Of a stretch of DNA of 64,000 nt, positions 1 to 64,000 are shown one piece after another. The stretch is from Bolinopsis microptera (taxonomy: Eukaryota > Ctenophora > Tentaculata > Lobata > Bolinopsidae): the NCBI RefSeq assembly GCF_026151205.1, contig NC_087082.1:8812901-8876900 (forward strand), given 5' to 3'. The translations under genes and the position numbers were made by a program. The stretch's first letter is position 1. Each line of letters begins with the position of its first letter. The notes beneath the pieces were generated by a model, which searched no databases, had not been told where the DNA came from, and worked only from the letters and a program-made list of their open reading frames with translations.

Positions 1-51
1 TTCAACATTATATTTATGAGATCATTGACGCATAGTGCCAGTGGTAAACAA

Positions 52-57
52 TTTATT
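52..57 (-). promoter_or_regulatory. Poly(A) signal of GPCR 1
   Basis: AATAAA on the minus strand, about 195 nt beyond the GPCR 1 stop codon, in AT-rich sequence. Position and hexamer fit the 3' end of that gene. Confidence 0.45.
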
Positions 58-252
58 TGAAGAGCAATCATATCATGATTATGAGTTGTGAATTGGGGCG
101 GGAACTTATATCTTTATATCTATTTCTTCACAAATAATACACCCAAGATTTGTTATACTTGTAGTCGTGGCATTGCAATTTGTATAATAGTGGTACTAGT
201 TCTCCACTAAATAGAAATATCACACGATGCGGATTGCGGCTGAAGGATCACA

Positions 253-3200
253 CTACACAGAGTTTAAATCAAAAATAGCTGGCTGTTCATTCTTGTCCAC
301 CGCCGAGAGAGTATGATTACGCAAAAGACTTCGTCCACGATGTTTTTGCTGAGGTGAATTGTCATGGAAAGATCTCGTTCCTCTGAACTTGAATTCTTGT
401 TGGTTTACGAATGGCATTTTTATGCGTGCCCGAGGTACCTGATGGTTACCATGGTTAACATGGTTACCAAGGGACTCATCTTCATCACAAGGGGAAGCTC
501 GACTTGTTTCATGTAATATTTCAAGATCACTATCAGTTGCATGTTCATTCTGTGGTAAATGTGGATCGCTGCTACAACAAGATGGTGATCCAACCTTACT
601 TGATAGAATGTCATTGATTTGAGATCCAATCAGGTTAATACTAGAACCCATTGACAGGGCATCTGTAAAAAATGTATCTTGAACCTTACGAGATGGTTGC
701 TGATTGTCACTAACATTCATTTGATGTTTTCTTGGTGATCTTTGATTATTCGTAATGGGGATCTTGATTTCCAAGTCTTCACAGTGGTATCCATTTTCTT
801 GTGATTGGTGATATTTTTTGGTGCTTGGTGGCACCCGATGGTGATAGTTGCTAGGTGACACCCCAAGGTGATGGTTGGTAGGTGACATCCCACGGTGATG
901 GTTGTTAGGTGACATCTCACGGGTGCTTAGTGACCGTTTGGATGTAACCTCAGGTGATGAAGGTTGTATCAGGGGTGATGTTTTTGAGGAAAAGCTCCGT
1001 GTCTTGTTTTGACAGTATTCTTTGAAGTGGCTGTTGGTTACGATGTATACTATTGGGTTACAGAGGGTGTTTAGCAGAGAGGTTGTACACTGAAAATAGA
1101 ACTGTCAGAGATGACAACAATAACTGCAATCATGCCCAATATACGACCGATGGTCCGATGATACTACTTTCAGCTTCTGCTCTCAGACATGCTTGTTTTC
1201 AGTCAACTTCAAACTGAATTGATGACTGTGGTGATAATAAATAATTGAAATACAAGTAACTGACCTGGACTGTCCATACAGTTGGGTGAATTAAGTGACC
1301 TCCCCCAACCAAGTTACCGTAGATACTTGTAACTACTCCTGGTCCCACCGAGACCATGAACAATCCTGAGAACAGGGAATTGTTTGAGTGGCTGTCACTT
1401 TATAAGTGGAGCTAGACGCAGGTATTATTGAAACATGGTATTCTCAGTCGACAGATCATTTATTTGTTAATTCACTGACATGGTACCAGTGTTTGCCACT
1501 GTAGCACTGAACACAACGTTTCACCCTGAAAAATGGTTCTTACCCACAACCAGAGACACCGTGAGAGGAGCCCTCCAAAAGGGGGTATCTTCACCCCTTC
1601 TCTTGCTGTACTCCTTAGCCTCCCTCAGGATAACCACATAAAGACAAGTCACCACAGAAAGGGGGAACAGAGTATACACACTAGCTACGCCCACTGCTAG
1701 CATCCCGTGTGCACGGCCTTTTGCTGCTGGCGCGTACCTGTGGGTATGTTGAAGAGGGTTACATCAGAACTGTGTTTTCTGGGGTGTATGTCAGGAGTAT
1801 AGTATGTCAGGACCTGGATAAGACTTTCCTGTTATTTTCACTGTTAGGGGTGCATTTTTAATTTTACTGGACATGGAGGTAAGAAGAATTGGTTCAGTAT
1901 TTTGGGAGGAAACGTGGATGCAAATAAACTGGGTTTTGTTAATTTGCACTGCAGTACTCACTCGATACAGCAAGTAAAGATTCTGGGTAGAAAGACACGT
2001 GACTGAAGCCGCCAAGCACCATCAATAGTGGGATCAGACACCACATAGCCAGAATAGTCGTTACATAGGTCGTTCCTCGCACTGATATCAGAAACCTGTT
2101 CAGTGAAGATTATATTAGGAAGACTGAGAGTGGGTTGCGATTGAATAAGATTAAACTTATGGCCTGTTCACTGTTGGGATCCTAGGAGCATATCCAATTA
2201 GTTCCACCGATATCTCATCGTCCTGCAGACAGTGGCGTAACTTTAGTGGCTGATTTAACTTGGCGCCCCCCGGCGGCTCGAAAAAGTCGCCCAAATTTTT
2301 TGTGTCCCTAAAAAAAAAAAAAGAAAAAAGGTCGGGTACCTTTTTTTGGCGCCCCCTACAGCTTTTTTGCGCCCCTGGAGCAAAAAAAGGACCCCAAAAA
2401 TTTTTTTCACACCGACTGAGCGCTAAATTGGACAGGGGAATACACCAATAAGGCGTTATTTTCAGTGAGAGGTCATAAAATTCAAGAAAAATTCAAGAAA
2501 AAACCTAGGGGCGACTTTTCGTTGAGAAAGGGCGCCTTTTTGGCGCCCCCGGCGTAGCCGGGATGGCCGGGGCAGCGTTACGCCACTGCCTGCAGACTCA
2601 AATTATTACTATTACTCTATTAGTATTTCGTTGTAGGTTTATAACCTACCAAGATGCGCGCCGAGTTGGACTCGTCGACGGTCTAATAATTGGAACAAAT
2701 ATTTTAAGAGTTCCACCCGTTAACCATTTCGATGATGATAAAATACAAATATTTTCCAATAAAATGGCTATTGACTTCTGATGGCTATATTCAATTATAC
2801 AACTACCAGTGAACCAGTCACCAGTCACCTACCTAAGAGGAAATATGATATTGTAGAATTTCTGAATAGTAATGAAGGTGACGATCCAAATCTCCATTAA
2901 CATGATCCATGCTTGCATGAGAGCAGTTGAAATACACAGCAGCTCACCCAATACCCACCTTCCTGGAACATACTGAGTTAAAATAATTGCATCTCAATTT
3001 CAACTTCGTCTCTTTTAAGGGCAGGTTAATTTTAAGCTTGGTGCCTCCCAGATACACTTAAATAAAATACAGATTTGTATTTATTAGCGTTATTAGGACC
3101 TCAGAACAGTATTTTGTAAGACAGTTTTAGACGACAGATATTCTGTCATATCAGTCACCATACATTTTTAACAAACATGTTAAACATTTTAATAATATGT

Positions 3201-4108
3201 CTTACTAGTAATAGTGGTGATGAGCATTGGCAAAGTTACAACAGGGTTAATAAGGAGATCATTAATAGCCAGGTAAAGGAGGAACCGTCTTACCGTCCTC
3301 CCTATCCTGCTTATCTTGTGTTGTCTTGTGTAGCAGAGTACCAGTGTGTTGCCTGTGGAGGAGGCGTGGTGAGTGAGGCGTAGTGATGAGGCGTAGTGAG
3401 TGAGGTGTAGTGAGTGAGGCGTGGTGAGGAAGGTGTAGTGATGAGGCGTAGTGAGTGAGGTGTAGTGAGTGAGGCGTGGTGAGGAAGGTGTACTAAGTGA
3501 GGCGTAGTGACGAGGTGTAGTGAGTGAGGCGTAGTGACGAGGTGTAGTGAGGAAGGTGTAGTGACGAGGTGTAGTGAGTGAGGCGTAGTGACGAGGTGTA
3601 GTAAGTGAGGCGTAGTGACGAGGTGTAGTGAGTGAGGCGTAGTGACGAGGTGTAGTGAGGAAGGTGTAGTGACGAGGTGTAGTGAGTGAGGCGTGGTGAG
3701 TGAGGCGTAGTGATGAGGCGTGGTGAGTGAGGCGTAGTGATGAGGCGTAGTGAGTGAGGTGTAGTGAGTGAGGCGTTGAGGATCTTACGTAACTTACTTT
3801 ACGTGGCACGTGCGGTCAAGGTTTTATTGGTGGTGTTTAGGAAGATGAAATAAAAGTTATAGATTCAAGGAATGATGTCCACGAGTGATATAAAGGTTCA
3901 TCGAAATTTAAAGTGTCAAAAAGATTCCACCCGAGCATCGACAGAAATGCACTGTTCCCTCTCCCTCAGTCCCAAACTTACCTACAACAGATAGAATCAA
4001 GGCCACGGACAAGTACGTAGCTACGCCATAACCAGCAATGACTGAAAGAAGGACTGGCCGGTCAAGTGTCTCCTTGAGCAGTAATTCGTGTGCTCTCCTG
4101 TCAGACAT
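253..4108 (-). CDS. Orphan class A-like GPCR (GPCR 1), 7 exons, complete
   Basis: Exons on the minus strand: 4108-3982, 3301-3206, 2962-2833, 2095-1962, 1726-1544, 1365-1265 and 1089-253. Joined they give 535 aa with consistent phase at every junction. The ATG at 4106-4108 leads into a short N-terminus and TM1 (about 19-42). TM2 has LAxxD (53-57). TM3 has the conserved Cys84. TM7 has NPIVY (268-272), followed by a tail of about 260 residues. The tail holds three Ser-Pro-Asn-His-His-like repeats (about 316-342). Oddities: the DRY position reads Gln-Lys-Phe (108-110), TM6 lacks the usual Cys-Trp-x-Pro, and TM1 lacks the usual Asn. These suggest altered G-protein coupling or a divergent receptor (inference). 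The exon 2 acceptor (GATAG) and exon 5 acceptor (1726 or 1737) are the least certain junctions. The ligand cannot be told. It should be a plasma-membrane receptor. Confidence 0.8.
2230..2588. mobile_element. hAT-type MITE (359 bp) inside intron 3 of GPCR 1
   Basis: The ends are perfect 12-bp inverted repeats, CAGTGGCGTAAC at 2230-2241 and its complement at 2577-2588. They are flanked by identical 8-bp direct repeats CCTGCAGA (2222-2229 and 2589-2596). An 8-bp target duplication with CA..TG ends is the signature of hAT transposons. No transposase is encoded, so movement depended on a hAT transposase elsewhere. The interior is rich in GGCGCCCC and A-runs and holds a GC hairpin with triloop GTA near 2548. 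The perfect TIRs and TSD suggest recent insertion. Confidence 0.9.
3363..3776. repeat. Minisatellite in intron 1 of GPCR 1
   Basis: Irregular tandem array built from GAGGCGTAGTGA, GAGGTGTAGTGAGT and GAGGAAGGTGTAGTGA modules, about 410 bp. It lies entirely in intron 1 (3302-3981), starting about 60 bp from the exon 2 acceptor. The reverse strand reads as an open His/Thr/Pro-rich frame only because the modules lack stops in that frame. Confidence 0.9.
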
Positions 4109-6328
4109 CAACTAGTCGAAAAACTTTTGAAGAGTCGTGGATCACTTGGAGATAACAAATGATTTCTAATATAAATAACGAGAATAGTTTGACTGTACCG
4201 AAACATGTATCCAGTTAAAAGACTCATTTAAGATGAAACTTTATGATTATAGTCAATATCATAGCGGCTGTGACTAATATTACCGAATGTTTCTTTGACT
4301 TTATTGAGTTGGCATGAGAATAATGGTTTTAATTTGTATCTCAGGCAATCCCGGTTCAACATAGTGGTAGCAAGAGATACAATTAGCAAGGGAAACCATT
4401 CGATTAATTCAAATGCAAAGTTATTACAGTGACTGAAATTTTGTATTTTTGAGTAAAACGGTCGTGGTCAAATAGAACTATAGTATCATATCACACAAAA
4501 ATTACTGGGCTCCTTTCTGCATACATTTAAATTAAATCGTAGGGGACGGAATATTTATTTAAAAATTATACATATTTGAAATTTGATGTTTAAATGGCTG
4601 ATACTGAGTGTGAGCCTAAAATGATATTTCTATTCTGAAGCATTTTTGTTTGACGCACGGTATATAAGTAAATTTAAAGTGATAAACACATTATGGTCAC
4701 AATTGATAAAATATACAAATCTTAACGCACAGTTACCAAGTTGGTGAATGTTTTACAAACACAAGGAAGAGATCCGATGCTATAGATAATATGCTGAGAG
4801 AGCAAAAAGTAGCTAGCTAGAGTTTGACCGATTCAATCCAATATACCTTTCTGAGCACCCCAGTACAATTTTTCGTGCACTGCTTATAATATAATGAGAT
4901 CGACAAGTTCAACAAGTGGATCTTTGGACCACTTCATGGCCTTTCTTACAGTCACAATATCGCATCGATATATTATGTTAAAAACGGTAGACCAAGGTGC
5001 TATTCATTAATCAAAACTATTCATGCCAATATTATTAAGCCAACTTATACTTTTTTCCTCTCGTAGACGTTTAAGAAAATTGATAGAATGAATGTAACGA
5101 TAAGTTCGCAAAGCATGATCCTCGATTGTCGAAAAGTTGACTTTTTATGGCACTTAATTAAACTATGCTCAATAAAGCAAGCTCTTGGATGATGATAATC
5201 TGATTAAATTCTTCTTCGAGCGGTTCACTGTCAAGAAGTTATGACTTTGAACAAACCTCTAAGATCAGCTGGGAACTCTACCTTAGCTTTATTAAAAAAG
5301 GACAACTCTCGGTACACCATAGTGAGAATGCGTATGTGGTATGGCCACAAAAGTCAATAAAACACGTACGTGGTTGAGTTTTAAGAAAGATTCTGTTATT
5401 ATATGTTGCTTGTTCAGTTGTTGCCATGCTGGTTAAACTTAAGGGGGCCGGGGGAGGTAAGGGGGTCTTCATGAAAATTCTCTCAAATATAAAATTGATT
5501 TTATATTTGTTTCTTTGCTTCTGATAGAGAGGGAGTAATATTTATCAGTATCAACTGCTTTTGGTGATATGGAAAAATACTGTTCCTAGCCGAATTTTTA
5601 CAGTCCTGAAAATCGAGTCTAAAAATCTATTCTCCTACATTTTTCAGCAATCACCCTGAAACTTCCAAAATATGTTCCAGGGATCATATTTTAGATGAAA
5701 TGACTCAGACAGAATTTTGAGATAGGCCTTCAAAATTTTTGTTATTCTATTTTGAAAATCTTGGACCTCAAAAAATTGTAAAAAACGAGGTCCAAGATTT
5801 TCATTTTATTTAATGATTATGAGGGGCCCCTTAATGAAAAATTAAATATTTGGTCTTTAAATCTAAAATTTAAAAGAATATCAAATATGCACGATTTGTT
5901 ATTTCACATTTGTCGCGGGTAACTGAGACGTTCGAGATTTTTCGCGGAGAACTGCAGAGAAAATCCCAATTTTTCACGGGTAACAGCTAACGTGAAAATC
6001 CCCCCCCCCCCCAACCCCCTAACACCTACACCCATAATTTAATTACATTGTGGGTCCGCTCATGCCGCACCGACATTGCTACTATAAACAGTTTAACTCT
6101 CAGATCAAGTGAACACTGCTTTAATGATGATGATTAATAACTAGACTCTCCACTTGACTTACAGTTACACTATCACGTGTTTTACTTCAGCATGTTCTCT
6201 AGGCCTAGGTGGCTCTGATCTAGGTAAACTATAGGTAAAAATATAATATTAATCATAAGCTAAAATGTACTAATCTTTGTATTCTAAATGGGGAAAAGAA
6301 GAAACATTGTCAGTCAGTCGAGAAAATT
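4109..6328. other. Intergenic, no gene seen
   Basis: AT-rich sequence upstream of GPCR 1. Any 5' UTR or promoter of GPCR 1 should be at its left edge, but no clear TATA, CCAAT or CpG-rich block is visible. Apart from the inverted repeat at 5753-5803 and a C-run near 6001, nothing stands out. Confidence 0.5.
5753..5803. repeat. Perfect inverted repeat (17-bp arms, 17-nt loop)
   Basis: The left arm 5753-5769 is the exact complement of 5787-5803, built around CTTGGACCTC/GAGGTCCAAG. It sits alone in AT-rich sequence upstream of GPCR 1. It may be a small fold-back element. No function is visible. Confidence 0.7.
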
Positions 6329-6562
6329 GTGATCAGTCAGGCTAAATGGCAGCTTTGTAGATGTTGTGACAATGCTAGTAGTGGTCCCAGGCTTGCGACT
6401 GGAATTGCGGTGTTAAATCGATTTTACGGTATACCAACGATCCACCTCCCACTTGTTGTTTGGTACTTAGCATTAATAGTGACAGTGTTAGCTGTAGCCA
6501 TTTATAGCAAGAATCTTAAAACTAAAGGGGATGACAAGGAAAAGGGGAAGGAAAAAGAATAA
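6329..6562 (+). CDS. Possible terminal exon, small membrane protein (weak)
   Basis: Open frame with no internal ATG, so any coding use would be as a 3' exon. It encodes one strongly hydrophobic stretch (PLVVWYLALIVTVLAVAIY) followed by a Lys/Glu-rich tail ending in GKEKE. The look is that of a C-terminal membrane anchor with a charged cytosolic tail. The frame stays open upstream of 6329 and I found no convincing acceptor. AATAAA follows within about 75 nt (near 6627). I do not recognise the protein. It could be chance. Confidence 0.25.
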   Translation: MISQAKWQLCRCCDNASSGPRLATGIAVLNRFYGIPTIHLPLVVWYLALIVTVLAVAIYSKNLKTKGDDKEKGKEKE

Positions 6563-6912
6563 CGGAACAAACAATTAATTAAAGTATTTACAGGAGCATT
6601 AGTTATTGTAATTACAAGCTTCAATAATAAATCACTGACTAAAACATGACACTTGGTTGTTGGTACGCTCGCCCATTTTCACTGGTCAGTCTAAACTTCA
6701 GTTTAGCACATTGTACACTTATTCACCTAAGTTTCAGAATTTTTTCAGTTTAGCAGAGTTAGTACCCGTGTTTCAATAAAATCAAAAGATATCAGTGGAG
6801 TTCTTTAATAATGTTATGGTCATCTAGAATACCGAACTTCCTGAGTGACTATTCAGAACCGCTCCCACTAAATCGCTCGCCCAAATTTTTAAAAACTTCT
6901 TGTGAAAAGGCC

Positions 6913-7088
6913 TTGTCATACGTTGTATGACCCGCCGCGCACGAAGTGCGCGGCTCCCCCTGTAGCGTCGAAGACGCTACAGTATAGTGAAGCTGCCACT
7001 ATAGTGAAGCTGCCACTATAGTGAAGCTGCCACTATAGTGAAGCTGCCACTATAGTGAAGCGGCAGTGGGGGTCACCGCGTGATACAA
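6913..7088. mobile_element. Triloop-hairpin mini-element, copy 1
   Basis: Starts TTGTCATACG and ends CGTGATACAA. Four hairpins in order, each with a 3-nt loop: H1 6915-6931 (7 bp, loop GTT), H2 6934-6954 (9 bp, loop GAA), H3 6960-6982 (10 bp, loop GAA) and H4 7073-7083 (4 bp, loop CGC). Between H3 and H4 is a 17-bp tandem repeat, TATAGTGAAGCTGCCAC, about 4.5 copies. The left 48 bp is identical in the copies at 11393 and 57468. No coding capacity. Confidence 0.85.
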
Positions 7089-7144
7089 AAAAGGCCCTGA
7101 GGCTATGCATTAATGATTAATGCAATGAAAGTATTTAAAATCGG

Positions 7145-7425
7145 TGTTTTTATGCTGATTCCGAATCACCCCCCATGACACGTAGGGTAAAACTAAAAAT
7201 GCTTCTCTGGAGAATTGTGGGCAAAAAATGTTTTGGTCACGTGACAGGCCAGTTAAACACGAATTCGATTGTTTAGGGCTCGGGTGAGGGTTAGGGTTGT
7301 GGTTAGGGTTGTGGTTAGGGTTTAGTAAGGGTTGGTATTAGGATTTATGTAAAACCGTTTTGTTTGGCTGCAAAACCATAAAAACCAAAGTCACGTGATA
7401 ATGTTTGGGCGAGCAAATTAGTAAG
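7145..7425 (+). repeat. Telomere-motif MITE family, diverged copy
   Basis: Begins near CTGATTCCGAATCACCCCCC and contains TCACGTGA motifs near both ends with a central run of GGTTAGGG variants. Homologous copies lie at about 7790, 8395, 27570 and 54908. GCTCGCCCAAA at about 6875 and TTTGGGCGAGC at about 7408 form an 11-bp inverted pair around this copy and the hairpin element. Confidence 0.65.
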
Positions 7426-7789
7426 AGCTATTCAGAACCCTACCCAGCTACCCTTCCATTGTTCTATACTATTACTATTATACATGACCCCAACCTTAAA
7501 TAATAGCCTAATTAACATTAGGCGCAGTTTATGTCTGCGCCAAAAGCACACTCCCCAAATTGCGCGCATTACTGTAACTTCTTTGTTCTTTCAAAGTTCA
7601 TGAATCGAGGAAAATTATTTTGCAATGTTTCAGAGTCAATATATGCACTTATACAAATCACTTGGAATACTTTTGAAAGAGAATAACAAGCTCAAAAACG
7701 CTACTGATGACTGACGTATTTCTCCATAAAAAGCACGAGCGTGCTAAATCACTCTACAGTCGATCTTCGAGATTGTTCTAAAAGGGCCC

Positions 7790-8105
7790 CCGACGGTTGT
7801 AACCAACTTCAATCGATGTATTTTCGGACGCTGATTCCGAATCACCCCCCATGACATAGGGTTAAAATGCTCCCCTGACGAGATATTGGCGAAAAACTGT
7901 CTCGATCACGTGATATGACCGTATAAGGAAGTTAGTCTAATTTCTCGTTAGGGTTAGGGTTTCAGCATATGTTTTTGTTAAGGATAGGGTTAGGGTTAGG
8001 GTTGGGATCAGATTAGAGGGTTAGGGTTTCGAAAAGTCGTTCAGAACCAGCTAGAGAACGGGTTGAAAAAGTCACGTGACAGTCGAGTGTAGAGTGATTA
8101 ATCAT
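7790..8105 (+). repeat. Telomere-motif MITE family, best copy
   Basis: Most complete copy of the dispersed family. It runs from a GATGTATTTT..ACGCTGATTCCG end through TCACGTGAT, a block of tandem TTAGGG motifs, and GTCACGTGAC to GAGTGATTAATCATC. There is no open frame. I see no terminal inverted repeat beyond the E-box palindromes, so the transposon class is unknown. Confidence 0.7.
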
Positions 8106-8394
8106 CATCCTAAAAAGCACAAGTAATAGCGTACGCGAGAAGCTTTTGTCGAGGTCCCTCGAAAGTGATCTTAAACGATTCCCCGTTCAATTTTGGTCGA
8201 GGAACGCCAACTTAGTGCACAACCAAGGAAGTTATAAACATATTACATATTTCATACGTATCAAATTGGATGTGCTTTTGGCGGAAATATAACGTGCGCC
8301 TTAACTTTAATTGACGATGTCAATTCATAGCAGCTCGGCGCGGCACAGTTAAGTAGCGCATCTCGCCGATCTAGCCAGGTAACGGCACAGTAAC

Positions 8395-8690
8395 TAGCAC
8401 AGTAACGCATCGCGCTACAAGCCTTAACTGTAACCCTAACCCAAATCCCAATCCCTATAAGTATAACTGAAGCATATTATACTAAAACCCCAACCCTAAC
8501 GAGAAATTAGGCCGACTTCCATAGATGGTCTTGTCACGTGATCAAGACAGTTTTTCGCCGATATCTCGCCAGGGGAGCATTCTATTATATATTAATCCTA
8601 TATCATGTGAAACGATTCGCCTTCGGAATCAGCGTTAAAAAATACATCAATACAAGTCGGTTTCAACTGTAGATGGTCCTGGGTCCTGTT
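8395..8690 (-). repeat. Telomere-motif MITE family, inverted copy
   Basis: Same family as the copy at 7790, opposite orientation (CCCTAA motifs, then GAATCAGCG and the AATACATC end). The two copies lie head to head about 290 bp apart and could pair as a large stem. Confidence 0.7.
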
Positions 8691-9551
8691 AGTGTTAGAA
8701 AATTGAAATGTTCGAGTATTGAGTGATTTAGCATATTGCTCGAGGGCTGCAGACGTGACCCGGCCAGAACCACCAAATCAAATTAGCTGATAATAAGATA
8801 AGAATCCTAACTCGCCCCGCTGTTTACTTTTTATAGTGCAAACATGTGAACGTTATGAAGATCTCGAGTATCAACTCTAGAATTGCATTATCGAACCTTA
8901 ATTCATGAATTGGGCACGCCACAAAGAGTCACAATATATAACCTGAACGAGCTGGGTTCATGTTATACAGGGTGATGCAAAAAGAATTTTGGTATTTTAA
9001 ATGTCCATAATTTCTGAGACAAATTAAAAAATCGCTCTATGTACTCCCTGGCGCGTGGGGACACGTTTTTGCTAGTAGTAGTAGTTGGCTACGTTATTTT
9101 ACGGGTATCGAATCTCGCGACTTCAACGAAGTCCTGGGGACAAGTTTTCAATAATCGATAATATTTTCAGCCCCTATCGTTCTAAACATCGTTAGGGCTT
9201 TCCCAGAAACTAACTCTCATCATCCTAGGATAATCGTGTGTCGCACAGCACTTGTTTCAGTAACGATAGTAGTCGCCTTAACGACAGAATGACGTGTACG
9301 TTTCGGTCACCTGTGAAAAAAGTAAGTGAGATATCAAAAATCTGAGAAAAACCCGTTGGATAAAAGCCTTTTAGGTAGGTGCTAGTCAAGATTTCATCTC
9401 TTTAGACCTTAAGATGGCTTCTAATTGATACATGTTTCGGCGGCGCGCGCTTCGCGCGCGAAAAGTGGCATGCAACGTATGTCAAGCTTCTAACACCTCG
9501 TAAAAACTTTTAAAAAGTAAAATTCGCCCGCGACTTACAAAAAGCAACATA

Positions 9552-9583
9552 AACGTGTCCCCAAAAATCTTTGGGGACACGTT
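9552..9583. repeat. Inverted repeat, 14-bp perfect stem
   Basis: Arms 9552-9565 and 9570-9583 pair perfectly around a 4-nt loop (AACGTGTCCCC...). The same GGGGACACGTT motif occurs singly near 9056. A GC palindrome with loop CTT lies near 9443. Confidence 0.7.
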
Positions 9584-9990
9584 GAGTCGAGCGCTTGAGG
9601 AGCGCGCTTGTTTCCAGCTAGCCAAGTAGCTACAAACTTATATTATACTAACCACGGAAACTGAAATTGTGGATATTTCGGTTCTCGTTGTGATAGGACT
9701 AGTTTGGTCATACATAACAATGGCACACAGTTAATTACTGTGAGATAATAAAAATAAACTACATTATATAACTGTAAGTGTAATATAACGAGTAAAATGT
9801 AGTTATTACAAAGTGTATTGTACTTATCATGAAGGTAGCCGAGACATAGAGGCGGTGTTTTGATTTCCTTGGAAGGAATTCAATGTATCGGTGAGTATGT
9901 GTGTGATAAACAACACATTCTTAAAAACTCTAGTTAACTGGGAACGACATACAGCCGGCGTGAGTGTATGCTGTGAAACGGAGCGCTGTC

Positions 9991-10024
9991 ATTGGCTGCG
10001 CTGTCATTGGTTGCAGCGACCAAT
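9991..10024 (+). promoter_or_regulatory. Triple CCAAT-box promoter of the zinc-finger gene
   Basis: ATTGG at 9991-9995 and 10006-10010 (inverted CCAAT) and CCAAT at 10020-10024, spaced 10-15 bp apart and 105-140 bp upstream of the ATG at 10129. Clustered CCAAT boxes are NF-Y sites of TATA-less promoters (known biology). The transcription start was not located. Confidence 0.6.
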
Positions 10025-10128
10025 CAGGATCCAGCTGGCTGGCTTCCAGAATAACACCACGCCACGCTGCGGGCTTTTCAGTTACATCTGTTTCTATTTT
10101 AAGAATCTTTACTTTTGATCTTGTCGCC

Positions 10129-10510
10129 ATGGTTAGGTGTTTTATCTGTAACGAGGAGTTTTCGACAAAAGCATGGGTAGATAAACATCTCAGGTTAGTC
10201 TATTGTCTTGCAGCGCACGCTTGCCTGATTGTTATTGAGACTTAAATTAATCAAAGTTAACAGAACAGTTGTAAAGCTTAAGATTGTAACCATGTCATAA
10301 GATAAATTAGATACCAGTTGTTATTTATACAGTTATTATAATTACAGAATCTTAAGTCGTGACATTCGCTGGATTAATTTATTTCCGGCTCAAATAATCG
10401 TATAATGATTAATATTTGCTATGCTTTACAGGTCCATCCATCCTGGAGAAAAATCAATTAAGTGCCAGGATTGTTCATCGCTGTTTCTTACCTATGATAG
10501 CTTGAATGAA
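10129..10510 (+). CDS. C2H2 zinc-finger protein, first two coding exons (partial)
   Basis: Exon 1 10129-10193 and exon 2 10432-10510 join in phase with GT and AG signals. The ATG is in a strong Kozak context (GCCATGG). The 48 residues hold one complete finger, Cys-x2-Cys-x12-His-x4-His (Cys4, Cys7, His20, His25), then a PGEK linker. A second Cys-x2-Cys follows (about residues 33-36), its histidines expected in the next exon. Exon 2 ends in phase 0 at a good GTAAGT donor. I could not find the continuation in the window, so the gene is either long-intron, 3'-truncated or a fragment. It would be a nuclear nucleic-acid-binding protein. It lies between the mariner-like ends, which may be coincidence. 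Confidence 0.6.
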
Positions 10511-10869
10511 GTAAGTGTTTCCTTGATCAGTTGATCGTCCAATTTCTGTTTTTATAAAATTGTATTTGAATTATGACTATATTCATGACTACAAAGAGCA
10601 ATTAACTGGAAAATGATTGCACGTGCAAAATCGTTGGCTTGATAATTGATTGAAGTTGTCACAGCGACTGTTGAATTAATGGTAAAGAGCCAAATCTGAT
10701 TAACAAATAAACCTAATTGCACGTGGAAAATCATTAGCATGTTTGCAGTCGTCATAGCAACTACCACTCGCAGTTGCCCACTGAAACTAATTTAAGGAAT
10801 TTAACAGTTCAAACTTAGTTCAAACTTAGTTCAAACTTCTTATTTACCTACGTGTACTTGAAAAGGTCT

Positions 10870-11200
10870 CCTCCTAGTCGTTGGATCGAGTGGCCTGCAC
10901 CACATAGTAACTCTTTTCTCCGGTGTATTAGACCTCTACAGTCTCCAGTGAACCCTGTCTGTTGCTTGTTGTTCTGCATCTTCTATCGTGATGTTATCGA
11001 CACCTGTGAAGATTGCTGTATCCTCCCGGACACATGACAACCAGTTTTTTCGAGGTCTACCTCTTGACCTTTTACCATGCTTTGGGATCCAGTGCAGAAG
11101 ATAGTTGGTTATTCTTTCTTCTGGCATCCTCATCACATGGCCAAACCATTGGAGCCTAGCTGCTCGTACGAAAGTATTAACATATATATATATTATACTT
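10870..11200 (-). mobile_element. LINE 3' remnant (C-terminal tail of RT ORF)
   Basis: The minus-strand reading contains RLQWFGHVMRMPEERI and KHGKRSRGRPRKNW. This is the conserved tail after the reverse transcriptase in many LINE ORF2 proteins (GHV-R-M...RGRP-K-W). No reverse transcriptase core precedes it, so this is a 5'-truncated, dead copy. Confidence 0.75.
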
Positions 11201-11392
11201 AATCTTAATCTTATAGTTATAGGGATCATTCACAGGGGAAAGCCCGGAAAGAATGTTGAGATAGGCCTTAAAAGATTAAAAGTTATAAGATTTTAACTTG
11301 ATTTTCAAATTGACGACCCTCTAAAAATCATCAAGAATGAAGAAACCAGGTTCAACATCTTCAAACTTTTAAAAAATCTGCCTGCAAAAATC

Positions 11393-11493
11393 TTGTCATA
11401 CGTTGTATGACCCGCCGCGCACGAAGTGCGCGGCTCCCCCTGTATCGTCGTTTCACCTAGTGAAACGACCGTGGGTGTCACAACGTGATACAA
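11393..11493. mobile_element. Triloop-hairpin mini-element, copy 2 (101 bp)
   Basis: H1 and H2 are identical to copy 1. H3 (11447-11469) is a different 10-bp perfect stem, GTCGTTTCAC/GTGAAACGAC, with loop CTA. H4 is TCAC-AAC-GTGA, followed by TACAA. This is the shortest form and probably closest to the basic unit, without tandem repeats between H3 and H4. Confidence 0.85.
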
Positions 11494-11915
11494 CAAAAAT
11501 CAGCCGAATTATGAATCAGGATCAAATGAGAAGCAAGAATGAAGTTCAGAACGTTTACGAATTGATAGCAACTTACATTTCAAAATCATTTTAAAAATCC
11601 CAACATTCTTTTTGCATCACCTGTAAATTATTACAGCTGTAAGTCAGTAATCTGCTGAAGACATTTCAGTAGGCTTAACGTCGTTATGTTGAGACGATTA
11701 AACTATTTCTAGTAGTCGTTCTGTCAATCTTCCTTTTTGATCAGTGCAGAAATTACACATTTACACAGTGCAGAAATTACACTTTTACATTCGTTGCTAA
11801 ATTGTAGCAAGTAGCTCTGATATCGCTTAGCTTATCTCTGTTTAATATCCGACAAGGCTTGTTTAACTACCACAGCCTCACCTTGTAATGGATAGTATTA
11901 AGGTATTAGTACAAA

Positions 11916-12380
11916 TTGCTTACTGATGCTGATAATTATTGTGCTACTGTGTCTACATGGATCCTGAATGCGATGTCAAAGATGAATAAAGATGAACTTG
12001 CTAATAAAATTGACAACTATGCTAAAATTGGTAAGAGGGATATTAACAAGTTGGAAAAGCCTGAGCTGGTCAAATTGTTGTTTTATGTGTTTTCCTAGTA
12101 CACTGGTGAAAGTTTGGATTATGTTAAGGATTTACGGAATGGGGCCATCTTACAGCAGAACAGTCTCATAGAATGTCAGAAGCAGTTGATCAGTGTCCAC
12201 TGTCCAGGCAGAGCTTTCAGACTGTAAAACTGAACAACTTGATACGTTGAAGAACACTGTCAAGAAGTCTGTTGTTGACTCAGTAACGTATGCGGAGGGT
12301 AACCATGGCGACGACACCATAACTGCTCTGCACGTGGAGAATATGCATTCAAATAACGTATGCGGAGGGTAATGCATGTT
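11916..12380 (+). pseudogene. Probable LINE ORF1 relic (coiled-coil type), frameshifted
   Basis: The first frame reads MNKDELANKIDNYAKIGKR and ends near 12098. Other frames continue with ECQKQLI- and CKTEQLDTLKNTVKKSVVDS-like segments. The mix of Lys/Glu heptads and Gln/Leu patterns resembles the coiled-coil start of animal LINE ORF1 proteins. Several frame breaks are needed to join it, so it is not functional. Identification is by resemblance only. Confidence 0.4.
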
Positions 12381-12675
12381 TTCCTTTGTGACACGTGACA
12401 CGAAAAACCTGCCTACCCACTATACCCATTCTCAAATCCTACCACTTCTAACCATACTTATATTTTTTTAAAGAAAAAAGAAGTCGATGGAAAAAAATCT
12501 AAAAAAATCTGGATGGGTAATGAAAATACGGATTCAAAATACCCCACCAAGGGGTATAAATCAAGAGGCTTGCATATAATGAACATATTGACACGGGTGC
12601 AGAGTTGAGTCTGTACGGAACCTAGTAGTTTCAGATCCTTGTTTAACTTGCCGTACAGCAAGGTCATCCACTACT

Positions 12676-13605
12676 TTATGTCATAATATAGTACAAAGAG
12701 ACGCTACTCAAATACAGTAACGAGATTAGAAACACTGTTAAGTTAACTTGGTTTGCAGTGTTCAGTTGTGGGTTTTCGTGACCTCCAAAGGCTTTCTTTA
12801 TATAGATCATCTGAAGAACCATGCATACGAGCACGATCATTCAAGGCAGACCAAACTGAATTAAAGGCACAATTATGTCCATGATATCGTACATATGTGT
12901 TGCTGCGCCATAAGACAATGCAAAGTAACGCCCCATCAAATCCATTACAAATTGTATTGTGCTTTTCCCGATTGTTTCTAAGAGAGTGATAGTGTTCCAT
13001 GGACCTTTGAGAGCACCACATTTTGGGTTATCATTATGTTTAGTTGTGTAATCATTCCAGAACCAAACATCAATAATGCACAGGACCAGGAGAATGGACG
13101 GGTAAATGAAAAGGACTATTTTCAAAAGTCGGTTATTCTGCCTGTAAAATGGACGCATTATGTTGATAGTCTTCACAACCGTTAGCACAAAAACACAAAA
13201 CGTGGACGTAACGTAGCAGAGTACACAAAACTTTTGGCACACCAGAAATATCCAAGGATGCATCCTCGTAGAAGGGTCCTTCAAGCACAGTAGTGATATT
13301 GAGCCTCGTCCTATCTCTAAACACGCACTTCCAATGTCCACAGCAGCAACCAGAATGAAGAATAGGGAAGAAATCCTTCTCTGGTCCTTGTGGTAATCAT
13401 ATATGATCACGGAGTTCTGGATCATAATATAAAGAGCAATCGTGATATTGATTGGGGATATATACTGAAAGCCAAAGTCATGACCGTGCAAGATGGAGGT
13501 GGTGCTGGGAGGCAAGATTGAAGATATCGAACCTTGCAAGACGGACGTGATCAGTGTAAAAACGTGGATTAAGATAAAACTGCCCAAGGGGTTACAAGTA
13601 AACAT
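12676..13605 (-). pseudogene. 7TM receptor-like pseudogene, single exon, in-frame stop
   Basis: ATG at 13603-13605 opens 254 codons. A hydrophobic signal-like N-terminus precedes TM1 to TM4, with ICL2 reading VKTINIMRPFYRQ, and most of TM5. A TGA at 12841-12843 falls inside TM5. The same frame then continues for 54 codons with a plausible TM5 end, ICL3 and TM6 before TAA at 12676-12678. TM7 is missing. One nonsense codon plus a lost 3' end suggests a decayed GPCR gene or retrocopy. I saw no good splice signals that would remove the TGA. It resembles class A receptors loosely, and the family is not identified. Confidence 0.6.
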
Positions 13606-15968
13606 TTTAACGAAAATAATGCCTTCCTCTGCATCTCCTTGCTATCTATAAGCAAGGTAGACAGGTTAGCATCAGGTGACTGTATTCCGAGTTTCGTATT
13701 GACGTGATACAGCTACGGGCACGTATCTACTCATAGACATGTTTCAAACCACCAGGCAATATTGTCTCCTTATTTGGATGTAAACAAACCGATACAATCG
13801 AGCATGCCGTCTCCATTGTCAGAACTTCGTGTTTACTTCTTGGCTCTGCACGTTTCTCACCAAGATATTGTACGGAATATTGTAAGTTATTATTTCTATA
13901 GGTATTACACCAATGTAGAAGAATGACTGGAATAATCATACTGCTACCTTCAATACCATATTATCTAAGTTAAGAAATGTTTCACAGTAATGAAACGGAA
14001 AATTAGTAAATTTTAACAAACATTTTTAATTTGGATCAGGACTGTTAGTTAAAGAGAGAGATTATAATACAGCAAGAGACATTTTTTTAGGTAATTTTCT
14101 GCAATGGTTTTTTAGAAAAGGAGCTTCTAATTTAGTGATTTAATAGCCATTTTGCCACTTATTAAATTGAAAACATTTAAACATCAAATCGGCAATTTGG
14201 GGTGACACAGGACGCTACCCTTTGGCGATAGAGCTATCATACCAAGTTTATAACTACTCGGAAAGATTAGATAAAATGGAGAAAGCTGGATCTAACAGTC
14301 TTGTGCGACATGCCTTCAAAGAGCAACGCAGCCTCAGTCTTTCAATTGGAATACCAACATCGAGACTGCACGGTCGGTTCTAAACCAACTCAATGGATAT
14401 CAACTCGAACTCTCACCTTCACAAATCAAAGAAGCAATGCGTTCCAACTTCCAACTTCAGACAGATATGGAACACTGAGAGATATTTTGGAAGATTTTTG
14501 AGGAGGAGCTTTTTTGCCGTCCCATTGACCGAAATTTCGCGGTTTCGACTGAAATTTTGACCAGTGACCAATCAGTGAGGTCGGTGAGAGTGACACAAGT
14601 CGCCATCAAGGTACTGGAAGCAGTATATCCGGAGAAAACTTTGATGCAATGAAAATTTTGAATATGTCCCACCGGTAGGACATATTCAAATTTCAGCTGT
14701 TTGGATTCAATTTTTCTTGAATGACCAATTATTATTGTTATTGAGTTCACGCGCGGAGGATGGCAAAAAACAATCTGTCCGCGTTATATTTACTTTTACT
14801 TTTCTTGTTGTCATTATTTGACGAACGTGCAAAATAAAATAAAATTTAGGGTGCTTCCTTTCCTGTCAATTGCACCTCGCCGTCTAGACTCTAGTGGGAC
14901 TCCGACTAGAAGTAACATTTTAAGTATCTTACTTATATAATCATAAATATCAATACGTAGTTGCTATTGGGTGGCGGTCACAATTTGGAGACATATCTGA
15001 TTATCAGATATTTTCAGACAGGCGGAAAATAGTCGATTATCCGATATGACCTTACAGAATAATTAGCATTACGATACACTTGGAGACTTGGCACTGGTTG
15101 ATAGGTCACGCGCGGAGCACGATTGAATGAGCTGTGGTTTATTTTTAGAATGTAACCGAACTGAATGCCAAACAAAATGCCCTCCCTTTAGCCCAGACAA
15201 AATCGTGTCATTAGTTCAATATTATATCACTGCTGTTCAATAGCTTCTATTAAATTTCAACACAGTGCAGTGTAGTATCAATTTTGACGGGTCAATAGTA
15301 TACAATACTATAAATACTGTAAGCTATTATAATATCCTGTACATTTTGATTTAGAGGTCACCTAGAAGTAGAAGAGTAGAAGCCATGGTGAACCTCGTGA
15401 TGTTTGAAACAATGTCTACGCTTTACCAATCACACGGAATGTCTCTATTCTTCACTCGAAACCAGAATATTTAACACTTCAGTGCATTTCTATTTCTGAA
15501 TTGAGGTCAAACTCTTGCAGTTCCTAATTTAATCAAAATCAGACATCACGAGGCTTATATCATATATATTCCTTACTCAAAAATAAATCCAAATTTTCCT
15601 ACCTCGCTGATCTGTGTGTTGTCCGACAAACTTCACCCACGTAATAATACTGTACACGAGGGAAGAGGAGAAGCTTTAAAATTTACCACTCTCGGATAGC
15701 CTTACAATCACTTACTTTGGCTGATAAGTTGCGAGGGAGACGTGAAGAGGCACGGCTTCGCGTCTGGCCTGGTCTATCTCCGTTTCTGATAAATTGTTTT
15801 TAATTAGAAATTATATTATCTGGCAGGAGAGTCATTTTTTTCTGTGGATTTTTCATTTTACTAATAATAGCGCTGAGACCTCAATATTATCACCTTTTGC
15901 ATTGCTAAGAGTTAAGACGCATATTTTAAGATGCACTTCTGTAGACCACTTGTTCGCTCTTGAAGCCT
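13606..15968. other. Non-coding stretch, repeat relic only
   Basis: Apart from the repeat copy at 14290-14640 I see no exon with paired splice signals, RNA gene or clear element. Confidence 0.45.
14290..14640 (+). repeat. Dispersed repeat, coding-like relic, copy 1
   Basis: One frame reads LNQLNGYQLELSPSQIKEAM, then a stop, then EIFWKIFEEELF and a Thr/Val-rich stretch. The segment around 14485-14580 recurs at about 52600-52680 in opposite orientation, including GACCAGTGACCAAT. So this is a mobile or retroposed sequence, not a local gene. The source protein is not recognised. Confidence 0.5.
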
Positions 15969-16024
15969 AAAATCTAAGTAAACCTTTATACATATATATA
16001 TGTATAAAGGTTTACTTAGATTTT
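15969..16024. repeat. Perfect 56-bp palindrome, no spacer
   Basis: The first 28 bases (15969-15996) are the exact reverse complement of 15997-16024, centred on an AT run. Short TATATATATGCTAATA repeats follow. Spacerless palindromes of this length tend to be unstable, so it is either young or maintained. Confidence 0.9.
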
Positions 16025-17700
16025 ATATATATATATGCTAATAATTTTATATATATATATGCTAATAAGTTCATATATTTTCGTTCGCCGACATCGCACT
16101 GACTGATAATGATAATGACCCAAAGCATAGCAGGTATTCATAACAGTTATTTCCTAATTCCTAGCCAGAAGTGCTTTAAGTGCCGGGTAAGAGTATTCAT
16201 TAAAGCATTAATCAATAACCCTGCCTTTCTCGTCCTTCAATAAACCCTCTCACTATTTTACAAGGCTTGTCTCACCTTTAGCAGCTTAAGGTTTTATCTT
16301 TAAACTTAAAGTTCAATTCACCCTTTGTCTTTTCTATGAACAATGGGTTATGCCCCTATAATTATATAGTATATAACTATCGTATAATGCTGTGAAGTAA
16401 GAAGTGCTCAGCTTTTATTTATCTTAGCTTTATTTACCTTTGTCTGGCACACCCATGAGGCGTGTGCCTGGAATATTTTGTTTTTCTGGCCAGTTTCCGA
16501 GCCCATGTAAGATCATTAGTGATCTGTTGTTGTGTAGGGAAGCCATCTGTTAGTTCAGACTGGTACTCAAATCGTTCATTTTATTACTGTTTTACGAGAG
16601 CGCAATAACTTTCTCCATTGCTCCTTCATAAGTTCATAAAAACGATTGTTTCACTTAGTTTGATTTAAATTTGGATGACATTCAATTCAATGGGACCATA
16701 TCAATTTCACGGTTGAATTCACCAAATTCTAATCAGAGAGCCATAATTCATTGTGAGGGTCACCGTCAATGCTGGCTAATTTCTAGGTCTAGAATTACAA
16801 GCCTTCCTGTGAGCCTGCTAGCTACGCGGGTCAATTTTCAGATAATAGAAAACCGCTTCCACTTCACTTAATTGTCGAAAATATTGTGCTGCCCTTTGCC
16901 AGACTGGACATAAATGTCCACGAATCGAGGGGGGAAGCAACGGCTAACTTTTATCAGTTTTGTCTATGTCTATTGTCTAATTGGTCACCACTTTCCCTAC
17001 TTTTTTTCATTAATCGCTGTCATCCTCAGAGACGTAAAATTGCACTGAGTTTACCAAAAAATCCGGTGACAATGGATCAAGCCGTCAGTTATATGAATAT
17101 TTCAATGAATATCCATATCGGAATTTTCTGCATAATGATAATTCAATGAACACGACCTTTGTATTGCTATTTTAAATTGTTTTATTGTGCCGTAAAAATG
17201 ATTTATTGTTTTATCATTGATTGATTAAACTGATAAAGTAAGACTTATGAAAAATAAAATGGCCATCTCCTACATGCTCTCATCCGGAGCCAGCCGTGAG
17301 CACTACTCATATCTACATATAATTAAACTTTTCTATTTTGGCTCATTTTATTGCCAGTCACTAGCCCAGTAATGGTCCAAATTATCACAACATAAGCTTA
17401 TGATACTTCGGGGGATACACTCACGTTTCCACGCGGGCTATAGCTCACACACAATTTCCGCTAACAAAATGGCAAATATAATCATCAAATCAGAGAGCAT
17501 TAGTCATTTACCTTTAGCTATAACTGTCTTCTGTCGCCACTCGATAGTTGCTGAATTTAGTTAATTATGTGACGATTGACATCATATACAGCCCTCAGTT
17601 TGCACTCGTTTATTCTATTCACAGCCGCTCTGCGTGTATTTAATAAGACCGGTTTACATTTCCTGTATTCTGCAGTCGGATTTAGGTTATGAAGTGGCTC
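16025..17700. other. Non-coding stretch, nothing recognised
   Basis: AT-rich sequence with short open frames below 90 codons, no domain motifs and no convincing splice-bounded exons. Confidence 0.45.
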
Positions 17701-18025
17701 ATGCACGTGGGTACTGACCAGGTAGTCTGAAGTGCACGTGGGTAGTGAGTACTGACCAGGTAGTCTGAAGTGCACGTGGGTACAGACCAGATAGTCTGAA
17801 GTGCACGTGGGTACTGACCGGGTAGTCTGAAGTGCACGTGGGTACTGACCAGGTAGTCTGAAGTGCACGTGGGTACTGACCAGGTAGTCTGAAGTGCACG
17901 TGGGTACTGACCGGGTAGTCTGAAGTGCACGTGGGTACTGACCAGGTAGTCTGAAGTGCACGTGGGTACTGACCAGGTAGTCTGGAGTGCACGTGCACGC
18001 TAGAAGATCAGTCTAAAGTGCACGT
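17701..18025. repeat. 31-bp minisatellite, about 10 copies
   Basis: Unit GTGCACGTGGGTACTGACC plus AGGTAGTCTGAA. Most copies are 31 bp and nearly identical, with one copy 6 bp longer (GTAGTGAGTACTGACC variant). Each unit holds CACGTG, an E-box palindrome, so the array presents about ten evenly spaced E-boxes. Two minus-strand frames through it stay open only because of the repeat. Confidence 0.95.
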
Positions 18026-21000
18026 AAGAGCACTTGTCATTGCGTCACCTCATATCCCTCCACATTGTGTCAGGGTCGGCGAGTGTACAAATCACCGGCC
18101 CCCGGTCAACGCCACCTGCTCGAAACCAATCCTCAGTACCCGGAGCGGCCGCCCTCACAATGACAAATATCTCCGACACATTTCGGATAGTTTTCAGTAA
18201 ATTTGTCGCTAGCGTTGTTACTGTTAGTGTTGTATTGCAAGTTAATCTGGTACACGTGTTTGCCCCATTTCTACCGTGGTTGCTGTAATTCTGTAGTATG
18301 GGATATGCGACTAGAATTAACACCCGCTCTCACCTCTTCAAAATTACTGCATAATACTATTTTATTGATAACATTACTGATACTCATAGTAGACATTTCC
18401 CATTATCGAGTTATCGGCAGATGTTGTTGCATGACTCGATGGTTGGCAGGCGAGAAGGCCATTTAGCATTCAACCTTCCGTTATTGTTGCCTGAGGCTAG
18501 ATGAGTACCATTCATTATGTTACCTCATAATGACATAGTTGACGATCACTGACCCCATCAGACGACTATGTTGGTTGAAGCTATTCCAATGCGAAAAGTG
18601 AATGACCAGGTCACGTTTATAGTCCAACATCATCGGAGTTATCAAAACCACAACGCTTTCTTTATTGATATTGAGTGTCAATGGAATGTATGAAACCAAC
18701 GTCCAACATGACACTGACAGTAACAATAATAATAGCTCAAATTCGTGGAAACTTTTGCAACGTATCAGTAAAATGCCATCCTCATATTCAGTACAGTATA
18801 TTCCGTTTAGTAGAATATCAGTAACATTACTGCAGTGAGTAAGGACAGTATTTCCGCTAAATTGCCGTTTAGAAAGGATATATGGTTTACTGAAGAACGT
18901 GAGAAATCGTGGACAAAATTCGAAGTAATAACTCCGAAGTCCGGCGGCCGCCCACGAAGTTGCAGTTTAACCATGAGCGATCTAGCAGAAGTCCTGGTTA
19001 ATGGTTAAAACAGTTATACCTCTGGTATTACCAGCAACCTGTCTTGCTGCAGTGCTACTCCTAATTAGAACTTTCCTTTCGATAGGGGCGCATTTTAATG
19101 GACATACTAATTACTAATTACTACATACTAATTACTAATACTATATAGGTCCTTGCTCACCATGCTGCTCAGTAGGTAACGCAGTCCGTAACCTGCAGTT
19201 CCAACATTTACATATCACAGTTGTTAGCGGCAGTAATGCGGCACTTTATTGTTGTAGACGGTATTAAATTACCGGGACAACGATTTAAAATAGCATCTAA
19301 AATTACAGCACTTATTATGCCATATTACACCGATCTGGGGCAGAAATAATATTCGACGCTTGCTAGTATAGTTAGTAAAAGTTGCTGCCGTGGCCTGGGT
19401 CAAGTAACATGGTGATAACTGATGAACATGCTACAAATCCCAAAGTTCACATTATTTGAACTTTACTCCGTAGATTCATGTCTGTTTTAAAGATTTGTAG
19501 TGAGCGTGAACTAGCACATAATACAGGTGAAGCATGAAATGTCAAGCTTTCATATAATATATGACCAGCGCCCTACTGACACTGTATACCGGCAGCGGTA
19601 TCCCCTCAAACTACCGTGTATTGGCTGTGAAATACGAATTTTTAGCAAATGCGACAACGACCTTGCCTAGTTTTATGTCAAAGCTAAAGAGAAATCGTCA
19701 GGACTGAGGACAATAAGATTCCCAGACAAGGAGCTGATAGTAATAGTTAACTTATATAACTTCTAGTCGGAATTAAGTTCATTATTTCATTAAACTTCAG
19801 AGAATAACATTTATGTTATTTGACGACTGTTGTTATTTGACTTATATTATTATTAATATTAGGCTAGATTCCTTGGCTCTCCTTGGTTAATTAAACGATA
19901 TATCAATTGACTGTGATAATAGTTATACAATTTGTTAGACTTAAGCTTAGAGTAAGCACACACCTTTGAGCCATTTCATTTTTAGCAAACTAGTTTTATC
20001 ATACACTTACACACTTACTGTAACCGATGCCCCAAAAAGTCCCCAATCATGAATATTATGTAAGATTCATAATTTTTAAGGTGAACCAATGCACACCTCA
20101 AAGATATGATCCTTTTCTGACTCTAGCGAAAGCTGAAAACGATTTGTAGCATTAGACAAATAAAGGCCAGATGAATTGTTCATTAATTTGGGCATTTGCA
20201 GACCTCCCAGAGCATCTCATGCAAGTTACATCTCAGAAAGATCAAAACTTGGACTTTTGCCCGAGCTCCAATCAGTCGAAAATGGTTTGTCTAATAAGAA
20301 ACCATGCAAAAACAAACCTTACTAATGCTTGAGCATGTTGAGGGCGTTTGGAATCAGTCTCATTTTTAATCCATTACCCGTTATTGAGTTACCAGAGCCC
20401 TATTCTAACCACTCATTTGTATTTGTTGTGTCATGTGTGTGCTTATATTGGAAAGTAATCCAATAAATGCCAGAATTACACATGGATATTATGGTTATCA
20501 GGTATAGGGTTGTTAGGCGACCCTAAGAAAGTTTAGTTAATTTGCAGCATCGAAAATTAAATTAGTGGGTGCCGCACCATTCATACATGCCATGGCATAC
20601 TTCATGAGATTGCCGGTCCTATACCCCGAACATATTATTAATCCATCATACCGTTTTTCATCCCACAACAGCTCTTTCAAGCTCTTGAGGATCGAGCTTT
20701 GTCGATATTCATTAACGTTAATAGAATGCTTTTTTAATTAGAAGCTAGAGCTGGCATTTTTAGATTTGATTATTTCACGCGCAGTTCATCTGATCGATTG
20801 GAACCACGCTTCAGCGGACAGCGATAGAAAATGAAATTGGCGGCAGTGTTCTAGAATCCAATAAATAGTTAGAGTACTTTTAGTTTCTTCAGTCATAGTA
20901 AGCAGAGGGTAGAGTTACATGGACACTGCCTTCAAGATTTAAACATAACATTTTTGGCAATGCTTTGCAGGACAGTGACCACAATATATACCATTATATA

Positions 21001-24000
21001 TTAACCACTCCTATATGTTTTACTATTAGGCAGACAGGTAAGAAAGGTTAAACTAATGTCATCACATACGTTTGATCGTTCTTTTGATCAACACTTTAAA
21101 ACGTTCTTTACAAGGTCAGTGCTGTCTGCAATCGCACAAAATAAAGCGGCAAAACTACAAATAGTAGTGTAGGTTTTAATAGTAGTGTAGGTTTTAAACC
21201 TTCTAGCCGACAGAAAAATGAATAATTAATTGGATACAAACTGCCATCTACATGAAAAGAAGGGGGTACCCAAGACATGCCCAAGAAAGGTGAATACATA
21301 GTATGGGCTATAGCTGACAAAGTGACAAGGAGTCTAAAACTTATCATTTGCCCTTTTCTTGTATTACCTTACCTTGCTTTACCGTTGTATAGGAATACTG
21401 GATTCCCTCTACTTCCCTAGAAGATTTGATTAACACATACTGTAGTTCGACACATTAAAGTGATTATAGGGGAATTTTATATAAATATTTTTTGCTCTTA
21501 GGATTATTTAATTGTTATATTCATGGAAATTGCTTCTATTATAATTGCGGGTTCAATATGGCTGGCTGGAAATAGTTTCCCAATTTTTGTCTTCATTCAG
21601 ATTGGGGCTTCAGATTTTTTTAAATCATTGTGTGTCCGTCACTGTATCACAACCATCACCTCTACCCTCCCAACCCCCTAACCTCCTTCTCTCTCCACGG
21701 GCTCTATGTTTATAAAACCAGTGTTTCAGTACCAGACACAGCTCATCACTCACACCTCCTCCCCCCCCCTCCTAAGAACCAAAACACAATGGTATTACTG
21801 AACAGTTAACAAAATTACCCGGTGTAAGTTGGACAGCATCCCACCAGCTGCCACCGGTCCTCGCAACCTCCAACATTCGCTTTGTGTGGCAAAGTACAAC
21901 AAACCTCCGCCCCCTCCCTCCCTGCTGTCAGGACTCTCTTAATCGCTGTTTATGTCCAGACTTTGTCGTTATATATTACTACTTTTTTTACTATTATAGC
22001 TCAGTGGCGCGCGAGCGATCCTCCCAACATATTTAATTAATTACCGGTATGGGTGGGATATGATTTCGGCCTTGTGGTCACCGCCAGATGTCCCAGAGTT
22101 CACTATTCAGAACATTGTCCACCGCACATCCTTCAGTATATTCGTGTGGTCAACCTCGCTCACTGCCGACACGCAATGTTATCTTTAGAGAATCACTGAG
22201 CGGAGCTTTGGGCGGCTAGCACTAGTAGTACTAATGATATTGGAAAATATTTACTACTAATATTTTTTGTTAACGTGCAGTGATCATGCGATTGCAGTAA
22301 GTTATATAAGTTATCTAAAGTAGTTTATCGTCTACCTAAAGCATTTTTTGCGCCGTAACCTACTCAGTACTGCATTTTCTGGCGTCATGAAAATTCTTTG
22401 GAAAAGAATATATAATATACAGTGTTAAACAATCAATGAAAATATGCAAAAGTCGCACCTTCAAAATACAGCATATTCTTTTCTTCTTGATAGAATTAGA
22501 TATGCATTTTTGTTTTTTTGTTAATTTTCATTCAGTTCATTAATTAAATACAGCATATTATTATTTTTCTTTTCGACAGAATTGCATTTTTTGTTTTTTG
22601 TTTTTATTCGGTTTATTAATAAACCACAGCTGTTTATCGAGATCCGGGAGTCTGCATTATACAGTCTACATCTTTATTGTAATACTTGTTGTATTGTAAC
22701 ACTCGTTGTCTGAATTCTGATTTGTAACTGTACTCGCAATAAGCTTCTTACGTAAGTATGTAAGCGCATAATTATACTTATCTATACTAAGTACCTATAC
22801 TTATATCTAGACCAATTATACTTATAGCAGTTTAACTTCTCTCATACCAGTTGATACCAGTCGTATATGCCTAAAAAATCAAATCAAATTATAGGAGAGT
22901 CTTAGAAAAGGATGAAGCAAGCCTACATTTAACATTGACACGGCTAACTTCGTGTCATCGGCTTCTTAATAATAATCTGTTCTGATCTTCTGGTTTCCTG
23001 TTTCGGTGTTACACGGATATATATCACAGTCTGTGGTATTGTAGTTGTAGGTATCAGCCTTTTTCCGGTTAGACTGAGCTTATGTTTGTTGTTATGTTTG
23101 TTGATACTTGTTTTAGATCTTGCAGTTGTTCTGTTTCTAATTTATATTTTGTTTCTAACAGCAAATTGATTTCTTGTTTTCATTGATATAATCTAGTAGT
23201 AGCTCCTGAGTTAAATCCATGATAGTAAGTTATCATACAAACCTAAAACGACGTATCTCAGGGCGAATCGCAGTATTCGCAGATCACCCTGAATGGAGTC
23301 GTTTCAGGTTTTTAATGATATTACCGAATATCTGGAGAAAAATCCAAAACTACCGATAAGTTTTCACAGTATAAAAGAGACTCATGAATCATATCATGGT
23401 TACATGATTAGAGCTTTTGCGCTGACTTTAAAAGTTAGACAGATCAGTGCCTCATTAGAAAGTATTCCTATTTTCTGGAAATCTTGTCACACCTTAATCG
23501 GTTTCCAGTACATCGCAAGTGTTATTTACCCCAGAGGGCACGCTATTTTTGTATTTTAAACGGAACTTCATGATATAATCATGTTGTGTTGCCTTGAAAC
23601 TTGATGCCACTAATACAGGAAAGTCGCGGTAAAAGTCTCCAGTAAGTACATGCTGTCTAGAAGTCTACATACAGAAGTTGTCTGGTTTTTGTCAAGTTGT
23701 CTGTAACTTTTCTTGCCCAGTTTGCACTTTATGTGTCTCCGCGTTGTGCTCGTTAGCAGCTCCAGGCTGATCTCTCTTACTTTAATACTCAGATCTGTCC
23801 CGGAAATCCTGTCGTTTTGGCTATGTTGGAATAAATTAGGGTTCGTGCTTAACTTCCGTTATTCCTTATTTCCTGCCTTCCTGGTTAAGTTAATTGATCG
23901 TTTAACTTATAACTAACTATTTATAACTAAATGTTTGATAGATCTGGCGTCGTGAAACAGATACTAGTGGGAGTTGTGACGCAATTGTTTTATCGTAACT

Positions 24001-24322
24001 TTAGTTTAACAGTGGTTGCATGTCTTGTCTTATCATCCATCTGTGGCCTGATATCAGCCTGTGATTTATCCCCTGTAATTCATATGCAGACAAACAGAGA
24101 ACACACAAGACCCTAGATAAGGGTGTGATTATAAGCAATACCAGACGCGCCCAATTCAGCACGGTCCACAATAGTTGGGATAACAAATACCAGAGAACCT
24201 AACTCGTTAGTCAAAACAGTAGGCTCCATTCAATTACCACCACGGTTGACGTAAGAGCACTATCATAGTGCCCCCTCCTCGCGGAGCTAAGTGCTCATGG
24301 TAACAATACTTGGTGGCCGTGA
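18026..24322. other. Long gene-poor interval
   Basis: About 6.3 kb without a recognisable gene. A short open frame at 23293-23559 (MESFQVFND...) has a real ATG but no recognisable domain and no homologous partner in the window. C-rich tracts occur near 21650-21930 and T-rich tracts near 22490-22610. Confidence 0.45.
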
Positions 24323-24352
24323 TGACGTCACGTGGTGCATTTCATGACGTCA
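24323..24352. promoter_or_regulatory. Two perfect CRE sites with an E-box between
   Basis: TGACGTCA at 24323-24330 and 24345-24352, 22 bp apart, with CACGTG at 24329-24334 overlapping the first. TGACGTCA is the CREB/ATF palindrome. Two copies two helical turns apart suggest a real regulatory element, perhaps the promoter of an unseen transcript to the right. GA-repeat sequence follows at 24938-24990. No coding exon was found nearby. Confidence 0.5.
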
Positions 24353-27278
24353 CAACATCACACACTAACGAGTTGTTGAGTCTTACTGGATAATGAGCAG
24401 GATATTACTGTCTGGCATTTCAGTAACGGCACATTTCCGGGACCCGCACGTCACTCCCTGATGAGGTTCTAACCAGACATCAGGTTTAGCACTGTAACTC
24501 TGAGCAGACAGTGTTTGAATAAGTTCAAATTTCACAACATCAAGATACTCTTCGCTAGGAGATCAAAATTACCAGTTCACAGTTCATTCCCCCGATTTCT
24601 GAGTTTGTACGTGGTGAGGATTATGGGCTAGAAAGCAGACGCAGCTAGACTGACAAGCCCTATCCAGAGCCTTAGTAGCACAGGTAGTCGTTTCCAGTAA
24701 TCGAATTCAGCACCCTTAGCCCAGTGTTGGGTGCTGGTTGGTGGCACTCACTGCTGATTGCTGGTTAATAGCAGGCCTGTATTATAATAGTGGCAGTTAA
24801 TTGAGAATTTGAGGGTACGTGGTGCCCTGATTTACTGACTGTATATTGTGAGATATAGTAGTGAGACCCAGTATAGAGTAGTGAGACCAAGAACAGCAGT
24901 CTAACTCACTCATTACAACGGTTCTTTCGCGAGAGAGAGAGAATAGTCGCCGTTATAACCAGTATAAAGAGAGCTAGAGAGAGAGAGAGAGGGGCTGAAG
25001 TCTGCCAAGATTAAACGATGAACTGACACCACTGTGCTCAGAGAACAGAGACAAACCCACCCATTATAAACCTATCCTGTCTCACTTGTTCACCGTGATG
25101 TGGGCAGCTAATCACTCCCTTCAAGCTTTCTGTCCCCAGTTACTAACCTCGCCTGAGAACCTGCTCACCATTTGAATACTGTGCCGCTCACTTGATGCGT
25201 CAATTGGTGCGTCGAAAGACTCGGTGGTATAGCCAGGAACGGTGGATGAAGCAGCCGTGTTTTGGTGAAAGCTCACTCGTCCGATATCATGTTACAGCTC
25301 TAGTCTCTAGAGAGAAGAACGAGTTTAACAATACTCTGGTGATTTTACAGTCTGGAATTGTTAGGTGAATCCTTCGTTAACTTCATGTTTTTCTTCCTCC
25401 GTTGTGACATTTAAACTGGGTGTGAACAGTTTCAGTGACAGTTTTACAGCGTGCAGTGTTTAAGACATCGTGCTAATTTGGAATATGGGTATAGTTTCAG
25501 AGTATTTGGGACGATGTATTGGAGTTCGTTTGGTGTTTGTGGAGGAGTTGTCTTTTTAAGAACATGGTTCATTCTAAATTCCTAATCTCCAATTGTTACT
25601 TATCAGTATATTAGTAACTCATTACATCAATGCAACTCATTGGGAAGATACTCATATTTCATTCTCAAGAAATAGAGGTAGGAAGGCTGTAAAGAGTACA
25701 ACTTAAAGTGCTAAACCTACCCAATATTGAAGAGCTTAAATACTTTCAACAATCAACATTTATACAATATGTTGAAAGTATTTACTCAAATGTGTTGTTT
25801 ATAATAAATAGCTTGAGTTATAGTGTCAGTGCCATCATGTTTCACTGTGGTTTCCTTGTTTTTAACATAAACTGAAACATTTATTTCAAGGGTTATTACA
25901 TTTTTCTGCCGAAAGTTTGGTTCTAACGCCCATGATATCCGTTCTTAGTCTGCCGTTTTCTGACAAATGTGTTTAAAGACAATTTTTGAAATTGCAAATT
26001 CTTTATAACCCAAATTCCTTTTTTTGGGTCAAGAATTATCCCTGAAAACCATTAGAATCAATCGCTGGCTCCCAGAAACCACATTTTGAAACCCTTTTAA
26101 ATGCAAAAATTTGTCATAAGTGCTAAGAAATCTCTGATTTTTGAGTGATCTTTGAGCACTTTTGAAAAAAACCGGTAGTATTCCATGCATAAGTCCCGAA
26201 ACAAAAGTCAATAGTTATAAACGTTTCCGCTTAACTCATTTCAAAATTTCATATCTCAGCTACTAAAGTTTCTCCCAAAATCAAAGATCTAGCTCTATGA
26301 AACTATAAATCCATTAATGCACTTTAATTTCAATATTTAATATTCCAAGGACTGACTGGTCGGGTCCCAAAATCAGGACTCGAGGCGTGGCCTGTATGGG
26401 GTGTTAAAATCACTCTGTCCATTAAACCATGCTCATAAACCATAGATGTGGATACTGGCGGGGAGGTGATAATTGTTTGTTTACATTAATAGTGAGCACA
26501 TGTTAAGCAGGCTGAGGAGGTGATAATTGTTTGTTTACATTTTAGGTCGAGCACATGTTAAGCAGGCTGATGAGGTGATACATATTTTGTATTATAGAAG
26601 GCTTGTAACACTTGTAACGCCCTCTTGTTACCCCTCTTTGAGGGCCCCGAATTATTTTCTGAACGAAAGCTGAAAAATAACCGAGAAATCGACCTTCTTA
26701 TTAACTCATTTTGATGACTGTTTCTGACCTAAAATTGCACGAAAAATCGATTTAGCTAGGTTCCAGAACCTATAAACACTTCCTTATCCCTCAAAATTGA
26801 TGTTTTATAGTTGATACGAGCAACAAGCAACATATGTTTTGATCCTTCGGTTCTACTCATGACCTAGGCAGTTAAGCTGAACCCGACAGATCGAGGCAAT
26901 CCTCGCCTTAACTGATCAAACTGGTACTAACACAATTTTCAGATATAAATGTTCTTTGCGATACGTTTATTGCAGCTTTGCAACTTGAGTGAAGACCAGA
27001 GTACGAAAACACACAGCAGGTAAGCAACTCACTTTTGGTGACTGTTCCTCACGAACATTCTAATCCTGTAACATATGAACAGGGAGATCGTCTCCTTAAC
27101 AAATCGAACAGGTACTATCACAATTTCCAGAGCACAGCATGGGGGCAGGGGTTGTTTACGATAGTCAAACAATCTTGATAGTGTGTTGGTCTCTCCCCCA
27201 ACTGACTGTGGTGCTTATCGTCCAGTCAGGAACAGAACATTATCATAATTTATTAGTTATTTAAGCAGACCTGGTCAT

Positions 27279-27535
27279 TTAAAAAAAATCACTGTCCACC
27301 TCCCTTAAAAAAACAGGGTTCAAATTGACAAGCTGGGCGCACACGAATGCGATGTCGCTCAGATAAGGCAGCATCTTCGCCACAACTTTGTTTCCCAAAA
27401 TCTTGTACCGCTTCAGATAGCCAATGGAGCGTTCCACGTGGATGCGGGCGATGCTGACTTTTCTGCTGGCTGCTACTTCTTCTGGCGTGAACTGAGTCTT
27501 GCCCCACATCCCCGCTGGGATGTTAAGTGTAACTC
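27279..27535 (-). pseudogene. DDE transposase, terminal exon (DDE_Tnp_4 / ISL2EU-like)
   Basis: A TTTTCAG acceptor precedes a frame of about 85 residues. It reads NIPAGMWGKTQFTPEEV, then IARIHVERSIGYLKRYKIL, and ends CAQLVNLNPVF...stop. The R-I-H-V-E-R-x-I block is the hallmark of the PIF/Harbinger/ISL2EU DDE superfamily, and its Glu is the third catalytic residue (family knowledge). The upstream exons carrying the two Asp residues and any DNA-binding domain are not visible in the 1.6 kb up to the right arm. The exon itself has no stop or frameshift, so decay is recent or it can still be spliced in. Confidence 0.8.
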
Positions 27536-27569
27536 CTGAAAATTATTCCGCTTATTCTTAACTAACCGG

Positions 27570-27792
27570 ACGATGATTAATCACTCTACACTCAACTGTT
27601 ACGTGACGTTTCAACACGTTCTCTAGATGGCTCTGAAACCTTAACCACCCACAATGACCCTAACCCTAACACAAACCCGATTTCTAACTTAAGCATATGC
27701 TGAAACCTTAACGAGAAATTAGAAATCATAGGTCATAGCATGTTATCTCGCCAGAGGAGCATCATTTGGGTGATTCACAATCAGCATACAAG
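27570..27792 (-). repeat. Telomere-motif MITE family, copy inside the transposon
   Basis: Inverted copy starting GATGATTAATCACTCTACACT and ending with a GATTCACAATCAGC variant. The central CCCTAACCCTAAC motif is reduced. It shows that the family moved after the ISL2EU-like element was in place, or travelled with it. Confidence 0.65.
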
Positions 27793-27891
27793 ACTCCAGA
27801 TGTCAGGAGGTTAGTGGTCATCTACCCGTGGTTTGCGTGGAATTAAGACCTACGAGTGTCTTTCTTGATGGTGGATGAGCATGATACTGAT

Positions 27892-28479
27892 AATTAACGA
27901 CGTGGTTCAACTTCCGAGTGGGTCGTTATTGACCCAGTTGATCGATTTTAAAAGTTAAATCAACGTACAGGAGTAATGACCAAGATATAACATTTTTTAT
28001 ACTAGTATTTGTAAAAGTTTGACAACATTGTATTTAATTAATCAATTTTGTGGTCCTAGTGGGTCGCTAATGACCCATTTAACCGATTTTGCACTTGTGA
28101 TGTCATGTTTTAGGCTGAATTCAAGAAGTTACATGGACATATGTAGTAATAAGCAAGTGAGCCGAGTGGGTCGTTAATGACCCAAATTCTTTATTTTTTT
28201 AAATTTAGAGTCACACAGTATTGACCATATGTTTTTAACTTATGCTACAGTTTTGATTTTATCCTAACGTCTTTGTTTCAGAAGTAATAGCCGAAAAACC
28301 GTGATGGGTCGTTTGTGACCCGGACGAGTGGGTCGTATACGCCCATAGCTGTATCTTTTAAAGTAAACGAGATACAGATTAGCTTTTTTGCATATCTCAT
28401 TTTTGCTGTAAAGTGACCTAGTGTGTTAAACGGCATCAAAATCGGCAAACTTTAAAACTCGTCGTCCCTAATGGGTTAA
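27892..28479. repeat. Block of GGGTC palindromes, possible piggyBac-like MITE
   Basis: Palindromes TGGGTC(N6)GACCCA lie at 27919-27936, 28060-28077 and 28167-28184, with shortened forms at 28306-28321 and 28329-28345. The block ends CCCTAATGGG followed by TTAA (28476-28479). TTAA borders and subterminal GGGTC hairpins are seen in some piggyBac-derived elements. The left end (TTAACGACG at about 27894) does not match the right end well, so the assignment is tentative. Confidence 0.4.
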
Positions 28480-29847
28480 AGCACAGTTCATCATTTGGAA
28501 TCTCACTCAGTTCATAATCGCGACCTCATATTAGAGTAAATGTTTTTAATAATACTAATCTCCGCAATTGAACAATTAAACCGAAACATGCTATTTATAG
28601 CATTGTTTAGTTATAACTAAACAATGTTAATGTTCCGTTCATGATTGAACGGTTAGCATCACAGTCAGTTGGAGGAGCGACCAACACACTATCAAGATCA
28701 GTTGTTTATCTTAAACCCCACCCCCCCCCGCCCCCACCCCCCAACAGTTTGTATTGTACGTGGGCAATGGGCACGGTTATATAAGTGTACAACAATCACA
28801 CTATTTCAAGTTCATGGCGTAATCATGGCGTGTTTACCGCGGTGCAGATATTGCACGCGGACCTTGCCGAGTCAAGATGTGGTAGAGATAACAATGTGAA
28901 CAGAGGGTCAAATAAAGATAAGGAAAGTAAACACACGATATCGATCTGCTCACTTTTCCTGTTTGTGATTGGACGGATCGGTGTCACATGACATAACACC
29001 TCTATTACAAGTGGTCGCTCGTTGAGGATCACGGAGCACATCAGGGCTGCCCGTCGTCAGAATAAATTTAATTCAGTTGTTATATTAGTATGATTGTTAT
29101 ATTGTGGTGTTGGTAACCTACCTTCATTGTGTTTCTTTTGGCTTTGTTATCATGCTGTGCTCTGGAAATTGTGATAGTACCTGTTCGATTTGTTAAGGAG
29201 ACGATCTCCCTGTTCATATGTTACAGGATCAGAATGTTCGTGAGGAACAGTCACCAAAAGTGAGTTGCTTACCTGCTGTGTGTTTTCGTACTCTGGTCTT
29301 CACTCAAGTTGCAAAGCTGCAATAAACGTATCGCAAAGAACATTTATATCTGAAAATCGTGTTAGTACCAGTTTGATCAGTTAAGGCGAGGATTGCCTCG
29401 ATCTGTCGGGTTCAGCTTAACTGCCTAGGTCATGAGTAGAATCGAAGGATCAAAACATATGTTGCTTGTTGCTCGTATCAACTATAAAACATCAATTTTG
29501 AGGGATAAGGAAGTGTTTATAGGTTCTGGAACCTAGCTAAATCGATTTTTCGTGCAATTTTAGGTCAGAAACAGTCATCAAAATGAGTTAATAAGAAGGT
29601 CGATTTCTCGGTTATTTTTCAGCTTTCGTTCAGAAAATAATTCGGGGCCCTCAAAGGGGGGTAACAAGAGGGCGTTACAAGTGTTACAAGCCTTCTATAA
29701 TACAAAATATGTATCACCTCATCAGCCTGCTTAACATGTGCTCGACCTAAAATGTAAACAAACAATTATCACCTCCTCAGCCTGCTTAACATGTGCTCAC
29801 TATTAATGTAAACAAACAATTATCACCTCCCCGCCAGTATCCACATC

Positions 29848-32800
29848 TATTATTTGTGCAAAATGTCGGACAAATTTACTTTGATAGCTGGATTCGCGGA
29901 GTAAATTTTGAATTTGACTCAAGAAGTAACGCGTGCCATCTGTCAAAGCATAAACTTTCCCTTATAATAACCATAATATGGTCCATGTATTTATGAATTT
30001 ACCTGCGATTACACTAGGGGAACCCGAACAGGCAGTCCGTCAAATATATTAGCAGAGGAAATGTCAGTTCACTCTAACTTAATTTCTGTCATTACTGAAA
30101 ACAGGCGGGTGTTAGTACACGACACAGTCAGCTAGGCGCAGATAAATCAACCAAACTGCCAGGTTCTTGAGTAGTTTTCATTTTTCGGCCTGATTGATGT
30201 TAAATGATCAATTTTAATGAGAGATAGATCTAAGAAGTTTGTACGTGAGATTACGAATGTCGAATGATCGGTTTTTATAGGAGAATCGTTTTATAAACAT
30301 TTATTTAATTTAAAACACACTGTTTCTTAAAGATGTTACTTTCAGTGAGGTAATCTCTATTTAACTTTTTATGAAGTTTGACAGTAAAATAGTGAGCAGC
30401 TGGACGACTGAAAAGATTAGAAATCTTGCGCCATTTCCCACACATTAACAGGCCATTAACAATCAATGACATGATCTAATTCGTCATCTTCCCATGGTAG
30501 CTTGATCTAGATTGGGCGCAACTGTCCGGCAGCCGGCTATTTACCTACAAATTTCACTATTTTAATCATTTCTGAGAATTACGTATTTTGAGAATAAAGC
30601 ATTGTACCTATAGACAGTATATTTAAAGTCTCATCCTTACATACATAGTTTACTACCCGAATAATAAGATCGTGACCATCTGTAGTTTTCATGACCATCC
30701 TAGCACTTTGAGCCATATTCCTACTAACGACCAAAGTTCACGGTAGAATTGTAAACTTTACAGCTCCTTCATAAAGAAACTCGGAACATAAATACTGCCA
30801 GCTGGCGCACCTGCTTTATTTTCAATCACCTTGTGACTTGTAATTTCAGACCGCGCGCTGCCAGCACCGGTGCAAAGTCTCAGAAAGGCTGGGGTTTCAC
30901 TAGTGAGCACTGAGCACGTTTCGGTTGACTAATGTTGTTGCGTCGTTACTTGAGTTCTATTATTTTGCTCATGCATGCTTGAATCGTTGTGAGTTATTGT
31001 GAGTAATACTAATAGTTATATAGTAGCTATAAGTATAAGTAGTAAATACAATTCACAGAGACAGTTGTTCGCGAATGTTCGCTTATATACGAATGTTCGT
31101 TATAACACAAGTTCGTTTCTCTTTCTCGAGAATGACCTGCAGGACCTGCATCATGCAAACCAATCTACTGAGACGACTAAAGGTGACTTGTTAGAAACTA
31201 ACATGATACTACTGTCTGAACTTATTCTCTCATTAGATTAGTTATATACTCGTTTAAGCAGTACGTGTGTTTTAGAGTCGAACTGTTTTAATCTTTCGTG
31301 GGACGTGGACACCCCTATTATTTACAGATTACATTAGTTGAATCATGAATATATATCATGGAATGATTTCTAATATTCCTAACTGCCAATAAACTAAAAA
31401 GTTACTGACAATATACATTACAATATATATTACAAAAGTAATACCTCAGGAGTATCTGCGGCTTTACTGGACCTTTAAACTTTAAACTTATAAACAAACC
31501 AGTAGCTGTGTAATTCCGGCAGCATGGTAGCACAGTCAGCACACTCTTTGTTTACAGTGAGAATGATTGAGTGGTGCGGTATTTGAGAGGTAGTAACTGG
31601 AGCTAAAGAGGACAACACCTGGCGACCAATAACGCTGCCTCTGTATTCTCAACTCAGATTCTATTATTTCATATTCGGCTAGCTTCGTGTTGCAAACATT
31701 CTACAGCAGTAGCCGCCACATTTAATTGTTTTCTTGATTTGACTGAATCTGTTCGAAAATTTATTAAATCTAAAAATTTTTATCGAACAGTAATTTTATA
31801 GCAATTATGCTCCATATGTGGAGCAAAATATGTTTGGGCTGTAAAAGTGATCCACAAACTCCAAAATATAAATGCAATTAGGCCCCTATAATAAATGCAG
31901 GCCCTTCTTTTATGAGTTAGTTTTAGGCCAAATTAACTGTGCCCAAAACTTCATTCAGGTCTAATTGAGGTGTAACTAAGGTGTACCTAAGGTATGACTG
32001 TGCTGTTTTTGGATATTAAAACGCTGCGTGAGAGAAGGATTCAACTTCAGCAGATCGTTAATGGATTACCTTACAATAGGGGACAGCCCCATTGCAATGC
32101 ACATTAGATCAAAAGTTGAGGAATAAATGGGCAAAATGAGCATCATTTTCCATCCATGGGCATAATTTTTCAGTCAAAATCGGCCATAAAACTCCTGTTT
32201 TGAATGTTTTACTTATCCTCTGTACTTGTATTACTGACCTACTCTTTTTAGCAAATAAGTTTGTTCGATTTGATGAAAATTTGTAAATTTGCTATTTTGT
32301 AATTTAATCAAATCAAATCAAATCAAATATTCCTGAAATCATACTTCATTAAGTTGAAATTTGACTCTATTCACTAATAAGAGGTCAGCGAACACGATGG
32401 CAATGTCCATTTTCATCATAAATCAAGTTTTAGCTGTTTTTAAGCCCATGCCAAAATATTGCCAATTTTACCAAAATTGAGAATGAAAAGGCATGGGATC
32501 ACCCATCCCCCCGCCCCAAAATTTCACGGGCTCAGTAACTTTAAATGTCTTTAAAAGCCTATTTAATCGGAAACATGACATAATTCACAAACACTAGTAG
32601 TCCATCTATCACATTCCCTACTGCAGCTGGGCACTCATTAAGCCCGATTGCCCCCCCCCCCCCCCCCCCCCCGACTGACTGTACTCACCATGCTAATGTG
32701 TATGTGATGCAGTGCAGCTTGATGAGTGACCTACACGCCAACGCGTGGATTTTACCCTTAACTTAAAACCAACGAAAATATGTTAACGAGCAGAATATTG

Positions 32801-34633
32801 GATTGGTGAAAAGTAAGCATTTTAGGATATATGTTGCAAATGCATATTATATATGTTTATCAATAGCTTTTGTAAAAATGTTAAGTGTTATTTTTTAAGC
32901 CTTTTGGCAGGTTTTTATCATACTAAAGTTAGCAACAGTGGGGGGCTCAGTGGCACGCCTTAAACAGTTTTTTTGCGATTTTTTATCCAATTTCAAAATA
33001 AAACGGTTCAAGCCTTCAGGCAATATGTTGATTCGTAGCTACTGTATTCATGTGCAGATTCAGCTCAGCCTTACCCCATCCATAAGTCACCAGGACTTTC
33101 AAAAGCTGTAACGATAAAATTGCGCCGGAGGACGAAAATGTGCGTGAACCCCTGGGTAAAGCCCATAATGATAAAGCCATACAACTTTTACCCGTCTTTC
33201 TCTATAGAATAACCCTTTCTACGAGTCTGATAAGTATGAGACTTTTTGCAGGTAGTGAGCCTCTAATGGGCTTATATTAACTGACTCATCTTTCTACTGC
33301 ACCTCTATTATCTTATTATAATGTGACCTCTGTTTTACGAAATGTGATAAACGCAACTATTCTAGACACGTATTGTGCCCACTAAGGCAGACACGCTAGG
33401 AATGGAGTAACTGTGATTTTAAGATTCTTTAGATAATTTTCAGCTATTCTTGATTAATAGTACGTGCTACTCTATAAATACTTTAATCTATTATTTTTCC
33501 GTTATAATATTTTGTTGCTCTTCTATTTGACGCTTGTTGCGATCCTTTTGAGACATTCTCATTCGATACCGTGAATGTGCTTTGTGACTTTATAAATAGT
33601 CAATCTATCATTTTGCCGTTATCATCTATTGTTGCTCTTCATTTTTGACACTTATTAAATATTTATTATAAGTCATGTACTCAACAAACTCTATAAATAA
33701 ATCATTTGGCTGTTATTATGTCCATTTTGACAGCTGCAGACGTATAGATAGCGTTTGGGAGTTACTTTATCGTTAGAGGGAATTATTTTGGGTTGGAATG
33801 TTGTTCTTTAATTGCATTAAATACACTCCTCCGAATTCATGCTCGCCGTTACGGCGTGCAACACATGCGTTGGGTTTTGGAGTTGCTGTTCGAACAGGTG
33901 TACTCGATTTACTATTATTATTAATTAAATGCCCATATTGATCCTACTTTAATTAATTATACTTTAATTAATCACGAGTGTCTGCAGTATTATATTTATT
34001 ACTGTTGGTATTTACCGTATTTACCTTATGATTTTTGTCCTGGCAACAATATTTATAATTTATGGAGAATAGGCTATTACTACATATATTAAAAGCATTA
34101 GTTAAGTTAAGTTGTATCAGCTTATGAGCTTATTCTGTTTGGCATCAAACTGCTCAACTACGCTGAGAAACCTGTCGTTATAATTAAGTTAAATGCAGTT
34201 TAATCGTTTTCTGGCTTTGTTTTAATTTTTGTGTTAAGCGTACTGATGGTTTTCTCCGATAAATTTTTCTCCGATAACTTCAAACTGTATCTGACTTTTG
34301 AAAGAAAGGCGTAGGCTACTATTCATATTTAGGCGATGAAGACCCATAAGTACAGAATCTTTAAATCTTAACAAGCCGGTATTTTCAGAAAGTTGTTCTT
34401 GCCATTTGGATTTTTAAGAGTCGCTTACAACTAACTTTTCCAATATTCGACAATCTGCCAAAAAAAAACATTTCGTCGAAGTATCTTTAGTCTTTACTTG
34501 CTGTTACTGTTACTGTTAGCTTTTATTCTTAACTTACAATTTTTCCAAGTGCTGAACATTTAATTTTTCTAAATAACCTGCCGCTAATTAAGCATATTAT
34601 TAATATTATTAACAGCGTGATGTAACAGGTGTA
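29848..34633. other. Intergenic, no gene seen
   Basis: About 4.8 kb between the long-armed transposon and GPCR 2. Small features are a poly-C run (about 32651-32672) and an (AATCA)n tract near 32305. A frame at 30999-31241 has no ATG start or domain. The 5' UTR and promoter of GPCR 2 must be at the right edge. No clear core promoter motif was seen. Confidence 0.45.
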
Positions 34634-37600
34634 ATGGCAGGATCAGAGGGTATATGTGGAGAGGATTACGCGGGGAGGATGGTGGCTATCACCATCCTGT
34701 CCTCCGTGTGTGTCCTTACTGTCTTCGGAAACACCATGGTACGTACTTGGAGGTGTAGTAATTGGAGGTGTAGTAATCGGAGGTGTAGTGATTGGAGGTG
34801 TAGTAATTGGAGGTGTAGTAATTGGAGGCGTAGTAATTGGAGTTGTACTTGTAGTAATTGGAGTTGTAGTGATAGGTTTTAAGTTTAGATTGAGAGCTGC
34901 TATGTCACTGCACTGATATAAGAACGTGTTATTAAATATTAATCAGGTGTTCCGGTTTTAAAGCAGTCTGCTAATAAGTGACTGATACTAAATTGATAAA
35001 AATTAAAATGACTGATGATCCGATTGTGACTGCTAATAATTACATTTACGTAATCGCAATAATTACTCTAATCATAAATTATACCCAAAATCTCCTAATA
35101 ATCTCTAAACACCTAAGGAAGTAAGGACTGGTAATGTTAATTAAACATAATTTGCAGGTGCTGCTGGCCTTCTTTCGAAACCGGAGTCTCCGTTCCTTTG
35201 GTAACTACTTCTTGATCTCACTGGCACTAAGTGACCTGGTTATGGGGTGCTGGACTTTTCCTAACACTATCGCTAACCTGGTTCTCTGCAAATCATGGAT
35301 GTCGGTAAGATACAAACGCTGTGTTTTTAATACAAAAGCGATTGTTGAGTTGTAGTAATTTAAAGAGTGCACGCCGACATTTAATTTAAAGAGTGCACGC
35401 CGACAATTTAAGGGCTGAAGTGAAGAAAGCGGCTTTAAATTCTCAAAGGAATTTAGCACAATTTCCGGGGTGGTTGAAAACAATGAGTATCCTGAATATT
35501 TGAGATACCTAACATTTCACCCTATAAGGCGCTGCTATGCGAAATGTCTGGCTACATAGACAACGTCATCCTGACGAACAGTTTGGTGACGTTAGCAGCT
35601 TGTAGCTACGACAGGTACCTGGTGATAACCCGACCTCTCTTCTACAAACGGTGTATGACTGGCAAGCGTACCCTGCTTATCTTGTGTGCCACGTGGATCT
35701 ACTCCATGTCGCTGTCACTGCCACCATTCTGTGGTATCGGCAAGTTCAGGTTAGATTTGATAAGTTCAGATAAGATACGGCAAGTTCAGGTTAGATTTGT
35801 TAAGTTCAGATAAGATACGGTAAGTTCAGGTTAGATTTGTTAAGTTCAGATAAGATACGGTAAGTTCAGGTTAGATTTGTTAAGTTCAGATAAGATACGG
35901 CAAGTTCAGGTTAGATTTGTTAAGTTCAGATAAGATACGGCAAGTTCAGGCGAAATTTGGTAAGTTCAGATAAGATACGGCAAGTTAGATTTGTTAAGTT
36001 CAGATAAGATACGGCAAGTTCAGGTTAGATTTGTTAAGTTCAGATAAGATACGGCAAGTTCAGGTTAGATTTGTTAAGTTCAGATAAGATACGGTAAGTT
36101 CAGGTTAGATTTGATAAGTTCAGATAAGATACGGCAAGTTCAGGTTAGATTTGTTAAGTTCAGATAAGATACGGTAAGTTCCGGTTAGATTTGTTAAGTT
36201 CAGATAAGATACGGTAAGTTCAGGTTAGATTTGATAAGTTCAGATAAGATACGGCAAGTTCAGGTTAGATTTGTTAAGTTCAGATAAGATACGGCAAGTT
36301 CATATTAGATTTGTTAAGTTCAGATAAAATACGGCAAGTTCAGGCGAAATTTGGTAAGTTCAGATAAGATACGACAAGTTTAGGTGAGATTTATTAAGTT
36401 CGTATAGTATGACACAGTGAAACTATCGGACTACGATGTATGGGGACTTTCCACCCCATGGCAACATAAGATACGGCTAGTACCGGCGAAATTTGATAAG
36501 TTTAAGAGGGAACAGCTTAGTTAGAGGTTAGATGAGATTGTTGAAGTGTGTGTGTTCAGTCTAAAAAGTTCAAGTGGCTATTTAAAAAAATTAACTAGGA
36601 TGATCTATTTTGGGCAATATTTAGTTTCTGTCGATCTTTCGATGCCCATCCCTTGAAAAACCCCTGAAAAGATAACTTTTTAAGCGATATCAGGTGAGAT
36701 TTGGCAACATCCTCACAATTTACAGCCGGGCACTGGAGATTATTTTTAGTCGTTACAAAATTTGATTCCGTTAGAAACTCAAATTATCAGAACTGGTGTT
36801 ACATTATTCATCATTATATTATTATTTATCATGGGAATCTTCACCCGTTGAATTTTTGTTACTGATTCATATACAAAATGTTTCAATAATTTAGCAATTC
36901 AATGGCTAAATTATCACTTTTATGTGACTTAACCCCAATATTAAGTCATATTCTCACAGCCACTTCCCGCACTCAGACTATCAGAATTCTCCAGAACCTG
37001 CGCCCTAACAGTAACTAACACGGAACCTTTACAAAATTTCAAGATCTACTTCTCGTCCTACATTATCTTTACCTTTATTCCACCTCTCTCCATCATGATA
37101 ACTTGCTACTACTTCATCCTTCAGACTGCCAGAGAGGTAAGAAATTATTTATATAATTAGTATGGGATTATTATTTATGAAGGAGCAATGGGTATCATAT
37201 TCACTCTCCTCGCGTCCTAAGATGACGTTTCTCTTGTCGCATATATGATGAAATTTATCGATAAACTGCGAAACCTTTATAAAGTTACAGTTACGATATT
37301 TCACTGCTCTAGCCATTGAAATTATTGGATAGTTCCACAGTCCATACTTGGCAAAATCGATAAGCGATCTAAGAGATGGTTTATTCCATAAGATAGATAA
37401 CCAATGCATCTGCCACGCCTGTTTGAATAAACCTTCTAGAACAAACCTGTTCTTCACAGCTGCCTCCAAATTGTAGGCACGCTACATAGTTAAATGTATA
37501 GCCGGACTTCTGACAGCATTCTAGCGCTATGACATCTAGGAACAGCCTCGCTCAGTACTGACATGCCTTAGTCATAGAGTCACAGGAATTAGGATTGTAA

Positions 37601-39895
37601 TGTGGCTTACTAATTTTAACATGGAAATACCTCTTTTCAAGCTTCAATTAACACTAAAGATTGTTTCATTAAAATAGCATAATTTAAAGTTAGAGCCTAC
37701 AGCTACCAAATATATAATATTGCTTGACCGACTATATTGAATTTTCAAATGATAAATATACTGCTATAATCTTTTACCATTATTGAATTTCCTTGTACTC
37801 AGGTTAACGCCAAGTTCCGTGCCCAGGTTAACGCCAACGACCCGAATGTAATAAAACAGGGAGGGGCATGGAAGGGTATCAAGAACTACAAGGCTGGTCT
37901 GATGATAGCTGTCATTATCGGAGTGTACCTAGTTTTCGTCCTCCCGGTCATGATATTCGCTACTCTACAAGTAGTTTTTAATGTGAGTACAGGTAGTATA
38001 TAAACACTTAGGGTGATAATGATTTTAGTGTGAGTATTGTTTATACCAATACTGTATTCTACTGAATTAGGCCAGACTACTCGACTATTGGATTATTTAT
38101 TTTATTTATAGATGTGATGACAAATCCCAGAATATCCTCTAATTATGTCTATAAATATAATATTCAATATATTTTCATTGGTTAAACATTGTTAATAAGG
38201 AGAAGTTCTCGTCTGCTTCTGCGGTTTACAAAAATCATTTGCCATGGCAATCCGCAATATATACAAACTTGAATTAAGATTAAACGAATGTAACTAACTT
38301 AATGTTAAGATAATCGTAAACAATAATCTCCACTTCAATTCACACATTTATCAGGTCCACGGAATACCAAAAGATGCAGCTCTGATAGTAGTCTACTTGG
38401 TCATGTGTAACTCCTTCTGTAACCCTATTATCTATGGGATCATGAACAAGGAGTTCCGTAAGGTAACACACAATATTTCATCTTATCGACTATAAATATT
38501 TCTACTATACTTTTTTCCACTAAGCCAAAAGCGAATAAACTCTAGTAAAGTTGTTGGGCCGATACCTATTATTAAATTATCTCCCCTGAATGAACTTCAC
38601 CCAAACTGCCCATACCCCTCCCACTGACACCTTACCTCCGCAGACATTCAGGAATATCCTGTCCTGTAGATCAGACAGATCCTTTAGACAGATGAACTAC
38701 CGGCGGGAGAGTCTGGCATACAGCACCAACTCTTGTAACGGTACCATGCTCCTGAGGAAACGAGATCTCAGTCAGAGTAATAACTCCTCTATTTCTCTCG
38801 GGTAAGTTTAGTTCAAAATAACTGAGACTATTTTTAATTGTTTCGGACCTTGATTTGCCGTTTTTACGTCTTGATTTTAAAATATAAGCATCATTTAGAT
38901 ACACTAGCAGGAACCCGTATAACCATGCAATGGTGTCAAAACTCAAGAGACTAAAATAATTATCATCTATTTAATTCGCGTTTTTGACACCACTTGGGGG
39001 TCCAAATTTGGGGCTCTAAAACTTTTATTTCTTGGCCAATTTTTTATTTTTTCATGCTATCACTATACACCCATAATCATATGATCAAAACACAAAGCTT
39101 TGAAATATACTTTTTTCTGTTTGAGATTTGAATAACGTTACTGTAATGTTCCAAATTATATTTTAAATGTTCAAAATGTTCAAAAAATGTTCAAATGCTG
39201 ATTTTGAGGCTATTAAAGCATTTGGCCCAGTCAAAAAAGTTTCAGTTGTATATCTTTTACGGTTTTTGCGGAAAGTAGCGTTAAAGTTGATGCCGTGGTG
39301 TCAGTAAAATGGCACGGATAAACATATATCGTCTCGCTTTATATATAGTAAGATTTTGTAAATACAGTAAAACCCTGACTTACCGCCAACCCCTGTTTAC
39401 CTCAGTTGACTTCTATACTCAAAATTCTGCGGTAAATCGGGGTTTAACTCTACATATATACTGAGGTTATCAAAATTGTTAAAAAATTAAATAACCCCGA
39501 ATGACAAATACATTTTTTCCTGAAAACTATTGTCACTAAAATATCAAATTTAAAGCCCCGACAGGTCGTCCACTATGAGCTCAAACCAGAGTGTCAGCAG
39601 ACAGAACTCCGAACTAAAGAAATACTTCAACGGAAAGAGAAACAACAGTTTAGGGGGGAACAAAGATCCCTGTGTCTTACCCCAAGCAGGCGGGACCATC
39701 ATTGAACTGTCAGAGCACAGCACGTCGGACTGCTATCGGGAGCATGTCAATCCGAACTTTAGGACCAGTTCAGAGGCCGTAAAAAACTTAGCCATCTCAG
39801 AGTTTAATCCCTTTAGATTTATTTGGACTATCAAGAGTTCTAGTTATGAGTGTGTTTGTAATAGGAAAGGCAGGAAACGAACAATCTCTTTCTGA
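34634..39895 (+). CDS. Rhodopsin-family GPCR (GPCR 2), 8 exons, complete
   Basis: Exons 34634-34738, 35158-35304, 35529-35749, 36977-37136, 37803-37982, 38355-38462, 38644-38801 and 39565-39895. Joined length is 469 aa with phase kept at every junction. Class A hallmarks: Gly-Asn in TM1 (Asn33), LALSD in TM2 (Asp61), Cys88 at the top of TM3 with its partner Cys166 in ECL2, DRY at 112-114, and NPIIY at 294-298. The ICL3 is short to medium. The Ser/Asn-rich C-tail has about 170 residues. TM6 reads VYLVFVLPVM, lacking the aminergic Trp. The retinal-binding Lys of opsins is replaced by Met288, so it is not an opsin. Likely an orphan amine- or peptide-type receptor at the plasma membrane. The exon 4 acceptor could also be at 36960 with a different exon 3 donor. 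Confidence 0.9.
34747..34880. repeat. 15-bp minisatellite at the start of GPCR 2 intron 1
   Basis: About nine copies of TTGGAGGTGTAGTAA and variants, beginning 8 bp after the exon 1 splice donor (ATG|GTACGT). The unit is five codons long and stop-free in two frames, so failure to splice would add a repetitive peptide before a stop at about 34882. Confidence 0.9.
35739..36395. repeat. 40-bp minisatellite containing the GPCR 2 exon 3 splice donor
   Basis: About 16 copies of a 40-bp unit made of GGCAAGTTCAG, GTTAGATTTG, TTAAGTTCAG and ATAAGATAC. The first unit begins inside exon 3 (GGC AAG TTC AG is coding), so every copy repeats the exon-intron boundary sequence AAGTTCAG|GTTAGA. Several copies read CGGTAAGTTC, where a C-to-T change creates a consensus GTAAGT donor better than the annotated one. 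Deleted and degenerate copies occur near 35990 and at the right end. Confidence 0.95.
37149..37480 (-). other. Unrecognised open frame in GPCR 2 intron 4, antisense
   Basis: About 110 codons without a stop or ATG, reading NRFVLEGLFKQAWQMHWLSI and later MARAVKYRNCNF. The tryptophan-rich, protein-like composition suggests a mobile-element ORF fragment rather than chance. I do not recognise the family and found no second copy in the window. Confidence 0.3.
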
Positions 39896-39966
39896 AATAA
39901 TAGTATATTTAAAGTGTGATCAATTTGAGTTGGCACCGGTGATGAGAAAGGAGGAGATAAATTCCA

Positions 39967-39972
39967 AATAAA
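39967..39972 (+). promoter_or_regulatory. Poly(A) signal of GPCR 2
   Basis: AATAAA 72 nt after the GPCR 2 stop codon, followed by an A-run, giving a short 3' UTR. Confidence 0.6.
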
Positions 39973-40617
39973 AAACTTCAAGATGCCATTTCCAGTGATC
40001 ACATCCGGGCCAACTTTAACTGACAGCGCTATTATAATACAATTAATGAATAAGAAGCTCCCAACCGGACCCTCGTCCCTCTATGTTCCCTCTATAGAGC
40101 ATTTTAATTTATCTTAATTGTCAATGATTATTGTAATATTCTTCAATCAACAATGTTTGTTTCAGAAAATCAACAATCAAATTTATGTACTGTAAGTCAT
40201 GAATTTTGATAATTCGGTGAGTGAGCCTGTGCTCAATAACATTACGACGTCATGTTTTAATTAAATATCAATATAACGTGACCAATAATATCCCAAACCG
40301 CTTCACCAAGGATTCTCCTTCTGAAAATAATGTTACTGATTGAGAGTATTTGTTAAATAAATTATGTACATATGCATAGATCGTAGTTTAGATTTATTCA
40401 AGACTGAAAGATTAATTCAGTGATTGTGTCGCTCTTTCGATTGAACTTTATTGGTAAGAATTTGAAACACTTTAGTTTCAAACGAAAAGGGGCTATCAAA
40501 AAACGAACAGAAAATATACAACAATAAAATAACTGCTTGCAGGGTTAAAACTTAACTCCTATCTCATTCTATACGAGTTAGTATTTAACAAAAGAATAAC
40601 ACAAATAAAAAATACAC

Positions 40618-40652
40618 GAACGTTTTTAATACTTAATGTATTAAAAACGTTC
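40618..40652. repeat. Perfect 15-bp inverted repeat, convergent gene gap
   Basis: GAACGTTTTTAATAC and its exact complement around a 5-nt loop, between the convergent 3' ends of GPCR 2 and the cyclin. It could form an RNA hairpin on either strand. No known function. Confidence 0.75.
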
Positions 40653-41371
40653 CAAAGATTGAGTGCAAGAGTTCTTATAGTACAATCGTCATCAAGTTCA
40701 TGCTCGCATGGTCACATGAACTATAACGACGATTTTCTAAAAGAAATAGATTAAAACTATATTATAATGTTTTCTGTATGGAGTTAACACAAACTAGAAA
40801 CTTTTACTTTAACTGATAACTGTACAACCAAGTCGACAAAAGCACCGACCCAAAACAGTAAATCCAAAATTTGCAAGGCACTGATTAATAATTACAAGGT
40901 TATCTCATTTATGGGAATATTTACACACACACACACACAATTTTAACCTAAATCCGTTCCTGAATATCTTGAGATATTTGCCGCCGAGTCCAGACCGGAA
41001 TACAGCGCAAATTCATCTTAGAACTGTCATGACGCATCAAAAGTTAAAAAATCATTTTCAAAAATTTAGATACGTTTTAACGCATCTAAACAACACACGG
41101 ACATAAAATACCTAAAAAAACAAATTTATCTCACGTATTAATGAATCTCGTTAAAAATAATGAAAACTTTCGTTTTCTTGACTCATTTTCACATGATAAT
41201 ACGAAATAAGGAGCATTTTTGTTGTTGGAAATAATAGCAGATCCGGATGAATTTCGTATCATCATGTGTTTACTTGAAAAACTTAGCATTAAAATTGACT
41301 TACAATGACTTATGTATACACACTCAAATAAATAAAAATTACAACAAATATATCATAACGAATAAAAAATC

Positions 41372-42442
41372 CTACTTTAATTCTGATTTAAGCTTTTTGT
41401 ACACGCTGTCGTATTTGGTAAATACAGTGACATAATCTGATAGTTCGTCATTCAGAATGGTTTTTCTGATAAAACGCTTGCAGTCAGCAATCGAACTCTC
41501 GTTAAATTGAAGATTATGAAGCTGTCTCAAAGCAGGAACGAAAGTGCTAATTTCGTTAAGAATATCCAAAGAGGACACAGCAATTTCTGATGGTTTCCAC
41601 TGAAGAGCGGGGTAGCTTACAGACATAAGTTCGCAAAGAAACTTGCCACAATAATACTGCTGGCGGGAGCAAGAGAACACTTTCACAATGTACCGAAGGA
41701 ACTGGATCGTTGTTGGGTATCCCAGGTCATAATCAAGCGCTAGAAGAAACTTACTCTCCATTCTTTCAAGCTCCTGAAAATAATTATATAATTATATAAA
41801 TGCGTGAGTGGTATTGAAAATTATCTTTATCTTTAATGCATATCTACAATGTTCAATTTTATGATAAGTTTTTCATGCACAAGAACATGTTTTTAAAGGA
41901 GCGCTGCTAACCTTAGGGGTGTAAGTGTCTTCGGTAATGTAGCATAGATCACTCATGCTGGGAACACATATCTCCTCGAATTTACATGCAATAAAGATAG
42001 CACCAATACCAACCAGCTGAAGATTCGACCTTTCAATCAACGTTGTCGTCAAGAAACGATCTATATACTGTATAGCATAGTACTGCGTCTCATCGGTTAA
42101 TTTGAACTTAGTGCATGCTTGAATTATCCAGTCAACAAGAATAGATCTCATCACAGGCTTCAGATCATGCTGCTTGTCCATATAATGAGGACACACGTTT
42201 ATGGACTGTTCTAAGCGAACAAGGTAGCCAAAAACATCTCCAAGGTAAGAGTCGTCTTTGGATGAATCGGATTTCTTTGATACAGGACTCACTGTTGATT
42301 TCTTAGCTTTCTTCGAAACCAAGTTGTTCCGCTGGCTGTTGCTGATGTTAATTAGCGGGGCTCTACGGCATCTTGTTACTCTAGTCACTTTGCCGTCATT
42401 GACATCTCCGAGCTCATGGTTTTCAAAGTTCAATGTGTCCAT
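41372..42442 (-). CDS. Mitotic cyclin, A/B type (closest to cyclin A), 2 exons
   Basis: Exon 1 42442-41912 and exon 2 41773-41372 around a 138-bp intron give 310 aa. An N-terminal destruction box RAPLINISN (27-35, fits RxxLxxIxN) marks it for APC/C-dependent degradation. The cyclin box opens with YMDKQ (87-91) and MRSILVDW (98-105). It continues through YIDRFL, LQLVG, KFEEI and YITEDTYT. Exon 2 supplies the second cyclin fold (PTTIQFLRY...). YMxKQ and KFEEI...YITxDTYT are more like cyclin A than B. It is expected to bind and activate a CDK in S/M phase. It is short for the family (cyclin A usually exceeds 400 aa), mostly from a compact N-terminus. Residue Ile in KFEEICVP replaces the usual KFEEIYPP context. 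Confidence 0.95.
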
Positions 42443-43398
42443 TTCTTAAGGTTTTTAACATTAGTTATGACGAAAAAAATGTTAGAATTCAAATTGTAAG
42501 GAATGGGAAAGTACAGTTATGGTACTCAGTACTGTTTTTTTGCGTTTAGCGACGTGATGAACAACCTTATACTTATGTCATGCATGATGATCGAAGGAAC
42601 CCCTACAAATACACATATCACAACTGCTGAAAATGTTCCACTTGGATTGTGATTAAAGAATGATAGGCGTTACTGAAAAATAACAAAATTTCATAATAAA
42701 TTATAACACAAGACAGTACAATTCCGGTAGATTTAGTTAAATTCAAACCAATATAAATAATGAAACTAAACGTTTGAATTCCTTATATGAAATACTGCCA
42801 CAACATAAGGCCAGGGTCACATGGAGAGAGGCGTTATTGAGTGTTTAGTAATTCGTAATCCGCTATTCGAGTAGACAGTGGACACCCTAATAGCAACACG
42901 ATACCGCCTTAAAATATCAAGCAATAAGCAGGAGATTGTGATTAGAGTTGAAAGCTAGAATGACCAATGCAAGAAGAGAACGAATACAATCACGAAGAGA
43001 GAACTTCATTGATTGTACAATTTTTGCTCCTTCATAAATTATCTTTTTCGTATGACCAGGTTCAAGTAGCACGAAAACATGCTTTGTAGGTTCCTTAATT
43101 TTGCTCACATGAATGATGATCAACTATAAAATCATGTAGCTGAGCAGAGCGCTGGCCAGCTCAGTTAATTTAACGGCTACAAAATTATTAGGTCGGAAGA
43201 AAGGGGCCGGGGAAACGTGACTTTTTATAGTGGTAAGGATAGTGCGTACACTGGAAATAAAACTTCGCCGCCGCGCAAAGAATTTACAGTAGACCGTTTG
43301 TGCGTTGAACCGCACTGGATAATAATTTTAAATTGATCTAAAAATCAACAGGAGAGGAAAATGACGCTCCTAAAACAGCCTATGAGACTTTGAAATGT
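42443..43398. other. Spacer between insertase 3' end and cyclin 5' end
   Basis: Holds the cyclin promoter and 5' UTR on its left and the insertase 3' UTR on its right. No clear E2F or CHR site and no RNA gene was recognised. Confidence 0.4.
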
Positions 43399-46300
43399 TC
43401 ACCAGCGCTGATTTTGCACACGTTCAATATAAGAAACTTTGCGTTCCATCTCTTCTAATGTATTCATTGGATATTGTCTCCTTAACACATACTTCTTCAG
43501 TCCTGGAGTAACCTGTGATTTTGAAGTGTAATGCACAATACATGATATGTATATCAATTACGTGAACTGGAGAAGGGTTGAAGTTTTTATCGGTCGATAA
43601 TCATTATCTGATTAGGTTGTTGACAGCTGAAAATTCCCGGAACTACATAATGTAATATGTAATTTAAGTTAGTACTTAGTATAATATCTTACCTTGGTTG
43701 TCAACTGAACAGAATCCTGGATGAAGTTCATTTCTGGGGGTGCATCCTCGAGGAATAATTTCATGTTTCCTTTCTTTCCATGTCTCATGAGCTTCTGCCT
43801 GAAAATATAAATTTGTTGATTTTCAGAAAAACGCATGAAGATAAACTTTCCCCTTACAGACACATTCAAGTCATTGCACACCAAACTCTCTTAATTCAAA
43901 TAAATTGTAGCGAATATGATTGTGATAGCTCACCTAAAATACCAGGCTCGGAGCCTCTTTCTGAACTTAAAACTTGGTGCTGAACCTGTAAAAATATTGA
44001 TTAAATGGAAGATGGTACTCCATAATTTCCCCCTATTTCATTGAGATAACATCCAATCTAATAAGTAATTGGATACATAATATATTGAGGATTGGTATTG
44101 TTTTCTACATATCATGAAACAGATCGTTTGCCCGTCAATTTGAGTGTTTCTCTTTGTTTAAAATATAATGCTCCTGCTTGATTGCAGCAACTAACTAATA
44201 ATTAATATATATTCTATATATCTTTAAAGAACTAGTTTTATCAGTTCTAGCCTTGAAACATCTTGGTTTCTTGGGTATCTTGCACAGTAATGAAATAATA
44301 ATCGTGTGTTTACGAACCGACGGCTTTCTGCATGATTCCAGGCGGCGCAGGGGGAGGAGGAATATTTTCTCCCGCGGAAAGATTATCTTGAGCGACAACG
44401 GGCTCCTCATCGTGTTGTCCCAACTTGAATATCGGAGAATAAGGAGTTTCATAACCAATTGATCTTTTTGGAGTTTCCTCAGACTTTTTACCAGTGAGTT
44501 CTTCCAAAAATTCTAGTTCCGATTTTTCATCATGCCGTTGAAACCTTTTGGGCGATATTCCAGATAAATCTTCGGCAGCAAAGTCTGACTTTTTATTGTC
44601 TGTGATGTCATCCATTGTGATAGGAACGAGTGGTTCAAGACGGGGGAGTTCCTTACTCAGTCTTATATTCTCGGGGGGAGGAGAAGGTTTGTAGGGTGGT
44701 GGAAGCTTTAGGAGATCGTGGTTTGTACGTTGTATAATATTTAAAATGGCTGTACACCAACATGATATGGCATAGTGTAGACACATTACCTGAAAAGACA
44801 AAGATTATACGGCTAACTGAAAATATCTAGTATCTGATAACGAAATTTAAAGTATTTATTGTACTCAAACAAGTATATTGTACACCAGAGAAGTTAAAAG
44901 AAAAAATATCAAGCAAACAGAAATATTACCAACAGTGGGAAACTTACCACAGACGACTTCCCTATGAAATAAGCAAAGATACCTCCAAGTGGTGTTATTA
45001 CCAAGTACAATCTAGGATTATACCATTTCTCATGTCTGAAATTCACCTGAAAGTTGATCAGAGCTTATGAGATTTGCAAATCAACTATTACACACTTTGT
45101 TAATAGAATTATAGATAACCAATTATAGATACTACAAAAAAGTTAATGAGAATGATAATGATATTAATTTTCAAGACATGAATTTCAGTTCAATTAAGTA
45201 GACCTTATGACTAAATGCTTCAAAGTTCAAGAGGCAAGACACTAAAAAGTTTTGTAGTAAGAAAAACCTAAATCATTATTACATGCATGATAGTTCCTAA
45301 AGCGGTGACGATGCAGATGGGGAGACAGTAGAAGCCTACACTTGCATTACTGTTAACTGTCATGTCTAGGAAAGGACCAAATCCTCCATCCAAGAGTGGC
45401 TGAAATAGTGAAACATGTAGTTTATATAACGAATATCATAACGTACAGAGCAAAGGTGCATCAAGCAGCCTGCAGCATACCACTCGATCAAATTATATTT
45501 TTGAATACCCCAAATTTATTAGTTAAATACCAAACAATAATAGCAGCAAATCTGGGGAAACTTGGTGGACATTGACTTTTTTCACACATTTTGAGTATGT
45601 TGACTTCAACATGATATTGCAGCTTATTGTGGTTAATCTCAATGTTGGAGTGATGTTTTTCTGGTGCACAAAACACTGCAGTACAGTTATGTTGAATAAT
45701 TGTGGTTAATGAATCCTCTATGTGGCCACTATGGTGGTTAAAATAGCATGGTTAATAAAGGTCTAAAATTGACCTAAATCAGTGTTTTTGGTCGTTTTAA
45801 CCGCCATACGGCCACACATTCTGTTGCATTATCTTTAAAATCACTAATTATCCTCCAGCTATCTCTCATAATCAAATATAATCAAAACAAAATAAGGCAC
45901 CAAAAGTTCGGAGGTTGCTGAATAATGGTTAATTTGTGATGGCTTCTGTAGACCGAAAGTCCAAAATAAACATGTTTTAACCACATTGAGGCCACATCTA
46001 AGGTTTTATGGTATTGGGACCATAGCCAAAAGTTTTGGGCACCTGGATGGTGTCCTCTGCCTTTGAAATTATGGTGATATTTCAATGCTGTGCCATACCA
46101 GGTGGTTAAGTACGCGCAAGCGCGCGCTTTTAATATATCACAGTTGGTGGTTATGGAGGAGGACTGAGAAGGGGAGGACTTAGGAGGACTGACGAGTGGA
46201 GGAAGAGGAGGATTGAGCAGGAGGAGGACTGAGGAGTAGAAGGAGGAAGAAGACTGAGGAGGATCAGGAGGACCCAGGAAGAGGAGGAAGAGGAGGAGGA

Positions 46301-49300
46301 CTGAGGAGGAGAAGGAGGAACCAAGAGGAGGAACCAGGAAGAAGAGGAGGAGGAGGACTGAGAAGGAGGAGTGAGACTGAGAAGGAGAACTGAGGAGGAG
46401 GAATGAGTAGGAGGAGGAGGAGAAGAAGGACTCAAGAGGAGGACTGAGGAGGAGGAGGACTAAGGAGAAGGATGAGGAGGAGGACCCAAGAGGAGGAGGA
46501 CCCAAGAGGAGGAGGACCCAGGAGGAGGAGGACCCAGGAAAAGGCCCCAAAAGGAGGACTGGGGAGGAGGAGGACCGATGAGGACTGATGAGGACTGATA
46601 AAGAGGACTAAGGACGAGGAGGAGGAGAAGGAGTGAGCAGTGAGGAGGAGGACTGATGAGGAGGAGGTGTATGAGGAGGATGAGGAGGAGAAAGGAGATG
46701 AAGGAAGGAGATGAAGGATGAGGATAAGGAGGACTGAGGAGGAGGACTGGTGAAGAGGACTGATGAGGAGGAGGACTGAGAATGGGAGGACTTAGGAGGA
46801 CTGAGGAGGGGAGGACTTAGGAGGAAGAGGAGGATTGAGGAGGAGGAGGACTGAGGAGTAGAAGGAGAAAGAAGACTGAGGAGGATCAGGAGGACCCAGG
46901 AGGAGGAGGAAGAGGAGGAGGACTGAGGAGGAGGAGGAGGAACCAGGAAGAAGAGGAGAAGGAGGACTGAGAAGGAGGACTGAGAAGGAGAAGGAGGACT
47001 GATGAGGAGGATGAGGATGAGGAGGAGGGTGACTGGGGAAAGGATTGAGGAGGAGGAAGACTGAGGAGGAGGAAGAGAAGAAGGACTGAGGAGGAGAAGG
47101 ACTGAGGAGAAGGAAGAGGAGGATGACCCAGGAGGAGGACCCAGGAGGAGGAGGACACAGGAAAAGGCCCCAGGAGGAGGAGGATGACTTGGGAGGAGGA
47201 GGACTGATGAGGACTGATGAGGAGGAGAAGTAAGTGGATGAAGAGGATGAGGAGGACTGAGGAGGAGGACTGGTGAGCAGAAGGAGGAGGACCCAGGAGG
47301 AGAAGGAGGAGGAGGAGGATAACTGAGGAGGAGGAGAAGGACTGAGGAGGAGAAGAGGGATCCAGGAGGAGAACCCAGGAGGAGGAGGAGGAGGACTGAG
47401 GAGGAGGACTAAGGAGAATGAGGACTGATGAGGAGGATGAGGAGGAGTGTGACTGGGGAAAGGACTGAGAAGGAGGAGGAGAATGCGGACTGAGGAGGAG
47501 GAACCAGGAAAAGGAGGAGGAGGACTGAAGAGGAGGACTGAGAAGGCGAAGGAGGACTGATGAGGAGGATGAGGATGAGGGTGACTGGGGGAGGACTGAG
47601 GAGGAGGGTGACTGGGGGAGGACTAAGGAATATGAGGAAGACTGAGGAGGAGGAGGAAGAGGAGAAGGACTGAGGAGGAGAAGGACTGAGGAGGATGACT
47701 GAGGAGGAGGACTGAGGAGGAGGAGGAGGACTGAGAAGGAGGAGGACTGAGGAGGAGGAGGACTGAGGAGGAGGAGGAGGAGGAGGAGGAGGAGGAGGAG
47801 GAGGAGGAGTGAATAGGAGGAGGAGGGGGACTGGGCAGGACTGAGGAGGAGGACTGAGGAAAAGGATGAGGAGGAGGACTGAGAAGGAGGACTGAGCTGA
47901 GGAGGAGAACTGAGGACTGAGGAGGAAGAGGAGGAGGATGAAGAGGAGGTGGACCCAAGAGGAGGAGGACCCAGGAGGAGGACTCAGGAGGAGGAGGAGG
48001 ATGACTGAGGAAGACTGAGGAGGAGGAGGAAGCATCTAAATATTATTTCCATTTTTGTTATTTTTTGTCCGTTTTTGTCTGTTTTTGTCCGCTCTATTTT
48101 TTGTCCGTTTTGATAATATAGGGTTCCGAACGAAAAAAACGGATAAAAAACAGGATCCCCCTGGAGGAGGAGGAGGAGAAGGATGACTGAGGAGGACTGA
48201 GAAGGAGGAGGACTGAGGAGTACTGAGGAGGATCGCTGAAGAGGATGGCTGAGGAGGATGGCTGAGGAGGATGACTGAGGAGGATGACTGAGAGGGAGGA
48301 GGAGGAGGACTGAGAAGGAGGAGGAGAAAGAGGACCCAGGAGGAGGACTCAGGAGAAAGAGGAGGACTCAGAAGGAGGAATGAGGAGGACTCAGAAGGAG
48401 GAATGAGAAGGAGGAGAACTGAGGAGGAGGAGGAGGAGGACTGAATAGGAGGAGGAGGGGGACTGGGGGAGGACTGAGGAGGAGGAGTACTGACGAAAAG
48501 GATGAGGAGGAGGACTGAGGAGAAGGACTGAGGACTGAGGAGGAAGAGGAGGAGGAGGACCCAGGAGGAGGAGGACTGAGGAGGATGATGAGGACTGCAG
48601 AGGAGGAGGACTGAGGAGGACTGAGGAGGACTGAGGAGGACTGAGGAGGATGGCTGAGGAGGATGGCTGAGGAGGAGGAGGAGGAGAAGGTGGAAGAGGA
48701 GGAGGAGGAGGAGGAGGAGGAGGAGGAGGAGGAGGAGGAGGAGGAGGAGGAGGAAGAGGAGGAGGAAGCATCTAAATGTTATTTCAATTTTTGTTATTTT
48801 TTGTCCGTTTTTGTCCGTTTTTGTCCGTTTTTGTCCGCTTTATTTTTTGTCCGTTTTGAAAATATAGCTGCCAAACGGACAAAAACGGACAAAAAAACAT
48901 GAGCCCCCCCCCTGTAAAATAGTCATTTGAAATAGTCATGCAAAATTTCAGCTCTGATACGCTAAAATATCAAGTTAATCTTAAACAATCGACAATCTAA
49001 TATGAATCCTCCCAATCCTCCCAGCCATATTAACTGGTGAACGGTGTAAATATAGAGCGGTATTTTAAAATGTAGCATTCAAAATTTTATGGATTCAAGT
49101 TGGCTCCTTTAGTCTAGATTCATTTAGAAAATTCTCGAAGTTCGAGTAATACAGTATTCTCAGGGTTTGGCGCTTAAGGAAGCTTCACATCCGAGACCGA
49201 TTTCCACGAATCAATTTAATATTGTAGCTACTAGTCAACAACAGTGCAAGTGGGAAGGAAGTGAATCTAGCCATTGCTACTATATCAGGGGAACTCGTGT

Positions 49301-52149
49301 GTTCTAGGCTTAAGCAAGTTTCACATCCTAGATCATCTAGAGTACAGTGCAGACAACCCCCTCCATTATACATCCCTATCCCGCTTTAAGTCCGAAGTTT
49401 ATCATTGTTAATTGTCCAATATTGAATCTAACCTGGCAGAAGCAAGCTTCAGCTCCAAAGTCAGGCCATTAATATCGACACAAGGTCGAAGCCACTTTCA
49501 GAGTAGCAAATCGTTAATCATGCTGATGTAAATTAAATCATAGAACTCGATGTTCCGAGTTAGTATGAAGAAAAGTATGGGAGCATCTGTGGGCTAGGCT
49601 GTATAGTTCTTTTAAAAAATATTTCCTTCCGTTTCAAATAAATTAAAGAATTCTCAGAAATTTTTTATTTAATTTCAAAATTTGCAATTGCATATTCATC
49701 CGGTAATTATTCTAATGGATACGCTAAGCATTTCAAACTAATCTTGACCTGGGAGAAGAGCTGACCAGTGACAAGTCGGCCGCAAAGCGGCCGAAAAACA
49801 TGTAGCCTTTTTTTCTTCCCAAAATGGATTCCTAGTCATATTTAAAATTTATTCCACTGGGGACTTTGGGTGTTAGAGGTATGAAAAAATGTCCACTAAC
49901 AAATCAGTCATATAAATCGACTACTTAACCACCTAACTCAGCACCAAAATGTTCTGAGATTTTTTTCGTTGCACTATCATAAAGCTATGACATTTTTGAA
50001 CCTATGTAAATATTCAGATTACTAGAATTCATATTCTGTGATTTTTAAGGGGTGGTTAAATGCTTCATAGTGGTGTATTTCAAAATTTCCCCAGATTTGC
50101 TGCTATTGATGCATACAGAGGGATCTAATTCATCGGAACTAACGTTGTTATCTACATACATTTCAAGTGTAGCAGCAACTCAAAGGATATGTATCATCTG
50201 AACGTTATAACTAACCGTTAAATGACCTAAATGACGTAGACCTCTGTTGATGCTCATCATGATTAGCCCGTTAGCAACAAATGCTACCATCGTGGAACCG
50301 CCATTCATGTTTTTTGCTATTTCTTGCTGCCATTTCAGAACCTTTTTAGCCTGGGTAATTTAAATTGTTTAAAAGGGTATTAAGCATGACTAAATAATAA
50401 AAATATAGATGCGTAATTATCGAAACATGAAACAACTTGAACTCCTGAAGAGGAATACATTTAGAATAACTTGACAAGTGGTTAGAAAAATTTCAGAGAT
50501 AAAATGTTCTGACACCTTTCTTTCTTAATTCTGTAAAAATACTCACTGTCTCTTGTTGATTATTCTTTTTCAGGACTTTAGCCATGTCACCGTACGACTG
50601 GTATGTTGGTATGCGGTCCCTTAACAGCGGCGCTATCCTCAGCGTACGTCTGGGGGTAAATGACAATTTGATGATCTGTGTGTTTGATAAAAGTCATCAT
50701 GCATTACCAGTACATTACCAGTACATTACCAGTACATTACCAGTACATTACCAGTACATTACCAGTACATTACCAGTACATTACCAGTACATTACCAGTA
50801 CATTACATGTATCTGTGTGAATCTGTTAAAACATTTGATCCCAAATACAGAATTTATCCTGTATTTTTCACAAAACAATTACCTAGTCAAAGGAAGAAGA
50901 CAAGCCCTAAGGGTCAACGTTCCGAGACCAATCACCAGAAACCATTGTGCTCCACTATAATACTGAAACAAATATTTTTATGAGAGTATTATCAAATTGG
51001 TCCTAAATTGATCTCAATTGGATGAAGTAAGATATCAAAACTTCAAACTTTAATAACAAATAAAGAAATAATAGACTTTTGATTTTTTGTATCATACCTG
51101 AACAGTTTCATATATGGATGGGATGTAGAGATGAGTTAATTTAGGGATCACTACATCGTTCCAGACCACTTCACCTTTTCCCAAACTTGGTAACCACCCT
51201 TTTATATAATCAAACGCTCCCAAAACATTATTTCCAATAAATGCCAGTCCACTGTCTGAGGAAACGTTAATTAAATTGTAGTAATCTTATAAAGGCGTCT
51301 AATTCAAGAAAACAACACATTTTTTTCAAGAAAACAACAAACCAATCAGAACTCACTGCAAATAAATATATCCAATGATTTACTGTTCTGAAACGAATCT
51401 CAAACTTTCTTCCTCAAACATTGATTGGTGCTATATTCCCAGCTCGGGGAACACAACAGCAAATAGTTTAGGTACATAAGTAAGGTGCTGTAAATTTTGA
51501 AATTGAGAAGTGCTGGAAATGTAAAAATACTAACTTGAACCAGCTTCCAGCGCAACTTGGTCGATGCCCACATCTGCAAGGTCCTTGAGACTGACAGTTC
51601 CTTCAGGGGTGATAACTCCTTCTGGGGTACCACTGACTATCTCTGTCTTATCAGCATACAAGGGGCGGGAGGTTGTCAAGGTTCTACATCCAATGTTCCT
51701 GTAGTGACACAGCCGCTTTGACGACCTTATCTGGAATAATTTTAAATGTTAAATCATTCTTCAGCACATGATCATGGTAATAATAATGTAAACTGTTAAG
51801 TTAATCTATATTATTATATATATTATGTATCTCATAAAATAGCTTTATATAAGTATGCAGTGTGAGGCTGTGATTGCCGATAGAGAAGTCTTAGATAGTT
51901 GTTGAAGATCAGAGTTCATGTGCCAAACGTTGGAATGATAGATTAAACAGTGCCTCAGCAGCTTTCTAAATTTAATAGTAGAGGTTGCTTAATGCTTAGC
52001 TTACATAATATAGTGTGCTATCTAAGCTCTTTGCTTACGTACTGCAATTTTTGTAGTTTCAAAAGACGTGTATTTTAAAAATCATATTATGATAGAAAAT
52101 TTGATAATCTCAATTTACTCACAGATGTCAGGGCCAAGTGTTGCCTCAT
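43399..52149 (-). CDS. OXA1/COX18-like mitochondrial inner-membrane insertase, 12 exons
   Basis: Exons 52149-52123, 51730-51535, 51255-51098, 50962-50883, 50649-50547, 50350-50216, 45399-45283, 45046-44948, 44789-44318, 43985-43934, 43798-43693 and 43512-43399. They join in phase to 552 aa. The N-terminus (MRQHLALTSIRSSKRL...) is basic and acid-free, like a mitochondrial presequence. The core follows YidC/Oxa1 order: WFLVIGLGTLTLRACLLPL (TM1, about 133-151), a basic loop, a second TM (about 203-222), GGFGPFLDMT with a third TM, then two helices (about 285-328). The proline-rich part of exon 9 and a basic, coiled C-terminus follow, possibly for ribosome contact (inference from OXA1L). Role: inserting proteins such as respiratory-chain subunits from the matrix. 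OXA1L and COX18 cannot be separated by eye. Intron 6 is 4.8 kb and repeat-filled. Confidence 0.75.
46150..48775. repeat. GGA-rich purine array, about 2.6 kb, in insertase intron 6
   Basis: Almost unbroken purine strand of GAGGAGGAGGACTGAGGA-type units, interrupted by two related 130-bp blocks (48030-48160 and about 48766-48900). Pure (GGA)n runs occur near 47770-47810 and 48700-48755. The plus strand can form G-quadruplex or triplex structures. The insertase pre-mRNA carries the pyrimidine strand. Long Ser/Pro or Glu open frames through it come from the triplet periodicity and are not genes. Confidence 0.95.
48030..48160. repeat. GTCCG/CGGAC fold-back block, copy 1
   Basis: Follows GGAAGCATCTAAAT and holds three to four TTTTTGTCCG repeats, then a short spacer and AACGGATAAAAAAC, so the block folds back on itself. 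A second copy is at 48766. Confidence 0.7.
48766..48905. repeat. GTCCG/CGGAC fold-back block, copy 2
   Basis: Same start (GGAAGCATCTAAAT) with five TTTTTGTCCG units and the complementary CGGACAAAAACGGAC arm. Copy 1 plus GGA array followed by copy 2 shows that the array and block were duplicated together as a higher-order unit. Confidence 0.75.
50703..50814. repeat. 11-bp minisatellite in insertase intron 4
   Basis: About ten identical copies of CAGTACATTAC, beginning about 50 bp from the acceptor side of exon 5 and lying inside the 233-bp intron between exons 4 and 5. Copies are nearly identical, so the array is young or homogenised. Confidence 0.95.
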
Positions 52150-52589
52150 TCCACCTAATAGTTTATCACAGCTGCTTCATAAAAACTTCATTACACTTGA
52201 TGAAAGGATTTTTATTAAGGTTACTTCAAGACGTCTAGGCAGAAAACAAACTCATCAAGAAATAAGTAGGTATATTGGATGTTTATTGTTTAAATTACAC
52301 ACTTAAGGTCGGGTTATCAAGTGCACATTCGTAACACAAGGTTAGTTAAAGTCAGCACAAGGTAGGAACATCTAAACATTGTGTAAATCCTGAGCTATTT
52401 TATGTGACAGTTTTACTGTACTAAGCGTCATGATATGTGTTTATAGTATAGATAAGATTCTGGAGAAATATTTTAAGGAAATATGTGGAACATATTTTCG
52501 TGATTCACCTTTCATGTTTACACTCTTTGACAAACTGTCTGAAAAATATGAATGTCACACCAATAGAAATTTCAAGATCCTGTAAAGAG

Positions 52590-52690
52590 GGCTAATTGGT
52601 CACTGGTCGAAATTTCATTAAAAACCGCCAAAGCTCCTCTTCAAAAATTTTCCAAAATCCCTTTTTATATTCTGATGATTTTCCGTTTAT
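52590..52690 (-). repeat. Dispersed repeat, coding-like relic, copy 2
   Basis: The minus strand reads GFWKIFEEELWRFLMKFRPV, matching the copy at about 14485-14580 in sequence and frame. It lies just upstream of the insertase first exon. Confidence 0.5.
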
Positions 52691-52869
52691 CAAAGCTTTA
52701 TTTGGGAATAGAAATTTGAGTACCTCGATCATGTCTTGTGCCATCCTCAGTGACCCTGTAAGATGGTCATTCAAGATCAATTCAGTCAAAACAGTGAAAT
52801 TTGGGTTGTGGTAAGCTGAAATACGATACCCCAAATGTCCTCCGCCGTTAAGACAGCTAATGCATAAGG

Positions 52870-53950
52870 GCTAACACACGCTAGACACAGGCTCGTGATA
52901 AGACAGAGGGATTTCAACTATCTCACTCTGACTACGAGGACACACTGATAGCGAGAATTCCTGGCACTTCTTCCTCCAGTAACCACTTTTCAGGTCTTCT
53001 CAGCAAGACAGCTAAGGGCTCATCTTGAGGACATCACATTTAACCTAGGATTAGGGGACCGGGTTAGCTTTGCCACATTCTTCATTGAAGTGTGACTGGA
53101 CGCTCTACAATCATCTAGTAGCAGCAGAGTTTGACTGACACCCTTACTGGTTCTAATCAGTTTCTACACCGGAAGATCTCAACGCTTAAAAACAGTTCAT
53201 CTCGGACATCCTGCAGAGATGCTTTATCACAGCCTTTCCTATTACAGGGGGAACCCTTAGATCTACAGTACCCTGGTGGACAGCATAGCTCAATAAAGCA
53301 TAGCGGACCTCTTTAGTTCTGTGACGCAAAGCTAACGGGACCAGGCATAAACAACAATGCAATGCTTCGTGGATGCAAATAGGATGTATACAACTTTTAA
53401 CGAATGCATATTACTCAAACTTTGGGTTCAATTTGTAAGCTCGACGTAACATGGTAACGATACAGGACAGACAATCCTTCTTCAGGTTCATTGAGGAAAT
53501 TGTACCCGCTATTTGCGTTACACATGACAAGTATCTGGACTAATGATAACTTAGGATCCCCATCAATCATTAATTCCTCTCAGATTCCCAGGCTGCATTT
53601 AAAGCGCTTAACAGCACCAGTTTTAACTCCAGGTTCGTTCTGAACATCTCAGACCAACTCAACTCACTAGGTATTCACATCGAATAGAACTTAGATGTTC
53701 CAGGACATGAAGGAGTATACGGTAAAGAACTAGCGGACCAATTCGCAAGGGACGATCAATCCAACAACATCCCCATAGGACCAGAACCCTTCCTCCCAAT
53801 CAGGCCACACTCAGTGACAAAGGAAAATCACACTTGAGATGTTCCTCCACAAATATAAATACAGGAACTTTAATTTTTCTGGAACTCACATCAGATGGCT
53901 AACATGGCCGCTGTCAGGATAAGTCACAGCCCACTAGTTTACTTTCAGAA
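52870..53950 (+). pseudogene. LINE relic with RNase H-like segment (Jockey/I-type)
   Basis: The plus strand around 53580-53860 reads SQAAFKALN, then LNSLGIHIE, then (after a stop) VPGHEGVYGKELADQFARD and GPEPFLP. This matches the order of LINE-encoded RNase H: S-x-A-A-...L..L...VPGH-G-x-G-N-E-x-AD..A. Multiple stops and frame changes show it is dead. Upstream sequence from 52870 probably belongs to the same RT/RNase H ORF but is too decayed to align by eye. Confidence 0.65.
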
Positions 53951-54907
53951 CGTGGCGAACAACATCAACTTCGAGACGCAAGATTGTGAACACTTTTCAG
54001 GAGAAGCAGAAACATCCCAGCACTTCCTCTGGAAGGTATGGTGCTGAATGGAATGACAAAAAATTTCACTGAATTTTAAGTTAAACACAATATAATCCAG
54101 GTATCGGCAGGCGCTGCCGCCAAACGACATTATTATGGATACACTTCTTTATTTTCAGCAGCAAGTATGTTAGCGCGCACAACAAGGCGCGCTAGCATTT
54201 TACCGCCATTCTAGGTTTCACTGATTTCTGGGCCACAATACACATTATGTCCCATTTGATTCTAATTGTTGCTCCGATCCTAATCTGATAATTCTAATGA
54301 CAGTGACTGCTCCCTATTAACCAACCGACCAACATTTTCGGTCGAACCCTAAAATTACTAATACCAAATTTAAACCCCACATATGCGTGTATAGTCTCCA
54401 AATCTTCTCTCTGCTCTCGGACTTTGTTCTTTTGAATGGAACTGTTTGTATACTTTAACAAATAGTGATTTTAACTTAAAGATAAACTGCTATATTATTA
54501 TATTTTTGTACCAATGTTCACCTAACTTAACGTCTCTCACTGACACCATTGCCCGGCAACCAATTTTAAATTAAAATTTATTAACGATCTGACTACAGAC
54601 TGGCGATGGTGTTTTGAAGTGAATTTTATACTCAGTGTTATCAGCTCCAGGAGTTGTGACGGTGAAGTGCCGTCCCAACATCATGGTTGGTGTTATAGGT
54701 CTCTTGTTGCTCTAGGTGGTACAATGAGATCTGCCATGAATTGTTTATTGATAGTGGTATGATTTTTGATAGTTCCCTTCCTGTAGGCCATAGTTTTAAG
54801 AGTGAGGCTGCCATCGTACTGACGTACCAGTAAAAGACTTAAAGGTCATTCAAACAATATATACATTCAATTAAATCAAGTGATGCAATCGGCAGAGCAC
54901 AATACAT
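53951..54907. other. Non-coding stretch, nothing recognised
   Basis: AT-rich sequence. A GCGCGC palindromic pair (AGCGCGCAC...GGCGCGCT, about 54172-54193) is the only structural feature. Confidence 0.4.
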
Positions 54908-55016
54908 AGGTTGTAACGGAAATGGTCCATTATTATGTATTTTAGGACGCTGATTCCGAATCATCCCCATGACATAGGGTTAAAATGTTCCCCTGGCGAG
55001 ATATTTGAGAAAAAAG
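54908..55016 (+). repeat. Telomere-motif MITE family, truncated copy
   Basis: Keeps the ATGTATTTTAGGACGCTGATTCCG-type end, the CATCCCCATGACATAGGG block and GCGAGATATTTGAG. It is cut before the TTAGGG core. Fifth copy of the family in the window. Confidence 0.65.
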
Positions 55017-55661
55017 GGTTAGGTTCATGTATGAGACTTCTGATAGAATTGAAGGGTCTCATGTTTGCTGTCCATCTTCCATCTTCTTTCCTTTGTACCC
55101 ACATACGTAGAACAATAAGTGTTCATCTTAGCGTATTATTATTATCAAACATGTCAATCTTACAAATGTCAACAATCCTAAAATAATTTAGAACCGAAAC
55201 GTAATCCTTTGTAAAATTATATGTCCCAATAGTCAAATTGACTTGTACTCAAGTATAAAGTTAAACAATTTACTCCAATAACAGATATTATCCTCGTTCT
55301 TACATGCCTTATCACATCACAATACCTTTCTTGATTTACTATTATACCGCGACCATTTCCTCATCCCGATTATACTTTGCGCGGCGCTCTCTTCTATTTA
55401 GCTACTTGCACAGGTGAGAAAAGCAATTAAAAAACTAGCAAACTATATAATAGCCAATTTTAAATGCTTCTTTTGCAAGTTATAAGCAAAAATTGTTTTG
55501 TACTAACATAAATTAATTTCAGGTTTAAATTGTAACTTTAAATACATTTTTGTATTTTTACTGGATTAACCAGTTGCGCGCTACTTTGAAGCAACGTAGC
55601 ATTTGCATTAGGCTAATATTTTGAGAAGAAAGCGATGCGCGCTACTTCGAAAAATTTAAAC

Positions 55662-55739
55662 GAGCGCAGTGAAAGCGTGCTGGGCCCATAACCCAGAGGT
55701 CGGTGGATCGAAACCACTTCCTGCTACCACTGTTAAATT
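55662..55739 (+). pseudogene. tRNA-iMet(CAT)-derived pseudogene, 5' acceptor strand lost
   Basis: GCGCAGTGAAAGCGTGC matches the initiator tRNA D arm. The anticodon arm TGGGCCCATAACCCA is intact with anticodon CAT. The T arm (GGTGGATCGAAACCACT) keeps a B-box-like GGATCGAAACC. The 3' end reads CTGCTACCA, with CCA in the DNA. The 5' acceptor strand is replaced by unrelated TTTAAACGA, so it cannot fold as a tRNA. Encoded CCA suggests an origin through a mature tRNA (retroposition or SINE head). Confidence 0.75.
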
Positions 55740-56394
55740 GTGTATTCTGATCAATCACGGGAGACAAAGTAAAGCAAGTTGTAATTTGGGTTAGTAACTA
55801 AATTGGTAACAATTGGTTAAATGGGTTAGTAAATGAATTGTTAACAAATTGGTAATGGGTTAGCACACTAACGCTGCACTCACTATCACTGCACGTCACT
55901 CTACACAGACCTCAAACACAACTCTCACTCACTTAACCTCGTGAGTGGTGTGGTAATGTGATTATAAACAAATCTTCCCAAAACTGTAAATCCTTCTTAA
56001 TAACAGTTCAAACTTCTTATAAACTACTTCTTCTAACTTCTTCTAACTTCTTAGAAACTAATTCTTCTATCACTTCCCCAGAAGTGATGTGAACGTGTTG
56101 TGATATTCCCTTACTCACAAACACTAGATCTTCTCTTTAGGTTCTTCTGTGTGGTCCCCGTGACACACACACACACTGGAACTTGACTTGTCTGGCTTTC
56201 ACTCTTACAGCAGCAGACACTCACTAGAACTAAAAACAACCCTGTAAATATAAGAAAGTATGTTAGAAAGTAGTAACCCCAAAACTACAAACCTAGGACT
56301 AAAGGAACTACTACAAAGAAACTGAAACTACTACATAGAAACCAAAATAAGCTAAACATTACACTACCTGCCCTTAAAAAAAAAAAAAGAAAAA
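55740..56394. other. Non-coding; GGGTTAGTAA-type short repeats, possible SINE body
   Basis: Directly after the tRNA-like sequence are repeats of GGTTAGTAACTAAATTGGTAAC type (55790-55865), then (CA)n and CTTCTTCTAACTTC repeats. This may be the body of a tRNA-derived SINE, but no second copy is present in the window. Confidence 0.35.
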
Positions 56395-56400
56395 AAAAAA

Positions 56401-56520
56401 GGGGGGACCCCCAACCCATGTAGCTGAGACACCTCACAGCAAGTAGACCAAAGTGGCTCTTGCTTGTGAAAGGTGCGTCAACTACCCGCCGAAGCGGTGG
56501 GTTGGGAGTCCCCCCTGGGA
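56401..56520. mobile_element. Small GC-rich fold-back element (about 120 bp)
   Basis: GGGGGGACCCCCAACCCA-like sequence at the left pairs with TGGGTTGGGAGTCCCCCC at the right (one mismatch). The right arm also contains CCGC-CGAA-GCGG. An A-rich run precedes it. No coding capacity. Resembles the GC hairpins of the triloop elements in composition only. Confidence 0.6.
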
Positions 56521-56590
56521 TCATTTCGTCCGTAAAATTATATACAACATAAAATAGTACAGTAAAATATCAAAATCTACATAAACAAAT

Positions 56591-56910
56591 CTAGGAGACC
56601 TCAAAGCTCGTCTTCTGGGGGATGAGGTTGAAGGAGATGTCATGCAGTTCAAGATGCTGGGCCGTTGATCTTCCTCTGATTCCTCTTAGTGCAATGAGTG
56701 TACTTCTTAACAGATCAAATCTGAATCGTGTTCTGATATGATTTTTGACTTGGCTCTTGGCTTCTTTTTTATGGTCAGCTATCATCTCAGAGACACGATC
56801 TACAAATACAGTGCATAGGGGTCCCATACCTCCAGAGGTTGTGAAGACTAGAGGGACAAAGGATCCTTTCTCTGACTGAAGGGTTAGCTCTCGTTCAGGG
56901 TTAGCTCTCG
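56591..56910 (-). pseudogene. Retrotransposon ORF C-terminal remnant
   Basis: The minus frame reads EKGSFVPLVFTTSGGMGPLC, then VDRVSEMIADHKKE, then FDLLRSTLIALRGIRG. This block (HGSFTPLVFS-TGGMG...FSLLRSAI-CLRG) is known as the end of many invertebrate retrotransposon RT proteins, near a restriction-like endonuclease. The RT itself is absent, so it is a 5'-truncated copy. Confidence 0.65.
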
Positions 56911-57467
56911 TTCCGTTCACCTGAATCCTCTATATTTACATCCTTGTTGTATTTACATGCTAAGGGAATGAGTGTGTGTGAAACAACAATACATAACTAC
57001 TCAGACATGTCTATGAATATAATAACTTAAATATAAAATATGATAACATCATCCCCATCTGTCAAATAAATTTATGTTACATTTTAACAAGTTTGAGATT
57101 TTGATATTTTAATTGTTTTATGTCGGGTTATAAAACAATTTAATTTTTGAATATATCATATTTGCATACGAATAAAAAGTTGTTGTACGATAACTGTAAA
57201 CTTTTTGTTAAATAGTGATAATCATAGCTTTTTGCTCAATGTTATACGATTGGTTTCTATGATAATAAGCAAAATAAACAATATAAATAACTGCCCATTT
57301 TATGAGCATAAGATATAAAAATATATTAAGTTTCATTATGGCTATGTAAATGATGATAATTTGCTCTATCCAGAGCCCTTGCGCAATTGTGAAACAAGCG
57401 CGCCTGCAGTGGCGCGAAAGCACATGGTTAGGTGAAGGTGATAGTGAAGTGGACACTAAATTAATGG

Positions 57468-57577
57468 TTGTCATACGTTGTATGACCCGCCGCGCACGAA
57501 GTGCGCGGCTCCCCCCTGTATCGATCGTCGAAGACGATACAGGGGTGTACTTAATGGGTGTACTTAATGGGTGATAC
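57468..57577. mobile_element. Triloop-hairpin mini-element, copy 3
   Basis: H1 and H2 are identical to copies 1 and 2. H3 is CTGTATCG..GTC-GAA-GACGATACAG, a perfect 10-bp stem interrupted on one side by a 4-nt ATCG/GATC duplication. The right end carries a direct duplication of GTGTACTTAATGGG and ends GGGTGATAC, so H4 is lost. This copy has begun to decay at its right end only. Confidence 0.8.
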
Positions 57578-57812
57578 TCGTAAAATATTTATTTCAACGA
57601 AACAAGAAATTTCAAAGAAACAAGAAATTTAATTTTAGCACATTTTTACAGAATAAAAAGATGTAAAACAATTTATAAAATATAATGCCCATTTGGTGTA
57701 TGACTTTTTGTCCTTGACTGCTAGTTTGGTTTAAGAAGGACAGGTAACTTACGGGGCAAGGAATTCGCGTGCCTGGAAGCTTTTGCACACACCAAAACGC
57801 TAATTCAGTTTT

Positions 57813-57989
57813 ACCCAGGAAACCTTACTGGTAGGGGCCTAACTTTGGAAGTAAAAGAGATAGAAACGTTTGGTTTTCAACAAAATGTTCGCCTTGTAAA
57901 AATAACATTTCCCCCCAGGGGGAAACTTAAAAACAACGTAGATTTTGAATTTGTAATATCGCTAGCCAGTAAGGTTTAGTTTGCTGGGT
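57813..57989. mobile_element. MITE family B, short copy (177 bp)
   Basis: Terminal inverted repeats ACCCAGGAAACCTTACTGG and CCAGTAAGGTTTAGTTTGCTGGGT (5-bp insertion in the right arm). The interior shares about 135 bp with the copy at 58416. No target duplication was identified. The class is unknown. Confidence 0.75.
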
Positions 57990-58415
57990 GGGCCTGAGAT
58001 AGCCGAGAAGCTGCAAAACACAAAAGGGGGGGGGGGGTGGTTGATGGCGAGTTATGCTTTGTCAAAGTGGATGCTTTTAAAAATGAAACCGAAAGTCTTT
58101 AAACTGCTCGTTGTATTGGTTTTATGTATATCGAGTCGCATGACTTGTGACGAAATACCCAATTAGAGTTAGTACAAGCCAAACACAAGGATATCTCGTG
58201 TCACAGATCAAGTGACGTTAAGTGACCGGTGAGCCACACTTCTTGACAATTTTTTTTAGAATAACGACCCAATCATAAGGTAAAAAGTGTAAGCTGTATT
58301 TTAAGGGCTAATCTCAGTCCATCTAAGTCGTAAGTTTATGGAGGAATAATACGGCTAATTTTGCGATTCTAATTTAAAGTCTTGAACCAAAATACCCTGC
58401 TACGCGTCAACTGGG

Positions 58416-58787
58416 CCCAGGAAACCTTACTGGTAGGGGCCTAACTTTGGAAGTAAAAGAGATAGAAACGTTTGGTTTTCAACAATGAACAAAATGTTCG
58501 CCTTGTAAAAATAACATTTCCCCCCAGGGGGAAACTTAAAAACAACGTAGATTTTGAATTATCGCGAAAAGTCATATTTTAGGCCTTATAAAACTGCGCA
58601 GCTATAACTTTGCAGATTGTTGTTCTCTGATTGGCTGAATCGTATCACGTGGTACGCGGTACAATTGCATCTTTGGAATGTTTGAAGCGTGCAAATGCAA
58701 TGAACTTACGAGCGCGCGCGGAGCTCAACAAGCTTTGAAAAGGCGATCACCCTGTAGTAATATCGCTAGCCAGTAAGGTTTGCTGGG
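58416..58787. mobile_element. MITE family B, long copy (372 bp)
   Basis: Same left 140 bp and right end as the copy at 57813, with about 190 extra internal bases (58563-58750). These include a CACGTGGTACGCGGTACAATTG palindromic patch. The short copy looks like an internal deletion of this form. Confidence 0.75.
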
Positions 58788-60014
58788 TACCTGAGGACCC
58801 CAGGCTATTATGTTCATTAACATAGAGATTAGGCGGAATGACAGGCTGAGCGCGGCCCAGTAAGTTCAGTTAAGTTTATAGAGACAAGGCTCAGATTAGG
58901 ACTAGAAGAAAAATTGTTAGCAGACATTAGGGGTTCTGTTTTTAATTGTTACTATAGGTTGCAGTCTTGTTGTGACAAAAAGTCTACACTAAAATATGCT
59001 TTAGTTTATATTGTGTAGTTCAGGGATATAATAAATGCAGCTTCAAGGTGGAATATATTGGAGAGCTGGCGAAAGATTATGGTCTTTGTATCAATGGTTA
59101 TAAGTAAAACAAATTTTTAGTAAAACAAATTTAAATTTTGGTATTTATTAATAACAATCAAAACATATCATATCATAAAAATAAAGCCGCGCGTTGGTTG
59201 ACTGCCTCAGTATGGTGAATAATTTAAGCTTGAAGGTGCCCTGCGCATTTACAGAACATTATGCGGCGATCACATGATCACGAGGACCTGTGAGCGCCAA
59301 ATTTAATTTAAACTTTCTAGAAATCGTACATCACTACGAGTTACTCATGCTTTTGAATTATAGGAGTGCGGATTGTCATGTATTTCATTCATTCATACTT
59401 AATCGGTTTAAAGCTGTATATTTAGAGCTCACTATTGTTTGAACTATGAAAGCAGAACGTAAATAATGGACAATATACTGACGACAATACCAAGGACCCG
59501 AGTGCCGCATTGACTTTTCCGGATCCGTTTTTACCGAAGGCTTATCCACCAGTTACTCATGCTGCATGTATAGTCTGATAATATTTTGTTTTATCTCTAG
59601 CAAGCATTCTGTAAGTTGGAGTGTCGTATTTATTATAGAAGAGCCAGCCAACCTCCACATTACAATCTTTTGTATGCCAGGTTCGTTTATAAAATCTAAT
59701 CATATAATAAGATTGATCCAATAGTCTAAGATGAACGGTATATCTTAGCTCATCGTTATTAAAATCCTAATGGATGAATTAATCAAGTAATGTTCCCTTC
59801 CAACACAACTAAACAACAAACAAATGCTTGCTCACCAGTGGTGACGCAATCGTAGGGGCATGCAGTTGGTTCAGATAACTCTCACCCCGACGACAGCGTC
59901 GAGAAATTATCAAATGATGCATTTGCGCCATACTGGACACATTTTATATTTAATATTTTGTGGTTTGTAGAAATTAGTGTCATCTAAAGTATAGCTTAAC
60001 TGGCGAGCAAGCAT
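58788..60014. other. Non-coding; right part may belong to LINE 3' flank
   Basis: No exon or RNA gene was recognised. The true 3' end of the LINE at 60341 could not be fixed, because no poly(A) or short tandem tail is visible on the minus strand. Confidence 0.35.
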
Positions 60015-60046
60015 CGTCCCACTCGGCGGGGACGAAAATACCGAGT
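60015..60046 (-). repeat. Hairpin in the LINE 3' UTR
   Basis: Two overlapping stems: CGTCCC/GGGACG (60015-60020 with 60029-60034) and ACTCGG/CCGAGT (60021-60026 with 60041-60046). They are about 300 nt past the ORF2 stop. LINEs with sequence-specific 3' recognition often use such stem-loops (family knowledge). The role here is inference. Confidence 0.4.
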
Positions 60047-60340
60047 CCAATCACAGAAAGTTAACCAAAAGATAAAAACAAGAGCTCGGATATCAACAAA
60101 AATCACACGCTCCAGACGACGGGGGAAGAGAGGATAGGAAGTAAGCTGCTGGGCTCAACAAATTTTGATAATTGTAAACAAATTTGTTCTTGTGCCCTAT
60201 AATAATTTGGTATTGAGGTATGACCCTGTACTGTGCGTGATAGTGAAAATGAAAGTGAATGTGAATCTGTAATGCGAACGAAATGAGTTATGGCCAGACG
60301 ATTCTTCAATTTCAAAATAATAAAGTCAAAGGACTCTGTT

Positions 60341-63300
60341 TTAAAATACAAGCTCATTCTTATCGAAGTTTAATTCTGTCCATTCTAATTCTTCGTACCT
60401 GGACTGTATCTTGAGTAGCTCACTTTTCAGTGTTACTTTAACTAAGTTCGTTGACTTAGTAAAGCTTATCATACTGTCAATTTTTCGACAGTCGTTCCAC
60501 ATTTTTGTTGATTGATAAATGAAAGAGGAGGATGGGTTCGGGGTGATGAACTGGTCTGAACGTCTTTGTGATGGTGATCTGTGGAGTAAAGATAGGAGTG
60601 AGATTGGAGATTCTAATCTGACAATTTTGAACAGTTCTAATAGACATGTGTATTTGTACAGGTTGTGGACGGTAAGAAGGCCGTTCTTGTTAAACAACGG
60701 CTTTGTATGCTCTTTTTCAAAGAATTCTCTTCCTAGGATTTGTTCATCTATACAACGTGTTCTGGCACATGTTCTAAATTTATCTAGATATGCTTCAAGG
60801 TCACCAAATAGTATTCTGATACATTTTTTCTGAGTGATGAAGATAGGTTGAAGCATATTATTACTCGACCCACCCCATACCGATATTCCAAATCTTAGGT
60901 GTGACTCAAATAACGTGTGGTACAATTCTTTATGGTGTTTTTTCGGGATAACGTGTCGTATTCTACTGAGTCTTCCGATCTCACACCTAAGTTTCGAGTT
61001 GAGGGCTCTTATTTGAACATCCCATTTTAGCTTTTCGTCAATAATAACACCTAAAAACTTGGTCTCTTTAACTTGCTTTATTACCGTATTATTTAGAGTT
61101 AGTATATATTCTGATTCGTTATCTGCCTCATTATCAGTAGCTGTACGTGACGGATTGAAGTGAATGTAGCAGCATTTCTTTATATTTATATGTAATAGAT
61201 TGCATTTCATGTACTGGTGTAACAAACGGAGAATTTCGTTTGCTCTTGCATACAGTTTTTTTCTACATTCATCTACTACGAATATGTTTGTGTCATCTGC
61301 AAATAGTATGAACTTGCCCAGATCAGTTGTTCTAAATAAGTCGTTAACATATATTATAAATAGCAAGGGTCCGAGACAAGAGCCTTGGGGAACTCCAAAG
61401 AGAACAGGCAGCTTGTCAGACTCTTCGCCCAGTACAGAGACATATTGATATCTATTAGAGAGATAACTAGCGATGAGTCTATTGGCGTTTCCACGTATTC
61501 CATAGTTGTCTAGTTTATTAAGTAGTTTTTCATGTGAGATCGTGTCAAACGCTTTAGATAGATCAATAAATATTCCAAGTACATGCAGTTTTTTGCTAAG
61601 ACAGGATTCTATGTAATTCACTGAGGAGTTGAGGGCATGGCTTGTGGAGTGATTTTTTCTAAATCCGTACTGGTCCTCGTAAATCATTTTCTGGGACTGA
61701 AAGAAGCTATACAGTCTGTTGTAAATAATTTTTTCAAATATCTTACCAAAAACAGCTAAAGTTGATACTGGCCTATAGTTTTCCAGCAATTCCTCATTAT
61801 CCTTCTTATAGATCGGACTGATTCTCCCAGTCTTTAAATCATCTGGGAATACTCCATTCCTCATGCATTCACTGTATAATAAAGATAGTATAGGACAGAT
61901 CACTTTAGACGATTCTTTAACTACATGTATTGGGATGTCGGATGACTTCCCATTCTTCAGTTCAGATATAATCATTCTAACCTCGTCAGCTGTACAGTCA
62001 TTAATGAAAATACTGGACGTGTTTGCTCTAGGCAGGTAGTCATAAAAACTAGGAAGATTGTTAATAGTTAGTTCTCCAATTTCATTATATGCCCCGTTTA
62101 AATTAGACGCTAGAGAAACAAAATACTTATTAAATTCATTGGCTATTACTCTACGATTGGTTATCTTCTCATTGTTTATAGTAAACAGTGGTTTTATTTG
62201 CCGTTTCTGTTTGCCCCGTATTTGATTAATCAGTTCCCATGTCTTCTTACTATTACCGTTTGTGTCTGCAAATTTTCCCATGAAATACTTAGTTTGAACA
62301 TCTTTGCGATCTTTTTTAACCATCCTTCTATAATCCTTATAAGTTTTGTATCTAGAACGTTTTTCACAACATTTCAAGCATTGACATGTTCCACCTTTAT
62401 AATCAGTTTCACCGAGTTTACATTTTGTCTTTCTAACTTTAGCCCAATTGTCATAGAGTTGGTGCTGATGCTTGATTTTGGCTATAAGCCCAGGTGTGAT
62501 CCATGGATTATTTTGTGTAGTTCTTTTGGAGGACTTAGGGGTTGCCAACTTACACGTTTTATCGATACTACTTTTGAAAACATCATGAAATACCGTGAAG
62601 TTGTCAATTACTTTATTCTCTAATTCATGTTCCAAGTCCTTTACAAAAGAGGTAACATTAGACTTACAGTAGTCGTAATATTGTTTATATTTTAGGTTAC
62701 TCTTAGTGGATCCCATACTCTTTTCAAATATTTGAAAGACTGGTGAGTGGTGGGATATACGATCAGTAAGTGTGCCTGAGGCTATTATACTCTCTACATC
62801 GTTAGTTATAATATTGTCAATACACGATACTTTACAACCTGGCTTCTCATGAGTTGGCAGAGATATTAGGGGAAAAAATCCTCTACTGAACAGGACTTCC
62901 TCATAACGTTTTACAATCGCATTATCCTTATTATGTAGATCAATGTTGAAATCACCTGCCAGGTAACTGCATTTCGGCAAATTATCGAGAATTGCTGAGA
63001 GTTCTAATAATGCAACATTTACATCACCACTTGGAGGGCGATACACTACACCAACAGTGACCGGAGTATTCTTGCTGCTTATCGTAACAAATAGAGTTTC
63101 TAGGTTTTCAGATATATGGGACAAATTGCCATTTACTGTAGCACTGAGGGTATCACATACATAAAGAGCGACTCCAGTGCCTTTTCTTTTATCTTGCAAA
63201 GTGTTTTGGTAGAAACTATTGTATCCAGTCAGTTGGTAAAGGTCACTTAATTCGGGGCCTTCATTTGTTTCTGCTAAAGCAATGATCGAAAATTTCATAT

Positions 63301-63709
63301 ATCTCTGTAGTTCTATTGCCAGAGTATCAAAGTTAGATTTATTACCATCGATATTTTGAAATAATAATGATGAGTACTCGTTCATTTGGTTGCAAAATGT
63401 TTTATTAAATTCTTTAACACTATATGGGTTACAGTTATTGAGTAATCGGTTGATGTTTACAAGTGTTTCATCAATGTCAGTACTATTATTTTCAGAGTCA
63501 GTATCTTCATATATAAACGGATTGTAACGAGTACTTGCTAAGTGTACACAGTTAGGGCAGTAAAAATCTTCATATATTTTGTTTGTACTGGATTTAGTAT
63601 AGCATTTATGGTGCATAGCACAGTCACACCTACAACATTCAGCAATGAATTGGCCAATGGAAATGAATTTTGTACAGACAGGGCATACCTCTTTGGTCAA
63701 TTTATTCAT
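60341..63709 (-). CDS. LINE ORF2: PHD finger, APE endonuclease, reverse transcriptase (intact)
   Basis: 1122 codons without a break. It opens with a PHD-like C4HC3 cluster (Cys9, Cys12, Cys25/26, Cys28, His33/34, Cys36, Cys51, Cys54). An APE-type endonuclease follows, with QNIDG, ALAETNE, AGDFN (GDFN 252-255) and SHHSPVF, where the usual SDHxP Asp is His. The reverse transcriptase has YRPVS, YGFRKNHST, the catalytic Asp in KAFD (719-722), GVPQGSCLGPLLF and FADD (803-806). A basic C-terminal domain ends near the stop. It belongs to the CR1/L2/Jockey group of non-LTR elements, most like CR1-type by its ORF1 partner. It copies its RNA into nicked chromosomal DNA. Full coding integrity suggests a young, perhaps active copy. 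The start overlaps ORF1 by ATGA. Confidence 0.97.
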   Translation of the reverse strand: MNKLTKEVCPVCTKFISIGQFIAECCRCDCAMHHKCYTKSSTNKIYEDFYCPNCVHLASTRYNPFIYEDTDSENNSTDIDETLVNINRLLNNCNPYSVKEFNKTFCNQMNEYSSLLFQNIDGNKSNFDTLAIELQRYMKFSIIALAETNEGPELSDLYQLTGYNSFYQNTLQDKRKGTGVALYVCDTLSATVNGNLSHISENLETLFVTISSKNTPVTVGVVYRPPSGDVNVALLELSAILDNLPKCSYLAGDFNIDLHNKDNAIVKRYEEVLFSRGFFPLISLPTHEKPGCKVSCIDNIITNDVESIIASGTLTDRISHHSPVFQIFEKSMGSTKSNLKYKQYYDYCKSNVTSFVKDLEHELENKVIDNFTVFHDVFKSSIDKTCKLATPKSSKRTTQNNPWITPGLIAKIKHQHQLYDNWAKVRKTKCKLGETDYKGGTCQCLKCCEKRSRYKTYKDYRRMVKKDRKDVQTKYFMGKFADTNGNSKKTWELINQIRGKQKRQIKPLFTINNEKITNRRVIANEFNKYFVSLASNLNGAYNEIGELTINNLPSFYDYLPRANTSSIFINDCTADEVRMIISELKNGKSSDIPIHVVKESSKVICPILSLLYSECMRNGVFPDDLKTGRISPIYKKDNEELLENYRPVSTLAVFGKIFEKIIYNRLYSFFQSQKMIYEDQYGFRKNHSTSHALNSSVNYIESCLSKKLHVLGIFIDLSKAFDTISHEKLLNKLDNYGIRGNANRLIASYLSNRYQYVSVLGEESDKLPVLFGVPQGSCLGPLLFIIYVNDLFRTTDLGKFILFADDTNIFVVDECRKKLYARANEILRLLHQYMKCNLLHINIKKCCYIHFNPSRTATDNEADNESEYILTLNNTVIKQVKETKFLGVIIDEKLKWDVQIRALNSKLRCEIGRLSRIRHVIPKKHHKELYHTLFESHLRFGISVWGGSSNNMLQPIFITQKKCIRILFGDLEAYLDKFRTCARTRCIDEQILGREFFEKEHTKPLFNKNGLLTVHNLYKYTCLLELFKIVRLESPISLLSLLHRSPSQRRSDQFITPNPSSSFIYQSTKMWNDCRKIDSMISFTKSTNLVKVTLKSELLKIQSRYEELEWTELNFDKNELVF

Positions 63710-64000
63710 GGGTACGGTACGTAACCTTCCCCATGTTGAGTCGCAGCAGCAGCAGGAGAGGAACCACCCATCGTCTGGGAGTATAAGCGATTGTCAACTT
63801 TATCCGATCTCTTCTTCCTTCTATCAGTCCCTCCATTCATCCTTAAAAGTATTGTATTACGTATAAGAACCCCAAGTTTTGCTGTACCACTCCAATTGAG
63901 GTGTAAATAGTCCGGTCTCTGGTTTCGTCCAATGTTCCTAGAGAATTGCTGGCTTAGGAGCCCAGCCTCATCACAGAACATGTCAAAACCAGGTACCAAA
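63706..64000 (-). CDS. LINE ORF1, 3' part (SGNH-hydrolase/esterase-like end), runs off window
   Basis: Open frame of 97 codons to the window edge on the minus strand. It contains DYLHLNWSGTAKLGVLIRN, the Asp-x-x-His block that ends SGNH/GDSL esterase domains. Esterase-type ORF1 proteins are known from CR1-like LINEs. The tail is Ser/Ala/Gln-rich, ending GYVPYP. The stop TGA (63706-63708) overlaps the ORF2 ATG (63707-63709) in the tetranucleotide ATGA. The N-terminal part with the catalytic Ser lies outside the window. Confidence 0.85.
   Translation of the reverse strand, partial: LVPGFDMFCDEAGLLSQQFSRNIGRNQRPDYLHLNWSGTAKLGVLIRNTILLRMNGGTDRRKKRSDKVDNRLYSQTMGGSSPAAAATQHGEGYVPYP

What the first reader, a model, noticed from the sequence alone, without database searches (positions are those of the whole stretch)
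6913..7088. Triloop-hairpin mini-elements with compensatory third stem (three copies)
Copies at 6913, 11393 and 57468 share an identical 48-bp left part folding into two hairpins with 3-nt loops, then a third hairpin whose sequence differs between copies while pairing is kept. H3 is TGTAGCGTC/GACGCTACA, GTCGTTTCAC/GTGAAACGAC or CTGTATCGTC/GACGATACAG. The right end is a fourth hairpin, TCAC-NNN-GTGA. H1 (GTCATAC-GTT-GTATGAC) and the inverted H4 (ATCAC-GTTGTG) share TTGT and ACGTTGT, like terminal repeats that are themselves hairpins. Sequence change with pairing kept implies that structure is selected. This could be a single-strand DNA mobile unit recognised through hairpins, or a structured RNA. 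I know of no named family with this layout.
Basis: partly seen in the sequence, partly recalled or inferred. Interest (0 to 1): 0.8.

Follow-up and report, generated by a model that had tools for sequence, protein, structure and literature searches.

The report
Short remnants of giant transposons
The three small hairpin elements look like collapsed leftovers of jumping DNA about 10 kb or longer: the same two ends survive, but in nearly every copy examined they are stitched together at a different point, as if each was repaired separately after the middle was lost.

Summary
The three elements are real. They belong to a DNA-transposon family with 8-bp target-site duplications in an unnamed 264.65-Mb animal-type genome (980 copies of 78-108 bp with exact ends). 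The "third hairpin kept by compensatory change" is mostly not that. In 143 two-ended sampled copies, 138 sequences are distinct. Each is a left arm (H1, H2, part or all of H3) joined to a right arm at its own junction, with microhomology or templated filler; in 99 clean cases left arms are at most 74 nt (one exception, 82) and right arms at most 42. 37 of 143 keep the complete H3 core; one of its nine pairs covaries, between parental lineages. The arms are the ends of large elements found here: 13 pairs of ends 9.6-26 kb apart, 10 of them (9.6-18.5 kb) with 7-9 bp direct duplications. Best reading: a large element leaves, gap repair copies only its hairpin ends, and error-prone end joining seals the site. 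Separate formation and the arm limits are well supported; that it happens at the donor site, and that hairpins cause the stop, are inferred. No transposase was found, so the superfamily is open.

The parts
6905..6912 (.). left target-site duplication of copy 1 (8 bp)
   Evidence: identical to 7089-7096
6913..7088 (+). copy 1, short derivative, 176 bp
   Evidence: exact ends; the next-ranked match is 83% identical (40 of 1397 candidates scored)
6913..6982 (+). left arm of copy 1 (H1, H2, H3), identical to large-element left ends nt 1-70
   Evidence: 100% to E10, E11a, E12, E1b
6983..7046 (+). junction filler of copy 1, part of a 17-bp tandem array resembling the right arm
   Evidence: 64-nt insertion; period 17, 4.6 copies
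7047..7088 (+). right arm of copy 1 (42 nt)
   Evidence: as in large-element right ends
7089..7096 (.). right target-site duplication of copy 1
11385..11392 (.). left target-site duplication of copy 2 (8 bp)
11393..11493 (+). copy 2, short derivative, 101 bp; left arm nt 1-59, 2-nt filler, right arm 40 nt
   Evidence: its last 58 bp have one match in the genome at up to 3 mismatches, itself
11494..11501 (.). right target-site duplication of copy 2
57460..57467 (.). left flank 8-mer ATTAATGG of copy 3
57468..57545 (+). copy 3, left arm only (H1, H2, complete H3 with a 4-nt insertion), no right arm
   Evidence: 91% to E10 nt 1-73
57546..57570 (+). junction of copy 3: tandem TGTACTTAATGG, whose last 7 bases repeat the left flank; read as repair filler plus the surviving right duplication
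   Evidence: sequence; inference
9407..9485 (-). weak, degenerate relative (H1-like plus a GC hairpin)
   Evidence: nhmmer E = 8e-4

Best explanation
They are short deletion derivatives of a family of very large DNA transposons (9.6-18.5 kb for those with duplications, up to 26 kb for all paired ends; 8-bp target-site duplications; TTGT...ACAA ends carrying hairpins). SHOWN in the sample: the short copies consist of the two ends of the large elements; nearly every copy is closed at its own junction, with end-joining signatures; left arms do not run past 74 nt (where hairpin H3 ends; one exception) nor right arms past 42 nt; left and right arms mostly come from the same lineage. INFERRED: a transposase cuts out a large element; at the empty donor site repair synthesis copies the element ends back from the sister chromatid; the new strands leave the template soon after the terminal hairpins are made; the short ends are then joined by microhomology-mediated, polymerase-theta-like end joining. 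The large element moves on and leaves a ~100-bp unit that still has both ends and the duplication. Copy 3 would be a one-sided product.
For: 980 copies of 78-108 bp with exact ends; 102 of 143 sampled copies with exact 8-bp duplications, 3 with 9 bp, 23 with 1-2 mismatches, 15 with none; six clean paralogous empty sites of ten shown. Large elements with the same ends: 27 of the 39 matches carry the parental GGGGGTCATAG beyond the left limit, 19 right ends with at most one mismatch run past the right limit; 13 pairs, 10 with duplications of 7-9 bp. 138 of 143 short sequences distinct. Of 99 clean junctions 98 have left arms of at most 74 nt and 99 right arms of at most 42 nt. Of 45 junctions without insertion 35 show at least 2 bp of microhomology, against a mean of 6 and a maximum of 16 in 2000 random-join sets. 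All 39 insertions of 6 nt or more are distinct, with longer copied stretches than shuffles (9.2 v 5.2). One junction occurs on three arm haplotypes, so it formed more than once. The full 74+42 form has 4 matches at up to 3 mismatches genome-wide. H3 is complete at nt 74 in lineage B and 73 in lineage A. Drosophila P-element excision gives the same kind of product, partial synthesis then end joining (passages of PMC2895639).
Against: No site was seen with a large element on one haplotype and a short one on another. All 69 left ends with the exact 47-bp left part that one search lists on C1:1-21.53 Mb were examined: 2 large, 67 two-ended short, 0 one-sided, so one-sided products are rare and copy 3 carries that argument almost alone; its GTGATAC at 57571-57577 could also be read as a trace of the right end. 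The right hairpin is weak (z -2.7 in lineage B, -0.3 in lineage A), so a hairpin stop on the right is not well supported. The breakpoint ranges have a floor set by my filter (left at least 40, right at least 28), and 44 of 143 copies were dropped from the junction statistics. Some identical copies exist (for example three) and could be clonal. Lineage C left arms are found with two or three right types. No large parent was found for the C and D lineages, and no transposase at all. Three of 13 paired large elements, among them the two longest, lack duplications.
Confidence: 0.55

Rival explanations
1. Ordinary MITE plus centre revision: a short element of about 116 bp (74+42) spread by cut and paste, and the palindromic centre of each copy was later broken and rejoined, by cruciform cleavage or by gap repair after its own excision.
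For: Explains the sharp arm limits without a hairpin stop; H3 lies at the centre; small groups of identical copies exist (for example three).
Against: The unrevised 74+42 form is almost absent: 4 matches at up to 3 mismatches, for the CACTATAG type of right arm; the nearest sampled copy, L104, has 2 extra nt. Lineages A and B reach similar left limits (72, apart from L141 at 82, and 74; B' 70, D 71). Left and right lineages are mostly linked (30 of 30 A; 60 of 63 B, B' and D). The same junction lies on several arm haplotypes.
Confidence: 0.25
2. Loss in transit: the excised large element loses its unprotected interior while the transposase holds about 74 and 42 bp of the ends; the ends are joined and the short form inserts at a new site.
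For: Two-sided sharp limits look like a protein footprint; one junction per insertion; duplications in most copies.
Against: Does not readily produce a one-sided remnant such as copy 3 with a 7-bp repeat of the flank; free ends would have to be joined before integration.
Confidence: 0.15
3. Single-strand DNA element or structured RNA recognised through hairpins.
For: Strong hairpins in the left end; one compensated H3 pair between lineages.
Against: 8-bp duplications and empty sites; no Rfam match there at gathering thresholds; H3 core incomplete in 45 of 82 copies of lineages A, B and B'.
Confidence: 0.03

Closest known systems
MITEs as internal-deletion derivatives of DNA transposons (general; recalled)
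   Same: about 100 bp, non-coding, ends of a larger transposon, high copy number, target-site duplication
   Different: ordinary MITE families are amplified copies of one or a few deletions (recalled); here 138 of 143 sampled copies are distinct
Abortive gap repair: Ds from Ac (recalled) and P-element excision products (PMC2895639, passages read)
   Same: partial copying of the ends followed by microhomology and templated-insertion end joining
   Different: in the passages seen, copying ends by low processivity, not at a fixed point; here the limits are 74 and 42 nt in 98 and 99 of 99 clean junctions and coincide with a strong hairpin on the left only
CMITE of Acropora corals (PMC2872659, parts 1-2 of 4 read)
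   Same: about 100-bp MITEs of a marine animal with an unusual internal region
   Different: TTAA duplications, piggyBac-type ends, conserved interior; here 8 bp, TTGT ends, variable junction
Zisupton / KDZ transposons
   Same: 8-bp duplications (PMC12730594, passages); about 11 kb and subterminal inverted repeats (recalled)
   Different: KDZ domain not found in this genome (whose control was silent); no coding signal in the three pairs of large elements compared
Foldback templated insertions at breaks (PMC11724301, abstract)
   Same: short inverted duplications made by foldback, like the palindrome at the junction of copy 2
   Different: yeast break repair, not a transposon family

Membership tests
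MITE (short non-autonomous DNA transposon) | target-site duplication of fixed length | tested here: met
   exact 8 bp in 102 of 143 copies, 3 more with 9 bp
MITE (short non-autonomous DNA transposon) | ends shared with a larger element | tested here: met
MITE (short non-autonomous DNA transposon) | family homogeneous in sequence, amplified as the short form | tested here: not met
   138 distinct of 143; 39 of 39 junctions with insertions of 6 nt or more distinct
MITE (short non-autonomous DNA transposon) | terminal inverted repeats | tested here: inconclusive
   TTGT...ACAA plus an imperfect match of about 20 bp by eye; blastn of the left against the right 1.5 kb of six large elements lists none at E 0.01
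hAT superfamily | 8-bp duplication | tested here: met
hAT superfamily | hAT transposase within an element of this family | tested here: not met
   150 hAT dimer matches (150 of 366 candidates scored), none inside the 13 paired large elements by coordinates
hAT superfamily | terminal YARNG-type motif (recalled) | tested here: not met
   ends are TTGTC...TACAA
KDZ / Zisupton | KDZ transposase domain PF18758 | tested here: inconclusive
   no match in the genome, but the control was silent
P superfamily | P-type transposase PF21787 | tested here: inconclusive
   no match, control silent
MULE | MULE transposase PF10551 in the element | tested here: not met
   88 matches, none inside the 13 paired large elements by coordinates
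IS200/IS605-like single-strand elements | insertion without target-site duplication (recalled) | tested here: not met
   8-bp duplications
Helitron | no target-site duplication, 3' hairpin before CTRR (recalled) | tested here: not met
   8-bp duplications, ends TTGT/ACAA
structured RNA family of Rfam | match above the gathering score | tested here: not met
   the only match in the window is a tRNA at 55663

The most novel reading that the evidence does not exclude
The short elements are not self-spreading MITEs but excision scars: each marks a place where a transposon of about 10 kb or more once sat. The hairpins in the ends act as built-in terminators of gap repair, so that the host rebuilds only the two ends. 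MITE number then grows each time the large element leaves, without the short form ever moving.
Probability: 0.4. Interest if true: 0.82.

Novelty: new variant of a known kind. Interest (0 to 1): 0.6.

Why it matters
How MITEs arise and multiply is an open question. A family in which nearly every sampled copy carries its own repair junction, with large elements bearing the same ends still present, separates 'formed once and amplified' from 'formed again and again'. It also offers hundreds of natural repair outcomes with fixed limits, so the idea that terminal hairpins decide how far gap repair copies a transposon becomes directly testable.

Tried and rejected
Covariation as evidence for a selected structure: rejected (1 of 9 H3 core pairs). 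Coding or transposase content of the large elements: the ORFs, judged by eye, look like reverse-transcriptase and Penelope-like fragments plus repeats; a codon-phase scan of three pairs of elements gave one weak window. Superfamily by domain search: KDZ, hAT, P and MULE, none inside the 13 paired large elements. A right-hand palindrome mirroring H3: a 34-place pattern gave 22 matches over both strands, several being one site read both ways; I followed none of them up. Flanks of large elements against flanks of short copies, to catch a converted site: no convincing pair in what was shown (output cut, nested copies in the flanks dominate). Literature: in seven searches none of the papers listed has a title or abstract start describing this family or this unique-junction pattern; only the top 14-30 of 14-121 papers per search were listed, and apart from those cited and PMC9297572 (passages on Zisupton) I opened none. 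Organism not identified.

Full report
What is there. Copy 1 is 6913-7088 with AAAAGGCC on both sides, copy 2 is 11393-11493 with CAAAAATC on both sides. Copy 3 begins at 57468 and has the left arm only. The exact H1 17-mer occurs three times on the + strand; with up to 3 mismatches there are 7 matches on both strands against 0.18 expected.

The family. A pattern of the exact left 19 bases, a gap of 50-80 and the exact right 9 bases has 980 matches and none in the reversed control. The 47-bp left part with at most one mismatch has 955. Listings are cut to about the first hundred places. I fetched the places that one search lists (all on C1), those that one search lists on C1 up to 21.53 Mb and one search had missed, and 11 further loci, ten of them hits. 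In these loci, in the left ends of large elements fetched later (L123-L142) and in the window, 143 copies of 76-196 bp have both ends (exact right 9-mer required), 138 of them distinct. The sample is biased towards intact ends.

Insertion. Of the 143, 102 have an exact 8-bp duplication, 3 a 9-bp one, 23 differ by 1-2 bases and 15 show none. Joining the flanks and searching the fetched loci and the window found paralogous empty sites; I inspected ten. In six (L030, L066, L095, L115, L137 and the + copy of L110) the alignment runs through a single, identical copy of the 8-mer; L015 and the - copy of L110 have a one-base gap beside or in it; L039 and L045 differ in it.

The large elements. Copies L100 and L105 run past H3 into shared sequence. 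The pattern GACGCTACAGGGGGTCATAG has 39 matches at up to 3 mismatches, 12 exact; 27 of the 39 end in GGGGGTCATAG, and a group on C9 ending in GATTAAAG is unrelated, judging by the one fetched (L142). The right-arm extension GATGACACCCACTATAGTGAAGC has 22 matches, 19 with at most one mismatch. Pairing left and right ends by coordinates gives 13 elements: eight have 8-bp duplications, one 7 bp, one 9 bp and three none; those with duplications are 9.6-18.5 kb, and the two longest (about 22 and 26 kb) have none. Six further right ends that I fetched had no partner (L162-L167). The large elements fall into groups: E10, E12, E11a and E2 are about 90-99% alike over long stretches; E7 and E1b are 88-93% alike; the two groups share only about 0.2-0.8 kb at the left end and a few hundred bases at the right. 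L146, L147 and L122 form a third group, L122 and L147 being 99.5% identical over 9.8 kb. Of the 22 loci L121-L142, L142 is unrelated, L134, L137 and L141 are small derivatives (about 359, 196 and 121 bp) that run past the left limit, and for L122/L147, L135, L136/L146, L138 and L139 no right end was found. I saw nothing between 0.36 and 9.6 kb, but did not search for that range as such.

The junction. I matched each short copy to left and right arm references; 99 of 143 matched well enough (left at least 40, right at least 28) and 44 were dropped, mostly with altered arms. Left breakpoints lie at 40-74 with one at 82 (L141); right ones at 29-42 with none beyond; for right arms of the CACCATAG type the reference beyond 42 is a guess. 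By lineage the left maxima are 74 (B), 72 apart from L141 (A), 70 (B'), 71 (D) and 70 (C). Of 45 junctions without insertion, 35 have an overlap of at least 2 bp; random joins of the same arms gave 6 on average and never more than 16 in 2000 sets. 54 have insertions; the 39 of 6 nt or more are all different and contain longer copied stretches than shuffled ones (mean 9.2 v 5.2; at least 6 nt in 77% v 36%). Copy 1 has a 64-nt filler within a 17-bp tandem array; the next-ranked match is 83% identical, with 40 of 1397 candidates scored. Copy 2 has a foldback-like palindrome, and its last 58 bp match only themselves in the genome at up to 3 mismatches. The same simple junction appears on different arm haplotypes (GCTACA/CTATA on three), so it arose repeatedly, while three identical copies of another junction could be clonal. 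Arm lineages are mostly linked: A with A in 30 of 30; B, B' or D with B in 60 of 63 (one A-type right arm on a B left arm, L091, and two others); lineage C is mixed (7 B-type, 6 C-type, 1 A-type, 1 other), and 35 copies could not be assigned.

Structure. The left arm folds as DNA into H1, H2 and H3, and H3 is complete at nt 74 in lineage B and 73 in lineage A. The right hairpin is weak, and not better than shuffles in lineage A. Across the 143 copies 37 keep both sides of the 9-bp H3 core, all in lineages A, B and B' (37 of 82); the 26 copies of C and D have a different stem that this count does not cover, and none of the 35 unassigned keeps the core. One core pair covaries (G-C/T-A) and one is broken (G/A) in 11 copies. 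In the central region 59% of the copies have an unbroken stem of 6 or more and 39% one of 8 or more, and the mean folding energy is lower than for shuffles. So H3 pairing is a property of the large elements that the derivatives often lose, though not always.

Mechanism. Excision followed by incomplete copying of the ends and end joining accounts for both ends being present, for duplications, unique junctions, microhomology, templated filler and lineage linkage. Drosophila P-element work describes such products and the role of polymerase theta (passages of PMC2895639). The sharp limits need an extra cause. The end of H3 fits the left limit well; a bound transposase footprint is the alternative and fits the right limit better. 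Copy 3, a left arm joined to a repeat of the flanking TTAATGG, looks like a one-sided donor-site product, but it is a single case, and none of the 69 exact left ends that one search lists on C1:1-21.53 Mb is one-sided: 2 are large and 67 two-ended (my count; it includes L007, L103 and L106, whose right ends carry mutations). The rival that a 116-bp MITE spread and was revised later is weakened because its expected unrevised form has only 4 matches at up to 3 mismatches.

What I could not settle: the transposase and superfamily (searches found none inside the paired large elements; the controls were silent), the organism, and direct conversion of a large allele to a short one.

Noticed in passing
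window 9407-9485 (-): Weak, possibly older relative: an H1-like palindrome followed by a GC-rich hairpin of different sequence.
   Followed up: partly
window 46155-48766: Long GGA-rich degenerate arrays; the large element in L143 (5637-7962) holds a similar-looking TCC-rich array, but blastn with low-complexity masking shows no match.
   Followed up: partly
window 7260-7330: Degenerate telomere-like GGGTTAGGGTT repeats close to copy 1.
   Followed up: no
window 60341-63709 (-): 1122-aa ORF with a reverse transcriptase domain and a weak, sub-threshold endonuclease match: probably a LINE with a long open frame.
   Followed up: no
L065, 157-375: Two short copies head to head with a single shared 8-bp duplication between them, as in double insertions of other transposons (recalled).
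   Followed up: no
L014, 1943-2145: A short copy inserted into the left end of another short copy, with the 8-mer GTATGACC on both sides.
   Followed up: no
L121, positions 784-3709 counted on its reverse complement: Several spaced units encoding a nearly identical 64-aa open frame inside a large element.
   Followed up: no
L159 / L160 (contig C101): A large element lying inside a reverse short copy without a duplication, with part of the target missing.
   Followed up: partly
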